Source of the DNA: Terriglobia bacterium | GTDB taxonomy: Bacteria > Acidobacteriota > Terriglobia > Bryobacterales > Bryobacteraceae | Direction of reading: 5' to 3' | Length of the DNA stretch: 64,000 nt | Assembly (NCBI GenBank): GCA_021325235.1 | Contig: JAJPHN010000025.1 | Span: 558,001-622,000 of the forward strand | In this document: in pieces, positions 1 to 64,000 of the stretch | Position numbering within the stretch: the stretch's first letter is position 1 | Layout: each line of letters opens with the position of its first letter | Program-made: the position numbers and the translations under genes | Notes under the pieces: generated by a model | The model's input: the letters and a program-made list of their open reading frames with translations, nothing else | What the model was told of the DNA's origin: nothing | Database searches by the model: none

Positions 1-1
1 A

Positions 2-673
2 CAAGTTAAGCGCACCATACCAATGCCCTGGCTCGGGAACGCGAACCGGTTCTTATCGTTCTATGTCTCGGCGCTGTTTGATGGAGACCTGAAAGGCAGC
101 GTGCCGAATCAGGCGCTCGCGCCTCAGTATCTCTCTACCAGCTCGGTCACGCTTGGGGCAGGTGTTTCGACTAGGACCTGGCATCACATCACGGCGTCGG
201 TGCAAGCTGGTGAGGCAATCAATTACCTCCCATCACGCCACGATGTGGGGCGTGCGATTCCGGATTATCGTGCTGACTTGAATTTCGTGAAAGGCTTTGG
301 GCATCTGCTCGGGAGCAAAAATAACGGCCTATTCTACGAGACCACGGCAGACGCAGTTTACATTCATCGCTTCGATAAAGACTGGCTGTTCTACTGGGAT
401 AATCGCGCGGGCGAAACGCTGCATTTCGGCGGTAGCTTTTCCGCACAGGCCCTCTTCAATCTGAACTATGTTCGCGACTTGAAGAGCGAATACTGGGCCA
501 ATACGTTGGAAATGGGCCCAGGGCTGAAATTCCACACACCGGGAATGCCTCCTAATCTGTATCTGTCAATAGATGCACTCCACGGCTTCTATACTGCGTG
601 GTCGCCCAAGCCGAACTATAACGATCTGCGCGTCAGCATTACTTACGGAGCGACCAAAACGACAAAATGGTGA
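2..673 (+). CDS. NfrA-like outer-membrane beta-barrel protein, C-terminal part (5' truncated)
   Basis: The frame is open from the first bases of the window, so this is the 3' end of a longer gene; the first internal ATG is at 23. The visible residues alternate aromatic and polar positions as beta-barrel strands do (around YETTADAVYIHRFDKDW and MPPNLYLSIDALHGFY). They recall the C-terminal domain of the phage N4 adsorption protein NfrA, an outer-membrane protein with a TPR-rich periplasmic part. In E. coli NfrA works with the glycosyltransferase NfrB in a c-di-GMP-dependent exopolysaccharide pathway. The stop overlaps the start of the next gene, a glycoside-hydrolase-like protein, which fits a polysaccharide export locus. 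The family assignment is from remembered motif likeness; the missing N-terminus would settle it. Confidence 0.6.
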   Translation, partial: QVKRTIPMPWLGNANRFLSFYVSALFDGDLKGSVPNQALAPQYLSTSSVTLGAGVSTRTWHHITASVQAGEAINYLPSRHDVGRAIPDYRADLNFVKGFGHLLGSKNNGLFYETTADAVYIHRFDKDWLFYWDNRAGETLHFGGSFSAQALFNLNYVRDLKSEYWANTLEMGPGLKFHTPGMPPNLYLSIDALHGFYTAWSPKPNYNDLRVSITYGATKTTKW

Positions 674-2643
674 TACGGCGATTGCTGGCGCTCCTGGTTG
701 GCCTGTCGGGGCTGGCACACGCCACAACATTTGAGACACGGGGCGCAGATTCCAAGACATGGGCCGCGATTCTGGGTTCGGTCGGGTTCACCGAGGCTCA
801 CGATGGGAGCGCAGGGATTGTGATCGCGCCTGCCGAACGTTTGCCCGAAGCCGCAGCTCTGGCGCAGTGGCATATCGTGATTCTCGAAGGTTCCGGTGCG
901 GGCGCGGCAGCTTTCGGGATTTCGGCGAAATCGGAGACAATCAAGGTCCGGCAGATCGAAGATGAGCATGCGCCGAAGATGCAGATCATCTGGGAAAGTC
1001 CGGTGGATGTGCCGCGCGCGGAGATCCCGGCGGATTTTCAGATTTTTGCGAAAGAGAAGTGGACGGGCGCGCCCCTGGTTGCCGGAAAGCGCATCGGGCA
1101 CGGCGCGGTCTTATGGCTTGCGACCGATCCCGGCGCAACGGGTATCGAACGCTTTCCGTATCTGCTGCAGGCTTTACAGGATCTCGGCTGGTCGCCTGCC
1201 GCAGAAAGCGTAAATCTCTGGGCATTTTTCGATTCGGCGTATCGCGTGCGGGCAGATCCCGAGTATCTGGCGCACTGGTGGCGCCGTGCAGGCATTTCGG
1301 TGTTGCACGCTGCCGCCTGGCACAACATGGAACCCGATGCAGGCCGCGACGAGTATCTTGCCAAAGTGATCACCGCCTGCCATCACAACGCCATTTCGGT
1401 GTACGCGTGGCTCGAGCTGCCGCATGTGAGCGAGGCGTTCTGGGATGCACATCCGGAATGGCGCGAAAAAACGGCGGCCGGGCAGGATGCGCAACTCGAC
1501 TGGCGCAAGCTCATGAACCTCGAAAACCCGCAGTGCCGCGCCGCTGTTGCGACACTCGTACAGAAACTGCTGGCGCGCTTCGATTGGGATGGCGTGAATC
1601 TGGCTGAACTGTATTTCGAATCGCTCGAGGGTGCGAGTAACCCGGCGCGCTTTACGCCGATGAACAACGATGTTCGAGCGGAGTTCCAGCAGGCCAACGG
1701 CTTCGATCCGAAGCTGCTGTTCGACGCGGCATCGGCTTACGCGGCCGCGAGCCACCCGGAAGCATTGCGCAAGTTTCTTGATTTTCGAGCCGCGCTGGCG
1801 ACACGTATGCAGCAGCAATGGCTCGATGTTGTCGCTGGGACGCGAGCGCAAAAGCCGTATCTGGACACCGTCGTCACTCATATCGACGATCGTTTCGACA
1901 CCGGCATTCGCGACGAGCTGGGCGCGGACGTTGCCAAGACGTTGCCGTTGATCACAGCTCGGCGCGCGACCTTGTTGGTGGAAGATCCGGCACCGCTTTG
2001 GGCGCTCGGCCCGGAGCGATATGCAAAGCTGGCCGCTAAATACCGCGAGCTCACCAGCGATCGAAACAAGCTGGCCGTGGACATCAACATCGTCGAGCGG
2101 TATCAGGACGTGTATCCGACCAAGAAGCAGACGGGCGTGGAGCTATTCGAACTATTGCATCAGGCGGCCGTCTCATTCGGGCAGGTAGCGCTATATTTTG
2201 AGAACTCTCTCGAAAAGCAGGATCTCGGGCTTGTGCCGGCGGCGGCGGCCAATGCACCCGTCACTGAATGCGGTCCCGACCAGTTGCAGGTGGATGCGGC
2301 AGCAACCACGCGCGTTCGCTGGAGCGGCCCGGTCACGCTCGATGGGAAAATCTGGCCGCTGCAGGATGCGCAATTCGTGCTGGTGCCGGCGGGCAAGCAT
2401 ACGCTCGCGCCCGCATTCGAGAAACCGCCGCTTACGATTGGCGATTTCAACGGCGAAATCCGTTCCGTGCTTGTCTCAAAAGACAGGATCGATGTTTCCT
2501 ATCAGAGCCACACGCGGGCCATTGCCATCCCGTCGCTTGCAGCGTCTGGCATCGAAGTAGATGGCGAGAGATACGTCGGCGAGCAGCAGGAGGGAGCAGT
2601 TATGCTGCCCGCCGGACAACACCTTGTCTCGTTTCTTCAATAG
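667..2643 (+). CDS. Secreted glycoside-hydrolase-like (TIM-barrel) protein
   Basis: A 658-residue protein with a signal peptide (RRLLALLVGLSGLAHA, residues 4-19). Residues about 180-470 resemble the GHL10-type family of predicted glycoside hydrolases: a region around NLWAFFDSAYRVRADPEYLA, then WLELPHVSEAFWDAHPEW, then DWDGVNLAELYFES, whose acidic residues are candidate catalytic ones. The first 170 residues look like a separate alpha/beta domain and the last 140 like beta-sandwich. It overlaps the preceding barrel gene by 7 bases, implying coupled translation and a shared task, probably trimming or modifying a secreted polysaccharide. It also overlaps the convergent gene downstream by 7 bases, so no terminator fits between them. 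The substrate is unknown. Confidence 0.65.
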   Translation: MVIRRLLALLVGLSGLAHATTFETRGADSKTWAAILGSVGFTEAHDGSAGIVIAPAERLPEAAALAQWHIVILEGSGAGAAAFGISAKSETIKVRQIEDEHAPKMQIIWESPVDVPRAEIPADFQIFAKEKWTGAPLVAGKRIGHGAVLWLATDPGATGIERFPYLLQALQDLGWSPAAESVNLWAFFDSAYRVRADPEYLAHWWRRAGISVLHAAAWHNMEPDAGRDEYLAKVITACHHNAISVYAWLELPHVSEAFWDAHPEWREKTAAGQDAQLDWRKLMNLENPQCRAAVATLVQKLLARFDWDGVNLAELYFESLEGASNPARFTPMNNDVRAEFQQANGFDPKLLFDAASAYAAASHPEALRKFLDFRAALATRMQQQWLDVVAGTRAQKPYLDTVVTHIDDRFDTGIRDELGADVAKTLPLITARRATLLVEDPAPLWALGPERYAKLAAKYRELTSDRNKLAVDINIVERYQDVYPTKKQTGVELFELLHQAAVSFGQVALYFENSLEKQDLGLVPAAAANAPVTECGPDQLQVDAAATTRVRWSGPVTLDGKIWPLQDAQFVLVPAGKHTLAPAFEKPPLTIGDFNGEIRSVLVSKDRIDVSYQSHTRAIAIPSLAASGIEVDGERYVGEQQEGAVMLPAGQHLVSFLQ

Positions 2644-3728
2644 GTGCGCCTACGCTTAAGCGCGAACAGGACTGCCAGGCTTAGTCCAGTAACGAGCACT
2701 GTGCCGGGCTCGGGCGTCAGCACAATCTCTCCAAACAGCCCGTCCTTCTGCCCGTTAATCCCTGCCGTGAAGTAAAGCGCATCGGGATTAAAGCCGCTGC
2801 CTGCTGCACGGAACGACAGCGACCACAGGCCGCTGTTCATAATGGGACTGCCGTTTCCGCTCGAGAGTGTGCCGAGAAAAGCGTCGGAGACGGGATCGAA
2901 CGCGCTGATTTCACCGCTCCCGAAATTTCCAATCAGCAAGTCTCCCCCAAAGCGGCCAAAAGACGCTGGTGCAAGTGCCACGCCCCAGGGTGCATCGAGC
3001 GATCCTCCGGTTGCCACGCGCTTGATAAAGTGCCCGCTGGTATCAAATTCGCTGACCACACCCAGTCCTGGTCCTGTATTCAGGCCCTGCGCATACGTCA
3101 CGTATAAATTGCCACCCACCAGCGCAATGTTATACGGCGTGTAGCCGCTGGGCAGCGTTGGATCGGTGAAGGTGCCCGACAAAGTAACCGGTTTGAAGCT
3201 TGTGTCGAAAACATCGATTCCGCCGGCTGCATTGGCCGCGTACAAATAATTCGCGCTCCCGTTATTGGCGAGCGCGAGTCCGGTGTAGACGGCGCCCGGC
3301 CGGGTTGCAAGAATTGCGGCGGTCGTTGCATTGCTTGGGTTCCAGCCGTCGATTGTGCCTGCGAGTGTCGCAAACAGAAAGAACGGCGACTTGCCGTTTG
3401 GTTCCAGGAACTGGCCGGTGCCGTTGAAAACCTGACCTGTCGGGCTGGCAGGTGGCGTGGCGACCACGAGCGGAACGATACTGCCGGTGCTGGTATAGAG
3501 GGTGCTGTTTCCGCTGGCCTGATTCGAAACCCAGAACGGCGATTTCGCTGCGAAGGAAACACCCCATGGATTTTTCAGATTGGGGTCCAGATTGGGCGCC
3601 AGACCCGAGACATCGGACGTCAGGTTGACTTGCGTGTAGACGTCGCCCAGCAGCAAGGGAGCGAACGTCAAAAGAAGAACAGTTGTCAGCAGTGAAGCAA
3701 CACGCCGGTTTTGTCGTTTGGAAGACAT
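2637..3728 (-). CDS. TIGR03118 family protein with PEP-CTERM sorting signal
   Basis: A 363-residue exported protein. A signal peptide (residues about 8-28) is followed by NHL/propeller-like segments such as NPWGVSFAAKSPFWVSNQ and APWGVALAPASFGRFGGDLL, matching the TIGR03118 family known from Solibacter-type bacteria. The C-terminus has the full PEP-CTERM tripartite tail: a PEP motif (TPEPGT), a hydrophobic helix (VLVTGLSLAVLFAL) and a basic cluster (KRRR). Such proteins are processed by an exosortase (EpsH family) and linked to exopolysaccharide-producing cells. No exosortase is in this window. The neighbouring NfrA-like and hydrolase genes may be part of that exopolysaccharide context, but this gene is convergent to them. 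Confidence 0.85.
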   Translation of the reverse strand: MSSKRQNRRVASLLTTVLLLTFAPLLLGDVYTQVNLTSDVSGLAPNLDPNLKNPWGVSFAAKSPFWVSNQASGNSTLYTSTGSIVPLVVATPPASPTGQVFNGTGQFLEPNGKSPFFLFATLAGTIDGWNPSNATTAAILATRPGAVYTGLALANNGSANYLYAANAAGGIDVFDTSFKPVTLSGTFTDPTLPSGYTPYNIALVGGNLYVTYAQGLNTGPGLGVVSEFDTSGHFIKRVATGGSLDAPWGVALAPASFGRFGGDLLIGNFGSGEISAFDPVSDAFLGTLSSGNGSPIMNSGLWSLSFRAAGSGFNPDALYFTAGINGQKDGLFGEIVLTPEPGTVLVTGLSLAVLFALKRRRTY

Positions 3729-3826
3729 GGTTCGAAAACCTCCGTGATGTCAGATACCAGCGGGAATCATAACGCGATTTTGTGCGGTACGGGGCAGGGC
3801 ATTGCCCGCCAGAATTTTGATCGTTC

Positions 3827-4357
3827 TTATGCCGTTAGCAAATTGCTGGTTTCAACAAGCTTGCCGCCTGCTGCGGCAAATTTCGCGAGGACCTCGCGCT
3901 CTTTGGTGCGATCGAGACTCTTGATCGCATCCGTGACAAGTTCAACCCGAGCACCTCGCTTCAGCAGGCCAAAAATGGCCGAGCGAACGCAGTATTCCGT
4001 AACGAGCCCGTAGACAACGAATCGTTTGGCTTCGAATGCATCGAGCAGACGCGCGAGCTTTTCGTCTTCAAAAAAATCGATCCGGTTCTTCTCGAACAGC
4101 GTTTGGCCGCCCAGTGTTGGCGCGTACTTCTGCCAACCCTGCGTGCCCCGCACGCAGTGCGGTTTCCACTGCCGGAATTCCGGATCGTCTTCGCGATGCG
4201 TATCGAGTGTGGAGACAATCGGGATGGAATGCTCGCGGGCGAATCGGGTGAGAGCAGCGAGCGCGGGCGCGATCAGCTCAGCTCCGGGCACATATAGTGC
4301 GCCGGCCGGGAATAGAAAATCGAGCTGCGTGTCCACGTCGAAGAAGACGGTTTTCAT
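3827..4357 (-). CDS. pncA: Nicotinamidase-type cysteine hydrolase
   Basis: A 176-residue isochorismatase-fold hydrolase. The visible catalytic triad is Asp9 (VDTQLDF), Lys90 (LFEKN) and Cys123 (GLVTEYCVRSA). Asp52, His54 and His67 (DTH...PHC) fit the metal site of nicotinamidases. The reaction would be nicotinamide to nicotinate plus ammonia in the cytoplasm. The start codon overlaps the pncB stop by 4 bases. That enzyme uses nicotinate, which supports nicotinamidase over other isochorismatase-like hydrolases. Confidence 0.85.
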   Translation of the reverse strand: MKTVFFDVDTQLDFLFPAGALYVPGAELIAPALAALTRFAREHSIPIVSTLDTHREDDPEFRQWKPHCVRGTQGWQKYAPTLGGQTLFEKNRIDFFEDEKLARLLDAFEAKRFVVYGLVTEYCVRSAIFGLLKRGARVELVTDAIKSLDRTKEREVLAKFAAAGGKLVETSNLLTA

Positions 4358-5676
4358 AGCTGATGCTGCGCGCGCAGATTTTCGGTGAGGTCCCTCAGTT
4401 TGGCACTGATATCCACCGGATGTTCCGCGCGACGATCAAGAGCCAGCAGATTCTTGGGAAGCTGCGCGACTTTCTCGAGGGCGCGTGCGCGGCTTTGCTC
4501 GATTGGAGGCAGGGCTTCGACCAGCTGTCCGGCAATCAGCACGGGTCTCACCAGCGGTGAACTGCCGAAATCGCTGCTGCATTCTGTCTGTAGCGCGAGG
4601 AGATCGCGATCCTCGAAGCGATAAATCTGCTTGGCGCCGGGCAGTGTACTTTTTTCGCCGCTGAACTTCGCTGTGTAGAGCACGCGATCTTCCCGTTTTA
4701 GCTCGACCAGCTTGTAAACAGCGGAGAGTGAGGGTGCGTCAAACGATGTTGCCAGAGCAGTACCGACGCCGAATGCATCGATGGGAGCCTTGGCTCCAAC
4801 AATCTCGGCCAGCCGGTATTCGTCGAGATCGTTGCTCGCGAAAATCTTCGCCGACGAGAGGCCGCCTGCATCGAGAATGGAGCGTACCTCGCGCGAAAGC
4901 TGGACCAGGTCGCCGCTATCGAGGCGCACGCCCCAGATCGGGCCCCCAAGTTCAGTGGCGAGCCGGGCGGCGTTGTGCGTATCGTAGGTGTCGAGCAGAA
5001 AAACTGTATTCTCGCCGAGTAATTTCTGGAGGCACTGGAATGCTTCACGCTCATCGCCGAATGCCATGGTCCAGGAGTGTGCGGCCGTGCCGAATAACGG
5101 AACGCCGAAGAGCTTGCCCGCCTCGGTATTACTCGTGCCGATACAGCCGCCGATGTATGCTGCACGGGCGGCGAGCACTCCGGCTTCCGGTCCATGCGCG
5201 CGGCGGCTGCCAAATTCCACGATGGCTCGGCCCTCCGCGGCCAGCGTGCAGCGCGCGGCCTTGGTGGCGATGCTGCTTTGAAAAGCAAACGTAGAGAGCA
5301 GATACGTCTCCACCAGCTGCGCTTCGATGAGAGGCGCGCGGATGGTCGCAACCGGTTCGTTGGGGAAGAATGGTGTGCCTTCCGGTATGGCAAAAAGATC
5401 GCCCGTGAAACGAAAGTCGCGCAGATAGTCGAAGAACCCCGCAGGCGCAAGGCGAAACTGCGGGAGCGCGCGAAGATAGTCAATCTCGTCCGTCTGGAAC
5501 CGCAAATTCTGCAGGTACTCGACGGCCTGAGCGAGCCCGGCCGCAATCAGAAAATTGCGCTGCTCGGGCAACCGGCGGACCGAAAGTTCGAAGGTGGCGA
5601 CGTCGTGCTGGCGCTGGGCGGCGAAGTAGCCCGCCGCCATCGTCAGCTCATAGAAATCGGTCTGGAGTGCGTGCAT
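4354..5676 (-). CDS. pncB: Nicotinate phosphoribosyltransferase
   Basis: A 440-residue protein of the usual family length. It opens with the characteristic TDFYELTMAAGYF and contains EFGSRRAHGPEAG and the GTAAHSWTMAF region, whose histidine is the phosphorylated residue in studied homologues. A phosphate-binding region (ASNDLDEYRLAEI) follows. It converts nicotinate and PRPP, with ATP, to nicotinate mononucleotide for NAD salvage. It lies 17 bases after the DUF4340 gene and overlaps pncA by 4 bases, so the salvage pair looks transcribed from the exporter operon upstream. Confidence 0.93.
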   Translation of the reverse strand: MHALQTDFYELTMAAGYFAAQRQHDVATFELSVRRLPEQRNFLIAAGLAQAVEYLQNLRFQTDEIDYLRALPQFRLAPAGFFDYLRDFRFTGDLFAIPEGTPFFPNEPVATIRAPLIEAQLVETYLLSTFAFQSSIATKAARCTLAAEGRAIVEFGSRRAHGPEAGVLAARAAYIGGCIGTSNTEAGKLFGVPLFGTAAHSWTMAFGDEREAFQCLQKLLGENTVFLLDTYDTHNAARLATELGGPIWGVRLDSGDLVQLSREVRSILDAGGLSSAKIFASNDLDEYRLAEIVGAKAPIDAFGVGTALATSFDAPSLSAVYKLVELKREDRVLYTAKFSGEKSTLPGAKQIYRFEDRDLLALQTECSSDFGSSPLVRPVLIAGQLVEALPPIEQSRARALEKVAQLPKNLLALDRRAEHPVDISAKLRDLTENLRAQHQL

Positions 5677-5693
5677 CCGGCAGACCGGACGCG

Positions 5694-7010
5694 TTATTTC
5701 TTCGAAGACGCGGCCGGCTTGATTCCTTTGCTTGCATCCAGAATATCGTTCACCGACTTGCCGTCCAGATGATACAGCGCGGGTTCATTCTCGCGCCGCG
5801 CCAGATAGCCGTCGCCGGATTTGGCGAACTCGACGCGTTCGGTACGTTTGCCGTCGTTGGAAACAACGATAAGCGTGAAGGCCGGGGTGGTGAAGCCGCT
5901 TGATTCGAACTTGTCAGCGGAAAGATCGCGAATCTTGTCGATAAACGCCTGGACCGTGCCGGCGTCCATCGTCGTCCCGTTCGACTTCCAGTCGGTGCCG
6001 CTGCGAGTCAGTACTTTGTCGCCGGTCGCGCCGTGCATCTCGATCCTGGTTGGATCGCTGAAAGCGAAATCGAAGACCTTCTTGTTCCGGAAATCGTCGG
6101 TTGTCTTTTCAAGCGCTTTGCCGACGTCGGATGGAATTTTGTAAATGCCCGCGACCGCCGAGCTCTTCGCATAGTAGTCGTCCTTATTCTTGCGAACCTC
6201 GAGCGTCTCGGTACCGGCGGCGTCCGTTACTTTGACGGTTGCTGAAGGCTGACCGGAGGCGTATGCAGCGGCGGCCTTCTTGGCATCGTCCGCCGAGCCC
6301 GAAAGATCCATCTTGGCGTCGCCGAGTTTGCGCACCAACTCTTCCACCTGAAAAGTGTCGGCGCGATACGGTTGCGGCTTGATGATCTGCCAGTCGCCTT
6401 GGGCGTTCTTGCCAAACTCCGTATCCGACTTGCCGTGGATGAGTTCGATACGGCTCAGCTTGTTGCTGTCAAAAGTGAGCAACCGCTTATCGCGCAGATC
6501 GTTAAGGCTCTTGTCGAGCGAGCTCTTGACCGAGGAGGAAACAGCGTAGACTTTGGGATCATTATCGACGCGCGCGTAAACGAGCGAGCCCGCCGGCACG
6601 TCGTCGCCAAGGAAGAGCTCGTCCGATTTGCCGTTTGTGCGATGGATCGTCACGACCAGGGTCGGATCGGCAAGACCGTATTTCTTCACGTCTGCCGGCT
6701 TCTCATCGACAACGCTGTCGGCCGAGACCGGGCTGAGCGAGGAGGCGAGACTACCCGCGGCGTCCTGATCGGCTTTGTATTCCGCGGGAGCCGTAATCGT
6801 CCATTTGCCGTCCTTTTTCGCCAGCACCAGCGTGCTGCCGTCCTTCTTTTTGAGATCGATCGACTGCACCTCGCGATCCGGTATGTCGAGCAGCTTCGGC
6901 GATGTGGCCGCGGGTGTGGCGCTCGAAGGTGGATGCTTTTGGGCATACCAGACGGCTCCGGACAGCACGGCCAGGATCGCGGCCGCGATCAAGAGATTAC
7001 GCGGCTTCAT
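5694..7010 (-). CDS. DUF4340 domain protein, membrane-anchored partner of the GldG-type ABC system
   Basis: A 438-residue protein with one N-terminal membrane segment (NLLIAAAILAVLSGAVWYA, residues 4-22) and a large extracytoplasmic region. That region contains two similar repeats: VQSIDLKKKDGSTLVLAKKD near the start, and later DPTRIEMHGATGDKVLTRSG. This repeat arrangement is typical of DUF4340. The family regularly lies next to gldA/gldF/gldG-like genes, as here, 3 bases from the GldG-like gene. Its role is not known; a periplasmic accessory of the exporter is inferred from context. Confidence 0.85.
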   Translation of the reverse strand: MKPRNLLIAAAILAVLSGAVWYAQKHPPSSATPAATSPKLLDIPDREVQSIDLKKKDGSTLVLAKKDGKWTITAPAEYKADQDAAGSLASSLSPVSADSVVDEKPADVKKYGLADPTLVVTIHRTNGKSDELFLGDDVPAGSLVYARVDNDPKVYAVSSSVKSSLDKSLNDLRDKRLLTFDSNKLSRIELIHGKSDTEFGKNAQGDWQIIKPQPYRADTFQVEELVRKLGDAKMDLSGSADDAKKAAAAYASGQPSATVKVTDAAGTETLEVRKNKDDYYAKSSAVAGIYKIPSDVGKALEKTTDDFRNKKVFDFAFSDPTRIEMHGATGDKVLTRSGTDWKSNGTTMDAGTVQAFIDKIRDLSADKFESSGFTTPAFTLIVVSNDGKRTERVEFAKSGDGYLARRENEPALYHLDGKSVNDILDASKGIKPAASSKK

Positions 7011-7013
7011 CGC

Positions 7014-8429
7014 TTATCTCCGCTTCAGGAAGATACTCACGCCGCCCACAATGATCAGCAGCGGAATACCAATCAGATCGAAGTAGGCGAACGTGTTCAT
7101 CTGGCGCTGCGTCATGTTGAGCCGCCGGTCTTCGGCTTGCTTCGGCCGGATGGAGATCAGGTCCTCATCCGAAGAGAGCCAATTAATGGCGTTGAGCGCG
7201 AGATCGCGATTGGATTGGAAGCCGAGCATCCCGTTGTCGAGAAAGCCCGAACTGCCGATCACAACGAAGCGGCCCGGATCGTTTGGTTTGCCGGTATTGT
7301 AAGTGCCCGCTACGCCGAGAACGAACGGACCTTTCTTATTGGTGGGATCGTTCAGGCTGATGGCATCGCTATTCAGCTTCGTCGTCGCGATCGCGCTGCC
7401 GGAGGTGGAGAATAGCTTCTGGTTTGTGACCTTATCGGTGTTCTTGATTTCGAGCGAGCGCGCTATCGGGAAACCAGTAAAGCTATCTTTAAGATCGTTG
7501 ACGATCGGATGTGATTCATAGGTGTTGACCAGCGGAATCTCGGGCCCGGTGCCCACGATCTGTGCTACCGGGTTGCGTTCCAGAATGAGGTCGGCTTCCG
7601 GAGTTACACCCCAGCTTTCGAGTAACTTGTTCAGCTCTGGATTCGGCGCCGTGTGTTCCTTCGCGAAATCGAGCGGCGGATCCAGCAGGAACAATGCGCG
7701 GCCGCCATTTTCGACGTAATTCTTAATGGCAGTTACTTCGTTTGCGGTGTAATCGGTCTGCGGTCCGGCAATTACCAGTACGTTGCAGTCGGTCGGCACC
7801 GCGGTCTGATTCACCAGCGTGATCGACTGTGTCTGATAATTGTCGCGCTCCACCAGAGTCTTGAATTGCGAGAGCCCATTACCGTCACTCGCGTCAAGCG
7901 GATGTTCCTGCGAGCCGCTGACCACGCATACTTTGCGCACGCCTTTCAGATCTTTCAGAAAAGCGCCCGTCAAGCCTTCTTCGGTAACAGACTTAGCTTC
8001 TTCGCGCCGCTGGCCGATTTCCACATACGCCGTGCCGGGATAGCGCAAACCATAGGCCCGCGCAATCGTCGGCTGTTTGCGGTAATCGATGTATTGAATG
8101 TGAACCTTAGGCGATAAGTTTGCGTAGCGCTCCAGCATCGGCTTGGCGCTGTTGAAGCCATCCGCCTTATCGATGTAAGTGATGGTTGCGTCCTGCTTCA
8201 GGTTCTTAATCACACGCTGCGTTTCCTGCGATAGCGTGTACTGTTTGTTACTTGTCGTATCGACGGTTTTGTTATACCGATTCGCCAGCCAATTCACCAG
8301 TACCAGCGCCGCGATCACCACAATCGTGTAAAGCGAGGCAGTCGCACCATAGCGAGCCTGTCGCTGCGCAACAGTGTGCTGGCGAGTGTGCTTCTCGATA
8401 GCTCCCGTATCCGCCATTACGCCCTCCAC
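7014..8429 (-). CDS. GldG-like ABC transporter substrate-binding/auxiliary subunit
   Basis: A 471-residue protein with an N-terminal membrane segment (YTIVVIAALVLVNWLANRY, about 33-51). It has the ABC_transp_aux/GldG fold in the middle: thioredoxin-like start near KNLKQDATITYIDKADGF, and the VCVVSGSQEHPLDA and VLVIAGPQTDYTANEVTAI segments. The C-terminus carries another membrane segment (FDLIGIPLLIIVGGVSIFLKRR). It overlaps the permease gene by 13 bases. In Bacteroidetes GldFG/GldA is required for gliding; in other phyla this module occurs without gliding genes and its cargo is unknown. No other gliding gene is in the window. Confidence 0.85.
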   Translation of the reverse strand: MEGVMADTGAIEKHTRQHTVAQRQARYGATASLYTIVVIAALVLVNWLANRYNKTVDTTSNKQYTLSQETQRVIKNLKQDATITYIDKADGFNSAKPMLERYANLSPKVHIQYIDYRKQPTIARAYGLRYPGTAYVEIGQRREEAKSVTEEGLTGAFLKDLKGVRKVCVVSGSQEHPLDASDGNGLSQFKTLVERDNYQTQSITLVNQTAVPTDCNVLVIAGPQTDYTANEVTAIKNYVENGGRALFLLDPPLDFAKEHTAPNPELNKLLESWGVTPEADLILERNPVAQIVGTGPEIPLVNTYESHPIVNDLKDSFTGFPIARSLEIKNTDKVTNQKLFSTSGSAIATTKLNSDAISLNDPTNKKGPFVLGVAGTYNTGKPNDPGRFVVIGSSGFLDNGMLGFQSNRDLALNAINWLSSDEDLISIRPKQAEDRRLNMTQRQMNTFAYFDLIGIPLLIIVGGVSIFLKRR

Positions 8430-9184
8430 CGCGAAGATTCGAGCGAACGCGCCGTCAGAAACAAACCGAGAAAGATCATAGAGCAGTAATAAACAATGTC
8501 TTTGGTGTCGATCACGCCGCGCGTGAAGCTATCCATATGACTGACGATCGAAAGATAGTTCAGTACCTGAACCGTAGCCGAGTTGCCGAACGAAGTGGTC
8601 CAGTTCAGTATCCAGAGAACCAGCGCGAGCGCAAAGCCGACCGCACCCGCCACAATCTGGTTACGCGTGAGCGTGGAAATAAAGGTTCCGAACGCAAGGA
8701 GGCAGGCGCCCTGCAGCAACGCGCCGAGGAAACCGGTGGCTACCGGTTTCCAGTCCGGATTACCGTACAGGAAGAGGAACGAGTAATCGATCAGCAGCAC
8801 CACCAGCAGCGCGCCATACATGATAACCGCCGATAGCCACTTGCCGATTACGATCTCGATATCGTGCACGGGCGAAGTAGCAAGTAACTCGATCGTGCCC
8901 TGACGCTTTTCTTCCGCGAACAGCCGCATGCTGATCAGCGGAATAAGAAAGAGGGCCACAACGCCCATGTTCGAAAACACCGGCCCCATTACCTGCTCGT
9001 TCACATTCATCGGAAACGACTGGCCGCTCATTGTGCTCTCGAGCTGAGCGCGCACGAACGCGTAACTAATGATGTAAGTGAAATAACCGCTCAGTACCGC
9101 GAAGATAGCCAGCAGTACCCAAGCTATCGGCGAGACAAAGTACGCATATAACTCGCGGCGGCAAATTGTCCAGATGTTTCTCAT
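8417..9184 (-). CDS. GldF-like ABC-2 type permease
   Basis: A 255-residue integral membrane protein with about six hydrophobic segments, starting PIAWVLLAIFAVLSGYFTYI. It has the conserved ABC-2 motif MRLFAEEKRQGTIELLATSP between the second and third segments. It overlaps the ATPase gene by 4 bases and the GldG-like gene by 13. It would form the membrane channel of the exporter whose ATPase is encoded immediately upstream. Confidence 0.88.
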   Translation of the reverse strand: MRNIWTICRRELYAYFVSPIAWVLLAIFAVLSGYFTYIISYAFVRAQLESTMSGQSFPMNVNEQVMGPVFSNMGVVALFLIPLISMRLFAEEKRQGTIELLATSPVHDIEIVIGKWLSAVIMYGALLVVLLIDYSFLFLYGNPDWKPVATGFLGALLQGACLLAFGTFISTLTRNQIVAGAVGFALALVLWILNWTTSFGNSATVQVLNYLSIVSHMDSFTRGVIDTKDIVYYCSMIFLGLFLTARSLESSRWRA

Positions 9185-10164
9185 GCCACTTCTCCCGCTG
9201 CAACAGGAGCCGGCTGAGCGGTATGCGAGCCGGTCAGTTCAAGGAAGACTTCTTCAAGCGTCATGGTCGAGGATTTCAGTTCGATTAAGTTCCAGCCCGC
9301 GTGCACAATCGCGCGTGCGATGTCGGGCCGGGCGTTCTGACCCTGCAGATTTTCGATTTCGAAGACCAGGCGCGGTCCGTGGGTGAGGCGATCGAGAACT
9401 TTACTCACACCGGCAACCTGCTCGAGGCGTTGATGCACCGCAACCGGATCAAGATCGCCGGTGTTTTCGATCTGCACCTGCGTCGCACCGCCGAGTCCCG
9501 CGCGATTTTTCAGATTTTCGACCGAATCCGTCGCGACCACCTTGCCCTTGTTGATGATGATCACTTTCTCGCAAACCGCTTCGACTTCGGGCAGAATGTG
9601 CGTGCTGAGAATAATCGTGTGCTCACCGGAAAGGCTCTTGATGAGCTCGCGCGTTTCGTTGATCTGCTTCGGATCGAGGCCGGAGGTGGGCTCGTCGAGA
9701 ATCAGCACGTCGGGATTATGGATGATCGCCTGAGCCAGGCCAACGCGCTGCCGGTAGCCTTTGGAAAGCTTGCCGATCAGCTTCGGCGCCACATCCGCAA
9801 CCGCGCATCGCTCCATCACCTGCTCGACTCGGTTGCGAATGTCACCCGAGGGCAGGTTCTTGAGACGCGCAACAAACGTCAGGTAGTCGCGCACGCTCAT
9901 CTCCGGATACACCGGCGGAGCTTCTGGTAAGTAGCCGATGTGTTTCTTTACTTCGAATGGCTGCTCGAAGACATCGAAATTGGCTACGGTCGCTTTGCCT
10001 TCGGTGGGCGGCATGAAACAGGTGAGAATGCGCATGGTGGTGGTTTTACCTGCGCCGTTCGGCCCGAGGAAGCCGACGATGTCGCCCTTATCAACAGAAA
10101 AAGAGATGTTATCGACCGCGACGTGACGCGCGTATCGCTTGGTAAGGCCTTCAACCTGAATCAT
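9181..10164 (-). CDS. GldA-like ABC transporter ATP-binding protein
   Basis: A 327-residue ATPase with Walker A GPNGAGKTTT (about residues 35-44), a Q-loop region (IGYLPEAPPVYPEMSV), signature LSKGYRQRVGLAQA, Walker B VLILDEPTSGLD and H-loop STHILPE. A C-terminal extension of about 100 residues (AGVSKVLDRLTHGPRLVFEIE onwards) is usual in ABC-2 export ATPases. It is the first gene of the compact block ATPase, permease, GldG-like, DUF4340, pncB, pncA. About 130 bases of non-coding sequence separate it from fabI upstream, where a promoter for the block could lie. Confidence 0.92.
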   Translation of the reverse strand: MIQVEGLTKRYARHVAVDNISFSVDKGDIVGFLGPNGAGKTTTMRILTCFMPPTEGKATVANFDVFEQPFEVKKHIGYLPEAPPVYPEMSVRDYLTFVARLKNLPSGDIRNRVEQVMERCAVADVAPKLIGKLSKGYRQRVGLAQAIIHNPDVLILDEPTSGLDPKQINETRELIKSLSGEHTIILSTHILPEVEAVCEKVIIINKGKVVATDSVENLKNRAGLGGATQVQIENTGDLDPVAVHQRLEQVAGVSKVLDRLTHGPRLVFEIENLQGQNARPDIARAIVHAGWNLIELKSSTMTLEEVFLELTGSHTAQPAPVAAGEVA

Positions 10165-10294
10165 ATGGTTACGTCAACATGAGCCGGTGCAGAGGCAGAG
10201 CCCGTGCGCAGGCGTTTCGTTAGCGCTGGAAACACCAGCATATTACAGCGCTCGATCGAGTTCAAAATGTAACGACGCGCGAGGAGCCAAAACG

Positions 10295-11092
10295 TTAGAG
10301 CGCGGTCCCGCCGATGCCCATGATCTGAAAGCCGGCATCGACAAATACTACGTTCCCAGTAACGCCGCGTCCTAAATCGCTGGCTAAAAACACCGCAGTG
10401 TCGGCGACTTCGGCTGGATCCGTATTCCGCCGCAGAGGAGCCGTTGCTGCTACGCCGTCGAGTATCTTCGAAAAATCTTTGATGCCGCGCGCCGAAGCGG
10501 TTTTGATCGGGCCGGCCGAGATGGCGTTCACGCGAATGTTACTCGGGCCGAGATCGTGCGCGAGGTAACGAACCGAAGCCTCCAGCGCCGCTTTGGCCAC
10601 GCCCATCACGTTGTAATTCGGCAGCACGCGCGAGGAACCAAGGTACGTGAGCGTCGTGATCGATCCGCCTTTTGCCATCAGCGGTGCAAGTGCGCGCGCT
10701 ACCGATACGAGCGAATACGCACTAACTTCCTGCGCGAGTAAGTAACCGTCGCGACTGGTCTCGAGATACGGCCGGCTCAGATCCTCTTTATTGGCGAACG
10801 CAATGCTGTGAACGACGGCATCGATTACAGGCGCGGCGTTTCGAAGCTCGCCCGTCAAACGCGCGATGTCTTCTTGCTTAGTGACATCGCACTGAATCAC
10901 TGCGGCCGCCTTCAATTCCGAGCCGAACTCTTCGACGGTCTGTTTCTGCTTTTCGTTCTGATAGGTCAGAAACAGCGAGGCGCCTTCGCGGGTAAAAGCC
11001 GAAGCAATCGCGTAAGCAATGCTCCACTTATTCAATACGCCGAGAACAACCGCGTGCTTGCCAGCGAGAAGTTGCGACATGCGAAGTGCCAT
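10295..11092 (-). CDS. fabI: Enoyl-[acyl-carrier-protein] reductase FabI
   Basis: A 265-residue divergent short-chain dehydrogenase that performs the last reduction of each fatty-acid elongation cycle with NAD(P)H. FabI features are the nucleotide-binding start AVVLGVLNKWSIAYAIA, HSIAFANK, and the catalytic Tyr-x6-Lys written as NYNVMGVAKAALE. A second tyrosine sits ten residues earlier (TYLGSSR). The FabI subtype rather than FabL/FabK follows from this spacing. A second in-frame ATG four codons in could be the true start. It lies 38 bases downstream of the DyP peroxidase gene on the same strand; I see no functional reason for that pairing. Confidence 0.93.
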   Translation of the reverse strand: MALRMSQLLAGKHAVVLGVLNKWSIAYAIASAFTREGASLFLTYQNEKQKQTVEEFGSELKAAAVIQCDVTKQEDIARLTGELRNAAPVIDAVVHSIAFANKEDLSRPYLETSRDGYLLAQEVSAYSLVSVARALAPLMAKGGSITTLTYLGSSRVLPNYNVMGVAKAALEASVRYLAHDLGPSNIRVNAISAGPIKTASARGIKDFSKILDGVAATAPLRRNTDPAEVADTAVFLASDLGRGVTGNVVFVDAGFQIMGIGGTAL

Positions 11093-11130
11093 TGTAACGC
11101 GCGGGTGTGCGCGGTCCCTCGAGTCGAGCG

Positions 11131-12015
11131 TTAGCGGAAGCGCAGCAAACTCTCGACGGACGGCACGAAGTAGTACGAACCAGTCACCGGCTGCGTGAAG
11201 CGCGTTAGAGCATCGCGAGTGCCGTTTAGCAGGCCCGCCATGCTCTCGAGCATGCGCGAGAGCCGTTTCTGATCCGCGCTGAACCCGACGAACATTGTCC
11301 CGTGGTCCGAGACGGTTCCGTAAGGCATGTTGCGGCGAAAAATTTTTCCAAGCTCATCCTGATCGGTGCGAGCGACGTGCGAGTCAGCCGGTTTGTTCTC
11401 GAGCTCAACGCTGTCGAGCTTGGTACGCCCCATCACGCGCTCCTGCTCAGCAACCGGCAGAGCTTCCCATTCGGCGACTTTGTGGCTCCATTTCTGCAGC
11501 AGGAGAACTGAGCCGCCTTGGCCGCGAACGCCCTCGGGGAAAAGCGCTACCTGCGGAGCATCGAGCAGCATCGGATTTTCGGAGCCGTCGATGAACCCGG
11601 TGAGATCGCGGTCGTGCCGGTAGGGCCAGCTCGAGGTCTCATCCCCCAGCGAAGCTTCGCTTGCGAGATCCTTGATTACCGAGCGCGCCATGTCGAAGAG
11701 CACATCGTAGGCGCTGCCCGATAACCAGAGAAGAGCATCGTGCTGGGTGGCCGGCATGCTGAACCCGTCCTTGCCCTGAATAGGGCGGTTGAAGCCCTCA
11801 ACGTCCGCAGGCGCATCTTCCGGAGCGACCTCGCGCCAGAGTTCCGGCCGAAAACCAATTACAAAGTTGACACCGCCCGTTGTGGTTCGTGGCTCGCGCA
11901 CAGACGAAAGCGTCGAAACGAACTCGCGGCGTTGCGCGGGGTGCAGAATGTCGAATTCCAAATAGGCGTGCGACGAAGTTCCGAGCGCGAAGATCCCGGC
12001 TTGCGGCGTGTTCAT
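11131..12015 (-). CDS. Dye-decolorizing (DyP-type) haem peroxidase
   Basis: A 294-residue member of the DyP family. The family motif GXXDG appears as LTGFIDGSENP and supplies the distal aspartate. The proximal haem histidine is in the segment ADSHVARTD, and the distal arginine region reads RRNMPYG. Length and absence of a Tat signal fit a cytoplasmic B-type DyP. I see no encapsulin gene nearby and no obvious encapsulin-targeting tail. It would use peroxide to oxidise an organic or metal substrate that the sequence does not reveal. The start has no visible Shine-Dalgarno sequence. Confidence 0.9.
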   Translation of the reverse strand: MNTPQAGIFALGTSSHAYLEFDILHPAQRREFVSTLSSVREPRTTTGGVNFVIGFRPELWREVAPEDAPADVEGFNRPIQGKDGFSMPATQHDALLWLSGSAYDVLFDMARSVIKDLASEASLGDETSSWPYRHDRDLTGFIDGSENPMLLDAPQVALFPEGVRGQGGSVLLLQKWSHKVAEWEALPVAEQERVMGRTKLDSVELENKPADSHVARTDQDELGKIFRRNMPYGTVSDHGTMFVGFSADQKRLSRMLESMAGLLNGTRDALTRFTQPVTGSYYFVPSVESLLRFR

Positions 12016-12021
12016 TGGGTC

Positions 12022-12049
12022 ATGATATCCGCCCTGTCCGCTATCACAA
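12022..12049 (-). promoter_or_regulatory. Candidate promoter of the DyP gene, possibly leaderless
   Basis: On the minus strand TTGTGA (12049-12044) and TATCAT (12027-12022) are 16 bases apart. The ATG of the peroxidase begins only 7 bases after the -10 hexamer, and no Shine-Dalgarno sequence precedes it. If these are the real hexamers, transcription would begin at or next to the A of the start codon. Confidence 0.35.
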
Positions 12050-12139
12050 ATACGCGATTATGAAAATCAGGCACAGGACGCCGCAAGCGAAGTTGGACGC
12101 CGGCTCATAGCCGGGCAGTCGACGCAACCATCGATACCT

Positions 12140-12667
12140 TCAGGACCGTTCCACGCTCGCTCCCAGGTTGGCGAGAAGCTGGTCCAACTGCTCGAACTGC
12201 TCACCAGACCAACTGATACTTCCGGAGGCCATTGCGTCGTCGAGAGCTTTCTTTGAGGGATATAGCTCGTGTATAACGACGAGCGTCTCGCCACCTTTTT
12301 CTTCAAACGTCACGGTGGTGACCGGCCCTTCCTCATCACCTTCGTCATTCGTCCAGACCAGGCGGGAGCCCGGAATCACTTCGACGTATCTGCCAAAGAA
12401 CGGCATAGGCTGCTCTACGGAAGGGTGACTGAACACGAAGCGGTACGTGCCCCCCGTACGAACATCGGCCTCGCAGGAGACGAAGGACGCTCCAAACGAC
12501 TTCGCCACCCACCACCGCTTGAGCAGTTCGGGCTTGGTCCACGCGTCAAAAACAATATGCGCCGGGCCGTTGAAGCTTCGAGTCACGACCAGCTCGCGCT
12601 CGGACTTCCGCTCTACTGTCGTGTCGTACTGTGTGATGTTGATCTTACTTTCTTGTCTTTCTTGCAT
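12140..12667 (-). CDS. SRPBCC (AHSA1-type) domain protein
   Basis: A 175-residue START-like protein with the typical opening VVTRSFNGPAHIVFDAWTKP, then LLKRWWVAKSFG, GRYVEVIPGSRLVWTND and TTVTFEEKGGETLVVIHE. The fold is a helix-grip cavity that binds a hydrophobic ligand; the C-terminal helix (WSGEQFEQLDQLLANL) closes it. It overlaps the 3' end of the ArsR-type regulator gene by 23 bases, a pairing repeated across many bacteria. It may sense or sequester the regulator's inducer, but ligand and role are unknown. Confidence 0.88.
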   Translation of the reverse strand: MQERQESKINITQYDTTVERKSERELVVTRSFNGPAHIVFDAWTKPELLKRWWVAKSFGASFVSCEADVRTGGTYRFVFSHPSVEQPMPFFGRYVEVIPGSRLVWTNDEGDEEGPVTTVTFEEKGGETLVVIHELYPSKKALDDAMASGSISWSGEQFEQLDQLLANLGASVERS

Positions 12668-13010
12668 CGGCTTTCTCCTTTTCTTTCAATTCGTCCACAA
12701 GCTTGTCCAATTCATCGAAGCGCGCGGCCCAGCTCTGGCGGTAGCTCTCGATCCATGCCGCCTCTTCCTCCAGTGCGCGCCGACCGAGCTTACAGGTCCG
12801 CACGCGCCCGATCTTCTCTGTCGTGACGAGCCCCGCCTGCTCCAAAACGCCGACGTGCTTCTTCATGCCCGTTAAGGTCATCTGAAACTTCTCGGCAAGG
12901 TCCGTGATCGAAGCGTCCGCGCGTCCGAGTTGTTCGAGAACGCCGCGTCGGGTGGCATCCGAGAGGGCCGCAAACGAAGCGTCCAGGACGGCTCCTGAAT
13001 ACTGAACCAT
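12645..13010 (-). CDS. ArsR/SdpR-type winged-helix transcriptional repressor
   Basis: A 121-residue DNA-binding protein starting MVQYSG. The helix-turn-helix core is FAALSDATRRGVLEQLGR, with the recognition region ITDLAEKFQMTLTGMKKHVG and the wing LVTTEKIGRVRTCKL. The frame continues upstream, but I place the start at 13010. This is the usual N-terminus of the family, and the promoter and palindrome described here lie across it. It lacks the metal-binding cysteine pair of metal sensors and resembles regulators paired with SRPBCC proteins. It probably represses its own operon by binding the palindrome over its start codon. Confidence 0.9.
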   Translation of the reverse strand: MVQYSGAVLDASFAALSDATRRGVLEQLGRADASITDLAEKFQMTLTGMKKHVGVLEQAGLVTTEKIGRVRTCKLGRRALEEEAAWIESYRQSWAARFDELDKLVDELKEKEKADARKTRK

Positions 13011-13022
13011 ATGGTTCAGTAT
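12999..13022. promoter_or_regulatory. 24-bp perfect palindrome over the repressor start codon (candidate operator)
   Basis: The central 20 bases are ACTGAACCATATGGTTCAGT and one further AT/AT step on each side keeps the symmetry, so all 24 bases are a perfect inverted repeat. It covers the start codon of the ArsR-type gene (first base 13010) and the candidate -10 hexamer. A repressor bound here would block RNA polymerase directly, so autoregulation is the natural reading. Confidence 0.8.
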
Positions 13023-13046
13023 ATACAGCGGATTGGCCGGATGCAA
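13018..13046 (-). promoter_or_regulatory. Candidate promoter of the ArsR-SRPBCC operon, leaderless
   Basis: On the minus strand TTGCAT (13046-13041) and TATACT (13023-13018) are separated by 17 bases. The start codon lies 8 bases beyond the -10 hexamer and no Shine-Dalgarno sequence can fit. Transcription should therefore begin at or beside the ATG. The -10 hexamer merges with one arm of the palindrome. Confidence 0.55.
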
Positions 13047-13086
13047 GGGGCTAAGTGCGCGCGGCGCCATTTGCGGGCGATCAGAC

Positions 13087-13108
13087 AACACCACCTCAAC
13101 GTGGTGTT
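13087..13108. promoter_or_regulatory. 8-bp inverted repeat between the repressor and ilvE
   Basis: AACACCAC (13087-13094) and GTGGTGTT (13101-13108) are perfect inverted repeats around a 6-base spacer, 20 bases before the ilvE ATG. It could be an operator for the divergent ilvE promoter or a hairpin in its leader. Nothing else identifies the binding factor. Confidence 0.35.
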
Positions 13109-13128
13109 TCGCTATCCTGTAAGTAGCT

Positions 13129-14091
13129 ATGCACACCGAGTCAGCTAATCCGCACCTGACGGTCTGGTTCAACGATGCATTTGTCCCGCTTGCGCAGGCC
13201 AACGTCAGCGTTCTGACTCACGCGCTCCATTACGGAACCGCGCTGTTCGAGGGGATTCGCGGCTATTGGGAGCCAAACAAGCAGGAGCTGCACCTGGTCC
13301 GCATGCGTGAGCACTTCGAGCGCTGGAAGCGCAACGCAAATATTCTGCGCATTGCGATACCCGCTTCGGTGGACGAGCTTTGCGAAATTACAGCCGAACT
13401 TTGCCGCCGAAACGGCTTTCGCTCGCACGTTTACGTTCGCCCGCTGGCCTACAAGTCGGCCGTGCGTATTGGTGTGCCGCCGGACGAGCACGATTCGTAC
13501 TCGATTTCGGTGCTGCCGTTATCGGAGTATCTGTCGGGCAAAAAGGGAGTCACCGCTGCGGTGAGCTCGTGGCGGCGAATTCAGGACCACGCGATTCCGT
13601 GCCGGGCAAAGATCTGCGGGGCGTATGTCAACAGCGTGCTCGCCGTCGATGAAGCGCGGCGCAACGGCCACGATGAAGCCATCTTTTTGAATGAAGCGGG
13701 CCACGTCGCCGAAGGCGCCACATCCAATCTGTTCATGGTGCGGAACGGGAGACTGATCACGCCCGCCGTCACCGACAACATACTGGAAGGCATTACACGT
13801 GCGAGCGTGATGGAACTCGCGCGCAAGCAACTGAACCTGGAAGTTGTCGAGCGCTCGATCGATCGCAGCGAGTTATATGTCTGCGACGAATTGTTCTTCA
13901 CTGGCACGGCAGTCGAAGTGACACCGGTGCTGGCCGTCGACCACCGGCCAGTCGGCAGTGGTGAACCGGGCACGATTACGCAAAAGCTGCGCAATTTATA
14001 TATCGATGCCACGCGCGGCCGCCTGCCTGGCTTTGCAGAGTGGCTTTGGCCGGTCTACTCGAGCGCGCGCAGCATCGACAAGATCGCATAA
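13129..14091 (+). CDS. ilvE: Branched-chain amino acid aminotransferase
   Basis: A 320-residue fold-type IV PLP enzyme. It opens TVWFNDAFVPLAQANVSVL and carries HALHYGTALFEGIRGY. The PLP lysine is Lys161 in CRAKICGAYVNS, and VAEGATSNLF has the phosphate-site glutamate Glu195. NILEGITRASVMELA and FFTGTAVEVTPV complete the family pattern. It interconverts leucine, isoleucine and valine with their 2-oxo acids, using 2-oxoglutarate/glutamate. D-amino-acid transaminase and aminodeoxychorismate lyase share the fold but not this motif set. The gene stands alone, divergent from the ArsR-type repressor, and its stop directly abuts the stop of the converging gene at 14092. Confidence 0.92.
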   Translation: MHTESANPHLTVWFNDAFVPLAQANVSVLTHALHYGTALFEGIRGYWEPNKQELHLVRMREHFERWKRNANILRIAIPASVDELCEITAELCRRNGFRSHVYVRPLAYKSAVRIGVPPDEHDSYSISVLPLSEYLSGKKGVTAAVSSWRRIQDHAIPCRAKICGAYVNSVLAVDEARRNGHDEAIFLNEAGHVAEGATSNLFMVRNGRLITPAVTDNILEGITRASVMELARKQLNLEVVERSIDRSELYVCDELFFTGTAVEVTPVLAVDHRPVGSGEPGTITQKLRNLYIDATRGRLPGFAEWLWPVYSSARSIDKIA

Positions 14092-14466
14092 CTACTCGGC
14101 GGCTTTGACTCCTGTGGTGCGACCCGAACTACCGCCTCCGCTCCAGCTGCCCTCGAGCTTTCCGTCTTTTACCTTCAGCTCGACATCGTAATATTCGCCC
14201 TGGTAAGGCGCCTGGAACTTCAGCACGCCGTCTTTGTAGGTGAAGTCTTTAGCGGCCTGATCGCCGTCGGTGCCGGAGAGAAAGGCTGCCAGTTTTCCAC
14301 CGTCATCCTTTAGAACCAACGTCCAGTCGACCGGATCGCCCTCGGTCTCCGAGGTCATGTTCCACTTGCCGAGCAGCGACTTGTAGTCCTGGGCGAGTGC
14401 GGTCACCGCCAACAGCAGGATCACCAGCGAACTGAAGACAAATTTCTGAAATAAGCGACTGCGCAT
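14092..14466 (-). CDS. Small exported protein of unknown function
   Basis: A 124-residue protein with a clear signal peptide (FVFSSLVILLLAVTALAQ, cleavage near residue 26). The mature beta-rich domain contains YKSLLGKWNMTSETEGDPV, DWTLVLKDDGGKLAAFLSG and YYDVELKVKDGKLEGSWSG. Such lipocalin-like short domains are common and unannotated in Acidobacteriota, and I do not recognise a function. Its stop codon directly abuts that of ilvE on the other strand, so the two transcripts must overlap at their 3' ends. Confidence 0.75.
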   Translation of the reverse strand: MRSRLFQKFVFSSLVILLLAVTALAQDYKSLLGKWNMTSETEGDPVDWTLVLKDDGGKLAAFLSGTDGDQAAKDFTYKDGVLKFQAPYQGEYYDVELKVKDGKLEGSWSGGGSSGRTTGVKAAE

Positions 14467-14533
14467 ACAACTCCTTTCGTTCTTCTAACGCTAATCGCCT
14501 ATTGTATGTTCCTTACGGATCGCGGAGATACTC

Positions 14534-16042
14534 TCATACTCCAGCCGTGATGATGCCGACCGCGTTTGCGGGTTTCGCTCGATCGGCCAGCCTTCGCCGG
14601 AACTGCAGATGGCGCAGACGCGTAAGTTCGACCAGCGGCTGCCAGACGGTGTGCACCAGATCGTGCCGGATCAGCAGGTGCCAGAAGCGGTTCGAACGCT
14701 TATAGAGGTAGGACATCGCCAAATAGGGCGCGATAGAGCGCCAGTCCTCCGGGCGGCGGCGCCAGATCGAGGCGTGCGAAAAGAGGCGGCGATACACCCA
14801 GGCATAACCTTCTTCGAGCTCCTCAGGCGACATGCGCCGGGGCTGGAAAACGGCATGCGCGGTATCGTAGAGCGTCCAGTCGCGATGCAGGATCCGGCCT
14901 TCCGCTTCCATGCGCCGAAAGAGCGGTGTCGCAGGGTACGGCGTCAGGATGTGAAACGTCGCGCATTCCAGACGATTCGTTTCCACCCACTCGGCCGTCC
15001 GAGCGAATACATCTCTGCCGTCGCAATCGAAGCCGAGCACAAAGGACCCATTGACCTGAATCCCATGCTCGTGCAGCAGCCGCACCCGCCGGGCATAATC
15101 CGCGGCTTTGGGTGTTTTCTTGTGTGCATTGAGCAGGTTCTCGTCGCTTAGCGATTCAAAACCGACAAACACACCCGTGCAGCCGGCCAGTGCCATGGCG
15201 CGCACAAGCGAGGGATCGTCGGTGACATCGATCGTTACCGCGGCGCTCCAGATTTTTTCAAGCGGCTGAAGCGCTCCGCAGAGCGCGCGCAGGTATTCGC
15301 GTCGCGAGCCCAGATTGTTGTCGATGAACACCGCGTAGGGTTCGCCGCTGGCCTCGAATTCCGCGGCCACCTGGGCGGGATCGCGCATACGATACGGCAT
15401 GCGCAGACCTTCCGTGGCCAGATAGCAGAACTCGCAGCGATTGTGGCAACCGCGTGTCGCGATCAGACTGCTCGTCGTCAGAAAGCTGCGCCTCGGCAGG
15501 AGCGAGCGGCGCGGCGCGGGATCGCTTCGATAATCGGTCTCATACGTTGCGTGGTAGCGCGTTTCAAGCCGTCCCGCTTCCACATCGGCCAGGATGCGCG
15601 GCCAGAGCTGGACGCCATCGCCCAACGCCAAAGCATCGGCATGGGGTGCGCATTCATCCGGACAGGAGAGTACATGCAGGCCGCCCAGGATCACCTTGCT
15701 TCCACGCGCCCGAAACCAGTGGGCCAGCTCGTACGCACGCCGCGCGAAGGTTAGGTGGACCGTGATACCCACCACCTCCGGCATGGGCTGCCAGGGCGGC
15801 GCGCCATCAAGCAGATTCTCATCCCAGTACTCGATGCGCCAGTGAGCCGGCGTGGTCGCAGCGAAACTCGTGAGCGCGAGTGAGGGCGTCAGCACATGCT
15901 TGCCGAAACTGGCATTCGGATCTTTTGGGTAGAACGGATTGATCAGCAGTGCGTAACGTGGCTCGATGGGTCCGGGTGCGACTGGGGCCAGACGTGGCGG
16001 TTCGGACATCTCTTTGGGAAGCCAGAGGCGTTGCGGAAGCAT
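14534..16042 (-). CDS. B12-binding-domain radical SAM protein
   Basis: A 502-residue enzyme. Residues about 28-160 form a cobalamin-binding-like domain (YALLINPFYPKDPNASFG, VVGITVHLTFARRAYELA, VILGGLHVLSCPDE). The radical SAM core follows with the 4Fe-4S motif Cys199-x3-Cys203-x2-Cys206 (RGCHNRCEFCYLA), then FIDNNLGSRREYL and GVFVGFESLSDENL. A C-terminal helical extension has DUF4070-like features (WVYRRLFSHASIWRRRP). Relatives include the HpnJ/HpnP-type hopanoid and lipid-tailoring methyltransferases, but the substrate cannot be read here. It is monocistronic between a small secreted protein and a divergent YdeI-like gene. Confidence 0.85.
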   Translation of the reverse strand: MLPQRLWLPKEMSEPPRLAPVAPGPIEPRYALLINPFYPKDPNASFGKHVLTPSLALTSFAATTPAHWRIEYWDENLLDGAPPWQPMPEVVGITVHLTFARRAYELAHWFRARGSKVILGGLHVLSCPDECAPHADALALGDGVQLWPRILADVEAGRLETRYHATYETDYRSDPAPRRSLLPRRSFLTTSSLIATRGCHNRCEFCYLATEGLRMPYRMRDPAQVAAEFEASGEPYAVFIDNNLGSRREYLRALCGALQPLEKIWSAAVTIDVTDDPSLVRAMALAGCTGVFVGFESLSDENLLNAHKKTPKAADYARRVRLLHEHGIQVNGSFVLGFDCDGRDVFARTAEWVETNRLECATFHILTPYPATPLFRRMEAEGRILHRDWTLYDTAHAVFQPRRMSPEELEEGYAWVYRRLFSHASIWRRRPEDWRSIAPYLAMSYLYKRSNRFWHLLIRHDLVHTVWQPLVELTRLRHLQFRRRLADRAKPANAVGIITAGV

Positions 16043-16124
16043 CTATGCTTTATATCACAAAGTACATGGCTGTCCAGAGCGCGAGCCGCGCGAGGGGTCT
16101 CATTCGCTATGCTGCTCTAGAAAA

Positions 16125-16727
16125 ATGAAAGACGCTTTGCCCGTCCTCGCCTTTCCGACTCTCGAGGTCTGGGAAGAGTGGCTCGCCCACCAGAAATCCT
16201 CATCCGCGGGCGTGTGGCTGAAATTCGCCAGGAAAGGATCGGGTCTGCCGAGTGTTTCCAAGCAGGACGCAATCGATGGCGCACTCTGTTACGGATGGAT
16301 CGACGGGCAGATTCAACCGTTTGACCAACACCACTGGCTGGTGCGCTTCACTCCACGAGGCACCCGCAGCAAATGGTCGCAGATCAATCGCGAGCGAGCA
16401 CAGCAGCTGATCGAGCTCGGACGCATGCAGCCTGCCGGCGCAGCCGAGATTGCGCGAGCACAGCAGGACGGGCGCTGGGAATCCGCCTACGCCCCGCAAA
16501 GCCGTATCGATGTGCCCGACGATCTAGACCTTGCTCTCACCGCCCATCCGCAAGCCGGCCAGTTGTTTCGCGAGCTCGACAGCGCCAATCGATACGCCAT
16601 CCTTTATCGGATCGCGCAGGCGAAAAAGCCCGAGACACGCGCTGCTCGAATCGCCAAAATTGTCGAAATGCTCGAGCGCGGCGAAACATTTCACCCGCGG
16701 CGCCAAGCCAAGAAACGCAGTTCCTAA
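16125..16727 (+). CDS. YdeI/OmpD-associated family protein
   Basis: A 200-residue cytoplasmic protein with the family signature KFARKGSGLPSVSKQDAIDG, then ALCYGWIDGQIQPFD and FTPRGTRSKWSQIN. A C-terminal OmdA-like helical part (LDSANRYAILYRIAQAKKPETRAARI) ends in a basic tail. The frame runs further upstream, but this ATG begins the conserved part. Family members are called bacteriocin-protection proteins on thin evidence, so the biochemical role is open. Confidence 0.85.
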   Translation: MKDALPVLAFPTLEVWEEWLAHQKSSSAGVWLKFARKGSGLPSVSKQDAIDGALCYGWIDGQIQPFDQHHWLVRFTPRGTRSKWSQINRERAQQLIELGRMQPAGAAEIARAQQDGRWESAYAPQSRIDVPDDLDLALTAHPQAGQLFRELDSANRYAILYRIAQAKKPETRAARIAKIVEMLERGETFHPRRQAKKRSS

Positions 16728-16892
16728 ACGCTCGCCTGGTCGCCGTGCTGCACTTCAGGTTTCGCTCAGATGTTTCTGAGTGACACATCTTCGCCTATCC
16801 TCTCTGCTTCTTCCGCTCGATAGAGAGGGTGAAGCACAGACACGCGCCCGCACTTCGGGCGAACGGTCAGCCCTAAACAGGAAAGCAGAAAA

Positions 16893-18293
16893 ATGCAGTT
16901 CAAAAACTTACTTATCTCGGTCAGCTGCGCTCTTTGTCTCGTTCCCGCGGCATTCAGCCAGCAGACCGCTCTTCCGGGCACTCCGGACAGCGCGCACGCA
17001 ACCTCGACGGATCTGGAAGATCTCTCGTGGCGGTGGTTTACGGTCGATAACGCCACCTTTAGCGCGCGCTACCGGTCCGCTCAGGACAACTTCGGTCAGC
17101 ATACGTACGAAGACGGTCAGCAGCGGACGATCTTCGACGGACATTTCAACCTCGATGCCGCCCAGCGTTACACCGTGAATTTCCACGTCTCCTCGGGCCA
17201 TTACTTCAACTGGGCCTATGCCGATTTCATGGGCGGCGGTTCGGATGTGGCGATCGCAAAAGAGCTCAACTTTGTCGGCCCCTATCTCGGGAATGAGTTA
17301 TTGCCGGGTGTTTTGCCGGGCGCAGCGCAGCAGGTGATTGCCGAGAAATTTCCCGGTCTGCCTCCCGCCATGGCAGCGGCGCTTCTGCCGGCTGTGGAGC
17401 AGCAGATCAAGCCGTACGTTCTCAACGGCATCATTTCCAATTTCGATACTCAGGTTCTGGCCGCGCGCAGCTCGACCGATTCGGGCGGCTGGGCCATGTA
17501 CGTCCGCCAGCTTTACTTCGATGCGAAGCCGGTGGATGGAGTGGAATTCCAGTACGGTTCACTCGGCATCAATCGCGGGATGGGCACGGAAGCAACTACT
17601 TACGATGATGACGGCTACATTGCCGGCGAACGACTGAGCTTCCGCATGCCGCATAAAGTTTACTTCGATGAAGTCTCGGTAACGTATGGCTATCTGGGCG
17701 ATCTGTTTACGCCGGACTTCTTCCAGCGCGGCGACCGGCTGATGCAGTCGAACTATCATCAGTTCCTGGTTCGTAAGAAGCTGAACCGCCGCATCGAAGC
17801 ATCCACCGACTACACTTTCCAAAGCAGCGCGCATACGATTCGCGAAGCGGCTTACGTGAAAGTGCCCGAGACGAAGATCATCGATGGCTTCCGGTTTGAA
17901 GCCTACCAGCGTGTGAATCGCGCACACGATTACGGCCGGTTCTACGATGCGGGCAGCGGATTCGCTGTCACGGGCGACCACACGTTTTACAAGCGTTACT
18001 CGCTGCAGGCTGGCTACGCCGAAATCGATCGCAACTACACGGTGTATTCCCAGGATCCGTATACCGACGCGTTTGGTTTCGCCATCAACGGCGACACGAT
18101 TGGCCTAGGGCATCACGTGATCGTCCGCGCCAACGTGAAGGTGAATTCGTACGTGACGCTGTTCGGGTTCTACAATCACGGCTTCGACGGCCACGAGGCT
18201 CCATACAACTACATGTGGAATGCCAGCTCCTGCAACGCGGGTCTGACGATCAACATGAAGAAGGTAGCTTCGACTGCGTTGAGCCATCTGTAA
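16893..18293 (+). CDS. Putative outer-membrane beta-barrel protein
   Basis: A 466-residue exported protein with a signal peptide (LLISVSCALCLVPAAFSQ) and a good ribosome site (AGGAAAG) before the ATG. The mature part has many alternating strands with aromatic belts, such as RYTVNFHVSSGHYFNWAYAD, GVEFQYGSLGINRGMG and YVTLFGFYNHGFDG. It lacks TonB-box or plug features and the final residue is leucine, not phenylalanine. A porin-like or surface role is inferred; I do not recognise the family. It is monocistronic, ending in the strong terminator at 18321. Confidence 0.7.
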   Translation: MQFKNLLISVSCALCLVPAAFSQQTALPGTPDSAHATSTDLEDLSWRWFTVDNATFSARYRSAQDNFGQHTYEDGQQRTIFDGHFNLDAAQRYTVNFHVSSGHYFNWAYADFMGGGSDVAIAKELNFVGPYLGNELLPGVLPGAAQQVIAEKFPGLPPAMAAALLPAVEQQIKPYVLNGIISNFDTQVLAARSSTDSGGWAMYVRQLYFDAKPVDGVEFQYGSLGINRGMGTEATTYDDDGYIAGERLSFRMPHKVYFDEVSVTYGYLGDLFTPDFFQRGDRLMQSNYHQFLVRKKLNRRIEASTDYTFQSSAHTIREAAYVKVPETKIIDGFRFEAYQRVNRAHDYGRFYDAGSGFAVTGDHTFYKRYSLQAGYAEIDRNYTVYSQDPYTDAFGFAINGDTIGLGHHVIVRANVKVNSYVTLFGFYNHGFDGHEAPYNYMWNASSCNAGLTINMKKVASTALSHL

Positions 18294-18320
18294 GAGCGTT
18301 CTCCAAATCCGAAAGCAACG

Positions 18321-18359
18321 CCGGCGGATGCCCTTGGGTATCCGCCGGTTTTCCTTTTT
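18321..18359 (+). terminator. Rho-independent terminator
   Basis: CCGGCGGAT (18321-18329) pairs perfectly with ATCCGCCGG (18340-18348) around a 10-base loop and is followed by TTTTCCTTTTT. It lies 28 bases after the barrel gene stop and is the clearest intrinsic terminator in the window. Confidence 0.92.
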
Positions 18360-18407
18360 GTGGCCGCGGTATGCGCAGTCGCTACACTCGGGCTTTCGGG
18401 AGGACTC

Positions 18408-19835
18408 ATGCGATCGAGCGAGGCTTCGACACGCCGGAACTGGATGCGGCAGACTTCGGCAGCTGCGCTCGCAGCCGGAGACGTGCAAGCCCGCGAGCAG
18501 GCGCAGCGCCCGAACATTGTGCTGATCATCTCGGATCAGTTCCGCTGGGACTGCATCGGCGCGGCCGGGCTGAACCCGATGAATCTCACGCCCCACCTGG
18601 ACCATATGGCGCGTGAAGGCACATTCTTTCGCAATGCATTCACGAATCAGCCGGTTTGCGCGCCCGCTCGCGCCACCATCTTCACCGGGCTGTACCCGAG
18701 CACGCACAGGGTCTGGAAAAATGGCCCGCGGCTACCGCATGACTTCCCGACTCTTGCGACTCTGCTGCGCCAGGCGGGTTACAGCGCCAACTACATCGGC
18801 AAATGGCATCTGGCGCCCAATGGAGATGAACCGGGCGCGACGAATGGTGCAGTCGCTCCGGCCGATCGCGGCGGCTTTCTCGATCTGTGGGAAGCGGCCA
18901 ATCTGCTCGAGCTCACCTCGCATCCCTATGAAGGCGATATCTGGGATGGCGACGGACGTCCGATCCATTTCAGCGGCCAGTATCGCGCGGATTTTCTGAC
19001 GGAGCGTGCTCGCCGATTTTTGCATTCCGCCCGGCCGCCGTTTTTGCTGGTCCTGTCGTATCTCGAAGTGCATCATCAGAACGACAGCGATCAGTTCGTT
19101 CCGCCACGAGAATATGCTGGCCGCTTCAAGAATCCGTTCGTTCCGCAGGATCTGCGTCCGCTGCCTGGTTCGTGGCCGAGCCAGCTCGCCGATTATTTTG
19201 CCTGCGTCGCAAAAGTGGATGAAACCGTGGGCGCCGTGCGCGATCTTCTGCGCGAAGCCGGATTCGAGCAGAACACACTGGTGGCTTTCACGAGCGATCA
19301 CGGCTGCCACTTCAAGACGCGCAACACCGAGTACAAGCGCAGTCCGCATGAAAGCTCGATCCATATCCCGCTGATCGTGAATGGTCCCGGATTCAACCAG
19401 GGCATCGAGGTGGAGCAGCTTGTCAGTCACATCGATCTGCTCCCGACTCTGCTCGAAGTCGCCGGTGCGAAAGCGCCAGATTCCTTGCCGGGCAGGAGTC
19501 TGGTGCCGCTCGCCAAAGGCTTGCGCCAGGAAGGGCGCGAAGAGGTCTTCTTCGAGATGTCGGAGTTTGTGACCGGCCGTGGATTGCGCACTCCGCAGTA
19601 CACGTATGCCGTTGCCGCGCCGAAAACGAGCGGCTGGAAGCCGGTGCCGCGCGCCGATGCGTACCAGGAGTACCTGGCTTACGACTTATATGCCGATCCG
19701 TTTCAGCACGTGAACCTCGCGGGTCGCGCGCCGTATCAGGGCGTGCTTCGAGAGCTGCGCGATAAACTGCGGAACCGGATGGAAAGCGTCGGCGAGCATG
19801 CCGCGCTCGGCGATTGCCTGTTTCCGTATTCGTAG
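18408..19835 (+). CDS. Cys-type sulfatase, probably Tat-exported
   Basis: A 475-residue alkaline-phosphatase-superfamily sulfatase. The formylglycine motif is PVCAPARATIFTGLYPS (C-x-P-x-R), preceded by the metal-binding start NIVLIISDQFRWD. VAFTSDHGCHF carries further metal ligands. The start at 18408 has a Shine-Dalgarno GGGAGGA; a GTG at 18360 is also in frame but lies against the terminator. The N-terminus has a twin-arginine-like RRNWMRQ followed by a weak hydrophobic stretch, suggesting Tat export. The C-terminal part (YDLYADPFQHVNLAG) is typical of arylsulfatase-A-like enzymes acting on sulfated glycans or choline sulfate. No maturase is nearby. Confidence 0.88.
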   Translation: MRSSEASTRRNWMRQTSAAALAAGDVQAREQAQRPNIVLIISDQFRWDCIGAAGLNPMNLTPHLDHMAREGTFFRNAFTNQPVCAPARATIFTGLYPSTHRVWKNGPRLPHDFPTLATLLRQAGYSANYIGKWHLAPNGDEPGATNGAVAPADRGGFLDLWEAANLLELTSHPYEGDIWDGDGRPIHFSGQYRADFLTERARRFLHSARPPFLLVLSYLEVHHQNDSDQFVPPREYAGRFKNPFVPQDLRPLPGSWPSQLADYFACVAKVDETVGAVRDLLREAGFEQNTLVAFTSDHGCHFKTRNTEYKRSPHESSIHIPLIVNGPGFNQGIEVEQLVSHIDLLPTLLEVAGAKAPDSLPGRSLVPLAKGLRQEGREEVFFEMSEFVTGRGLRTPQYTYAVAAPKTSGWKPVPRADAYQEYLAYDLYADPFQHVNLAGRAPYQGVLRELRDKLRNRMESVGEHAALGDCLFPYS

Positions 19836-19959
19836 CGCTCTCGTACCGGTTAAACGCCCGGTACTCGTCGACGATATGTTCGCCGGAAACAGCCAAACGC
19901 GACTCTTCTCAGAACTGCCAGTATTCTGCACAGCGTAGATTTGCTGCAATCATGGCCGG

Positions 19960-21213
19960 GTGCTGCATGTTCCTCGATCGAACGGCAAGCGCTTTGCCTT
20001 CGTCATTGGGTGGCCGCTCAACAGGCTCGGAGGCGTCTCCGAAGTAGTCAAGAATCTGCTGCGCGAGTTTGCTCAAGCCGGTAATCCTGCGCCCCTCCTA
20101 CTGGAAATGTGCCAGGCGGACGCGGCGCCCGTATCGTTCGATGAGAGTCCTGTGCTCCGGGTGGATCCTGTCTCACCGTGCAACCCCAACCGGCCTCTGC
20201 GCGCGTTAGCCGTGTTCTGCTCGAAGCTTCCCGTCGTGCTCTGGCGCTGGCGCAAATTGTGCCGCGAGATTGAAATCGACGTTTTAAATCCTCACTTCAT
20301 CGGCCCCGACTACCTGATTCTGGCCCTCTTGAGAGGGCTCGGTCTCTTCCGGGGCACGCTGATCCTGTCGTTTCACGGAAGCGACGTTCATCGTCTACAC
20401 CAGACTCGCGGACTGGAGCGCTTACTGTGCAAAATTCTTCTGCGCCAGGCCGACTGGCTCGTTCCGTGCTCGGAAGTTTTAGCGGAACAGGTGCGGCGTT
20501 TTGCTCCCGGTTGCTCTCATCGCATTCGCACCATACGCAACGGAATTGACTGCGATCGATTTGTGCGGAGTGCCGATCCTGCCTTCGAACTGCCGCCACG
20601 CTTTGCCGAACGAACGCGAATCGTGAGCATCGGCGCATTTCGCCGCCTGAAAGGTCACGACATTCTGCTCCGTGCCTTCGCCCAGGTGAGAAGCGCGAAT
20701 GCATGCGTTTGCCTGATCATTGCGGGAGGCGATGCAGCGGAGTTCCACAATACCGAGCAGCTGGTCAAAGCGCTCGGGCTCGAGGACGATGTGCTATTGC
20801 TCCGCAATCTCCCGCACTTTCGTGTTGCGGCTCTGCTCTCGGCGGCCGACTTGTTTGTGCTGCCTTCGCGACGCGAATCGTTCGGACTCGTGCTTCTCGA
20901 AGCGGGAGCTTTTGGAAAGCCGGTGGTTGCCTGCGAGGTCGGAATCGTAAGCGAATTGATTACCGAGGGCGTCAACGGCTGGCGGGTTCCGGTTGAGAAC
21001 ACGGAGCTGCTTGCGCGTGCCATCGAAAACGCGCTTGCCGATCCGGCCGAATCCGCACGCCGGGGGCGGAATTTGCGGATGCGAATTCAGACTTCTTTCA
21101 CCTGGCGTCAAGCGCGCCAGCAGTATCTTGAGATCGCTGCGCGCCGCGCGCCGGAGCCGCAGTGGGTTCTACGGGAGGATTCGGAGCAGGGTAGTGACCG
21201 CGCTAGCGTTTGA
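19960..21213 (+). CDS. Glycosyltransferase family 4 protein
   Basis: A 417-residue GT-B enzyme starting at GTG. The N-terminal acceptor domain has GWPLNRLGGVSEVVKNLL and LILSFHGSDVHRLHQ. The nucleotide-sugar domain has VSIGAFRRLKGHDILLRAFA, LLLRNLPHFRVAALLSAADL and the E-x7-E motif in SRRESFGLVLLEAGAFG. It transfers a sugar from a nucleotide donor to a glycan or lipid, with specificity unknown. It stands alone after the sulfatase. The last 10 bases of this gene overlap the end of the convergent small gene. Confidence 0.88.
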   Translation: MLHVPRSNGKRFAFVIGWPLNRLGGVSEVVKNLLREFAQAGNPAPLLLEMCQADAAPVSFDESPVLRVDPVSPCNPNRPLRALAVFCSKLPVVLWRWRKLCREIEIDVLNPHFIGPDYLILALLRGLGLFRGTLILSFHGSDVHRLHQTRGLERLLCKILLRQADWLVPCSEVLAEQVRRFAPGCSHRIRTIRNGIDCDRFVRSADPAFELPPRFAERTRIVSIGAFRRLKGHDILLRAFAQVRSANACVCLIIAGGDAAEFHNTEQLVKALGLEDDVLLLRNLPHFRVAALLSAADLFVLPSRRESFGLVLLEAGAFGKPVVACEVGIVSELITEGVNGWRVPVENTELLARAIENALADPAESARRGRNLRMRIQTSFTWRQARQQYLEIAARRAPEPQWVLREDSEQGSDRASV

Positions 21214-21736
21214 ACACCAGATGATTCGACATGAGCTCGTGATCGGGGAATGCGAGCCGGTTCTGTTTTAGAATCCCGGCTTCTTCGCCATCGAGCCCAG
21301 GTGGCGTGTAGACCAGCCAGACATCATAGAGGCCGATGCCGTGATCGACCACCCACTCGCGGGCGTCCAACGTGAAGCTCAGCCGCTGCCGCGGAGCGAG
21401 GATGAGCCAAGTACGAATGCGGTTCCAGGCGCGGATACGTTTGCCAGCCGGCAGCGCATCGTAGACCCCTCCGCCGCTTCCTTCCCCGCAGCCAGGCCCG
21501 TACCAGTCGCCTTGTTTTCCGCGCGCACGAAACGTCACGACGATTTCAATACTACCCGCCGATCCGTTCCTGCAATACAGCACCGGCGCCGGCAATCGAA
21601 CCACATTCCTGCCGCGATTCACAAGCGAAGCCTCGAGCGTCACCGGCAGTCCCTCTGCAAAGTTCGTCGCCTTCAATCGCAGCTCCAGACCCGGCTGAGC
21701 CCCAAGCAGTCCGGCCAGCATCGCCGCAAGCGGCAC
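21203..21736 (-). CDS. Exported protein of unknown function
   Basis: About 177 residues from a GTG at 21736; an ATG five codons in is an alternative. The frame remains open far upstream into the antisense of metK, but only this part looks coding. It has a short hydrophobic start (LAAMLAGLLGAQPG) resembling a signal peptide, then a beta-sandwich-like pattern (LELRLKATNFAEGLPVTLEA, APRQRLSFTLDAREWVVDH, YDVWLVYTPPGLDG). It is divergent from metK with about 126 bases between starts, and tail-to-tail with the glycosyltransferase, overlapping by 11 bases. Family not recognised. Confidence 0.6.
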   Translation of the reverse strand: MPLAAMLAGLLGAQPGLELRLKATNFAEGLPVTLEASLVNRGRNVVRLPAPVLYCRNGSAGSIEIVVTFRARGKQGDWYGPGCGEGSGGGVYDALPAGKRIRAWNRIRTWLILAPRQRLSFTLDAREWVVDHGIGLYDVWLVYTPPGLDGEEAGILKQNRLAFPDHELMSNHLVFKR

Positions 21737-21862
21737 TACTCGGGCCAGAGGCTTCCTTGTTACACTAGCGTTTTGAACCTCGCATCGGTTTGAGCGCTCC
21801 CGTGCGCCCTTCGCGCGTGGTTTCCGCGGGCCATTCCATCCACAAGGAGTTTCTGATCTTCG

Positions 21863-23017
21863 ATGAGATATATTTTCACGTCTGAGTCGGTGACCGAGGG
21901 TCATCCGGACAAGATCGCCGACCAGGTGTCGGACGCTGTTCTCGATGCTGTTCTGAAAGAGGATCCCACGGGCCGTGTCGCCTGCGAGACGCTGGTCACT
22001 ACCGGGATCTGTGTCGTCGCCGGGGAGATCACGACCAAGACCTACGTGGATGTGCCGCGGCTGGTGCGCGGGGTCATCAATCATATCGGCTACAACGATG
22101 CCACTTTCGGCTTCGACTCCAAGACGTGTGCGGTCGTCAACATGATTCAGGCACAATCGCCCGATATCGCCATGGGCGTCGATACCGGCGGCGCGGGCGA
22201 CCAGGGGCTCATGTTCGGCTATGCCTGCGACGAGACCGCGGAGCTCATGCCGCTGCCGATCATGCTGGCCCACAAGCTAGTGCGGCAATTGAGCGAATCG
22301 CGGCGCTCGGGCGAAATTCCGTATCTGCGGCCCGATGGCAAGAGCCAGGTCAGCGTCGAATATGTGGATGGCAAGCCGAAGCGAATCGAAGCGGTCGTCA
22401 TCTCGACCCAGCACCACGACGAGGCCACCTCGAAGCAGATCGAAGACGATATCCGCAAGTACATCATCAAGCCGGTGCTGCCTGCCAACATGATCGATTT
22501 GCAGACCAAGTTCCACATCAACCCGACGGGCCGGTTTGTGATCGGCGGCCCACACGGCGACACGGGTCTGACCGGCCGCAAAATCATTGTCGATACCTAC
22601 GGCGGCATGGGACGGCACGGCGGCGGCGCATTCTCGGGCAAAGACCCGACGAAGGTCGATCGCTCGGCCTGCTACATGGCCCGCTACGTTGCCAAGAACC
22701 TGGTGGCTTCCGGCCTCGCCTCGCGTGCGGAGGTGCAGCTGGCCTATGCGATCGGAGTCGCCGAACCGGTTTCGATCAACGTGAACACCTACGGCACCGG
22801 TAAGGTGGAGGATGCCCGCCTGGCCGAAATCGTGCGCGAAAACTTCACGCTGACACCTGCAGGCATGATCCAGCATCTTAACCTGCGGCGGCCCATTTAT
22901 CAGAAGACGGCAGCTTTCGGCCACTTCGGCCGTACCGAAGACACTTTCACGTGGGAGGCGACCGACAAGGCCGAAGCACTGCGCGAAGCTGCTCAGCTCA
23001 CCGCCAGCGCCGTCTGA
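21863..23017 (+). CDS. metK: S-adenosylmethionine synthetase
   Basis: A 384-residue enzyme making S-adenosylmethionine from methionine and ATP. Diagnostic segments are [20 protein letters not shown] (ATP/Mg site), [32 protein letters not shown] and [17 protein letters not shown]. The length is standard. AAGGAG lies about 13 bases before the ATG, a slightly long spacing. I looked for a SAM riboswitch in the leader and saw none. It is 25 bases upstream of tig, so co-transcription is likely. Confidence 0.97.
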
Positions 23018-23042
23018 TCGAGTCGTTTCAGGAAAGTAAGCC

Positions 23043-24305
23043 TTGTCGACAGCAGAAGCAACCGATTGTAAGCGCTCGGTAGAAATCGAAATCCCGCTCG
23101 AAGAGGTCGAGCGGGCCCGCGAGCGCGTCACCAATTCCATCAAGGAGCGCGTCCGGCTGCCCGGATTCCGGCCCGGCAAAGCGCCGCTCAGCATGATCCA
23201 GTCGCGCTTTGCCAGCGAGATCCGCAGCGAAGTGCTCGAGATGTTGCTGCCGCAGGCCTTCCGCGAACGCGTGCAAAAGGACGATCTGAAGGTCGTCGGG
23301 CAGCCGAATATCACCGATCTGCATTTCGATGCCGGACAGCCGATTCGCTTTAAGGCCGATTTCGAAATCGCGCCCGAATTCGAGCTCAGCGACTATCGCG
23401 GGCTGCCGGTGAAGTACGAAGAGCCGGCTGTTTCCGACGACGAAGTGGCCCAGCGGCTCGAATCCATGCGCGAACAGAAAGCCGAGTATCCGAACCAGGA
23501 TCCGCGGCCGCTCGCCGAAGGCGATTATGCGCTGGTTCATCTGAAATCGTTGGAGGGTCTGGCGGAGCCGATCGAGCACGATGTGCAGATTGCGGTATCG
23601 GGCGAAGAGACACTGCCGGCTTTCAAGGAAGCGCTTCTCGGCCTCAGTCCGGAGGAAAGCAAAGAGGTCAGCGTCACCTATCCCGACGATTACGGGCAGG
23701 AAAAGCTGGCCGGCAAAACCGTCAAATTCGCGCTGACGCCTAAATTCGTTCGCAAGAAAGAGCTGCCGGAGCTCGATGACGAGTTCGCCCGTGATCTGGG
23801 GGACTATCAGTCGCTCGAAGAGCTGCGGGAAGCGGTGCGGCGTTCGATTTTCCAGGAAAAACAGTACGTCGCGCAGCAGGAAGCCAAAGAGGCGCTGATT
23901 GACCGGCTGGTTGAGGGCAACACCTTCCCGGTTCCGGAGGCCTACGTCGAGCGCCAGATCGAAAACCAGGTCCGGATGCAGTTGCGGAACTTGGTGGGCG
24001 AAGGTGTGGATCCGTCGGCGCTCAATCTGGATTGGGAAAAGCTGAAGGAAAAGCACCGCGAAAAAGCTGTGCGGAACGTGCGCGCATCGCTCCTGCTCGA
24101 GAAAATCGCCGAACGCGAAGGCATTGGCGCTACCAAAGAGGAGGTTGATCGCGAGGTGCAGCGTATTGCGCGGCAGCAGCGCGAAGCGGTGGCCGTGACC
24201 CGCGCCAAGCTCGACAAAGACGGTACGCTGGGCCGCATCGCCGGCTCCATCCAGACCGAAAAGACCCTGCAGTTCCTGTTCGATCAGGCGCAGAAGACCG
24301 CGTAG
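23043..24305 (+). CDS. tig: Trigger factor
   Basis: A 420-residue ribosome-associated chaperone, starting at TTG with AGGAAAG about 7 bases upstream. The N-terminal ribosome-binding domain carries the signature region LPGFRPGKAPLSMI, in which the family's GFRxGK motif is present. The central FKBP-type domain is recognisable but divergent (PLAEGDYALVHLKSLEG, VSVTYPDDYGQEKLAGK), and the C-terminal chaperone arms are helical. It binds nascent chains at the tunnel exit. In many bacteria tig is followed by clpP and clpX; here a small reverse gene and a gap replace clpP. Confidence 0.93.
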   Translation: MSTAEATDCKRSVEIEIPLEEVERARERVTNSIKERVRLPGFRPGKAPLSMIQSRFASEIRSEVLEMLLPQAFRERVQKDDLKVVGQPNITDLHFDAGQPIRFKADFEIAPEFELSDYRGLPVKYEEPAVSDDEVAQRLESMREQKAEYPNQDPRPLAEGDYALVHLKSLEGLAEPIEHDVQIAVSGEETLPAFKEALLGLSPEESKEVSVTYPDDYGQEKLAGKTVKFALTPKFVRKKELPELDDEFARDLGDYQSLEELREAVRRSIFQEKQYVAQQEAKEALIDRLVEGNTFPVPEAYVERQIENQVRMQLRNLVGEGVDPSALNLDWEKLKEKHREKAVRNVRASLLLEKIAEREGIGATKEEVDREVQRIARQQREAVAVTRAKLDKDGTLGRIAGSIQTEKTLQFLFDQAQKTA

Positions 24306-24390
24306 CTGCAATCTGGGTGCCGGTCTGTCCGGCGCAGAAGAAAGGATCGACCAGAGCGGCGAAAACGGCGGTACGCCCTAGCGAAAGTCC

Positions 24391-24663
24391 CTAACCGGGG
24401 TCTTCGCCGGCTGCGCGCCCGTGCTGCCGCTCATCAGGTGTGGCATAGTTCTCCTGAACGGAGGATGACGAAATGTCGCCGCCGGTAGCCTTGTTGATCA
24501 GAGATGCGATCTCCTCATCCGTTTTACCTGCGTTTCGCAACACCTCGATTTCATCGCTGAGCATGCCGATAAGAGCGTTTTCGGGAAACTCTTCGGGCGG
24601 GAGTCCAGCCGCATTCCGGAGGGCCTGCTGCGCCTTCAATGCCTGCGCGAGCGTGAATGTCAT
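24391..24663 (-). CDS. Small conserved acidobacterial-type protein
   Basis: A 90-residue, acidic, helical cytoplasmic protein. I place the start at 24663, where AGGAG stands 7 bases before the ATG; the frame stays open upstream to about 24900. The core TLAQALKAQQALRNAAGLPP, then GMLSDEIEVLRNAGKTDEEI and ASLINKATGGDIS, resembles small proteins I have seen repeatedly in acidobacterial genomes with no function assigned. It lies in reverse orientation between tig and clpX, where clpP is usually found. Confidence 0.65.
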   Translation of the reverse strand: MTFTLAQALKAQQALRNAAGLPPEEFPENALIGMLSDEIEVLRNAGKTDEEIASLINKATGGDISSSSVQENYATPDERQHGRAAGEDPG

Positions 24664-25023
24664 TTTCCAGCTCCTGGTGCCATGAAAGTGAGGTTTAGTC
24701 GCGACAGGCACCGTGACATAAGAGACGCGGAAATAACCGTTCGGGGCTATTTTTTCGACCAGCGCGGGCTGGAGCGGATGGTATCTCTTGGCGGCCGGAT
24801 AAATCCCTAGTCCGAACCGGGCGAGTACTTCGTCTCTGCTAATTCGCGCGTAGAAGCTACACAATCTTGGTATACTGAGGATGAAAATTGTTCCGGTCAC
24901 GACAGGGGATCTCTTGATCTTTGTTACCCATAGCAGGGCAGACCTCGCAGGGCAACCCAGGCAGACCCACCCACAGCAGACCAGCTCGACCAGCCCCCAT
25001 CAAAGGAGACGAAGGAGACGAAA
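24664..25023. other. 360-base gap upstream of clpX
   Basis: No convincing gene is visible on either strand, although the frame of the reverse small gene is open to about 24900. It probably holds the promoter of the clpX-lon-engB-rho block. Just before clpX the sequence GGAGACGAA occurs twice in tandem, providing two overlapping Shine-Dalgarno sequences for the GTG start. Confidence 0.5.
24868..24876 (+). promoter_or_regulatory. Candidate extended -10 promoter for clpX
   Basis: TGGTATACT has the TGn extension followed by a near-consensus -10 hexamer (TATACT, 24871-24876). No matching -35 hexamer is present at the usual distance, which an extended -10 can tolerate. It is about 150 bases before clpX. 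Confidence 0.3.
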
Positions 25024-26292
25024 GTGAAACGCGCTGGATCTGACGATTCCCTTCGCTGCTCGTTTTGCCACAAGAGTCAGGATGTCGTCGGCAAGCTGAT
25101 TTCTTCGCCGAGCGAGTATCCGCGGGCTTACATCTGCGACGAATGCATCGCGGTGTGCAATTCGATCATTGAAGATGACCGGCATGAACAAAGTTACGGC
25201 AGTCCGGGCAAGCTGCCGCGGCCGCTGGAACTGAAGGAATATCTCGATCAATATGTGATCGGGCAGGAAGCAACCAAGAAGAAGCTGGCAGTGGCCGTTT
25301 ACAACCACTACAAGCGGATTCAGATGAACAAGCAGCGCGGCGGCGAAGTCGAGCTGTCGAAATCGAATATTCTGCTGATCGGGCCCACCGGAACGGGCAA
25401 GACGCTGCTGGCGCAAACACTGGCCCGGATACTCGACGTTCCGTTCGCCATTGTGGATGCGACCACGCTCACGGAAGCCGGGTACGTCGGCGAAGATGTG
25501 GAGAATATCATTCTCCGCCTGCTCCAGAATGCCGACTGGGATGTGCCGCGGGCGCAGACCGGCATCATTTACATCGACGAGATCGATAAGATTGGCCGCA
25601 AGGACGAAAATCCGTCGATCACGCGCGATGTTTCGGGCGAAGGCGTGCAACAGGCGCTGCTCAAAATTCTGGAAGGAACGATTGCCAATGTTCCTCCGCA
25701 GGGTGGCCGCAAGCATCCGCACCAGGAATTTACGCCGGTCGATACCACGAACATTCTGTTCATCTGCGGCGGCGCTTTCGTGGGTCTAGAGAAAGTGATT
25801 GCGCGCCGGGTCGGCACCAAGTCCATTGGGTTCGTTCCGCCGGATGAGAAAGAAGCGCTGCGGAGGCCCAATGCGGTGCGGCGGGATGTCGATCTGCTGC
25901 AGCAATGCCAGCCGGTCGATCTGATCAAATACGGCTTCATTCCCGAATTCATCGGGCGCATGCCGGTCGCCGCCGTGCTCGAAGATCTGTCGAAGGAAGC
26001 GCTGGTGCAGATTCTCACCAAGCCCAAGAACGCGATCGTGCGGCAGTATCAGAAGCTATTCGAATTTGAGAATGTTAAGCTCAAATTTAGCGAGGACGCG
26101 CTCGATGCCGTTGCTCAACTGGCGATGGAGCGGAAAGTCGGCGCCCGCGGTCTGCGCATGATTCTGGAAGATCTCATGCTGGACCTGATGTATTATCTCC
26201 CCACTTTCAAGAAGGTCCGCGAGTTCGTCGTGACCAAGGAGATGGTGCTCTCGCAAAAGATCAACCTGGCTGTGCTCGAAAAAGCGGGCTGA
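25024..26292 (+). CDS. clpX: ATP-dependent Clp protease ATP-binding subunit ClpX
   Basis: A 422-residue AAA+ unfoldase. The N-terminal zinc-binding domain has two CxxC pairs (RCSFCHKSQ and [10 protein letters not shown]). The AAA module has Walker [12 protein letters not shown], the pore-loop motif GYVGEDVEN and Walker [12 protein letters not shown]. The IGF loop that docks to ClpP is visible as KSIGFVPP, so a ClpP partner is expected elsewhere in the genome. It starts at GTG with tandem Shine-Dalgarno sequences, and lon follows after 139 bases. Confidence 0.97.
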
Positions 26293-26431
26293 GCCGGATC
26301 AGCTATCATCCAAATCAGAGAATTCTCGAGGGATCTAATTTCTCGCGCAGTTTCGGCACCCGAACTGCTCTGCCTTGTATGTCCCGCGCCGTGTGCAGGA
26401 CCCGCCTTTAGATAAACCGCAGAAAGCCACG

Positions 26432-28978
26432 ATGGTCACAACAAAAGACAAAACGGATTCCAAACGACTGCCGATGATGCCGATACGGGATGTGGTGATC
26501 TTCCCGTTCATGATGACGCCGTTCGTGGTGGGCCGCGAATCGAGCGTCCGGGCGCTCGAAGAAGCGCTGCTCGGCGATAAGAAAATTTTTCTGGCAACTC
26601 AGCACGATGCCTCGGTGGATGAGCCGCGGCCGGACGAAATTTACTCCGTCGGCACGGTGGCGAACATCGTACAAAGCCTCAAGCAGCCCGACGGCAATAT
26701 CAAGGTGCTGGTCGAAGGTGTCGAACGCGGCAAAGTCATCTCCGTCAGCGAAGAAGAGGGTTACTTCCGCGCGGTGGTGCGCACGACTTCGTACAAAGTC
26801 GAGGCCGGTCCTCAGCTGGAAGCTTTGACCAGCCGCGTCACCACGCTGTTTGAGCAGTACGTCAAGCTGAGCCAGAACCTGAACTACGAAACCATGATCG
26901 CCGCCATTCGCGTGGACGATCCGGGCAAACTGGCCGATACGGTAGGCGCGAATCTGCAGCTGACCATCGAAGAAAAGCAGGAGCTGCTCGAAATCTTCGA
27001 TCCGGTCGACCGTCTGACGCGCGTCGCCGATCTGCTCGACATCGAGATCGAAAAGCTCAATGTCGATCGCACCATTCAGGGCCGTGTGAAGCGGCAGATG
27101 GAGCGGGCGCAGAAAGAGTACTATCTCAACGAGAAAATCAAAGCCATCCAGAAAGAGCTCGGGCGTGGCGAAAAGAGCGAAATCGATGAGCTGAAAAAGA
27201 AAATCGATGCAGCCGGGATGACCAAGGACGCGCACGAGAAGGCGATGGCCGAGCTGCGGCGTCTGGAAGGCATGCCGCCGATGTCGGCCGAGTCGACGGT
27301 TTCGCGCAACTATCTCGACTGGCTGCTGGCCGTGCCCTGGAAGAAGAAGAGCAAAGAGATTCGTGACCTGAAGTACGCGCGGCAGGTGCTCGAAGGCGAT
27401 CACTACGGGCTGGAAAAGATCAAGGAAAGGATCCTTGAATTTCTCGCCGTTCGCCGTCTCGTCCAAAATCCGAAGGGCTCAATTCTGTGCTTTGTTGGGC
27501 CTCCGGGCGTCGGCAAAACGTCGCTCGGTATGTCAATCGCCAAGGCTACCGGACGCAAGTTCGTGCGCTTGTCGCTGGGCGGCGTGCGCGATGAGGCGGA
27601 AATCCGCGGGCATCGGCGCACCTACATTGGCGCGCTTCCCGGGCAGCTCATTCAGATGATGAAGAAGGCGGGTACGAAGAACCCGATCATCATGCTGGAT
27701 GAGATCGACAAGATGTCGATGGATTTCCGCGGCGATCCATCCGCCGCCCTGCTCGAAGTGCTCGATCCGGAACAGAATTACATGTTCATGGATCACTACC
27801 TGGACGTCGAGTACGATCTGAGCCAGGTGTTTTTCATTGCGACAGCGAACGTGCTGCATACGATTCCGGCTGCGCTGCAGGATCGCATGGAAGTGATCCG
27901 GCTTTCGGGCTATACCGAACTGGAAAAGCTCGAGATTGCCAAGCGCTTTCTGGTGCAGAAGCAGCGCAAGGACAACGGTATTCCGGAAGATCAGATGGAA
28001 TTCACCGACGAAGGGCTGCAGTCGCTGATCACCTCGTACACGCGTGAGGCGGGAGTGCGCAATCTGGAGCGCGAAATCGGCAATCTCTGCCGCAAGGTGG
28101 CGCGCAAAGTCGTCGAGGCCCAGTCACCAGCCGAAGAGGAACTACCAGTGGCAGTGAGCGCGGAAGGCGAAGTGATCGAAGAGGAGGCGGCTCCGGCAGT
28201 GGAAGAGACTGCTGAGACTCCCAAGAAGAAAAAGAAGGTCAAGAAAGAAGACGCGCCGCTGGTGCCGATTGAAAAAGTGGTCATCAATCCGCCGACTGTA
28301 ACGGAGATGCTCGGGCCTGCGAAGTTTCGCGACACCGATCTCGACAAACAGAACGAGATTGGTGCGACCACCGGACTTGCCTGGACCGAAGTGGGCGGCT
28401 CGATTCTCACCACCGAGGCAACCGTAATGGAAGGGCGCGGCAAGCTCACCACCACCGGCAAACTCGGAGATGTCATGCAGGAATCGGCGCAGGCGGCGAT
28501 GAGCTACGTCCGCTCGCGCGCGCAATACCTGGGCCTGCCGAAAGACTTCTACCGGCATCTCGATATTCACGTGCACGTGCCCGAAGGCGCTATACCGAAA
28601 GACGGCCCGAGCGCGGGTATCACGATTGCGACCAGCATCTGCAGCGCGCTGACCGGCATTCCGGTTCGCTGCGATATTGCGATGACGGGCGAGATCACCG
28701 TGCGCGGCCGCGTGCTGCCCATCGGCGGCTTGAAAGAGAAGCTGCTGGCGGCGCACCGGCAGGGTATTCGCGAAATCGTTCTGCCCAAGGAGAACGAGCG
28801 CGATCTGGCGGATATTCCCGAGAACGTGCGTAAGGAGATGAAGCTGCATTTCACGTTCTCGATGGACGAAGTGTTGAAGATTGCGCTCGAGCGCGAGATC
28901 GTGGCGCTGCCGCTCGCGCCGGCGGCGACGGCTTCCGAGCTTGCGGCATCGCGGCCCGAAGATAATCTGACGCACTAA
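26432..28978 (+). CDS. lon: ATP-dependent protease Lon
   Basis: An 848-residue AAA+ serine protease from the ATG at 26432; an in-frame TTG at 26375 would add 19 residues. The N-terminal substrate domain starts [19 protein letters not shown]. Walker A is [12 protein letters not shown], and the catalytic dyad is Ser727 ([10 protein letters not shown]) with Lys770 (GGLKEK). Between the AAA+ lid and the protease domain, roughly residues 569-613, lies an acidic stretch ([18 protein letters not shown]) followed by a lysine run ([11 protein letters not shown]) that is absent from E. coli Lon. It degrades misfolded and regulatory proteins and lies 26 bases upstream of engB. Confidence 0.96.
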
Positions 28979-29004
28979 GAGCTCGTTGTTGTAGAAGGAC
29001 GCAA

Positions 29005-29607
29005 ATGGCGGTAATGGGAACGGCGAGGCCCGCAACGTTCATCACGAGCGCAGCGGACCCGGCTCAATTCCCACCCGCCCAAGAAAACGCGCCGCTGGAA
29101 GTCGCGTTTCTCGGAAGAAGTAACGTCGGTAAATCGAGTCTGCTGAACCGGCTCGCTGGAAAGTCCGGTCTGGCATTCACCAGTTCGCGGCCAGGCTGCA
29201 CGCAGCTGATCAATTTCTTCGCGGTCGAAGACGATCTGCGATTCGTCGATCTGCCCGGCTATGGCTACGCGCGCGTTTCGCTGGAAGAACGGGCGCAATG
29301 GAAAAAGCTCATTGAGAATTATCTGCGGACGAGGCCCAACCTGGCGCTCTCGTTCCTGCTCCTCGATGCCAGACGAGGATGGATGGACATGGACCTGGAA
29401 CTCAAGGACTGGCTCGAGTTCCACAACCGCCGGTATCAGGTGATCGTCACCAAGACCGACAAATGGAAAAGTAACAATCAGTTCAATGCAGGAATGGCCG
29501 CGATCGAGAAGCAAGTTCCCGGTCGGCAGCTGATTCCGTTCTCGGCCATAGACGGCCGGGGAGTGAGGGAAATTTGGCAAACCATCTCGAAGATCAAGAA
29601 CAAGTAA
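29005..29607 (+). CDS. engB: Ribosome biogenesis GTP-binding protein YihA/YsxC/EngB
   Basis: A 200-residue P-loop GTPase with G1 [14 protein letters not shown], a switch region [14 protein letters not shown]3 [10 protein letters not shown] and G4 VTKTDK, closing with SAIDGRG. It helps assemble the large ribosomal subunit. The order lon-engB is common in Gram-negative bacteria. Its 3' end overlaps the proposed rho start by 34 bases. Confidence 0.95.
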
Positions 29608-31382
29608 CATCTCCCGCGGCTGTCACCGAAAGCCAGCCCACCGAGAAGCCAGAAGAGCGCGCCGCCGATATGGCCGCACGCGATAAGGAGAAAGAAAAGG
29701 AAGCGGAGGCGCCCAAAGCCGCGGCTGCGGCGGACGATCCGAAGCCGGCCGACGGAGGCGACACGAAAACAGCCGAGCCGCGTGCGGAAAAGCCGGCTGC
29801 CACGCGCGTACGCAGCGGCAACGGTAAGCCTAAAGCGGCCGGTGACGCTGCGCCAGCTGCCGCCGCCAGCGACGCCAGACCGAGCGATGTGAAACCCGCC
29901 GAGACGAAGCCGGCGGCGAATGCGGCCAATGCTCAGCAGCAGCCGCCTGCTCCGGCGCAACAGCCGCAAGCGGCACAACCGCAGCAGGGCCAGCCACAGG
30001 GGCAGACCCAACCGGCAGGCGGTCTGCAATCCTCCGTGCAGCAATCGTCCGGTCAGCAACCGCAACAGGGCTTCCAACGGCGTGGACGCCACTCGATCGG
30101 CAACACGCAGGGCGGTCGCAATGGCACCACCACGCTCGATCTGGTCGAGCTCAAGGATATGAGCATCCAGAACCTGAACCAGATCGCCAAGGATCTGGGC
30201 GTACAGGGCGCCGCCGGCCTGCGCAAGCAGGAGCTCATTTTCAAAATCCTCCAGACCCAGGCAGAAAAAAGCGGCCTTATTTTTTCCGAAGGCGTCCTCG
30301 AATGCCTGCCCGATGGCTTTGGCTTCCTGCGCGCGCCCGAGTACAACTATCTGCCCGGCCCTGACGACGTCTACGTCTCGCCCTCGCAGATTCGCCGCTT
30401 CGATCTGCGCACCGGCGACACTGTTTCCGGCCAGATTCGTCCGCCCAAAGAAGGCGAGCGCTACTTCGCGCTGATCAAAGTCGACGCCATCAACTTCGAG
30501 CCACCAGAGGAATCGCGCAACAAGATTTTCTTCGACAACCTGACGCCGCTCTATCCCGATAAGCGGCTCAAGCTCGAAACCACGCGCGACAACTTCTCGG
30601 GCCGCGTGATGGATCTGCTCACGCCCATCGGCAAGGGCCAGCGTGGTCTCATCGTGGCTCCGCCGCGTACTGGTAAGACGATGATGCTGCAATCGATCGC
30701 GAATTCGATTACGGCGAATCATCCCGAAATCAACCTCATCGTGCTGCTGATCGACGAGCGCCCCGAAGAAGTTACCGACATGCAGCGTTCCGTGCGCGGC
30801 GAAGTCATCAGCTCGACCTTTGACGAACCCGCGGCGCGCCACGTGCAAGTCGCCGAAATGGTGATCGAAAAGGCCAAGCGCCTGATCGAGCACAAGCGCG
30901 ATGTCGTGATTTTGCTCGACTCCATCACGCGTCTGGCGCGCGCCTATAACACCGTCGTTCCGCCTTCGGGCAAAGTCCTCTCAGGCGGCGTCGATTCGAA
31001 TGCGCTGCAGCGTCCGAAGCGCTTCTTTGGCGCGGCGCGCAACATCGAAGAAGGTGGCTCGCTCACGATCGTCGCTACCGCGCTGATCGATACCGGAAGC
31101 CGGATGGACGATGTGATCTTTGAAGAGTTCAAAGGCACCGGCAACATGGAAATCCATCTCGACCGCAAGCTGGTCGACAAGCGCGTGTTCCCGGCCATCG
31201 ATATCAACAAGAGCGGCACGCGTAAGGAAGAGCTGCTCATGCCGCGCGAAGAGCTGAACCGCGTCTGGATTCTGCGCAAGGTGCTCAATCCGCTCTCGCC
31301 GGTCGAGTCGATGGAACTGTTGATCGATAAGCTCGGCAAGACACGCAATAACGCCGAATTCCTCGCTGCCATGAGCAGCTAA
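29574..31382 (+). CDS. rho: Transcription termination factor Rho with long disordered N-terminal extension
   Basis: A 602-residue RNA helicase. The conventional Rho begins around residue 185 ([20 protein letters not shown]). The RNA-binding cold-shock-like domain follows ([20 protein letters not shown]). The ATPase has Walker A with Lys368 ([10 protein letters not shown]), a Walker B-type segment ([16 protein letters not shown]), and Q- and R-loop residues in [19 protein letters not shown]. The first 183 residues are low-complexity: a charged E/K/A/D segment, then a Q/P/A-rich stretch. I chose TTG at 29574 because the extension stays in frame with GAGGGA upstream; an ATG at 29670 would shorten it by 32 residues. 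Confidence 0.95.
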
Positions 31383-31494
31383 TGCTGCTCTCTTCTAAGG
31401 TGAGCAGCTAATATCGCTTTGCTCATGCGATTCGGAAGCCTTTCCGCAGATCCGGCCAGTTTTCGGCCGGTGCTTCAGGTGGCGCTTTAGCGCA

Positions 31495-33477
31495 ATGGGC
31501 CGCATTCGCATTCTCTCCGATAACGTCGCCAACAAAATCGCGGCGGGTGAGGTGGTGGAGCGGCCCGCCTCCGTTGCCAAAGAACTGCTCGAAAATGCGC
31601 TCGACGCCGGCGCGACCGAGATCCGCATCGACACGGAAAACGCCGGACGTCGTCTCCTTCGCATCGCCGACAACGGCTCCGGCATGCTGCGCGACGATGC
31701 CTTGCTCGCCTTCGAGCGCCATGCCACCAGCAAACTGAGCGACGCCAAAGACCTGCTCGCCATCGCAACGCTCGGCTTTCGCGGCGAAGCGCTTCCCTCC
31801 ATCGCGTCCGTTTCCCGCCTCTTGCTCGAAACCCGCTCGTCCGAAGAGCAGACCGGCACGGCAGTCGAAATCGCCGGCGGCAAGCTGCTGCGCTGCGACG
31901 AGATCGCGCGCACCACCGGCACCACCATCACGGTTCGCGATCTCTTCTACAACGTCCCGGCGCGCAAAAAATTTTTGCGCTCGGATCAGACCGAACTGGC
32001 TCATATCGGCTCGCTCGTCACCCACTACAGCCTCGGCCACGCCAACAAACGCTTCGAGCTCTATCACGAGGGCCGCACCCTGCTCTCGGTTGCACCGGTC
32101 GAAACGCTGCGCGAGCGCGCCTTTCAGGTCTTTGGCAGTTACGTGATCGACGACTCGGTCGAGCTTGCGCCGAAGACGCTCGAGCTTCCCCCGCACTCGC
32201 CGGACGACGAGCCCGCCCGCTTCGTTCTCGAAGGCCTCATCTCGGGCCCGCACGTGCAGAAGATGAACCGCAACTCGGTTTATCTATTCGTCAACGGCCG
32301 TCTCATTCGCGACAAAGTGCTGCTGCATGCCATTACGGCCGCGTATCACAACCTTATGCCGCCCGGCTGTTATCCGTTCGCGCTGCTGTTTCTGAACTGC
32401 GACCCCGGCGAAGTCGATGTTAACGTGCATCCCGCCAAGACCGAAGTGCGCTTCCGCCACAGCTCGCAGGTGCACGACTTCGTACGCGATTCGATCCGCG
32501 AGATCCTGATGGCGAGCCGCCCGGTTTCCGGCATTCCGCATTCCCACTCGCCGCATCCGGTATCGCCCGAGCCTGTTTCGACGCGCATCATCCAGCCCGT
32601 TCCCATGCAGCGCGCTGCCCATATCCCGCTCTCCGAATTTTCAGCGATGACGGAATCCGCCGCCGCGCTGCACTTTGAATACGAGAGCGAGCCGAAAGAC
32701 AACGACCTGCCGGAAGTTCACGTACCCTCGCTTTCGCTTGCCAGCGTGACCGTGCACACCGGCCTCGATGCCGCTTTCCCGGAACCCGCACCCATACGCA
32801 CCAGCAACACGCCGCGCATTCCCGACACGCATCGCGGTTTCGATCACGGCTTGAGTCAGGTGGACACGCAATGGAGCGCTCTCGATTCGCTCGCGGCGCT
32901 TCCCGATCTGCGCCCGCTCGGCCAGATTCACGACAGCTTCGTCGTGGCGGCCGGACGCGACGGCCTCTGGATCATCGATCAGCACGTCGCCCACGAGCGC
33001 ATTCTCTTCGAGCAGGTGCTGGCGCAACGCGCCGCCGGCTCGGTCGAAGTGCAGCAGCTCCTGATGCCCATCGTTCTGCAACTCACGCCCTCGCAGCAAT
33101 TCGAATACGCGCGCATCGCCGATGAACTGAATCAATACGGCTTCGAAACCGAGCCTTTCGGCCAGCGCACCATCGCGATCAAGGCCGCGCCCGCCGGTAT
33201 TAAATCGGCCGATATCGAACGGGTGCTTGTCGAAATCCTGGAAGTGGCCGAAAACGAGCTGCGCTCGGCTTCGCTGGAGGAAATTCGCCGCAACGTCTCG
33301 GCCACGATTGCCTGCCGTGCTGCGATCAAGATCAACACGCGTCTCGAACCGCAGAAGATCGAGTGGCTGCTCCAGGCCCTCGCCCGCTGCGAATACCCCA
33401 TGACCTGTCCCCATGGCCGGCCAATCGCGCTGCGCTACTCGACCCGCGACATTCTCAAGAGTTTTCACCGGATCTGA
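31495..33477 (+). CDS. mutL: DNA mismatch repair protein MutL
   Basis: A 660-residue GHKL ATPase of mismatch repair. The ATP-binding motifs are KELLENALDAGAT, RIADNGSGM, and TLGFRGEALPSIASV. A linker rich in Pro, Ser and His (about 340-470) leads to the dimerisation domain. That domain contains the endonuclease motif at residue 495, DQHVAHERILFE, fitting DQHA(x)2E(x)4E with Val for Ala. ACRAAIK and CPHGRP complete the nuclease site, so this is a nicking-type MutL independent of MutH. The gene follows rho after 112 bases. Confidence 0.96.
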   Translation: MGRIRILSDNVANKIAAGEVVERPASVAKELLENALDAGATEIRIDTENAGRRLLRIADNGSGMLRDDALLAFERHATSKLSDAKDLLAIATLGFRGEALPSIASVSRLLLETRSSEEQTGTAVEIAGGKLLRCDEIARTTGTTITVRDLFYNVPARKKFLRSDQTELAHIGSLVTHYSLGHANKRFELYHEGRTLLSVAPVETLRERAFQVFGSYVIDDSVELAPKTLELPPHSPDDEPARFVLEGLISGPHVQKMNRNSVYLFVNGRLIRDKVLLHAITAAYHNLMPPGCYPFALLFLNCDPGEVDVNVHPAKTEVRFRHSSQVHDFVRDSIREILMASRPVSGIPHSHSPHPVSPEPVSTRIIQPVPMQRAAHIPLSEFSAMTESAAALHFEYESEPKDNDLPEVHVPSLSLASVTVHTGLDAAFPEPAPIRTSNTPRIPDTHRGFDHGLSQVDTQWSALDSLAALPDLRPLGQIHDSFVVAAGRDGLWIIDQHVAHERILFEQVLAQRAAGSVEVQQLLMPIVLQLTPSQQFEYARIADELNQYGFETEPFGQRTIAIKAAPAGIKSADIERVLVEILEVAENELRSASLEEIRRNVSATIACRAAIKINTRLEPQKIEWLLQALARCEYPMTCPHGRPIALRYSTRDILKSFHRI

Positions 33478-33506
33478 AAAGGCGCGGCCTGCGATACCCT
33501 GAACTT

Positions 33507-34496
33507 ATGCCAAGCTCGCAGGAAATCTTCGCCGAAAAGCCCGTAGATGTCTCAAAACTCCCGTCTCTGCGCGCCGAAAATTTCCCGTACTCCGGGCCGC
33601 ATCCCTGGCTCGATCGGCCCGACGCCCTTGAACAGATCGACGCCAAAGTCGCGCGCGGCGAGATCACGCAGGCCGAAGCCGAGCAGTGCCGCTACTGGCG
33701 TGAGCACGGCTACATCATCCTCCCCAAACTCATCGAAGACGAAACGCTCGATAGCGTCTGGCAGGCGTACCAGCGCGCGGTCGATACAGGCGTGATTCCG
33801 CTGCAGCCGGAATCCATGGGCGAAAACGATCCCTGGCCCGGACGCTTTCTCGACCCGCATCAGAAGGTCGAGGAGTTCTGCCGCATTCTGCGCCACGAGC
33901 GCCTGCTCCACTGGATTCGGCTGCTGATGGAACGCGAGCCCGAACCCTTCCAGACCATCACCTGCCACAAAGGTTCGCAGCAGGGCGCGCATTCGGATTC
34001 GATCCACATGACAACGTATCCGCTCGGCTATCTCACCGCGGCATGGATCGCGTTCGAAGATATTCATCCGGACTGCGGGCCGCTCGTGTACTATCCGGGC
34101 AGCCATCGCCTGCCGTATCTGTTCAGCAAAGATGTCGGCATCTCCGAAGAGGAATTCAAGACCCGCAAGTACGCCTCGTATCACGAGAAATACGAGCCGC
34201 GCATTCAGCAGCTGATCGCCGAGTATGGTCTGGAACCGCACTATTTCCACGCGCGCAAAGGCGACGTGCTCATCTGGCACGCGAACCTGATTCACGGCGG
34301 ATCCATGCGCCGCAATATCGAGCTCTCGCGCCGCGCGGTGGTCTGCCATTTCTTCGTGAAAGGCTCATTCGCTTATCACGATCTGTCGGCATCCGAAACC
34401 AAGCCGTACTCGGGAACCTGCCTGCTGCGACCGCAGGAAGAACCCGCACCGGAACCAAAGAAGCGCAGCCTGCTCGATAAACTCTTCCGAAGCTGA
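33507..34496 (+). CDS. Phytanoyl-CoA dioxygenase (PhyH) family protein
   Basis: A 329-residue Fe(II)/2-oxoglutarate-type oxygenase. The iron ligands are likely in GAHSDSIHM (H-x-D) and HANLIHGGS (distal His), on a jelly-roll core (WIAFEDIHPDCGPLVYYPGS). A C-terminal basic tail (PEPKKRSLLDKLFRS) follows. The frame is open upstream inside mutL, but the ATG at 33507 begins the conserved sequence. Substrates of bacterial PhyH proteins vary widely (small molecules, lipids, secondary metabolites) and none can be assigned. Confidence 0.85.
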   Translation: MPSSQEIFAEKPVDVSKLPSLRAENFPYSGPHPWLDRPDALEQIDAKVARGEITQAEAEQCRYWREHGYIILPKLIEDETLDSVWQAYQRAVDTGVIPLQPESMGENDPWPGRFLDPHQKVEEFCRILRHERLLHWIRLLMEREPEPFQTITCHKGSQQGAHSDSIHMTTYPLGYLTAAWIAFEDIHPDCGPLVYYPGSHRLPYLFSKDVGISEEEFKTRKYASYHEKYEPRIQQLIAEYGLEPHYFHARKGDVLIWHANLIHGGSMRRNIELSRRAVVCHFFVKGSFAYHDLSASETKPYSGTCLLRPQEEPAPEPKKRSLLDKLFRS

Positions 34497-34503
34497 CAGC
34501 GCT

Positions 34504-35252
34504 TTGCCTCTCATCCTCCTCGCGGCGCTCGTTTATACCTTTCGCATCGTTCACGCCTATCCGCACGATACGCGCGCCTTCACGCAGGGACTCGAATACC
34601 GCGACGGCTATCTTTACGAAGGCACCGGCCTGAATGGCCGCTCTACGCTTCGCAAGGAAGAGCTCGAAACCGGCCGCGTGCTGGAAGAAATCGCGCTCCC
34701 CGAGCAGTACTTCGGCGAAGGCATCACAGTTCTGCCCGGGCGCATCCTGCAGCTCACCTGGCAATCGCAAACCGGCTTCATCTACAACCGCGATTCTTTC
34801 CGGCTTCTCAAAACCTTTCACTACGCAGGCGAAGGCTGGGGACTCGCCCACGACGCGCGCCACATTTACATGAGCGACGGCAGCGCTCAAGTCCGCGTAC
34901 TCGATCCTGAAACACTGGCCGAAGAACGCCGGATTGCGGTGCACGACGGCTCGCAGTCGATCGATCGCCTCAACGAGCTCGAATGCGTGCGCGGCGAAAT
35001 CTTCGCCAACATCTGGGGCTCGGATCGCATCGCTCGCATCTCACCGGAAGACGGCCGCGTTCTCAGCTGGATCGACCCACCGGTCTGCTCCCCGCTTCCG
35101 ACCGCACCGCCGAGACCGACGTGCTCAACGGCATCGCTTACGATGCGACCCGCAACCGCCTCTTCGTCACCGGCAAACTCTGGCCGAAGCTGTTCGAGAT
35201 CCGCCTCGGACCGCTGGAATCCGGTGAAGCGCACTCCGCGTCCGTAAAATAG
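34504..35252 (+). pseudogene. Glutaminyl-peptide cyclotransferase with a -1 frameshift
   Basis: The first frame from TTG 34504 reads as a plant/bacterial-type glutaminyl cyclotransferase: [61 protein letters not shown]. It catalyses N-terminal pyroglutamate formation on exported proteins. After SWID at 35074-35076 it degenerates into low-complexity sequence, while the conserved C-terminus ([31 protein letters not shown]) continues in the -1 frame to a stop at 35252. Restoring one C in the CCC run at 35076-35078 rejoins the frames. This is a true frameshift mutation or a single-base sequence error. The N-terminus could be a short signal peptide. Confidence 0.85.
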
Positions 35253-36266
<1,014 letters not shown>

Positions 36267-36283
36267 TCTCAATCATCTGCGCG

Positions 36284-36311
36284 AAAGGCGAGTTCCCGGC
36301 TCGCCTTTTCC
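36284..36311 (+). terminator. Probable terminator after gap
   Basis: AAAGGCGAG (36284-36292) pairs perfectly with CTCGCCTTT (36300-36308) around TTCCCGG, followed by TCC; flanking GCGCG and CGCGC could extend the stem. The T-tract is short, so termination may be partial. Confidence 0.6.
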
Positions 36312-36418
36312 CGCGCGGGTACTAGCACTACGAAGGCCTCAGCCTGACTGCATACCGTACGAGAGTAGAGGAAGCGCCGGTATGCGCAATCCCGTTTTCA
36401 TTGCTACTCTGGTCGCAG

Positions 36419-37417
36419 ATGAGAGTGCAAGCCATCCGGGATTCGATCTCTGCTGTTCGGCAGCAGTCGACCCAGCTCTATCTCAACTACTTCTCTCATC
36501 ACCCGCCGCGGCTAAATCCCGATTGGGAGATCAGCGAAAGCGAGCGCCGGGCCGTTCGCATCCTGTGGCCCAGCAAGTACGAATGGGCACCCGCCTCACG
36601 CTGGATGAGCTCGCTCATCAGCCGTTTTCCCCATCTCGTCCGCGTAGAACTGGTTGATAATATTCCGCAGCCCTACAAGGGCACTGTAGTCTTCGGCTTC
36701 GAGTACGAAGGGCGCCGCAGCGACGCCGCCATCGTTTACACCGATTACCCGGCGATTGATCCGGAGTGCATCCGAAACTGCGCGCTCTGCTTCAAGCTGC
36801 AGTACCAGCGCGAAGGCTACGGCCACAGCCACGTGATCCCGGGCGGCTATGTGGTCGATACGCCGCGCCTTTACATGTACCTGCCGCGTCTGCGCCAGGA
36901 GCGCAATCGCCGCGACTTCCAGTTCGACCTGTATGGCCGCTTCGGCCGCGATTTCGGCACCGAAATCCGCGAGCGCGCCATGTCCGTTCTCGAGTCGCAG
37001 AATCGGTTCCGGTTTGAAGGCGGCCTCAAGATTCTGCCGTACAAAGATTTTCTGCAGGAAACCGCGCGCGCCAAGCTGTGCCTCGATCTGCCCGGCCGCG
37101 GGGATTTTTGCTTCCGCCTGGTGAACTATCTCGCCATCGGCAGTTGTGTCATCGCCTTCCCGCATCGCAATAAGCTGCACGTGCCGCTTGTGCCCGGCAA
37201 GCACATCGTTTACACCAAACCGGATTTCAGCGATCTCGTCGAGCGTTGCGAGTACTACCTCGAACACCCCGCCGAGCGCGAAGAGATCGCTCGCAATGCC
37301 CGCGAGTACTTCGATCTCTACCTGCACAAAGACAATCTGGCCCGCTACTACATCCGCACCTGCATCGACATGCTGGCCCACAAGCAGATGCCGGCCAGAG
37401 CCGCTGTTGCGCGTTAG
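36419..37417 (+). CDS. Glycosyltransferase-like (exostosin/GT-B type) protein
   Basis: About 332 residues from the ATG at 36419; an in-frame TTG at 36401 is possible. The C-terminal half has LKILPYKDFLQETARAKLCL, then DLPGRGDFCFRLVNYLAIGS and HIVYTKPDFSDLVERCEYYL. This pattern is typical of glycosyltransferase C-terminal domains that follow an exostosin-like architecture. The N-terminal half has many Tyr/Arg residues and no clear motif. It lies alone between gap and the glycogen genes. The sugar and acceptor are unknown. Confidence 0.6.
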   Translation: MRVQAIRDSISAVRQQSTQLYLNYFSHHPPRLNPDWEISESERRAVRILWPSKYEWAPASRWMSSLISRFPHLVRVELVDNIPQPYKGTVVFGFEYEGRRSDAAIVYTDYPAIDPECIRNCALCFKLQYQREGYGHSHVIPGGYVVDTPRLYMYLPRLRQERNRRDFQFDLYGRFGRDFGTEIRERAMSVLESQNRFRFEGGLKILPYKDFLQETARAKLCLDLPGRGDFCFRLVNYLAIGSCVIAFPHRNKLHVPLVPGKHIVYTKPDFSDLVERCEYYLEHPAEREEIARNAREYFDLYLHKDNLARYYIRTCIDMLAHKQMPARAAVAR

Positions 37418-37420
37418 CTA

Positions 37421-37442
37421 CTTACAGTCGCATCTCTGTAAG
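37421..37442. repeat. 7-bp inverted repeat after the glycosyltransferase gene
   Basis: CTTACAG (37421-37427) and CTGTAAG (37436-37442) are perfect inverted repeats with an 8-base loop, immediately after the stop. No T-tract follows, so it may be an mRNA-end hairpin rather than an intrinsic terminator. Confidence 0.35.
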
Positions 37443-37541
37443 CAGTTCAAAACGTTCAAAGGCTTAGCTGAGCCGCGCGCCTAGCAAGCGGACTTTCGAG
37501 GTCTGCACAGCGTTAGTTACAGCTCCGATTCGCCGCTCGTG

Positions 37542-39623
37542 CTAGTGCGCCACCAGCACGGAGCGATCTTCCGGATTTTCGATGCTGTGGCGGTCGCCGG
37601 CTGCCTTCACATAACTGCGCAACACTTCGGCCACGCTCCAGGCCTGCGCGCAGCAGCCCCGCGGAGTAAACGGCGGCTCCGCATCGAAGATTTCGCTGAT
37701 CGAACCCGCGCAGGCGCTGCGAACCGCGTGCCGGAACCCGTTCAGAAACTTTCGCGCACTCTCGTAATCGCCCGGGTGCACGCGCAGCCACGCATCGATA
37801 AAAGGTCCGATCAGCCACGCCCACACCGTGCCCTGATGATACGCCGCATCGCGCGAGCGCAGATCGCCATCGTAGCGCGGCTTAAAGTCCGGCTCACCGG
37901 GCGCAAGCGAGCGTAACCCAACCGGAGTCAGCAATCTGTCCTTCACCGTACCCAGAACCGGTTCCCAGCGCGACTGCTCGAGTACCGGATAATCGAGCGA
38001 AATGGAAAATATCTGGTTTGGCCGGCACTGCGGATCGTCCTTGCCGTTCTCGCCATCCACCACGTCGTACAAATATCCGGTCTGCTCGTTCCAGAAGCGC
38101 TCGTTAAAGGATTCGTACGCCTTGGCCGCATGTTCGGCAATGCCGTTGGCCTCGTCGTCGCGCTGATTCTGCCGCAGCCACTTTTCGAGCAGCCGCAGCG
38201 CGTTGTACCAGAGCGCATTGATCTCGACCGCTTTACCGCGCCGCGGCGTCACCACCCAGTCGTCCACCTTCGCATCCATCCAGGTAAGCTGATATCCCGG
38301 CGCGCCCTGCGAAAGCAGGCCATCCTTCGGATCGACGTGTATATTAAACCGCGTTCCGCGCAGATGGTGCCCCACAATGTCGAGCAGCTTCGGGAGCAGC
38401 TGCTTCAGCAGATGTTTGTCATCGGTCCGATCGAAGTAACGCCCGATCGCGTGAAAGAACCAGAGGGTCGCATCCGCCGTGTGATAAAGCCCGCTGGTTT
38501 TCCCTTCCGGGAACATGTTGGGAATGAGCCCGTCGCTGATGTAATGCGCGAAGGTGCGAATGATACAGCTCGCTTCCCAGGTTCGCCCCGTGGTCAGCGT
38601 AAGCCCTTCGAGGCTGATCATGGTGTCGCGGCCCCAGTCCGTAAACCAGTGGTAGCCCGCGATAACCGAGCGAATTTCGTCGCCTGCGGCGCGCGCGCGT
38701 GCGGTATCGGCCACGCGTCCCACCGGCGTGAATAGAAACTGATCCGCCGCCCAGACCAGCTCGCGGCAGAAGTCGTCGCAGTTGTCGCTGCGCGTCTCGA
38801 GCAGCAGTCTGCGCTTGCGCTCGTGCTCGGCATCCCAGGCCGCGCGCGGCGTGAGCGCCGAAAGTATCTCCCAGCTCTCGGTCGATGCCACCAGCGTCAC
38901 ATCGTGGCTCGAATCAAGCTCCACTGTCCAGTAGCCCGGGCTCCACAGATCGCCACGCCAAATGTAGCCGCGCGAACGCTCCACCTCGTAGGTCACGTCG
39001 TGTATTTCGTGCGGATCCACCGTCACCGCACCCGCTTTGGCCAGCAGCTTCATCCGCAATGGCGGAATATCGCCCGAGCATTTCAGCTCGTAGGTGTGAT
39101 CGCGTACCGTGAATAGATACGGTTCGATCTTGTTGTTCACCGGCGCTTCATGCTCGCGCATGTTGACCGCCACGCGCAGCTGCATCTTAAGCGGCGGTCC
39201 GCTCACCAGCCGGTAATTCACATAGCTCGTGTTCTGGCGATGCGGCAGAACCACGCGCTTCTCAATTACGCTTCCTTCGACCTCGTACGTCCAGATCGGC
39301 AGACCCGCATCCAGCCGGAACGAAGTCAGATACTGCGGATTCGCCGGATACTCTCCGCCTTCGGTCTCGAGCCCGTTGAGCGGAATCACTTTGCCGTGCA
39401 CGACCGCCAGCTCGAGAATGTCGTTCAGCATCATCGTGCGCCCGAGCGGCGCCGGCAGCGCGGCGATCAGATAACCGTGAAACACTCGCGTCAACGTGCC
39501 GCCGATCGTGCCGGACGCATAGCCGCCCAGCCCGTTCGTCACCAGCCACTCCGTTTCGAACAGCTGCCGGTGTTCGTCTTTGGTCAACGGCTCGCCAGCC
39601 GTGTGATGAAAGATGTTGTTCAT
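37542..39623 (-). CDS. Glycogen debranching enzyme (amylo-alpha-1,6-glucosidase type)
   Basis: A 693-residue protein. The N-terminal GDE_N domain begins EWLVTNGLGGYASGTIGGTL and continues LTRVFHGYLIAALPAPLGR. The C-terminal (alpha/alpha)6 catalytic domain has GYHWFTDWGRDTMISLEGL, GLYHTADATLWFFHAIGRY and EINALWYNALRLLE, ending QGTVWAWLIGPFIDAWLRVH. The acidic residues in the WGRD and TADATLW motifs are the usual catalytic candidates. It cleaves alpha-1,6 branch points of glycogen. It overlaps treZ by 4 bases, giving an operon for turning glycogen chains into trehalose. Confidence 0.9.
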   Translation of the reverse strand: MNNIFHHTAGEPLTKDEHRQLFETEWLVTNGLGGYASGTIGGTLTRVFHGYLIAALPAPLGRTMMLNDILELAVVHGKVIPLNGLETEGGEYPANPQYLTSFRLDAGLPIWTYEVEGSVIEKRVVLPHRQNTSYVNYRLVSGPPLKMQLRVAVNMREHEAPVNNKIEPYLFTVRDHTYELKCSGDIPPLRMKLLAKAGAVTVDPHEIHDVTYEVERSRGYIWRGDLWSPGYWTVELDSSHDVTLVASTESWEILSALTPRAAWDAEHERKRRLLLETRSDNCDDFCRELVWAADQFLFTPVGRVADTARARAAGDEIRSVIAGYHWFTDWGRDTMISLEGLTLTTGRTWEASCIIRTFAHYISDGLIPNMFPEGKTSGLYHTADATLWFFHAIGRYFDRTDDKHLLKQLLPKLLDIVGHHLRGTRFNIHVDPKDGLLSQGAPGYQLTWMDAKVDDWVVTPRRGKAVEINALWYNALRLLEKWLRQNQRDDEANGIAEHAAKAYESFNERFWNEQTGYLYDVVDGENGKDDPQCRPNQIFSISLDYPVLEQSRWEPVLGTVKDRLLTPVGLRSLAPGEPDFKPRYDGDLRSRDAAYHQGTVWAWLIGPFIDAWLRVHPGDYESARKFLNGFRHAVRSACAGSISEIFDAEPPFTPRGCCAQAWSVAEVLRSYVKAAGDRHSIENPEDRSVLVAH

Positions 39624-41599
39624 GGAATCGGGGAATTTTTTGCGCTTGAAGCGCCTGGATCCGCCTCCGCTTCCGCCGGATACAGCAACACGGCCGATCG
39701 CCCGGGAATCTTCCAGTTCTCGTCGCTGTCGAGCGGAGCGGTCCCGCTACCACCATAGCGAATGTCTTCCGACGACCAAAGAACCGCCCACCGCTTATCC
39801 GCCGGCGGGGCAAGCAGCGGCTCCGGAGCCGGATTGAAATCGAGATCCACGCCCAGGTTCACCACCAGCAGCCGGTCGTTCGCGTAATCGCTCGTGAAAT
39901 AGCGCAGCACGAAAGCGCTGTTCGACAAGACGGCTCCATCGATCCCGTCGCGTCCCTGCTGCGCAATCACCGGATCCGTCCGCCGCAGTGCCAGCAGATC
40001 GCGATGCAGCGAATAAACATCCGCATGTTTCTCCACTTCGCTCCAGTCGAGCTTCGATCGCAGGAAGGTTTCCTCTGAACAGGGGTCCGCGAAATGCGGC
40101 AGCATCTCGTGCGTGCGCAGCGAGCGCCATTGATCGAGGAATTCGGCGCGTCCCTTGCGGATGCCCTCCGCCAACTCCGGTTTGTGATCCGCAAAATAGA
40201 GAAACGGCGCCGAGGCCGCAAACTCTTCGCCTTGAAACAGCATGGGCGTGCCCGGGCCGAGCAGCGTAACGGCCGTCAGCGCGCGAAACGCACCCGGCGC
40301 ACTCAGCTCGTGTACCCGCTGCCCCCGCGCGGAATTCGCGATCTGGTCGTGATTTTGAATGAACGTCACCATCGCGGCTCGCGGCAATCCCAGATTCGAC
40401 GTCCCGCGCCGTTTCTTCTGCCACTTGTAATATTGCCCCTGAAACAAGTAACCGTATTTGAGCGCCGAGATGAACTCCTGCGCGCTGCCGCGGTAATCGG
40501 TGTAGTACGCCTCCGAACGGCCAGTGAGCGCAACCATTGCTGAGTGATGAAAATCGTCGTTCCAGAGCGCGTCGAGCCCGTAGCCGCCTTCTACAACCGG
40601 ACGGATCAGGCGTGTTTGCTGCGGTTCGTTCTCCCCGATCAGAACAATCGAGCGGTCGCCGGCTGCTGCGCGTGCGGCCTCTCCCATTTCGGCCAGGATG
40701 TGGCGTTTGGATTCGTCGTGAATGTCCTGCGTGGCATCCAGCCGCAGCCCGTCGAGATGAAATTCGCGAATCCAGTAGGCCGCGTTCTCGCGAAAGAACT
40801 CGCGCACCGAGCCGGATTGCTCGCCGTCAAAGTTAATCGCGGCGCCCCAGTCAGTCTTATGTTTCCTGCTCAGGTAATGCGGCGAAAAATTCGGCAGGCA
40901 ATTGCCATCCGGGCCCAGATGATTGTAAACAACATCCAGGATCACGCCCAGTCCAAGCTGATGCGCTCGATCCACAAACGCGCGCATGTCATCTGGCCGC
41001 CCGTAGATCGAAGCCGGAGCGTAGGGAAGCACGCCATCGTAGCCCCATCCGAAGCGCCCGGGGAAGTCGGCCACGGGCATGATCTCGAGCAGAGTGACGC
41101 CAGTCTCCGCCAGGTACGGCAGACGATGCATGGCGGCCTTCCAGGTACCCGTCTCCGTGAAAGTGCCCAGATGCATTTCGTAGATCACCTGGCCTTCCAA
41201 TTCAACGCCGCGCCACTTCCCATCTGACCAGGCGAAAGCGCGCGGGTCGACCACTTCGGAGTATCCGTGCGGACCCTCGGGCTGAAACCGCGAGGCAGGA
41301 TCGGGATGCGTCTCTTCGTTATCCAGCTTCAGCAGATAGCGCGTGCCCGGCCGCGCATGGGACGCGAATCCTGAGAAGTACCCACCCTCTTCCGGTTCGA
41401 GCGAAAGCGCGCTTCCCTTTTCAAAAACCACCTGAACAGAGCGGTGCCCCGGCGCCCAGGTGCGAAAGCGCGTGCCACGTTCACCGAGGTAATCGGCTCC
41501 CACCGGCAAAAGCGCCGGCGCACGATCCCGTTCCATTTGCTCTGTTGACGCCGCAGACTCCAAATTCGAAGCGTCGGCCGACTCTACTACCGGTTCCAC
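39620..41599 (-). CDS. treZ: Malto-oligosyltrehalose trehalohydrolase
   Basis: A 659-residue GH13 enzyme that releases trehalose from maltooligosyl-trehalose. The N-terminal CBM48-like domain (FRTWAPGHRSVQVVFEKG) precedes the barrel. Barrel motifs are VIYEMHLGTFTETGTW, VILDVVYNHLGPDGN, the nucleophile in GLRLDATQDIHD, the acid/base in VLIGENEPQQTR and FIQNHDQIAN. The first 25 residues look unstructured and the start may lie at the Met at residue 22. Its partner TreY, which makes the substrate, is not in the window; the downstream overlapping gene is the debranching enzyme. Confidence 0.93.
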   Translation of the reverse strand: MEPVVESADASNLESAASTEQMERDRAPALLPVGADYLGERGTRFRTWAPGHRSVQVVFEKGSALSLEPEEGGYFSGFASHARPGTRYLLKLDNEETHPDPASRFQPEGPHGYSEVVDPRAFAWSDGKWRGVELEGQVIYEMHLGTFTETGTWKAAMHRLPYLAETGVTLLEIMPVADFPGRFGWGYDGVLPYAPASIYGRPDDMRAFVDRAHQLGLGVILDVVYNHLGPDGNCLPNFSPHYLSRKHKTDWGAAINFDGEQSGSVREFFRENAAYWIREFHLDGLRLDATQDIHDESKRHILAEMGEAARAAAGDRSIVLIGENEPQQTRLIRPVVEGGYGLDALWNDDFHHSAMVALTGRSEAYYTDYRGSAQEFISALKYGYLFQGQYYKWQKKRRGTSNLGLPRAAMVTFIQNHDQIANSARGQRVHELSAPGAFRALTAVTLLGPGTPMLFQGEEFAASAPFLYFADHKPELAEGIRKGRAEFLDQWRSLRTHEMLPHFADPCSEETFLRSKLDWSEVEKHADVYSLHRDLLALRRTDPVIAQQGRDGIDGAVLSNSAFVLRYFTSDYANDRLLVVNLGVDLDFNPAPEPLLAPPADKRWAVLWSSEDIRYGGSGTAPLDSDENWKIPGRSAVLLYPAEAEADPGASSAKNSPIP

Positions 41600-41909
41600 G
41601 TCTCATAGAATCTCATTCTGTGACTTGCATTTCATACCAGGTGCGAGAACTACGTGCAACCTGCCGACTTACGGACCCAATGGCAGTGAAGTTCCGAGCC
41701 ATTCGCCGGTTGAACCGGTTCACAAACCACGCCACATCGCGCCGGACCGGCTGATTCGCCTTCCACGGCCGCCCACACGTGCAGGCAGAGAGCGCTCGGT
41801 AATTTCGGCCCGTACGACATAGCTTGCTGGAAAGGTGATTGCGCACCTTTTCCTGTTGCTGGTGCGGTACGATGGCCGGAATACCAGTGAAGGGCACGTG
41901 ACTGGCTGC
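41600..41909. other. 310-base leader region before the sigma-factor gene
   Basis: No convincing gene is seen. Two local structures stand out. TGAACCGGTTCA at 41711-41722 is a 12-bp perfect palindrome. AAAGGTG (41831-41837) pairs with CACCTTT (41844-41850) around ATTGCG and runs into TTTTCC, an attenuator-like hairpin about 55 bases before the sigma-factor ATG. Confidence 0.4.
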
Positions 41910-42488
41910 ATGTCGGTAATGGTAATTTCTCCGCGATCGGCCGCGGAAGATCGCGTCGTTCCAATAAATGAGGCGGAGGCAATCCGTGCTTTCATCAGAA
42001 CACGCGACGAGAGCACATTTCGCGACCTCTTTGGTGCGGTTGCGCCGCGTCTGCTGCGATATTTTCTCCGGCGAGGCTGCTCCGATGCTCTGGCCGATGA
42101 ACTGACGCTGGAGACGATGTACACGGTTTATCGCGGAATCGGCTCGCTGCGTGTGCAGCAATCATTCCAGGCTTGGCTCTTTTCGATCGCACGCAATGCG
42201 TTGTACCGCGAATACCGGAAGAGCATGAAAGAACCTGCTACGGAGCGTCTCGATGCGGCTTCCCTGGTATCGGATCCGTCGGCTGAATTCTGGCGTGAAT
42301 CGCGCTCGGGATTTGATCATCTGATCGCGCACCTGCCTCCTGAAGAGCGGGAGGTGCTTGAGCTTCGTTATGTGGAGGAGCTTGGTTACGAGGAGATTGC
42401 GGCGGTGCTTGAGGTGCCGCTGGGAACGGTGAAATGGAGAATCCACAATTCCAAAAGGAAGCTGGCGGAACTGGTTGACGCGAAATGA
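41910..42488 (+). CDS. ECF-type RNA polymerase sigma factor
   Basis: About 192 residues from the ATG at 41910; an ATG at 41919 and a GTG at 41835 are alternatives. Region 2 is visible as TFRDLFGAVAPRLLRYFLRR, then ADELTLETMYTVYRGIGSLR and QSFQAWLFSIARNALYREYR. Region 4 reads LPPEEREVLELRYVEELGYE, EIAAVLEVPLGTVKWRIHNS. There is no region 3, as in ECF factors. It overlaps the next gene by 4 bases (ATGA), so a small soluble protein and a polytopic membrane protein are probably made from the same mRNA. These are candidate regulators of its activity. The large TonB receptor downstream is a possible target. Confidence 0.9.
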   Translation: MSVMVISPRSAAEDRVVPINEAEAIRAFIRTRDESTFRDLFGAVAPRLLRYFLRRGCSDALADELTLETMYTVYRGIGSLRVQQSFQAWLFSIARNALYREYRKSMKEPATERLDAASLVSDPSAEFWRESRSGFDHLIAHLPPEEREVLELRYVEELGYEEIAAVLEVPLGTVKWRIHNSKRKLAELVDAK

Positions 42489-42799
42489 ATATTGATATCG
42501 AACGCGAGTTGAGGGAAGAAGCCGAACGGGTGCGTGCCCGGCACGCGATCGATACCCGGCATCTCGAGCATCTGGCGGCGTGTCTGGTGGAGCGCCTCGC
42601 GGCGGATCGAAGCCGCGCGGAGGCGAGAATACTCGTTCTTCAAAGCATGTTGCAGCCGATCTGCGGCATTCATGCTACTGCCAGGCTGCTCAGAAACGCC
42701 AGCGAGAATGGCATTGACGCGGTACGCGCGCGGGTGCATTCGCTTTATGGCCGTCAGGTGGCGCGAATGGTGGAGGCGGTTCTCAAACCGGCATGCTGA
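42485..42799 (+). CDS. Small soluble helical protein in the sigma-factor operon
   Basis: A 104-residue protein overlapping the sigma-factor stop by 4 bases. It is strongly helical and charged (IERELREEAERVRARHAI, then LEHLAACLVERLAADRSRAE), with no membrane segment and only two cysteines far apart from any zinc-binding HxxxCxxC motif. It overlaps the membrane protein gene by 7 bases. The position is that of an anti-sigma factor, but it lacks the ZAS motif, so the function is inferred from context only. Confidence 0.6.
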   Translation: MNIDIERELREEAERVRARHAIDTRHLEHLAACLVERLAADRSRAEARILVLQSMLQPICGIHATARLLRNASENGIDAVRARVHSLYGRQVARMVEAVLKPAC

Positions 42800-43692
42800 T
42801 CCATCGGAAAGTGGTGCGCAGACTCTTCTGGTCGCTGTCGGCCGCAGCGGTTTTCGTGGCCCTCTGCCAGTTGTTTTTTCAGCCGCGCAATCCGTGGCTG
42901 CGCGTAAATTCCGCTCTTTTCCGTGCTCAGGCGGCTGCCGGCTACCTGGTCGGGGTTTTGTACGCGAGCCGGATGAGAAACGAATACCCGGAGGGGTCCG
43001 GGATGCGGCGCGCCTGGGGATGGATGATCGCCGGCGTTGTTTCTTTCCTGGCGTATCAGACGCTCGATACGCTCATGGTGCTTTGTCCGTTCCTGCGCAG
43101 CGTGCCGACCGAAGATGCCTGGTTGATCGGCGTTACCCTCTCCCTCGCGCTCGTGCTGCTCGGCTTATTTCAGATGTGGTGGACCTTTCGCGATGCCGGT
43201 TTTTCTCCTGAACTCTCCAGGAGTAGTTGGGCGGTCGTCGGCATCGTGGCAGCGCTTACGATTGCTCGCATGGCCCACGGCCTTGAACCGCATCACTTAG
43301 ACGCAAGTCTGCTCTTCCGCAGTATCCGAGGAACGAGCCCGCTGCTGGTCGGCGCGGGCACAGCCGTGGGATTCCTTCTTTATCGGATGACCGCCGGTTT
43401 CGGCGAGGGCAAATTCAGCCGCACGATTCGCGGACTGCTCCTGTTCTTTGCCGTTCATCTGTTGTTATTTCAGCTCGATTGGTACCCGTCTCTCTGGAAT
43501 GTCCCTGTGATCGATGCCGCTACCGACGTTCTTTACTACGTGCTCCCCTGGGTGCTGGCCTGCGCTCTGACCGAATGCTGGGAAGTTGGTATCGAAGCCA
43601 AACTGGCCGTGGAGCATTATCAGATCGGCGAATATCGCCACCAGTGGGGGCCGGCCGCGACGAGCTGTAGCCCGGAAAATTACCTTTCCTGA
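42793..43692 (+). CDS. Polytopic membrane protein in the sigma-factor operon
   Basis: A 299-residue integral membrane protein with about eight hydrophobic segments, for example LFWSLSAAAVFVALCQLFF, MIAGVVSFLAYQTLDTLMVL and LLLFFAVHLLLFQLDW. Loops are short and the tail (about 30 residues) is cytoplasmic or periplasmic. I recognise no family; it is not an obvious histidine-kinase sensor or transporter. Its start overlaps the small helical gene by 7 bases. Its end overlaps the imperfect tandem repeat at 43671. It may anchor or control the sigma factor. Confidence 0.65.
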   Translation: MLIHRKVVRRLFWSLSAAAVFVALCQLFFQPRNPWLRVNSALFRAQAAAGYLVGVLYASRMRNEYPEGSGMRRAWGWMIAGVVSFLAYQTLDTLMVLCPFLRSVPTEDAWLIGVTLSLALVLLGLFQMWWTFRDAGFSPELSRSSWAVVGIVAALTIARMAHGLEPHHLDASLLFRSIRGTSPLLVGAGTAVGFLLYRMTAGFGEGKFSRTIRGLLLFFAVHLLLFQLDWYPSLWNVPVIDAATDVLYYVLPWVLACALTECWEVGIEAKLAVEHYQIGEYRHQWGPAATSCSPENYLS

Positions 43693-43724
43693 TTCAAACC
43701 CGGAAATTATTTTCCTGATTCAAA
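43671..43724. repeat. Imperfect tandem duplication of a 26-28 base unit
   Basis: Copy 1 (43671-43698) and copy 2 (43699-43724) both start CCCGGAAA and end TTTCCTGATTCAAA or TTTTCCTGATTCAAA. They differ by a few internal changes and two bases in length. The first copy contains the membrane protein's stop codon and the second lies in the 36-base stretch before the TonB receptor. Within each unit GGAAA and TTTCC could pair. Confidence 0.8.
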
Positions 43725-43759
43725 CAAAGTAGTCAGCATTCGTACTCTTAACGAGTAAG

Positions 43760-46700
43760 ATGCTTGGTGGAAGAGTTTGCACGCTTGCGTTTTCGCTGGT
43801 GGCAGTGGCAATTGGGACCGCGTTCGGGCAGCAGGGTTCGCTCGGCTCTCTTACGGGAACGGTAACCGATCCATCCGGGGCCGCTGTTCCGGGAGTGGTG
43901 GTTACGGCGACGAATATCGCCACGAATGTCGAATCCAAGGCCACGACCACCAGCAAAGGCGTGTATCGAATTGGTGGGCTCATTCCCGGTACATACACGC
44001 TCAGCACGCTCAAGACGGGTTTCGACAGTGCGCAGATTCCAGCCTTTGAAGTTCACGTCGCCGAGCTTGTAACCGTTAATATCCCGCTGCAGGTAGGGCG
44101 CAGCTCGCAAGCGGTAACGGTCAATGCGGAAGCACCATTGGTCGATGCCAGCACGTCGCAGTTGAACCATTACGTCACCCCGAAGGAACTCGAGGACTGG
44201 CCGGTTCCTGTCACCGGAGATGGCGAGCGTCAGTTGCAGGATTTCGTCTTCAAGAGTCTGCCTGGAACGACGGGCGAGACTTTTATCGGCTCCATCAATG
44301 GCGGCCAGAATTTCGCCAACGAAGTAGTCATCGACGGTATCTCACTGGGTACCTTCGACACCGCCGAACTTGGACCCAGCATGGATGCGGTGGGCGAGTT
44401 CAATCTGCAGACCGGCGCAATGAGCGCGCAGTACGGCGGCGGCTCAACCGCGGTCACGAATTTCAGCATCAAGTCGGGCACCAACAAACTGCAGGGGACG
44501 GTGTACACCTATATTCAGAACGAAGCGCTCGACGCGAACAGCTTTGACAATAATGCCTTCGGTACGCCGCGCCCACGGCAGCGCCTCGAGACATATGGCG
44601 GAGCGATCGGCGGACCGGTTTTCATTCCGAAGATCTACGATGGCCGGAATAAGACCTTCTTCTTTGTTTCCGACGAGCAGACCCAAAAGAATAACTTCAT
44701 CTATTCCGGCTTTACAACACTGCCCACGACGGACATGATGAATGGCAACTTTTCAAAGTGGCTGAATCCGCTCTATACGCAGGATCCACGTTCGGGTTCG
44801 CCAGCCTTCACCCCTGACGGCACTCCGGTTGTAGATAATCTCGGGCGGCCGGTGATCTTCGGTCAGATTTACAATCCGGCCACAGCGCGCACCGTAACGG
44901 CCGGCGCGGTCGATCCGGTTACCGGGCTTACGGCGATCAAAACCGGTTTGGTGCGCGATCCGTTTCCGAATAACATCATCCCCACAAGCATGTTTGATCC
45001 CGTAGCTGTGAATTACCTGAAGCTGCCATATACGGGGGCCAAATACATCAACGGCGCCGTGGTGAACAACGTTGCGAAATACGCCAATAATCAGCCGGTA
45101 TTCAACCAGAACCTCTTCTCGATGAAGATCGACGAAGTGATCAACTCGAACCACCGCGTATCGGCCTATTACACCCAGGTCGGGCGCGATCGCAGCAACA
45201 GCGGTAATGCGACCTGGTCCGTTCCCGGCGCCAATCCGCTCGACACGTGGGATAACCAGCACAATCCGGGACACATCGCGCGCATCAGCGAGGACTGGAC
45301 CATTTCAGCACACATGCTGAACCACCTCGGATACGGTTACAACCGGTTCACGAATGAGTACACGACGCCGTTCTACACCAAAGACTGGGCTTCGACACTC
45401 GGCATCCAGAACACCGAAAGCTTCGGCTTCCCCACCGTTTCGTTCAGCGGGCCGAGTAGCCTGGGCGGCGGAATCGATGGCATCGGTAATGGCTCAAATG
45501 GAGCCGGCGACGTGGCGCAGAGCAGCATCTTCCTCGAGCAGTTCACGCTCATTCACGGCGGCCACACGATGCAGATGGGAACAGAGTTTCGTTTTTACAA
45601 CGAAAACGATGTGAACGTCTCGGGCGTGGGCAGTTTTGCATTCAATAACCGGCAAACCGACGACGGATTTGGCTCGCTGGATTACGCGGGGAATGCCTAC
45701 GCGAGTTTCCTGTTAGGACAGGTCAACACGAGCGGACGTGCCATCGCCTATACCAACGCCGGATTCCGCCGCCACATGACGGGCACCTTCTTCCAGGACG
45801 ACTGGAAGGTCACGCCGCATCTCACGCTCAACCTCGGCCTGCGCTGGGAAGTGATGGGCGGGATCGATGAAGTGGCCGGACGCATGACGCGTTTCGATCC
45901 GGCTAAACCGAACCCCGGAGCGGATGGCCGGCTGGGGGCGCTCGATTTTGCGAGCCAGGACCACATTCAAAGCTGGGAACATACCGATTGGCACCTGTTC
46001 TCACCGCGCTTCGGATTTGCCTATGCGCGGACGCAGCGTTTTGTCTTCCGCGGCGGTTATGGAATCAATACTCAGGCTCCGGAAGGCGGTCCGCAACTTC
46101 AGTTCCAGGGCTCGCCGTCTATCCAGGGCTACAACGGCCAGATTCAGATCAACCACGCCACGCACCCGACGCAATATCCCGACCTGCCTACGTTTATTCT
46201 CAGCAACCCGTATCCCTCATTCAGCGGAACACTACCCAACTACGATCCTTCCCAGGCAAACAACCAGACTCCGCCGCAGTACATCGGAGTGAACGGCGCG
46301 CGAGTTTCGTACACCCAAAACTACACGCTCGGCTTTCAATATCAGGTCAGTCCTTCAACAATTGCCGATGTGAACTGGGTTGGCAACTACACGACCCGCC
46401 TCAATACGGGCGGCAGCAATGGCGGCGATCTCGGCAGCATGAATTATCTGCCGGTGAGCGACATCGCCAAGTATGGCGATGCGCTGCTCGATCCGCTCGC
46501 TTCTCACCCCAATCTGCCGCTGCCGTATGCGGGATTCGACAGCACGCAGCTCGTGCAGCAGGCGCTGGTACCGTATCCGCAATATCCGGGGGGCAGCGTC
46601 TTTGAATACGACAACCACACTGGCTGGTCGCATTACGAATCGCTGCAGGTACAGGTCACGCGCCGCGTATCGAGCGGCTTCAGTATCCTCGCTGCGTATA

Positions 46701-47443
46701 CCTGGTCGAAAAATCTGACCGACACCAACGGCGGAACGCAGGACTTTCAGAACCGGCAACTCGAGTATGCCGTCGCGAGCGGGCTGCACTATCCGCACGT
46801 GGCGAAATTTACGATGATCTATAACTTGCCGATAGGTCCCAACGGGCTCATTCCTGTCACCGGCTGGAAAAATACGCTTTTCGGCGGATGGCTGCTGAGC
46901 GGCAATACGATCTATCAATCGGGCGATGTTCTTTCGATCAGCGATAGCTCAGCCGTGAACGGAATCTTCACGACAACGCGGCCCGACTATGTTTCCGGCC
47001 AGCCCGTGGCGCTTGGAAGCCCCGGCGGTTTCGATATCGCGAATCCGAACGGGCCAAGCGGGTCACAATACCTGAATCCGGCCGCTTTCGCGCGCGTGCC
47101 CACCACTTGCAGCCTGGTAGCTCCGGGGCAGCCGTGCAACGGCATTGCTCTTCGTCCGGGCACTGCGCCGAGCACGCTGCCGAATATCCGCGGGCCGTGG
47201 CTTGCAAACGAGAGTCTCAGTTTGCAGAAGAATTTTCGGCTCGGCGAAAAGCGTGATATCCAGTTTCGGGCCGAGATGTTCAACCTGCTGAACCGCGCCG
47301 GCAAGGCGGATCCGGTCACCGATATCAACGATCCGAACTTCGGCAAGATTCTCGGGCCGGGCAGTGATTCGCAAAACATCGATTCGGATTCGTATTTCTA
47401 TCAGCCCCGCGTGATACAACTCTCGCTGCGAGTTCATTTCTAA
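43760..47443 (+). CDS. Oar-like TonB-dependent receptor with carboxypeptidase-regulatory-like domain
   Basis: A 1227-residue outer-membrane protein. After a signal peptide (LAFSLVAVAIGTAFGQ) comes a carboxypeptidase-regulatory-like beta-sandwich (SLTGTVTDPSGAAVPGVVVT, IGGLIPGTYTLSTLKTGF), residues about 28-110. A plug region (GQNFANEVVIDGISLGTFDT, GGGSTAVTNFSIKSGTNKLQ) follows, then a barrel with many repeated strand motifs. The last residue is Phe (LRVHF), the usual BAM signal. Such receptors are very numerous in Solibacter-like genomes and are thought to import polymers or peptides. It follows the ECF sigma operon directly, so sigma-dependent control is possible. The substrate is unknown. 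Confidence 0.92.
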   Translation: MLGGRVCTLAFSLVAVAIGTAFGQQGSLGSLTGTVTDPSGAAVPGVVVTATNIATNVESKATTTSKGVYRIGGLIPGTYTLSTLKTGFDSAQIPAFEVHVAELVTVNIPLQVGRSSQAVTVNAEAPLVDASTSQLNHYVTPKELEDWPVPVTGDGERQLQDFVFKSLPGTTGETFIGSINGGQNFANEVVIDGISLGTFDTAELGPSMDAVGEFNLQTGAMSAQYGGGSTAVTNFSIKSGTNKLQGTVYTYIQNEALDANSFDNNAFGTPRPRQRLETYGGAIGGPVFIPKIYDGRNKTFFFVSDEQTQKNNFIYSGFTTLPTTDMMNGNFSKWLNPLYTQDPRSGSPAFTPDGTPVVDNLGRPVIFGQIYNPATARTVTAGAVDPVTGLTAIKTGLVRDPFPNNIIPTSMFDPVAVNYLKLPYTGAKYINGAVVNNVAKYANNQPVFNQNLFSMKIDEVINSNHRVSAYYTQVGRDRSNSGNATWSVPGANPLDTWDNQHNPGHIARISEDWTISAHMLNHLGYGYNRFTNEYTTPFYTKDWASTLGIQNTESFGFPTVSFSGPSSLGGGIDGIGNGSNGAGDVAQSSIFLEQFTLIHGGHTMQMGTEFRFYNENDVNVSGVGSFAFNNRQTDDGFGSLDYAGNAYASFLLGQVNTSGRAIAYTNAGFRRHMTGTFFQDDWKVTPHLTLNLGLRWEVMGGIDEVAGRMTRFDPAKPNPGADGRLGALDFASQDHIQSWEHTDWHLFSPRFGFAYARTQRFVFRGGYGINTQAPEGGPQLQFQGSPSIQGYNGQIQINHATHPTQYPDLPTFILSNPYPSFSGTLPNYDPSQANNQTPPQYIGVNGARVSYTQNYTLGFQYQVSPSTIADVNWVGNYTTRLNTGGSNGGDLGSMNYLPVSDIAKYGDALLDPLASHPNLPLPYAGFDSTQLVQQALVPYPQYPGGSVFEYDNHTGWSHYESLQVQVTRRVSSGFSILAAYTWSKNLTDTNGGTQDFQNRQLEYAVASGLHYPHVAKFTMIYNLPIGPNGLIPVTGWKNTLFGGWLLSGNTIYQSGDVLSISDSSAVNGIFTTTRPDYVSGQPVALGSPGGFDIANPNGPSGSQYLNPAAFARVPTTCSLVAPGQPCNGIALRPGTAPSTLPNIRGPWLANESLSLQKNFRLGEKRDIQFRAEMFNLLNRAGKADPVTDINDPNFGKILGPGSDSQNIDSDSYFYQPRVIQLSLRVHF

Positions 47444-47587
47444 GTAAATCCGCATCCCACTCATCTGGCGTTAATCCATATCGGCAGCCACCTTCAAAAG
47501 GGCGAGATCGTTTACTGCATCCGTCCTCTCGATCTGCGCTGGCACACTTGCGCCACCGGCCGGGACTTGCCATGCCGTTGCTCCAAA

Positions 47588-47623
47588 ATACAAAAGCTCT
47601 CGCTTTCGCGAGAGCTTTTGTAT
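47588..47623. terminator. Strong bidirectional terminator
   Basis: A 16-base perfect inverted repeat: ATACAAAAGCTCTCGC (47588-47603), loop TTTC, then GCGAGAGCTTTTGTAT (47608-47623). The outer part is AT-rich so T-runs follow on both strands (TTTTGTAT one way, TTTTGTATTTT the other). It separates the converging TonB receptor and ftsH, serving both. Confidence 0.88.
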
Positions 47624-47641
47624 CTGACGCCCTTCGATTTT

Positions 47642-49567
47642 CTACGCCGGTTGCGGACTACTTCCGCCAAGCAAGCCGGGTACCGGGCTCGGATGCGGCG
47701 CAATCACCGTTCCGCCATCCTGCGGCGGCGGTGTCGTGCTCTGCGGCTTGGTAGAAGCCAGTTTCGGTAGCTCCTTGCCGTTGATCAGATCGAGCACTTC
47801 GTTGCCATCCAGCACTTCGCGCTCGAGCAGCGCTTCGGCAATCCGCTTCAGCGCGTCCGAACGCTCCTGGATGATCTGCTTGGCCGTGTTGTAGCCGTCT
47901 TCCACCAGCTTGCGCACCTGCTGGTCGATTTTGATCGCGGTCTCTTCGCTGTAGTCCCGATGCTGCGCGATCTCGCGTCCGAGGAAGATCTGCTCGTCCT
48001 TCTTGCCGAAGCTCAAAGGCCCAAGCTCGCTCATGCCCCATTCGCAGACCATCTTGTGCGCCATCTCGGTCGCGCGCTCGATGTCGTTGCCCGCGCCCGT
48101 GGTCATCTGATCAAGAAACAGTTCCTCGGCAATCCGTCCGCCCATCAGAATCGCCAGCCGCGCTTCCAGGTCCTTCTTGTCGTGCGACAGTTTGTCGTCG
48201 ATCGGCAGCTGCATCGTCAGACCGAGCGCCATGCCGCGCGGAATAATCGTGACTTTATGCAGCGGATCGGCATGCTCGAGCAGCGCCGCCACGATCGCGT
48301 GACCCGCTTCGTGGTACGCCGTCATGCGCTTCTCTTTGTCGCTGATGATCATGCTCTTGCGCTCCACGCCCATCAGCACTTTATCCTTGGCCAGCTCGAA
48401 ATCGTACTGTGTGACCACTTTGCGGTTCTGCCGTGCCGCCACCAGTGCCGCTTCGTTCACCAGATTGGCCAGATCCGCTCCGGCAAAGCCCGGCGTACCG
48501 CGCGCGATCACCGACAGATCGACATCATCGCCCAGCGGCGTCTTTTTCGTATGGACTTTGAGGATGCTCTCGCGCCCGCGCACATCCGGCCGGTCCACCA
48601 CCACCCGCCGGTCGAAACGGCCAGGCCGCAGCAGCGCCGGATCGAGCACATCCGGACGGTTCGTCGCCGCCACGAGAATCACACCTTCATTCGATTCGAA
48701 GCCGTCCATCTCCACCAACAACTGGTTCAGCGTCTGCTCGCGCTCATCATGACCGCCGCCCAGGCCCGCACCGCGATGCCGGCCAACCGCGTCGATTTCG
48801 TCGATGAAAATAATGCACGGCGCATTCTTCTTGCCCTGCTCGAACAGATCGCGTACGCGGCTCGCGCCCACGCCGACGAACATCTCGACGAAGTCCGAAC
48901 CCGAAATCGAGAAGAACGGAACATTTGCCTCGCCCGCAATAGCGCGCGCCAGCAACGTCTTGCCCGTTCCCGGAGGCCCGATCAGCAGCACGCCTTTCGG
49001 GATGCGCCCGCCGAGCTTCTGAAATTTCTGCGGTTCGCGCAGAAATTCGATAATTTCCTGCAACTCTTCCTTGGCTTCCTCAACCCCCGCGACGTCCTTG
49101 AAGGTCACCTTCTTCTGCTGCGAAGAATGCAGCCGCGCCCGGCTCTTACCAAAGCTCAGCGCCTTATTGCCGCCGCTCTGCATCTGCCGCATCATGAAGA
49201 TCCAGAGGCCAAGCAGAATCAGCACGGGAACCGCATTGAACAGAATGCTGATCCAGCCGCTGCCGGTCGAATCCTTCCAGGTGTATTTGACGTTCTTTTC
49301 CTGCAGCAGCTTGTAAATGTCCGGATAGTTCGGCGGAATCACCGTATGGAACGGCCGCGAAATGCCGTTTTCCACCATCGTGCCCTGCACATCGGTGCCG
49401 GTAATGTTGGCATCCTTGATCTTGCCGTCCTGAATGCTGCTGACAAAATCGTAAGCTGACAGGTTCTGCGGCGTCGGGCCGCGGCCGGTCTTCACAGCCA
49501 TATAAACCAGCACGATCGCGCAGATTATGACCACCCAAAATACAGCGGTCTTTACATTGGAACTCAT
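47642..49567 (-). CDS. ftsH: ATP-dependent zinc metalloprotease FtsH
   Basis: A 641-residue membrane AAA+ protease. Two N-terminal membrane segments ([17 protein letters not shown] and [20 protein letters not shown]) bracket a periplasmic loop. The AAA module has Walker [14 protein letters not shown], the pore motif [14 protein letters not shown] and the second region of homology [19 protein letters not shown]. The zinc site is HEAGH with the third ligand in the DIERATEMA region. It degrades membrane and short-lived cytoplasmic proteins. A proline/serine-rich tail of about 35 residues ends the protein. It is 130 bases downstream of tilS, the classical tilS-ftsH order. Confidence 0.97.
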
Positions 49568-49697
49568 GAACTCACCTTCTTCTGGCTTACCAGCAGCCAG
49601 ATCCGGACGCCGCTTGGAGAAACCAACACGGAAACCGGGTACTCCCTCATCTTTAATGACGTCAATCGGCTCGGTTTCGATTCATTAACGGCCAAAA

Positions 49698-51086
49698 CTA
49701 CTCTCCCGTGCGATACGTCAGAAGCAGCGCATCCGGCCCGCCCGCCGAGGCGAAATCCCGAGCCACGCCAAAGGTTCGGGTCCAGATGATCCGATCGCCT
49801 GAGACCACAACCGGCCAATGCCGGCGCTCCCACAGTTTAATGTGGTGCTCCTGAAACAAATTCTTAATCTTTTCCGCGCTACGATGCCCCGATCGCTGCA
49901 GCTCGTCTCCCGGTTCCCAGTTGCGGACCCGCAGCAGCTGCCCGAGCGCCTGTTCTGCCAGAAATACCTGCTCGACCCCAGACTCCTTCTTGAACGTATC
50001 ACAAACCGGTAACCCGGGCGCGCTCCGGGCCACGCAGATTTCTCCGGCGCCGGCCGGCAAACGCTGCCATTCCTGCAATTTGAGCTGAAATTGATAGCCC
50101 CGGGGTTCTTCGCCTAGCCGGCCGGCCGGCATCAGCAGCAGCCCGTCATACGAACGCAGCGCATCGGCTCCCGGCACGATCACCCGGTCGTGCCCCTCTT
50201 CAGAGCCACAGAGCGCCAGCACGGCTTCCACGTGTTCAAAGTCCAAACCGCGCATTTTTGCCGAACGAACTTCGGCGAGCGCGCGCCGGATCAGCCGCCG
50301 GCGTAGAGCCAGGTGCAGGCTGTTCAGATGGTCGACTTGAAAAAACGAACCCAACCGAGTTCGTTTGGTAAAAATCGGGTAAATTCGCTCAACTTCTTCA
50401 TTCCAATACTCTTCTTCACCTTGCAGAAGCTCCGCAGTACCCGCCAGAACGGCTTCGAGGTTGGGATTGAACTCGCTGGCGAGCGTGGGCAGGACAACAT
50501 TCCGGATCCGGTTGCGGGTGAAGCGCGGGTCGGCGTTGGAGGAGTCCTCGCGCCAGCGGAGCCCGTGGGCCCGGGCCCACTCCCGGACTTCGTTGCGGCT
50601 GAACGAGAGCAGAGGGCGCATAAATCCTTCGGGCGTGACCGGGCGGATGGCGGCGAGCCCCGCGGGACCGGCGCCTCGCAGGAAGCGATGGAGGACGGTT
50701 TCGGCCTGGTCGCTGCGGGTGTGGCCGAGCGCGATCCGGTCGAAGCCATGGGAGAGAAAGAATCGGCGACGGAGCTGGCGGGTTTCCTGCTCCAGGTTGT
50801 CCTCGCCCGAAGGTTCGAGGCGGGCTGCCAGCAGCGGCAGTCCGGCCGCGCGCGCCAGTTCGGCCACAAACTCCTGGTCGGCATCGGATTCCGCTCCGCG
50901 CAGCCCATGATTGACGTGCAAGACGGTCAGTTTCGCCGCAAAGCGCGAAGCACACTGCCGCAGCAGCTCCAGCAGTACCACCGAATCGGCACCGCCCGAA
51001 ACGGCCACACCCAGGCGCGCCCCGGCAGGAAGCATGCTATGCCGCTCCAGATTGCGGACGAAATGCTGCGCAACGCTTTCGCTCAA
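49698..51086 (-). CDS. tilS: tRNA(Ile)-lysidine synthase
   Basis: A 462-residue N-type ATP pyrophosphatase with the P-loop SGGADS (residues 30-35), LTVLHVNHGLRGAESDADQE and DRIALGHTRSDQAETVLHRF. Trailing TilS_C-type domains follow, including WEPGDELQRSGHRSAEKIKN near the end. It attaches lysine to C34 of the CAU-anticodon tRNA-Ile so that it reads AUA. The likely substrate tRNA is encoded at 60320. tilS leads the tilS-ftsH pair on the minus strand. Confidence 0.94.
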   Translation of the reverse strand: MSESVAQHFVRNLERHSMLPAGARLGVAVSGGADSVVLLELLRQCASRFAAKLTVLHVNHGLRGAESDADQEFVAELARAAGLPLLAARLEPSGEDNLEQETRQLRRRFFLSHGFDRIALGHTRSDQAETVLHRFLRGAGPAGLAAIRPVTPEGFMRPLLSFSRNEVREWARAHGLRWREDSSNADPRFTRNRIRNVVLPTLASEFNPNLEAVLAGTAELLQGEEEYWNEEVERIYPIFTKRTRLGSFFQVDHLNSLHLALRRRLIRRALAEVRSAKMRGLDFEHVEAVLALCGSEEGHDRVIVPGADALRSYDGLLLMPAGRLGEEPRGYQFQLKLQEWQRLPAGAGEICVARSAPGLPVCDTFKKESGVEQVFLAEQALGQLLRVRNWEPGDELQRSGHRSAEKIKNLFQEHHIKLWERRHWPVVVSGDRIIWTRTFGVARDFASAGGPDALLLTYRTGE

Positions 51087-51132
51087 AGTTCGATTTTAGG
51101 CGCGCCCATTTTGCTACTCTGACGCACACACC

Positions 51133-52152
51133 TTGCTTCGCTCTGCAAAATGGTCGGTCCCGAGCCTCGCTGCTCTGCTGTGCCAAACGCTCTCGGCGAG
51201 TGACGCGATTGAGGGTCGGGTTCAGAATCATGAGGTCTGGCTCACCCACGACGGCCGATCAGTGCAACTCACCGATGATGGCCGCACGAAGGCGAGAGCG
51301 GAGCTATCCAGCGCCCGTGATCGTGTCGCTTATTACGAGGTATGTCCTGAAAGCGAGGCCTGTACACCATCCGTGATCATTCTGGATCTGGCCGGAAGAC
51401 GTCTCCAGAGCTTCACACCGACAATCGAGGGAACTTTCTCTCAGAGGCCCGAGCCGTGTGCCAGCATTCTGAGCATCTCGTGGCTTTCGGACAGCAGCAT
51501 CGGAGTCGAGTGCCATATCAATCCATCGCTCAGTGCCTTCATGGAAATTGACCTCAGAACCGGAAAGCACCTCCGCGACCTTGCCGGATTCGGTTTCACG
51601 CCCTCGCCCGACCGCAAATGGATCGCGCACGTCGCACCCATGATGCACTTTGCTCCGCCGTATGCGAAGAGCTACTATCTGCAACTGAACCAGCTTACCG
51701 TTTATCCGCTGCCAGGGAATGCAAAGCCGATGCGGAATCCGGGATTCGAGAGGCCTTTAGACGTAGTTCAGAAGGACGGCAAGATTTACAGAAACATACA
51801 CGGATTTGGGCCGCGCTTTGCCTGGTCTCCAGACTCGCGCCGGGTCGCGTTTGCGGACTGTGTATTCGACTGGGTCATTACCGGCGGCCCCGATCCTGGC
51901 GGCAATCCGATCGGAGCAGAGCGAAACCGGAAGTGCTCCATCACAGTCGTGGCCGTTAGCGGCCTCCGCACCTCCATTGATCTGCCAAAGTTGCCCGTCG
52001 AGGCGATTGAAGATGCGCAGCTCTCGTGGCTAGATGCGACGACTTTGCGGATTCAAACGGAGAGAGGCGAATACCGCCGCCGCATTCCGGAGCCTGCCCC
52101 GGAAAACGGAGTTCGAATCGGGGTTGATGGTGCGGGTAAAAACTTACATTGA
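51133..52152 (+). CDS. Exported propeller-like protein of unknown function
   Basis: About 339 residues from a TTG at 51133, with a weak signal-peptide-like start (SVPSLAALLCQTLSASDA). Repeating TolB/PD40-type blades include DGRSVQLTDDGRTKARAELS, TPSPDRKWIAHVAP and FAWSPDSRRVAFADCVFDW. It contains several cysteines that could pair after export. It is divergent from tilS with about 46 bases between starts. I do not recognise a specific family beyond the blade motif, and the start codon is uncertain. Confidence 0.65.
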   Translation: MLRSAKWSVPSLAALLCQTLSASDAIEGRVQNHEVWLTHDGRSVQLTDDGRTKARAELSSARDRVAYYEVCPESEACTPSVIILDLAGRRLQSFTPTIEGTFSQRPEPCASILSISWLSDSSIGVECHINPSLSAFMEIDLRTGKHLRDLAGFGFTPSPDRKWIAHVAPMMHFAPPYAKSYYLQLNQLTVYPLPGNAKPMRNPGFERPLDVVQKDGKIYRNIHGFGPRFAWSPDSRRVAFADCVFDWVITGGPDPGGNPIGAERNRKCSITVVAVSGLRTSIDLPKLPVEAIEDAQLSWLDATTLRIQTERGEYRRRIPEPAPENGVRIGVDGAGKNLH

Positions 52153-52183
52153 CGGCTCGAATGGCCGGGAGTAGCCTGTAGAC

Positions 52184-52774
52184 ATGGAGCCGAGCGTCGA
52201 GACCTTCGTGCCCTCGCGGCTGTATTCCCGCGTGGGCTGGGCTGCCGTAGCCGGGACGGCCATCTCGGTTTTATGCGGCTTTCGGGCTCCGCTGGCGTTG
52301 ATCCCGGGGTTTCTGTGCGGCGCGACGGCGCTGGTGGTGTTCTGGCTTGCGGCGCGGCCTCCCATCCGGATAGCCGAAACGCAATTTAATGTCGGGGAGC
52401 GGGCGGTCGCCTGGCGCGAGGTGCGCGAGCTCAACAGTAGCCGCTTTCTTTCACCGCTCATCCTCAAAATACGGCTCACCAACAATCGCAAATTGTTGCT
52501 GATCTATCCGGGAGAGCCGGAGCGCATCGAGCAGTTACTGTTTCATCTGCGCAAGCATTCCGAAATGGCTACCTTTGATGGTGTGGCGCACCGCGATTAC
52601 TGGACCTGGCTCAACCTGAACGGCTCCAAGAGCGAAAATCCGGTGCTCGAGCAGCCCGTGCGCATGATCAGCGCCGAAGAAGAAGACGAGATCGAGCGCA
52701 TGTATCAGAAGCTGAAGACCGTTGGCCGGCTCGATTCGCGCGTGGAAAGCTCGAACAGTTCCGAAGAGGACTAG
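52184..52774 (+). CDS. Membrane protein of unknown function
   Basis: A 196-residue protein with two N-terminal membrane segments (GWAAVAGTAISVLCGF and LALIPGFLCGATALVVFWLA). A PH-like/DUF-type cytoplasmic beta-domain follows (PPIRIAETQFNVGERAVAWR, EVRELNSSRFLSPLILKIRL), then an acidic tail (ISAEEEDEIERMYQKLKTVG). It recalls bacterial PH-domain membrane proteins. Its last codons contain the ribosome site for the next gene, so the two should be translationally coupled. Confidence 0.7.
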   Translation: MEPSVETFVPSRLYSRVGWAAVAGTAISVLCGFRAPLALIPGFLCGATALVVFWLAARPPIRIAETQFNVGERAVAWREVRELNSSRFLSPLILKIRLTNNRKLLLIYPGEPERIEQLLFHLRKHSEMATFDGVAHRDYWTWLNLNGSKSENPVLEQPVRMISAEEEDEIERMYQKLKTVGRLDSRVESSNSSEED

Positions 52775-53419
52775 CTGAGTTCCGCAACCCTTCCGCCTCC
52801 CGCCCGCGCGAGGCGCTCGCCTCACCGGCTGTTTCTTCTCACCCTGGGAATAGTAGCGGCACTCGCCGCCTCCGCTTTCCTCTTTCGAGACCCGATCCTG
52901 CGTGCACTCGCCGCACCGCTGGTGGAAGACGATGGGGCGCAGAAAGCCGACTGTATTCTGGTGTTGGGCGGCGATGGTTTCGGGTGTCGCATCGTCAAGG
53001 CCGGCCAACTTGCCGAGCAGGGGTACGCGCCCTACGTACTGGTCGACGGTCCGAGAATGTTGATGGGCCACGAAACGGATCAGACCATCGCCTACGCAGT
53101 GGGGAAGGGCTTTCCGGCGAGCCTGTTTCGCGCAGTGCCGCTGCCCAATCCAATCGATTCCACCAGCGAGGAATCCGAGTACGTGGCGAACAACGTCCTG
53201 CGGCCGCAGCATGTTCATAAGGTGCTGCTGGTGACCAGCAACTATCACACGCGCCGGGCGGCGCGCATTCTCCGGCGAGCGGCTCCCTGGTTGGCGGTCG
53301 ACGTGGTTCCGGCACCCGATCCGTACTTCAAATTCGATGGCTGGTGGAAGACGCGCGACGGCAAAAAGACGTTCCTGTTCGAATGGATGAAGACGATTTC
53401 GGAGTGGTGGGGCGATTAG
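52775..53419 (+). CDS. ElyC/SanA/YdcF-type DUF218 protein, apparent CTG start
   Basis: The DUF218 core is unmistakable: KADCILVLGGDGFGCRIVKA, YAPYVLVDGPRML, then LLVTSNYHTRRAARILRR. The first ATG/GTG/TTG in frame is the GTG at 52922, but the same frame upstream encodes a good membrane anchor (RLFLLTLGIVAALAASAFLF), which this family normally has. The only initiator-like codon placed after a ribosome site (AGAGGA at 52764-52770) is CTG at 52775, directly after the preceding stop. From there the protein has 214 residues. Members are implicated in envelope integrity and peptidoglycan or lipid-carrier metabolism. It ends 1 base before the ABC exporter. Confidence 0.75.
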   Translation: MSSATLPPPARARRSPHRLFLLTLGIVAALAASAFLFRDPILRALAAPLVEDDGAQKADCILVLGGDGFGCRIVKAGQLAEQGYAPYVLVDGPRMLMGHETDQTIAYAVGKGFPASLFRAVPLPNPIDSTSEESEYVANNVLRPQHVHKVLLVTSNYHTRRAARILRRAAPWLAVDVVPAPDPYFKFDGWWKTRDGKKTFLFEWMKTISEWWGD

Positions 53420-53420
53420 G

Positions 53421-55163
53421 ATGCTGAAACCACTCGCTACACTCTGGCCCTATCTGAAACGCTATCGGGGCGGCCTCGCGCTCGGCATCGGCGCCCTGCT
53501 GATGAAAGACGTACTTGCCGCGGCACTGCCCATTGTGCTCAAGTACGGCGTGGATTCGCTCACGCGCGGCTTCACGATTCGGGTGGTGTTGCAGCTTGCC
53601 GGGTTGCTGATCGGGCTCTCGCTGGTTAAAGGCGTTTTCCAGTATTTCATGCGCGTGATTATCATCGGCATTTCGCGCGACATCGAGTTCGATTTGCGTA
53701 ACGATCTCTTCGCGCACCTGGTCGAGCTTTCGCAGGATTTTTACAACCGCTACCGCACCGGCGACATCATGGCGCGCACCACCAACGATCTGAACGCGGT
53801 ACGCATGATGCTCGGGCCGGGCATTATGTACTGCACGGAAACGACTGTGCTGCTGGTGCTATCGGTCGCCGTGATGGTGCACACGGATTGGCGCCTGACG
53901 CTGTTTGCATTAATTCCGGCGCCATTCGTTTCCGTTGCGGTGGTCTTCTTCGGACGCCGCATTCACGCGCGCTTCGAACATATTCAGAAGATGTTTTCCG
54001 ATATCAGCAGCCGCGTGCAGGAAAATCTCGCAGGAGTGCGCGTGGTGCGGGCCTACGCGCAGGAGAAAGCGGAAGTCGAGCAGTTCGAAATGCTGAACCG
54101 CGATTATGTTCGCGAGAACATCGGACTCGCGCGCATTCAGGGACTCTTTATGCCGCTGCTACAGGCGCTGATCGGCGTCACGTTCCTGCTCGTTCTGTGG
54201 GGCGGCGGCCGGCAGTTGCTGGCGGGCAAAATCAGTCTGGGAAGCTTCGTGATGTTCAACACCTATATGGGCATGCTGATCTGGCCCATGATCGCGTTTG
54301 GCTGGGTGGTGAACCTGATGCAGCGCGGTACGGCGTCGCTCGACCGCATCAATCAGATGCTGCATGAGCGGCCTTCCATCGAGAAGCCGGCGGGCGCGGC
54401 AGCCGATCCGCGCGCCTATGCGCCCGAAATCCGCTTTCGCGATGTGAGCGTAACGCATGGCGGACGAAAAGCCCTCGATGGAATCGACCTGACGATCGAA
54501 GCGGGCGAGACCGTGGCGATTGTGGGGCACACCGGCAGCGGAAAAACGACGCTGGTGAGCCTTATTCCGCGTCTGTTTGATCCGAGCGGCGGTGTTGTCG
54601 AAATCGGCGGCGAGGATGCGCGCGCCTTCGACCCGAAAGAGCTGCGGCGCGAGATCGGATTCGTCCCGCAGGAGACGTTTCTGTTCAGCGCCACACTGGC
54701 CGAGAACATTGCCTGGGGCGTCGAAGGCGCGAGCGAAGAGCAGATCCGCTGGGCCGCCGATGTGGCCGGGTTGTCAAGCGATGTCGAAACCTTTCCCGAT
54801 GGCTTGCATACCATCATCGGCGAGCGCGGCCTCACGTTATCTGGAGGCCAGAAGCAGCGCACCGCTATCGCGCGCGCGATTCTGCGCAATCCGCGTATTC
54901 TGATCCTGGACGATGCGCTCTCGAGCGTGGACACCGTAACAGAAGAAAAAATTCTGCAGGGACTCGCCGGGGTGATGCGCGACCGGACTACGATTCTCAT
55001 CTCGCATCGCGTCTCCACCGTGCAAAACGCGGATCGGATCATTGTGCTCAGCCACGGGCGTATTGTAGAAAGCGGCACGCATTCCGAGTTGCAGGCGCTC
55101 GGCGGATATTACGCCGAGCTCTATGAAAAGCAATTGCTCGAAGAAGAACTGGAGGCGATCTGA
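53421..55163 (+). CDS. MsbA/MdlB-type ABC exporter half-transporter with degenerate Walker B
   Basis: A 580-residue type-I ABC exporter half. The membrane domain has about six helices (for example LLIGLSLVKGVFQYFMRVII and VTFLLVLWGGGRQLLAG). The ATPase has Walker A GHTGSGKTTL, signature LTLSGGQKQRTAI, Walker B ILILDDALSSVD and H-loop ISHRVSTV. The residue after the Walker B aspartate is Asp498, where the catalytic glutamate is usual. The C-terminus is acidic (KQLLEEELEAI). It overlaps the next gene by one base. The substrate may be a lipid or peptide. Confidence 0.9.
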   Translation: MLKPLATLWPYLKRYRGGLALGIGALLMKDVLAAALPIVLKYGVDSLTRGFTIRVVLQLAGLLIGLSLVKGVFQYFMRVIIIGISRDIEFDLRNDLFAHLVELSQDFYNRYRTGDIMARTTNDLNAVRMMLGPGIMYCTETTVLLVLSVAVMVHTDWRLTLFALIPAPFVSVAVVFFGRRIHARFEHIQKMFSDISSRVQENLAGVRVVRAYAQEKAEVEQFEMLNRDYVRENIGLARIQGLFMPLLQALIGVTFLLVLWGGGRQLLAGKISLGSFVMFNTYMGMLIWPMIAFGWVVNLMQRGTASLDRINQMLHERPSIEKPAGAAADPRAYAPEIRFRDVSVTHGGRKALDGIDLTIEAGETVAIVGHTGSGKTTLVSLIPRLFDPSGGVVEIGGEDARAFDPKELRREIGFVPQETFLFSATLAENIAWGVEGASEEQIRWAADVAGLSSDVETFPDGLHTIIGERGLTLSGGQKQRTAIARAILRNPRILILDDALSSVDTVTEEKILQGLAGVMRDRTTILISHRVSTVQNADRIIVLSHGRIVESGTHSELQALGGYYAELYEKQLLEEELEAI

Positions 55164-55990
55164 TGAATCGACGCGAATATCTGAAAACGACAGCGAGCTT
55201 GTTTGCCGCCAATCTGCTGCGCGCACAGGAATACAAGATCGGAGCCGCGGATATTAAGCTCGGGGTCGCTTCCTACTCGTTCCGCAAATTCTCGCGCGCG
55301 CAAGCGATTGAGATGACCAAGCAGCTGGGGACGCCTTATCTGAACATCAAGGATTTTCATCTGAGCCTGACGGCGACTCCGGCCGAAATTGCGGCGGCTC
55401 GGAAAGAATTTGCCGATGCGGGAATCATTATCGTCGGTTGCGGCAACATCAGCTTCAGTAAAGACGATGAAAAGGACATCCGGCAGAAGTTCGAGTATGC
55501 GAAGATGCTTGGCTCGCCGCTGATCGTCTGTGCGCCGACCGCGGTGACGCTGCCAAAGCTCGAGAAATTCGTGCGCGAGTACAACATCAAGATCGCGGTG
55601 CATAACCACGGGCCCGAAGACAAGAACTTCCCCACCCCGCAGAGCGTGCTGGCACTTGTGAAGAACATGGATCCGCGCTGCGGGCTGTGCATCGACGTCG
55701 GGCATACGGCGCGAACTGGTGTGGATCTTGTATCGACGATTGCCGAAGCCGGGCCGCGGCTCCTCGATATGCATATCAAGGATCTGGCCGATCCGAAGGC
55801 TAAGGATTCGCAGGTGCCGGTGGGAGAAGGAAAACTCCCGATTCGGGGGATTTTCGATCAGCTGGTGAAAATGGGCTATCGCGGCTCAGTGAATCTGGAA
55901 TACGAGATCGACGAGATGAATCCGATGCCGGGCATGCAGAAGAGTTTTACGTATATGCGCGGCGTGCTGAAGAGCTTGCAGTCGGCGTAA
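55163..55990 (+). CDS. Tat-exported sugar phosphate isomerase/epimerase-like protein
   Basis: A 275-residue xylose-isomerase-like TIM barrel. The N-terminus NRREYLKTTASLFAANLLRA is a twin-arginine signal. Metal ligands are likely in KIAVHNHGPEDKNF, GLCIDVGHTARTGVD, LLDMHIKDLADP and SVNLEYEIDEM. It starts at the last base of the ABC exporter's stop codon, so it is co-translated. Periplasmic relatives are abundant in Acidobacteriota and Planctomycetes; their substrates are largely unknown, sometimes 3-keto sugars or inosose. Confidence 0.85.
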   Translation: MNRREYLKTTASLFAANLLRAQEYKIGAADIKLGVASYSFRKFSRAQAIEMTKQLGTPYLNIKDFHLSLTATPAEIAAARKEFADAGIIIVGCGNISFSKDDEKDIRQKFEYAKMLGSPLIVCAPTAVTLPKLEKFVREYNIKIAVHNHGPEDKNFPTPQSVLALVKNMDPRCGLCIDVGHTARTGVDLVSTIAEAGPRLLDMHIKDLADPKAKDSQVPVGEGKLPIRGIFDQLVKMGYRGSVNLEYEIDEMNPMPGMQKSFTYMRGVLKSLQSA

Positions 55991-56007
55991 CGGGGCGGGT
56001 ACGGTCC

Positions 56008-56248
56008 TCAGTTGCCGAGCTCTATTTCCACAAAATTCTGGCGGATCGAGCTCGGGCTGGAGTGGAACGGTAAGAATATGGTTGCTGCCGTAACCGCTCG
56101 ATACATGCCATGAGCTGAGCCAGGCGCGGAGTTTCATGCTGAGCCCAACGTCCTGCCGGGCGTTGTCCTTCCAGAAATCGATCTTGACATCTTTAATCTT
56201 GTCGCGCGTGGGCAAATGGCAAAGCTCAAAAACTGCTTCACCGTGGCA
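56008..56248 (-). pseudogene. Remnant of a minus-strand gene, 3' end
   Basis: On the minus strand a coding-looking stretch reads VFELCHLPTRDKIKDVKIDF, WKDNARQDVGLSMKLRAWLS, then VSSGYGSNHILTVPLQPELD. It continues into PPEF, where a one-base shift in a TTTT run (56032-56035 region) gives VEIELGN and a stop at 56008. No start is visible and it runs into the opposing remnant. The original gene is not recognised. Confidence 0.45.
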
Positions 56249-56678
56249 AACGGCGCGACCTCCTCGCTTCCTCCGATCTTTATGAGCAGCCGCCCTCCCC
56301 GGTGTACCGATTCGGCTCCGCGGACGGGAAACTTGAACTGCAATTGCCCAAGGATCCGAAAGAATTTCGCAAGTCTGCGAGCACTGCAGAGTTGGTTTCG
56401 GATGGAGAAGCGGAAGACCATCAATTTCTCCGGTTTCGTAACGGCAATATTAGCTAGGTCGTGTACGGTGGCACATCCAGGCGTTCGGAAATCCAGGGCG
56501 TCGCGGTTCTTAAGGGCGAACGGCTCGTCGAGAAATTTCCATGCGACGGCATCCGAGCGCGTTTGCTCTGCCGAGAACCGATCAAGGCCCGATGGGCATT
56601 CCGATAGAACCCGACGCCGAGGCCAAACGGATCTGGAAGGCAATCAGCGAGCCCGTTCACAAGAGCCGAGCTCAGTAG
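56200..56678 (+). pseudogene. Remnant of a plus-strand gene with a stop and a frameshift
   Basis: Frame 1 reads YEQPPSPVYRFGSADGKLEL, QLPKDPKEFRKSASTAELVS, then FLRFRNGNIS, an in-frame TAG at 56455-56457, and VVYGGTSRRSEIQGVAVLKG. A one-base loss near 56554 then moves the frame, which continues SAFALPRTDQGPMGIPIEPD and AEAKRIWKAISEP to a stop at 56678. Reading through both lesions gives a coherent protein resembling secreted hypothetical proteins of Solibacter-type genomes. Two independent lesions argue for decay rather than sequencing error. Confidence 0.65.
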
Positions 56679-56726
56679 CACGTGGGGTGGTTCCGGTAGC
56701 TCGTGAGAATTGACACGTGAGCTCTT

Positions 56727-58061
56727 TCAGACAATGCTGTGCGGGTGTTCGGGAATTTCCAGCCGCGTTTCGGTGCCGTGTCCGGGCTCGCTCGCAACCG
56801 TCATCCGATAGTTCCCACCAAACACCACACGCAAACGTTCGTTCACATTGCTCACGCCAATACCGGAATTGAAAATCCGATCCAGCTTATCTTCGGCAAT
56901 ACCGATCCCGTCGTCTTCGATGGAAATATGGAGCCGTGAGCCCTCGAGCCAGGCGCGCAATCGAATCGTTCCGCCATCAATCTTGCTCGCCAGCCCATGC
57001 CGGATCGAATTTTCAACAATCGGCTGCAGAATCATGCTCGGCACGAGGCGGTCGAGCGCCCCGGGTTCGATCTCTTTGGTGAAACGCAGCTTATCGCCGA
57101 AGCGCACCATTTCGATGGCGAGGTAATCGTCGATGAACGAAATTTCCTCGCGCAGTGGTGAGAGGTTTTCCGTTTTACGCAGCAGGCGGCGAAGGATATT
57201 CGAGAGCTTGTAGATCATGCTGCGGGCGCGGTCCGGGTCGAGGCGAACGAGAGTGGAAACGGAGTTGAGCGTATTGAAGAGAAAGTGAGGGTTGATCTGA
57301 TTGGTGAGCGCGGCCAGGTGCGCTTCCGCCAGACGCGTGCGCTGAATTTCTAGCAAGCGCTCAGCGCGAAAGCTGCTCCAGACGCGAATGGGAAGTGAAA
57401 CCGCGAAGAGCGTTGTTACACACGAGAGGACGACCAGGGAGAGCGTCGGCGGAACACCCTCAAATAGGAAAAACGTATTGTGCTTCTTGAACTCGGCTTC
57501 GACGCCCCAGCGCAGCAGCTCGATCGTGATCACGAGCGCATTGCAGATCAGGTTGAAAGCAGCGAGCTTCACAACGCGCGCATCGATGGCGAGCCGGTTG
57601 AAGCGCAGGATCTGTTTCAAGAATCGATAGAGATTCAGATCGACAAAAGGAGAGAAATACCAGATGTCTTCGCGGCGCGGTGCCAGGTCGTGCATGAGCC
57701 CGCCGATAATGCCGGCCGCGGCAAATAGGGGCATGGACATCCATTTGCTCTGAAACATATCGGGCAGCGAAACGCAAAGACCGGTGACAAGCCCGCTCAC
57801 GTAGCCGCCAAGAAAGCCGGCGATCGTAGCGCCCTCGAGTGCTAGATCGATCGCGGGATATTGCTTTGCAAGCGCGCTGACGGCGGCGCTGGCGCCAAAG
57901 AGCGTGGAGAAGATGAAAGCGAGCTGCAGGCGGTCGGCGACGGTGCGGTCGTCGCGCAGCAAAATCTTTTGAATGCGCGCGAACCGCATGAGGATGCTGG
58001 CGATCGAAGCCGACACCGCGACCTTGATCAGCAGCGCGGCAAGTTGTTGTTGCGTCACCAT
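56727..58061 (-). CDS. LytS/YehU-type sensor histidine kinase
   Basis: A 444-residue membrane kinase. The N-terminal 5TM-LYT-like domain occupies residues about 8-125 and has further hydrophobic segments around 165-225. The His_kinase domain has the phosphoacceptor His259 in NQINPHFLFNTLNS. The ATP-binding region shows PSMILQPIVENSIRHG and SIEDDGIGIAEDKL. Such kinases usually sit beside a LytTR-type response regulator; none is present here, so the kinase is an orphan by position. Its signal is unknown. Confidence 0.9.
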   Translation of the reverse strand: MVTQQQLAALLIKVAVSASIASILMRFARIQKILLRDDRTVADRLQLAFIFSTLFGASAAVSALAKQYPAIDLALEGATIAGFLGGYVSGLVTGLCVSLPDMFQSKWMSMPLFAAAGIIGGLMHDLAPRREDIWYFSPFVDLNLYRFLKQILRFNRLAIDARVVKLAAFNLICNALVITIELLRWGVEAEFKKHNTFFLFEGVPPTLSLVVLSCVTTLFAVSLPIRVWSSFRAERLLEIQRTRLAEAHLAALTNQINPHFLFNTLNSVSTLVRLDPDRARSMIYKLSNILRRLLRKTENLSPLREEISFIDDYLAIEMVRFGDKLRFTKEIEPGALDRLVPSMILQPIVENSIRHGLASKIDGGTIRLRAWLEGSRLHISIEDDGIGIAEDKLDRIFNSGIGVSNVNERLRVVFGGNYRMTVASEPGHGTETRLEIPEHPHSIV

Positions 58062-58155
58062 CTCGGAAGCGAAGTGTTCGGCGCTCCTATAATAAAGGGG
58101 AAAACGCGCATTTCAGCTCGTGCGTGTTCCGCGACAGCGGGCGCCAGGAATTTCT

Positions 58156-58758
58156 TTGTCAGAACTCAAACTTATCAAGGCGGCGGAGGCGGACTTTCCG
58201 AGCCGGTTCGGCCACTTTCGCATTTACGGCTTTGAAGGACAGCGCGCGGATGGATCGGAAGAAGCCGTCGTGTTAAGACTCGGCGATGTTTCTGCGGAAG
58301 CGGGCGCGCCGCTGGTGCGCATTCATTCGCAGTGTCTGACCGGCGATGTGCTGCATAGCCTGCGCTGCGACTGCCGCTCGCAGCTGGAGCTTGCACTTGA
58401 TGCGATCACAAGTGAAGGCCGCGGTCTGCTCATTTATGAAGCACAGGAAGGGCGGGGGATCGGGCTGCTGAATAAGCTGCGTGCCTATGAACTGCAGGAC
58501 AAGGGTCTCGATACCGTGGAAGCGAACGAGAAGCTTGGGTTTGCTGCCGACTTACGGGATTACGCGCTGCCCGCGGCGATCCTGCTGCATTTCGGCGTTC
58601 GCGAAGTGCGATTACTTTCGAATAATCCGGATAAAGTGAAGGCGCTCGAAGAGGCGGGGGTTAAGGTGGTCGAGCGCGCTCCGATCGTTGCGCCCCCGCT
58701 GGCGACTACGGCCGAATATCTGCGCACGAAGCGCGAGAAGCTGGGGCATTTGTTCTAA
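58156..58758 (+). CDS. ribA: GTP cyclohydrolase II
   Basis: A 200-residue enzyme starting at TTG 58156, preceded by AGGA at proper spacing; an upstream GTG at 58120 would add 12 residues. It opens the GTP ring as the first step of riboflavin synthesis. The zinc cysteines lie in SQCLTGDVLHSLRCDC, and LIYEAQEGRGIGLLNKLRAY and LLSNNPDKVKALEEAGVKVV are standard. The length matches stand-alone RibA rather than the RibBA fusion. It lies 6 bases before hutH, with no other riboflavin gene nearby. Confidence 0.93.
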   Translation: MSELKLIKAAEADFPSRFGHFRIYGFEGQRADGSEEAVVLRLGDVSAEAGAPLVRIHSQCLTGDVLHSLRCDCRSQLELALDAITSEGRGLLIYEAQEGRGIGLLNKLRAYELQDKGLDTVEANEKLGFAADLRDYALPAAILLHFGVREVRLLSNNPDKVKALEEAGVKVVERAPIVAPPLATTAEYLRTKREKLGHLF

Positions 58759-58764
58759 CTGCGC

Positions 58765-60273
58765 ATGCTGCAATTAGACGGGCAGCGGCTTTCGCTTGAA
58801 GAGATCGATGCGGTGGCGAGCGGCAGAATATCTGTGGAACTCGCCGATGCCGCTCGGCTGCGTGTGCGTGCGGCGCGCGAAGTAATCGAGGCGGTGGTGC
58901 GCGAGAAGCGCGTCGTGTATGGCGTGAACACGGGCTTCGGCAAGCTCTCCGATGTGCACATTCCTGCTTCGGATCTGGAGCAGTTGCAGTTGAACCTAGT
59001 GCGCAGCCATTGCTGCGGCGTTGGCAATCCGCTTTCGGAAGCCGAGACGCGCGCCATGATGCTGCTGCGAGCCAATGTGCTGGCGCGCGGAAACAGCGGC
59101 TGCCGCGTGGAAGTGATCGAGACGCTGCTGGCGATGCTCGAGCGCGGTGTGCATCCGCGCATTCCCGAGAAAGGATCGGTGGGCGCGAGCGGCGATCTGG
59201 CTCCTCTGGCGCATCTGGCGCTCGGCTTGATTGGGGAAGCCATCGTGCGCTGGGGCAGCGTGGATAGACCAGCTGCAGACGCCTTACGCGAGGCCGGCAT
59301 TGCACCGCTTCGGCTGGCCGCGAAGGAAGGACTGGCGCTGCTTAACGGCACGCAGGCAATGGCCGCAGTCGGTGGTCTTGCGATCCGGCGCGCACAACGG
59401 GTCGCGCGGCTTGCGGATCTCGCAGGCGCCATGACGCTCGAAGGACTGCTCGGTACGCCCAGTGCATTCGATCCGCGAATTCACCAGGTGCGTCCACATG
59501 CCGGCCAGGTTGCCTCGGCGGCGCATCTGCGCGAATTGCTAGACGATAGCGAGATCCGGCGCTCGCACCTGGTGGGCGATCCGCGTGTGCAGGATGCCTA
59601 CAGTCTGCGCTGCATGCCGCAGGTGCACGGCGCGGTCCGCGGGGCACTCGAGCATGCGCGCGAAGTTATTGAGCTCGAAACCGGTGCGGCGACCGATAAT
59701 CCGCTGGTGTTCGAAGACGGTTCAGTTCTGAGCGGCGGCAATTTTCACGGCGCGCCGCTGGCGATGGCGATGGATTATGCCGCGATTGCGGTCACTGATC
59801 TCATCAGCATCGGCGAGCGCCGCATCGACCGGCTCGTCAACCCCGATGTGAACGAAGGATTGCCGCCCTTTCTAAGCGCGCATCCGGGACTCTCGTCGGG
59901 CTTCATGATCGCGCAGGTGTGCGCAGTGGCGCTGCTCAATGAAGCGAAGGTGCTGGCGCATCCGGCGAGCGTGGACAACGTGCCGACCTCGGGCGATAAA
60001 GAGGACCACGTCTCGATGGGCATGACGGCGGCTCTGAAGCTTCGCCAGATTGCGACGAATGCGGAACAGGTGCTGGCGATCGAGCTGATTGCGGCCGCTG
60101 AAGCGCTCGATTACCGGCTGCCGCTGCGCTCGTCTGCGCCGATCGAAAAGGCGCGGGGCTTGGTGCGCGGCATGGTGCCGCGGCTCACTGCCGATCGCGC
60201 ATTGTCGGCGGATATCGAGAGAGTCGCGGATGCAGTACGTACTGGCGCTTTCGACCAGTTTGCGGACTGGTAG
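58765..60273 (+). CDS. hutH: Histidine ammonia-lyase
   Basis: A 502-residue enzyme with the Ala141-Ser142-Gly143 triad that forms the MIO cofactor (GSVGASGDLAPLAHLALG). YGVNTGFGKLSDVHIP and LQLNLVRSHCCGVGNPL lie earlier in the protein, and NEGLPPFLSAHPGLSSGFMI later. It deaminates histidine to urocanate. Phenylalanine/tyrosine lyases share the fold, but the active-site histidine region SHCCG fits HAL. The rest of the hut pathway is not in the window. Confidence 0.92.
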   Translation: MLQLDGQRLSLEEIDAVASGRISVELADAARLRVRAAREVIEAVVREKRVVYGVNTGFGKLSDVHIPASDLEQLQLNLVRSHCCGVGNPLSEAETRAMMLLRANVLARGNSGCRVEVIETLLAMLERGVHPRIPEKGSVGASGDLAPLAHLALGLIGEAIVRWGSVDRPAADALREAGIAPLRLAAKEGLALLNGTQAMAAVGGLAIRRAQRVARLADLAGAMTLEGLLGTPSAFDPRIHQVRPHAGQVASAAHLRELLDDSEIRRSHLVGDPRVQDAYSLRCMPQVHGAVRGALEHAREVIELETGAATDNPLVFEDGSVLSGGNFHGAPLAMAMDYAAIAVTDLISIGERRIDRLVNPDVNEGLPPFLSAHPGLSSGFMIAQVCAVALLNEAKVLAHPASVDNVPTSGDKEDHVSMGMTAALKLRQIATNAEQVLAIELIAAAEALDYRLPLRSSAPIEKARGLVRGMVPRLTADRALSADIERVADAVRTGAFDQFADW

Positions 60274-60319
60274 AGTCGATATAAGCATTTACAGGATGCT
60301 GACTCCAATCGTTTGCTGC

Positions 60320-60392
60320 GGGCCCTTAGCTCAGCGGTTAGAGCAGAGGACTCATAATCCTTTGGTCGTAGGTTCGAATCCTACAGGGCCCA
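60320..60392 (+). tRNA. tRNA with CAU anticodon, probably tRNA-Ile2 (lysidine-modified)
   Basis: A complete cloverleaf of 73 bases: acceptor GGGCCCT/AGGGCCC, D-arm GCTC/GAGC, anticodon stem GAGGA/TCCTT with loop CTCATAA, T-arm GTAGG/CCTAC with TTCGAAT. The anticodon is CAT. Discriminator A and a 3' CGA mean CCA is not encoded. The body (GGGCCCTTAGCTCAG, GGTTAGAGCAG) resembles E. coli tRNA-Ile2 more than elongator tRNA-Met. Whether Met or Ile2 should be checked, since both carry CAT. Confidence 0.9.
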
Positions 60393-60419
60393 CGAAGTTC
60401 GAGTGGTAAAAGAAATCAG

Positions 60420-62129
60420 ATGAAGTGGACCCGAAGGCAGGCGCTCGGAATGATGGCGGGCGCTGGATTGCTCCCTGCGCTGGCACGGCGCGCGCTCGCT
60501 GACACCCCGCCGTTGTTTGAAGAGATTCCGACTTCTTCGAGCGGCATCGAATGGGTGCACGATAATGCCATGTCGCCGGAGCGCTATCTACCGGAGACAC
60601 TGGGGCCGGGCTGCGCCTTTCTCGACTTCGATAACGACGGCTGGATGGATATTTATCTGGTCAACAGCGGCCCGTGCGATTTCTGGAAGCCGCCCAAGCC
60701 GATTCGCAACGCGCTCTACAAGAACAATCGCGACGGCACGTTTACCGACGTGACCGAGCGCGCGGGCGTGCCGGGAGGAACGTTCGGCATGGGGGTAGCT
60801 GTCGGCGATTTCGACAACGATGGCTGGCCGGACATGCTGGTCACGTCGTACGGCAAGTGTGTTCTCTACAGGAACAATCGCAACGGCACGTTCAGCGATG
60901 TGACCGACAAGGCAGGTGTCGCAACACCGGGCTGGACGACGAGCGCCGTCTGGTTCGATTACGACAACGACGGCAAACTCGATCTGTTTATCTGCAGCTT
61001 TGTCGACTATTCGGGCGGCCATAAGTTCGAGTGCGGCGACAACAAAATCGGCAAGCATTACTACTGCATTCCGCGCGTCTTCAAGGGCACCGCAAGCTTT
61101 CTGTATCACAACAACGGCGACGGCACGTTTACCGATGTGACGAAGGGCACCGACATTGCGAAGTCAATCGGAAAAGGGCTGGGCGTGGTCGCGACCGACA
61201 TCAACAACGATGGGCGCATGGATCTCTTTGTCGCGAACGACACGGTGCAGAACTTCCTGTATGTGAATCGCGGGCCGGGTCCGAACGGGACGTGGAAATG
61301 GGAAGAGATTGCGCTCCAGGCCGAAGTGGCGTTCAGCGAAAACGGCCAGCCGCGCTCGGGCATGGGGGTCGATGCGGCGGATGTCAACGACGACGGCTGG
61401 CAGGATCTGTTCGTGGCCAACGTCGATCAGGAGATGTTCTCGGTTTATCAGAACAATAAAGACGAGACGTTTCGTGATACCGCGCATACCCAGGGCGTGG
61501 CGCAGGCAACGCGGCTGCTGAGCGGCTGGGGGCTGAAGTACTTCGATTACGACAATGACGGCGAGATCGATCTTTTTCTCGCGAACGGCCATCCGGACGA
61601 CATGATCGATCACTATTCGCAGCAGGTGAAGTACAAAGAGCCGCTGCTGCTGTTCCATCACGAAGCCGACGGCAAGCTGCACAATGTGAGCGATCAAGCG
61701 GGTCCGGCGTTTCAGCGCATGTATCCGGCGCGCGGTCTGGCGGTGGGTGACTACAACAACGACGGCGCCATCGACGTGCTCATCTGCAACAACGGCGGCG
61801 CCCCACTGCTGCTCAAAAATAACGCGGCGAAAGGCAACAACTGGCTAGGCATCAAGCTGGAAGGCGTGAACTGCAATAAGGATGCCATCGGCGCGCGCAT
61901 TGCATGGACGGCCGGCGGAAAAAAGCGCTCACGTTTGAAAAACAACGGCGGCAGTTATCTTTCATCCCACGATCCGCGCGAAGTACTTGGCCTCGGCAAA
62001 GCGGAAAGAATCGAGCTGCTCGAGATTCACTGGCCAGCTCCAAGCAAGCAGGTGGACCGCTTCACCGACGTGCCGCTCAATCGTTACGTCAAGATCGTGG
62101 AAGGGAAGGGGATTACTCCGTACCTGTAA
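60420..62129 (+). CDS. Tat-exported CRTAC1-like FG-GAP/ASPIC-UnbV protein
   Basis: A 569-residue exported protein. The twin-arginine start [20 protein letters not shown] is followed by repeated FG-GAP/VCBS blades with Ca-binding Asp-rich loops ([61 protein letters not shown]). The C-terminus is the ASPIC/UnbV domain ([20 protein letters not shown], then [19 protein letters not shown]). A calcium-dependent propeller for surface or periplasmic glycan or protein binding is inferred. The gene overlaps the end of the convergent small gene by 17 bases. Confidence 0.88.
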
Positions 62130-62724
62130 TCTTCAGGTTGCGGAAGTCGGCGGTCTCGTCAAACGAGCCCAGCCCGACGCGGCCGGAGGTGAGACTGAGA
62201 TCGACAGCGTGCAGCGCGGGAATTTCATGCCCCTCGACACTCACGCGCGCTTCGCCGGTAGCGCCACTCCACTCGAGCAGGACGTGATACCAACGATTAG
62301 TTTCTGAAAACGACGCCGGGCCCGCTTCGTTGCTGATGCGAACGCGCTCGCCGCCGTAGACGTGGAAGATGCCGTTGTGGTGCGGCTCCTTGCTCGCAGT
62401 GTCGATGGAAAGATGGGCATAATCGAAATGCGCCGGATCGCGATAGGCGAACACAATCATGAGAGAGCGCTGATGGGGACGGGCGTCGACTTCGATTTTC
62501 ACGCTGCGGTAAGCGGGCGTCTCAGTGACGGCAAATTGAATCGGGCGCCGCGGGCCGGGTAACGGCTCGCGCGGGGTCGCGAGTGTCAAAACCTGCTCGC
62601 CGTTCTCGTCGCCCACCCGCCAGTCCGAGGCATTCACGACGTGCCATGTTTTTCGGAAAACCTGCAGGGTGTCAGCAGCGCCCAGAGCCGAGGCTGCCAG
62701 CAGCAGAAGCGCACACAATCGCAT
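62113..62724 (-). CDS. Exported LamG/3-keto-disaccharide-hydrolase-like domain protein
   Basis: About 203 residues with a signal peptide ([14 protein letters not shown]). I place the start at 62724; another ATG at 62742 overlaps the divergent rlmH. The mature part is a concanavalin-like sandwich ([20 protein letters not shown], then [20 protein letters not shown] and [20 protein letters not shown]), as in DUF1080/LamG modules. A carbohydrate-binding or hydrolytic role is inferred. It is convergent with and overlaps the CRTAC1-like gene by 17 bases, and divergent from rlmH with almost no gap. Confidence 0.65.
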
Positions 62725-62740
62725 GGCCGTATCGTAAAGC

Positions 62741-63160
62741 ATGCGCGTGTATCTCTATTTCATCGGCAAGCCGCGCGATGTGCATGCGAACGCAATAGCG
62801 GCGGAGTTTGTAAAGCGTTCGTCGCGATATACGGCCTGCGAGATGCGCGAGATTTCGCCCGAGCGCTTCGACTTGTTTGCGCGCCATACCGCTGCGCGCA
62901 AGATTTTTCTCGATCCGGCCGGCCGGGCGATGAATTCAGCGGATTTTACGAAACTTATGGCGGACGGGGAGCAGGCCGGACAGGAGCTCGTGTTCTTAAT
63001 TGGTGGTCACGACGGTCTGCCGGTGGAATGGAGGCCGCGCGCTGATCTGCTGCTCTCGCTTTCACCCATGACGTTCCCGCATGAGCTGGCGAGGGCCATG
63101 CTCGCCGAACAAATCTATCGTGCGTTTACCACACTGCGCGGACATCCGTATCCCAGATAG
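62741..63160 (+). CDS. rlmH: 23S rRNA (pseudouridine(1915)-N3)-methyltransferase
   Basis: A 139-residue SPOUT-type methyltransferase acting on helix 69 of 23S rRNA with SAM. Conserved pieces are VFLIGGHDGLPVEW, LLLSLSPMTFPHELARAMLA and EQIYRAFTTLRGHPYP at the C-terminus, where the SAM-binding knot lies. It is slightly shorter than the 155 residues of E. coli RlmH. The start lies 16 bases from the start of the divergent gene, so its promoter must overlap that gene or its leader. Confidence 0.9.
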   Translation: MRVYLYFIGKPRDVHANAIAAEFVKRSSRYTACEMREISPERFDLFARHTAARKIFLDPAGRAMNSADFTKLMADGEQAGQELVFLIGGHDGLPVEWRPRADLLLSLSPMTFPHELARAMLAEQIYRAFTTLRGHPYPR

Positions 63161-63197
63161 CCGTCAGCGCTCAGCCGTCAGCAAACAGCTTCCAGCT

Positions 63198-64000
63198 TCA
63201 GATCTCGAGAATGACCGGCATGATCAAAGGGCGCCGCTGTGTTTCCTTGTTCAGAAAACGCTTGAGATCGGTGCGAATCTTCTCCTGCATCACACCCCAG
63301 TCGCCGCGTTCTTCCACGCTTGAAGTTTCAAGTGTGCGGGCAACGACGTTGCGAGCCTCGTGCAGGATCCCCGAGCTGTCGCCGGCCACGAAGCCGCGGC
63401 TCACGATTTCGGGCAAACCTTCGCTGCGGCCGGTGTGCTTGTTAATCGCAATAATCGGCAGCACAAAACCGTCTTCGGAAAGATGCCGCCGGTCGCGAAT
63501 GATGATGTCTTCGACCACATCATCGAGCGAACCCGAGTCGATGCAGACGCGCCCTACCGTGACCTTCTCGCCGCGGCGCGCGCCGTGCGAATCGATCTCC
63601 AGCGTTTCGCCTGTTTCGAGCACGAACGTATCCTCGAGCCCGGCCGAACGCAGATGCTGGGCCAGTTGCGCATGTTTCGAAAGCTGGCGGTACTCGCCGT
63701 GAATGGGTACAAAATAACGCGGACGAACCAGATTCAGCACCAGCTTGAGTTCTTCCTCGCTCGCATGGCCGGAGACGTGAATCGGCGGCTTCATCGTGCC
63801 GTAAACCAGGTTGGCGCCGCGCCGGGCAATATGGTTCATCATCCGTCCGATGGCTTTTTCGTTGCCCGGGATGATGCGCGCGCTCAAGGCCACCGTATCG
63901 CCCCGCTCGAGCGTCAGATGGCGATGATTGTCGACAGCCACGCGCGAGAGCGCTGACATCGGCTCGCCCTGCGTACCCGAGGCAACCACGGCCACCTTCT
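63198..64000 (-). CDS. rnj: Ribonuclease J, C-terminal part (5' truncated by window edge)
   Basis: The gene enters from the right edge and only the C-terminal 265 or so residues are visible. VVASGTQGEPMSALSRVAVD is the beta-CASP region with the conserved GTQGEP motif. NLVYGTMKPPIHVSGHASEE and PRYFVPIHGEYRQLSKHAQL contain the histidines of the RNase J metal site. The final RNase J C-terminal domain runs through RDRRHLSEDGFVLPIIAINK. It is a 5'-exonuclease and endonuclease for mRNA turnover. The metallo-beta-lactamase half lies outside the window. Confidence 0.92.
   Translation of the reverse strand, partial: KVAVVASGTQGEPMSALSRVAVDNHRHLTLERGDTVALSARIIPGNEKAIGRMMNHIARRGANLVYGTMKPPIHVSGHASEEELKLVLNLVRPRYFVPIHGEYRQLSKHAQLAQHLRSAGLEDTFVLETGETLEIDSHGARRGEKVTVGRVCIDSGSLDDVVEDIIIRDRRHLSEDGFVLPIIAINKHTGRSEGLPEIVSRGFVAGDSSGILHEARNVVARTLETSSVEERGDWGVMQEKIRTDLKRFLNKETQRRPLIMPVILEI

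What the first reader, a model, noticed from the sequence alone, without database searches (positions are those of the whole stretch)
41910..43692. Overlapping ECF sigma / small helical protein / polytopic membrane protein module next to a giant TonB receptor
The three genes overlap by 4 and 7 bases, so they are one translational unit. Neither the 104-residue protein nor the roughly 8-helix membrane protein shows a ZAS anti-sigma motif or a known FecR-like arrangement, yet position suggests they control the sigma factor. This could be an undescribed membrane-linked sigma-control system. The leader carries a 12-bp palindrome and a terminator-like hairpin.
Basis: inference. Interest (0 to 1): 0.6.

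Follow-up and report, generated by a model that had tools for sequence, protein, structure and literature searches.

The report
Bacterial sigma switch with membrane receptor
Soil Acidobacteria carry a recurring gene set in which a gene-switching sigma factor is followed by a small adaptor protein and a seven- or eight-helix membrane protein of an unnamed family; the copy here lacks the zinc finger that most relatives have in the middle protein and sits in front of an outer-membrane receptor gene.

Summary
The three overlapping genes are real (overlaps 4 and 7 bases) and form a conserved module: ECF sigma, middle protein, membrane protein. The membrane protein (8 predicted helices) belongs to a family without a Pfam model. 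I examined 23 window-type modules in 19 of 237 genomes of the window's family, and 32 loci of a sister branch. [quoted passage not shown] The window's 104-residue protein keeps only the end of the anti-sigma domain and that C-terminal domain. A profile of this domain found it nowhere except beside the membrane protein (22 of 22 matches); in one contig both are one ORF, and a similar domain ends a NarL-type response regulator before a sister membrane protein. Best reading, at about even odds: a membrane receptor controls transcription regulators through a cytoplasmic adaptor domain; the likely target here is the adjacent Oar-like receptor gene. A new variant of sigma/anti-sigma signalling, resting on genome anatomy; no binding, regulation or signal has been shown.

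The parts
41910..42488 (+). ECF sigma factor (192 aa from ATG 41910; ATG 41919 or in-frame GTG 41835 are alternative starts). Carries GTVKW in region 4; the W is invariant in the 14 module sigmas aligned
42485..42799 (+). 104-aa all-helical middle protein: truncated class I anti-sigma factor / adaptor (inferred from relatives)
42485..42604 (+). N-terminal part of the middle protein, aligned just after the zinc-finger segment of relatives (end of helix 3 plus helix 4 of the anti-sigma domain, inferred)
   Evidence: helix assignment inferred and PMC7406223
42599..42796 (+). C-terminal domain with two glycine-centred hairpins; matched only beside the membrane protein family
42793..43692 (+). polytopic membrane protein, 8 predicted helices, N-in/C-in inferred from loop charges; helices 2-8 arranged like a 7TM receptor in the model (weak)
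43760..47443 (+). Oar-like outer-membrane receptor (CarboxypepD_reg + OMP_b-brl_4), possible target gene, starting 68 bases past the membrane gene's end
41829..41853 (.). hairpin upstream of the sigma gene (9-base arms, one extra T)
43671..43725 (.). tandem duplication (unit 26-28 bases, 2 copies) across the membrane gene's stop codon

Best explanation
A membrane receptor-adaptor-sigma module. The membrane protein senses a signal in the membrane or periplasm. The middle protein's C-terminal two-glycine domain docks on its cytoplasmic face, and its N-terminal part (in most relatives a zinc-finger class I anti-sigma domain, here only the end of that domain) holds the ECF sigma factor. The signal changes the receptor-adaptor contact and frees the sigma factor, which transcribes its own operon and the adjacent Oar-like receptor. 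Shown by sequence: gene order, conserved neighbourhood, anti-sigma ancestry of the middle protein family, absence of the zinc finger here, pairing of the C-terminal domain with the membrane protein, one ORF in which both are fused. Inferred: docking, sigma binding by the remnant, direction of the signal, target gene. Unknown: the signal.
For: ECF sigma upstream in 14 of 14 first loci and 22 of 23 window-type modules (one search scored 21; L048; L056 is cut by its contig start). C-terminal domain: 22 matches in 18 of 237 genomes, 22 of 22 at places where one search found the membrane protein (19 of the 22 built the profile, and 23 candidates per genome at most were scored, so the weight lies in there being no match elsewhere). 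Fusion in G221, one contig. Class I anti-sigma ancestry. Sister branch: 27 of 32 loci with a sigma, 30 of 32 with a middle protein (permissive thresholds), 24 of 32 with Hx3Cx2C; profile link E 8.7e-10, score 71.8 against at most 14.9 in 10 column shuffles. NarL-type regulator ending in a similar domain before the sister membrane protein, two genomes of one genus. Oar-like receptor next downstream on the same strand in 13 of 23 window-type modules (one search counts 9 by its distance rule; L053, L054, L071 and L024, where the receptor ORF opens inside the membrane gene, added by hand; L047 and L064 have no downstream sequence).
Against: No interaction, expression or signal data. The window's middle protein lacks the zinc finger and most of the sigma-binding bundle, so it may no longer bind sigma. 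The link between the C-terminal domains of the two branches is weak by profile (probability 2.6 with three sequences; probability 16, E 0.0016 with 22, better than 60 of 60 shuffles), and the window-type profile did not find the sister domains. The anti-sigma profile also hits the unrelated splicing protein Prp31 at E 0.0025, better than DdvA at 0.0053. Sixteen other genomes of the window's genus have no match to the window-type profile. No shared promoter motif was found (11 of 17 leaders used, best count 6, also reached in 6 of 100 shuffles). Oar-like receptors are abundant, so some adjacency is chance; 9 of the 13 downstream cases are in one genus.
Confidence: 0.5

Rival explanations
1. The membrane protein itself is the anti-sigma factor (as proposed for NrsF) and the 104-aa protein is an assembly or stability factor; this would explain why the zinc finger can be lost.
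For: Zinc motif absent in 10 of 23 window-type modules (window, seven related loci of genus g5, the fused copy L060 of the same genus, and L064; L056, cut by its contig start, is not counted). A polytopic negative regulator of an ECF sigma exists: NrsF, six predicted helices (PMC3511200, passages).
Against: 36 of 55 loci have a zinc-motif middle protein as well as the membrane protein. No DUF1109 hit in 18 members at E <= 1 or 24 at E <= 0.1. Where a response regulator stands in place of the sigma/anti-sigma pair, the membrane protein persists.
Confidence: 0.2
2. Cell-surface signalling: the receptor senses its own substrate and signals to the membrane protein, a FecR-like circuit with other parts.
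For: Receptor next downstream in 13 of 23 window-type modules (see above); divergent receptor beside L047, L060 and L064.
Against: No STN-type signalling domain in the receptor and no FecR hit. No receptor in the held stretch of L045, L056, L061 or L063. The genes next downstream are SpoIIE, HATPase and STAS in G041 and a PAS histidine kinase in G153.
Confidence: 0.12
3. The window copy is decaying: the anti-sigma protein is broken and the sigma factor is now unregulated or regulated only by transcription.
For: Window proteins are divergent (membrane protein 20-24%, middle protein 15-24% identity to 11 relatives each); no match in 16 congeners; sigmas of the same clade without partners exist.
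Against: All three frames are open with tight overlaps; both invariant glycines of the C-terminal domain are kept; the same truncation is kept across seven loci of genus g5.
Confidence: 0.12
4. The membrane protein is a transporter or enzyme co-transcribed with the sigma factor, not a regulator.
For: No functional annotation; weak hits to transporters in single members, the best ArgO at E 1.8e-4 in 1 of 18.
Against: A sigma or response regulator lies upstream in 51 of 55 loci (49 with sigma: one search's 48 plus L048; 2 with response regulator); fused to the adaptor domain once.
Confidence: 0.06

Closest known systems
Class I (zinc-associated) anti-sigma factors: ChrR, RskA, RsiW
   Same: The family profile of the middle protein matches these over the zinc-finger region, ChrR over 75 residues; encoded directly after an ECF sigma
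   Different: The window protein lacks the Hx3Cx2C segment; an extra C-terminal two-glycine domain; a polytopic membrane partner gene
SigX-CfrX-CmpX of Pseudomonas aeruginosa (ECF102), as summarised in the review PMC8999054 (passages seen)
   Same: A small soluble putative anti-sigma protein proposed to act with a membrane protein
   Different: CmpX is described as an ion channel and OprF as a porin; the window membrane protein has no channel hit in Pfam, but CmpX and CfrX were not compared directly
NrsF (DUF1109) of Caulobacter, PMC3511200 (passages seen)
   Same: Polytopic membrane protein encoded with an ECF sigma and controlling it
   Different: Six predicted helices and second gene of the operon, with no middle protein described in the passages; no DUF1109 match here
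FecI/FecR-type cell-surface signalling (features recalled; starts of abstracts of PMC9249621 and PMC11637429 seen in listings)
   Same: ECF sigma, regulator and outer-membrane receptor side by side
   Different: No FecR hit; receptor without STN domain; polytopic protein in place of a single-helix regulator
Microbial rhodopsins and other 7TM receptors
   Same: Predicted arrangement of helices 2-8
   Different: No conserved lysine in the last helix (2 of 18); no sequence match; score within the range that unrelated helical bundles reach

Membership tests
Class I (ZAS) anti-sigma factor | Hx3Cx2C zinc motif / zf-HC2 match in the middle protein | tested here: not met
   Absent from the window protein. 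Motif present in 12 of 23 window-type and 24 of 32 sister-type loci. Class I members without zinc are known (PMC7406223, passages), so this alone does not exclude it
Class I (ZAS) anti-sigma factor | Homology to solved class I anti-sigma domains | tested here: inconclusive
   Family profile hits RsiW, RskA, ChrR at E 2.7e-4 to 4.3e-4, but Prp31 also at 0.0025, and through the part the window protein lacks; the window model alone has no significant fold match
Class I (ZAS) anti-sigma factor | Binds and inhibits the cognate ECF sigma | not testable with these tools
   Needs a binding assay
FecR-type cell-surface signalling | FecR-like single-helix regulator | tested here: not met
   No FecR family hit; partner has 8 predicted helices
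FecR-type cell-surface signalling | Receptor with N-terminal STN signalling domain | tested here: not met
   Pfam finds CarboxypepD_reg at the N-terminus and no STN
NrsF / DUF1109 | DUF1109 sequence family | tested here: not met
   No match in the window protein or in 18 and 24 members
Microbial rhodopsin | Retinal-binding lysine in the last helix | tested here: not met
   Lysine anywhere in the aligned segment in 2 of 18 members, not the window
7TM receptor fold | Seven-helix receptor arrangement | tested here: inconclusive
   Best VIA Z 12.1, rmsd 4.8 over 207 residues; best Foldseek E 0.011, none <= 0.001; the tool warns that helical bundles under about 13 may show only a common arrangement
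SigX-CfrX-CmpX | Mechanosensitive-channel membrane partner | tested here: inconclusive
   No channel family hit for the membrane protein; CmpX itself was not compared

The most novel reading that the evidence does not exclude
A previously unnamed bacterial 7TM-type receptor family signals through a dedicated cytoplasmic two-glycine adaptor domain that is plugged onto different transcription regulators (ECF anti-sigma factors with different sigmas, a NarL-type response regulator, a stand-alone adaptor), and the window shows a reduced form in which the adaptor alone, without a zinc finger, links receptor and sigma factor.
Probability: 0.35. Interest if true: 0.78.

Novelty: new variant of a known kind. 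Interest (0 to 1): 0.56.

Why it matters
Class I anti-sigma factors are usually described as carrying at least one membrane helix themselves (about 65%) or as soluble (about 35%) (PMC7406223, passages). A split design, in which a polytopic membrane protein works through a separate adaptor domain that also appears on a response regulator, would be a modular route for membrane signals into transcription in Acidobacteria, which are abundant in many soils and hard to culture. It also offers a natural series (zinc finger kept, lost, adaptor fused to the membrane protein) for testing which part of a class I anti-sigma factor is needed.

Tried and rejected
Chorismate-mutase-like hit for the 104-aa protein (NCBIfam E 0.0014, 18.7 bits against a cut-off of 73.35): set aside as helical resemblance. 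PrsK-like hit for the membrane protein (E 0.53): one member of 18, set aside. Phylum hits L065 and L066: by my reading of the ORFs, L065 is a cation-efflux-like transporter and L066 an unrelated 299-aa ORF without a polytopic look; no family search was run on them. Rhodopsin: no conserved lysine. Shared ECF promoter motif: none. Fold of the 104-aa protein: no Foldseek match at E <= 0.001 and no VIA Z of 5 or more; this does not show a new fold. Insertion site: in three congeners other genes lie upstream of the neighbouring gene (39620-41599, trehalose-type by recall), so the locus is variable, but no empty site was defined. GC content of the module (0.57-0.61 in 1-kb windows) is close to its flanks. 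Paper searches; no listed paper appeared to describe this system, but the 2021 ECF classification is not held, so it may stand there as a group; the review PMC8999054 names ECF270, a ZAS-regulated group with an acidobacterial example, which I could not compare.

Rows dropped: one search used 23 window-type loci from 19 genomes; left out of the 26 genomes were G158 (contig end), G083 and G028 (broken or partial), G140, G152, G159 and G147 (sister type), and a second fragment in G167. Its 32 sister loci are the 30 returned and 2 of the 6 matches; further matches had no locus. The sigma tree used 39 of 94 distinct sequences.

Full report
What is in the window. The ECF sigma gene (ATG 41910, stop 42488), a 104-aa ORF (42485-42799) and a 299-aa ORF (42793-43692) overlap by 4 and 7 bases; a 1227-aa receptor (43760-47443) follows 68 bases on. 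Pfam finds sigma regions 2 and 4 in the first, nothing in the second, only E 0.26 and worse in the third, and CarboxypepD_reg plus OMP_b-brl_4 in the receptor. NCBIfam adds only weak hits for the two partners.

The neighbourhood is conserved. The membrane protein hits 14 of 200 genomes of its family at E <= 0.001, its own included; all 14 loci have an ECF sigma upstream (order read). With a profile, 26 of 237 family genomes match, none of the other 16 genomes of the window's genus; 19 of the 26 gave the 23 window-type modules counted below. The window's genome has one copy. In a phylum sample of 396 genomes I accept only the window's own match (two others set aside after reading their ORFs). 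A scan of named genomes with the sigma alignment kept 80 loci, 7 of which hold the membrane protein; their records are labelled Bryobacteraceae, Candidatus Sulfopaludibacter, Acidobacteriia, Acidobacteria or Acidobacteriaceae. Sigmas of the same clade also occur without both partners (8 loci).

The middle protein is a former anti-sigma factor. In 12 of 23 window-type modules it carries Hx3Cx2C. Pfam calls zf-HC2 above its cut-off in 10 of 11 zinc-motif-bearing middle proteins tested (L040 at 19.0 bits falls below 22.2). A profile of the family matches the class I anti-sigma domains of RsiW, RskA and ChrR at E 2.7e-4 to 4.3e-4; Prp31, unrelated, follows at 0.0025 and the antisigma factor DdvA at 0.0053. 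The window protein begins where relatives have finished the zinc segment. By the published geometry (PMC7406223; one section and passages seen) helix 1 contacts sigma region 4 and helix 4 contacts region 2, so the remnant may keep the region 2 contact only: this is inference. The zinc motif is also missing in seven related loci of genus g5, in the fused copy L060 of the same genus, and in L064. In the sigma tree the six g5 rows form a supported clade without the window, and L064 groups with the zinc-bearing L061 (L061 is only 39% filled), so several independent losses are likely, although deep forks are open.

The C-terminal domain. Two glycines are invariant in 19 members. Searching 237 family genomes with this domain gave 22 matches in 18 genomes, all at places where the membrane protein was found (19 of the 22 built the profile), and 1 of 396 phylum genomes, the window's own. 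At most 23 and 13 candidates a genome were scored. In G221 the domain and the membrane protein form one ORF behind the sigma gene; this is one contig of one draft genome.

A wider system. Weak matches led to a sister branch of membrane proteins (profile comparison E 8.7e-10; 10 column shuffles reach 14.9 against 71.8). It matches 35 of 237 family genomes, the window's own protein among them at E 1.1e-4. Of 32 sister loci examined (30, 2), 27 have an ECF sigma upstream, 30 a middle protein under permissive thresholds and 24 Hx3Cx2C. Without a sigma in the held stretch are L199, L200, L205, L207 and L226; without a detected middle protein L226 and L228. In L199 and L200 (G140, G152, one genus) the preceding gene is a response regulator with receiver and GerE domains whose C-terminus resembles the adaptor domain. 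In G454, another family of the phylum, a 98-aa protein matching both adaptor profiles precedes the membrane protein and no sigma was detected. The link between the two adaptor profiles is weak: probability 2.6 with three sequences, probability 16 and E 0.0016 with 22 sequences, where the score of 21.4 exceeds all 60 shuffles (best 12.7). A phylum sample of 275 with the joint profile gave 6 matches, the window's own included; two in another family of the class have the sigma and middle genes, and two weak ones (L233, L234) show no module.

Structure. Models: middle protein pLDDT 75.5, pTM 0.62 from 7 sequences, six helices, no significant fold match. Membrane protein pLDDT 80.8, pTM 0.76 from 8 sequences. 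Loops predicted cytoplasmic are richer in K/R (0.17-0.21 per residue, C-terminal tail 0.12, N-terminus not measured) than outer loops (0.03-0.11) in 18 sequences. Fold searches list 7TM proteins first: microbial rhodopsins with Foldseek E from 0.011 and GPCRs with VIA Z up to 12.1. The tool warns that helical bundles under about 13 may show only a common arrangement, so this is a hint. A retinal lysine is not conserved. No Pfam model fits the family and no solved structure by sequence.

Receptor link. An Oar-like receptor lies next downstream on the same strand in 13 of 23 window-type modules (9 by the rule, 4 added by hand from its distances; two modules have no downstream sequence). Nine of the 13 are in genus g5, so there are fewer independent cases. 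Three more modules have a divergent receptor. All 14 genomes searched gave 35 or 36 receptor matches, the scoring limit being 35, from 62 to 331 candidates, so the link is plausible, not proven. Two modules lead into other signalling genes: SpoIIE, HATPase and STAS genes in G041 and a PAS histidine kinase in G153.

Regulatory DNA. The upstream hairpin and the palindrome are described under the observation check. A 26-28 base tandem duplication lies across the membrane gene's stop. No common promoter pair was found upstream of 11 module sigmas and six g5 leaders align poorly.

Verdict. It is a new variant of sigma/anti-sigma control, not a new kind of control, because most relatives carry a standard zinc-finger anti-sigma motif. 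The receptor-adaptor mechanism is the best reading at about even odds; it rests on genome anatomy alone.

Noticed in passing
L199 1061-2002 and L200 2565-3509: NarL-type response regulator with an added C-terminal two-glycine domain directly before a sister-type membrane protein; two genomes of one genus
   Followed up: partly
L232 1934-2230: 98-aa protein matching both adaptor profiles next to a sister-type membrane protein, with no sigma gene detected in the held stretch
   Followed up: partly
L049 5625-8482: A module followed directly by SpoIIE phosphatase, HATPase and STAS genes, a partner-switch set
   Followed up: partly
L069 3473-7456: A sigma factor of the same clade directly before an Oar-like receptor, with neither middle nor membrane gene
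   Followed up: no
L222 47-1153: One ORF of 368 aa that matches both the sigma profile and the anti-sigma/adaptor profiles, before a sister-type membrane gene; the tool reports a stop inside that match, so the contig may be faulty
   Followed up: no
window 43671-43725: Tandem 26-28 base duplication across the membrane gene's stop codon; folds better than most shuffles (6 of 200 as good)
   Followed up: partly
window 41910-42488: GT[VIA][KQ]W in sigma region 4: the W is invariant in 14 module sigmas; a pattern with it also retrieved many alphaproteobacterial sigmas
   Followed up: no
L218 2373-2756 and L230 1138-1500: Sister-type middle proteins that also lack the zinc motif, so the loss recurs outside the window-type branch
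   Followed up: no
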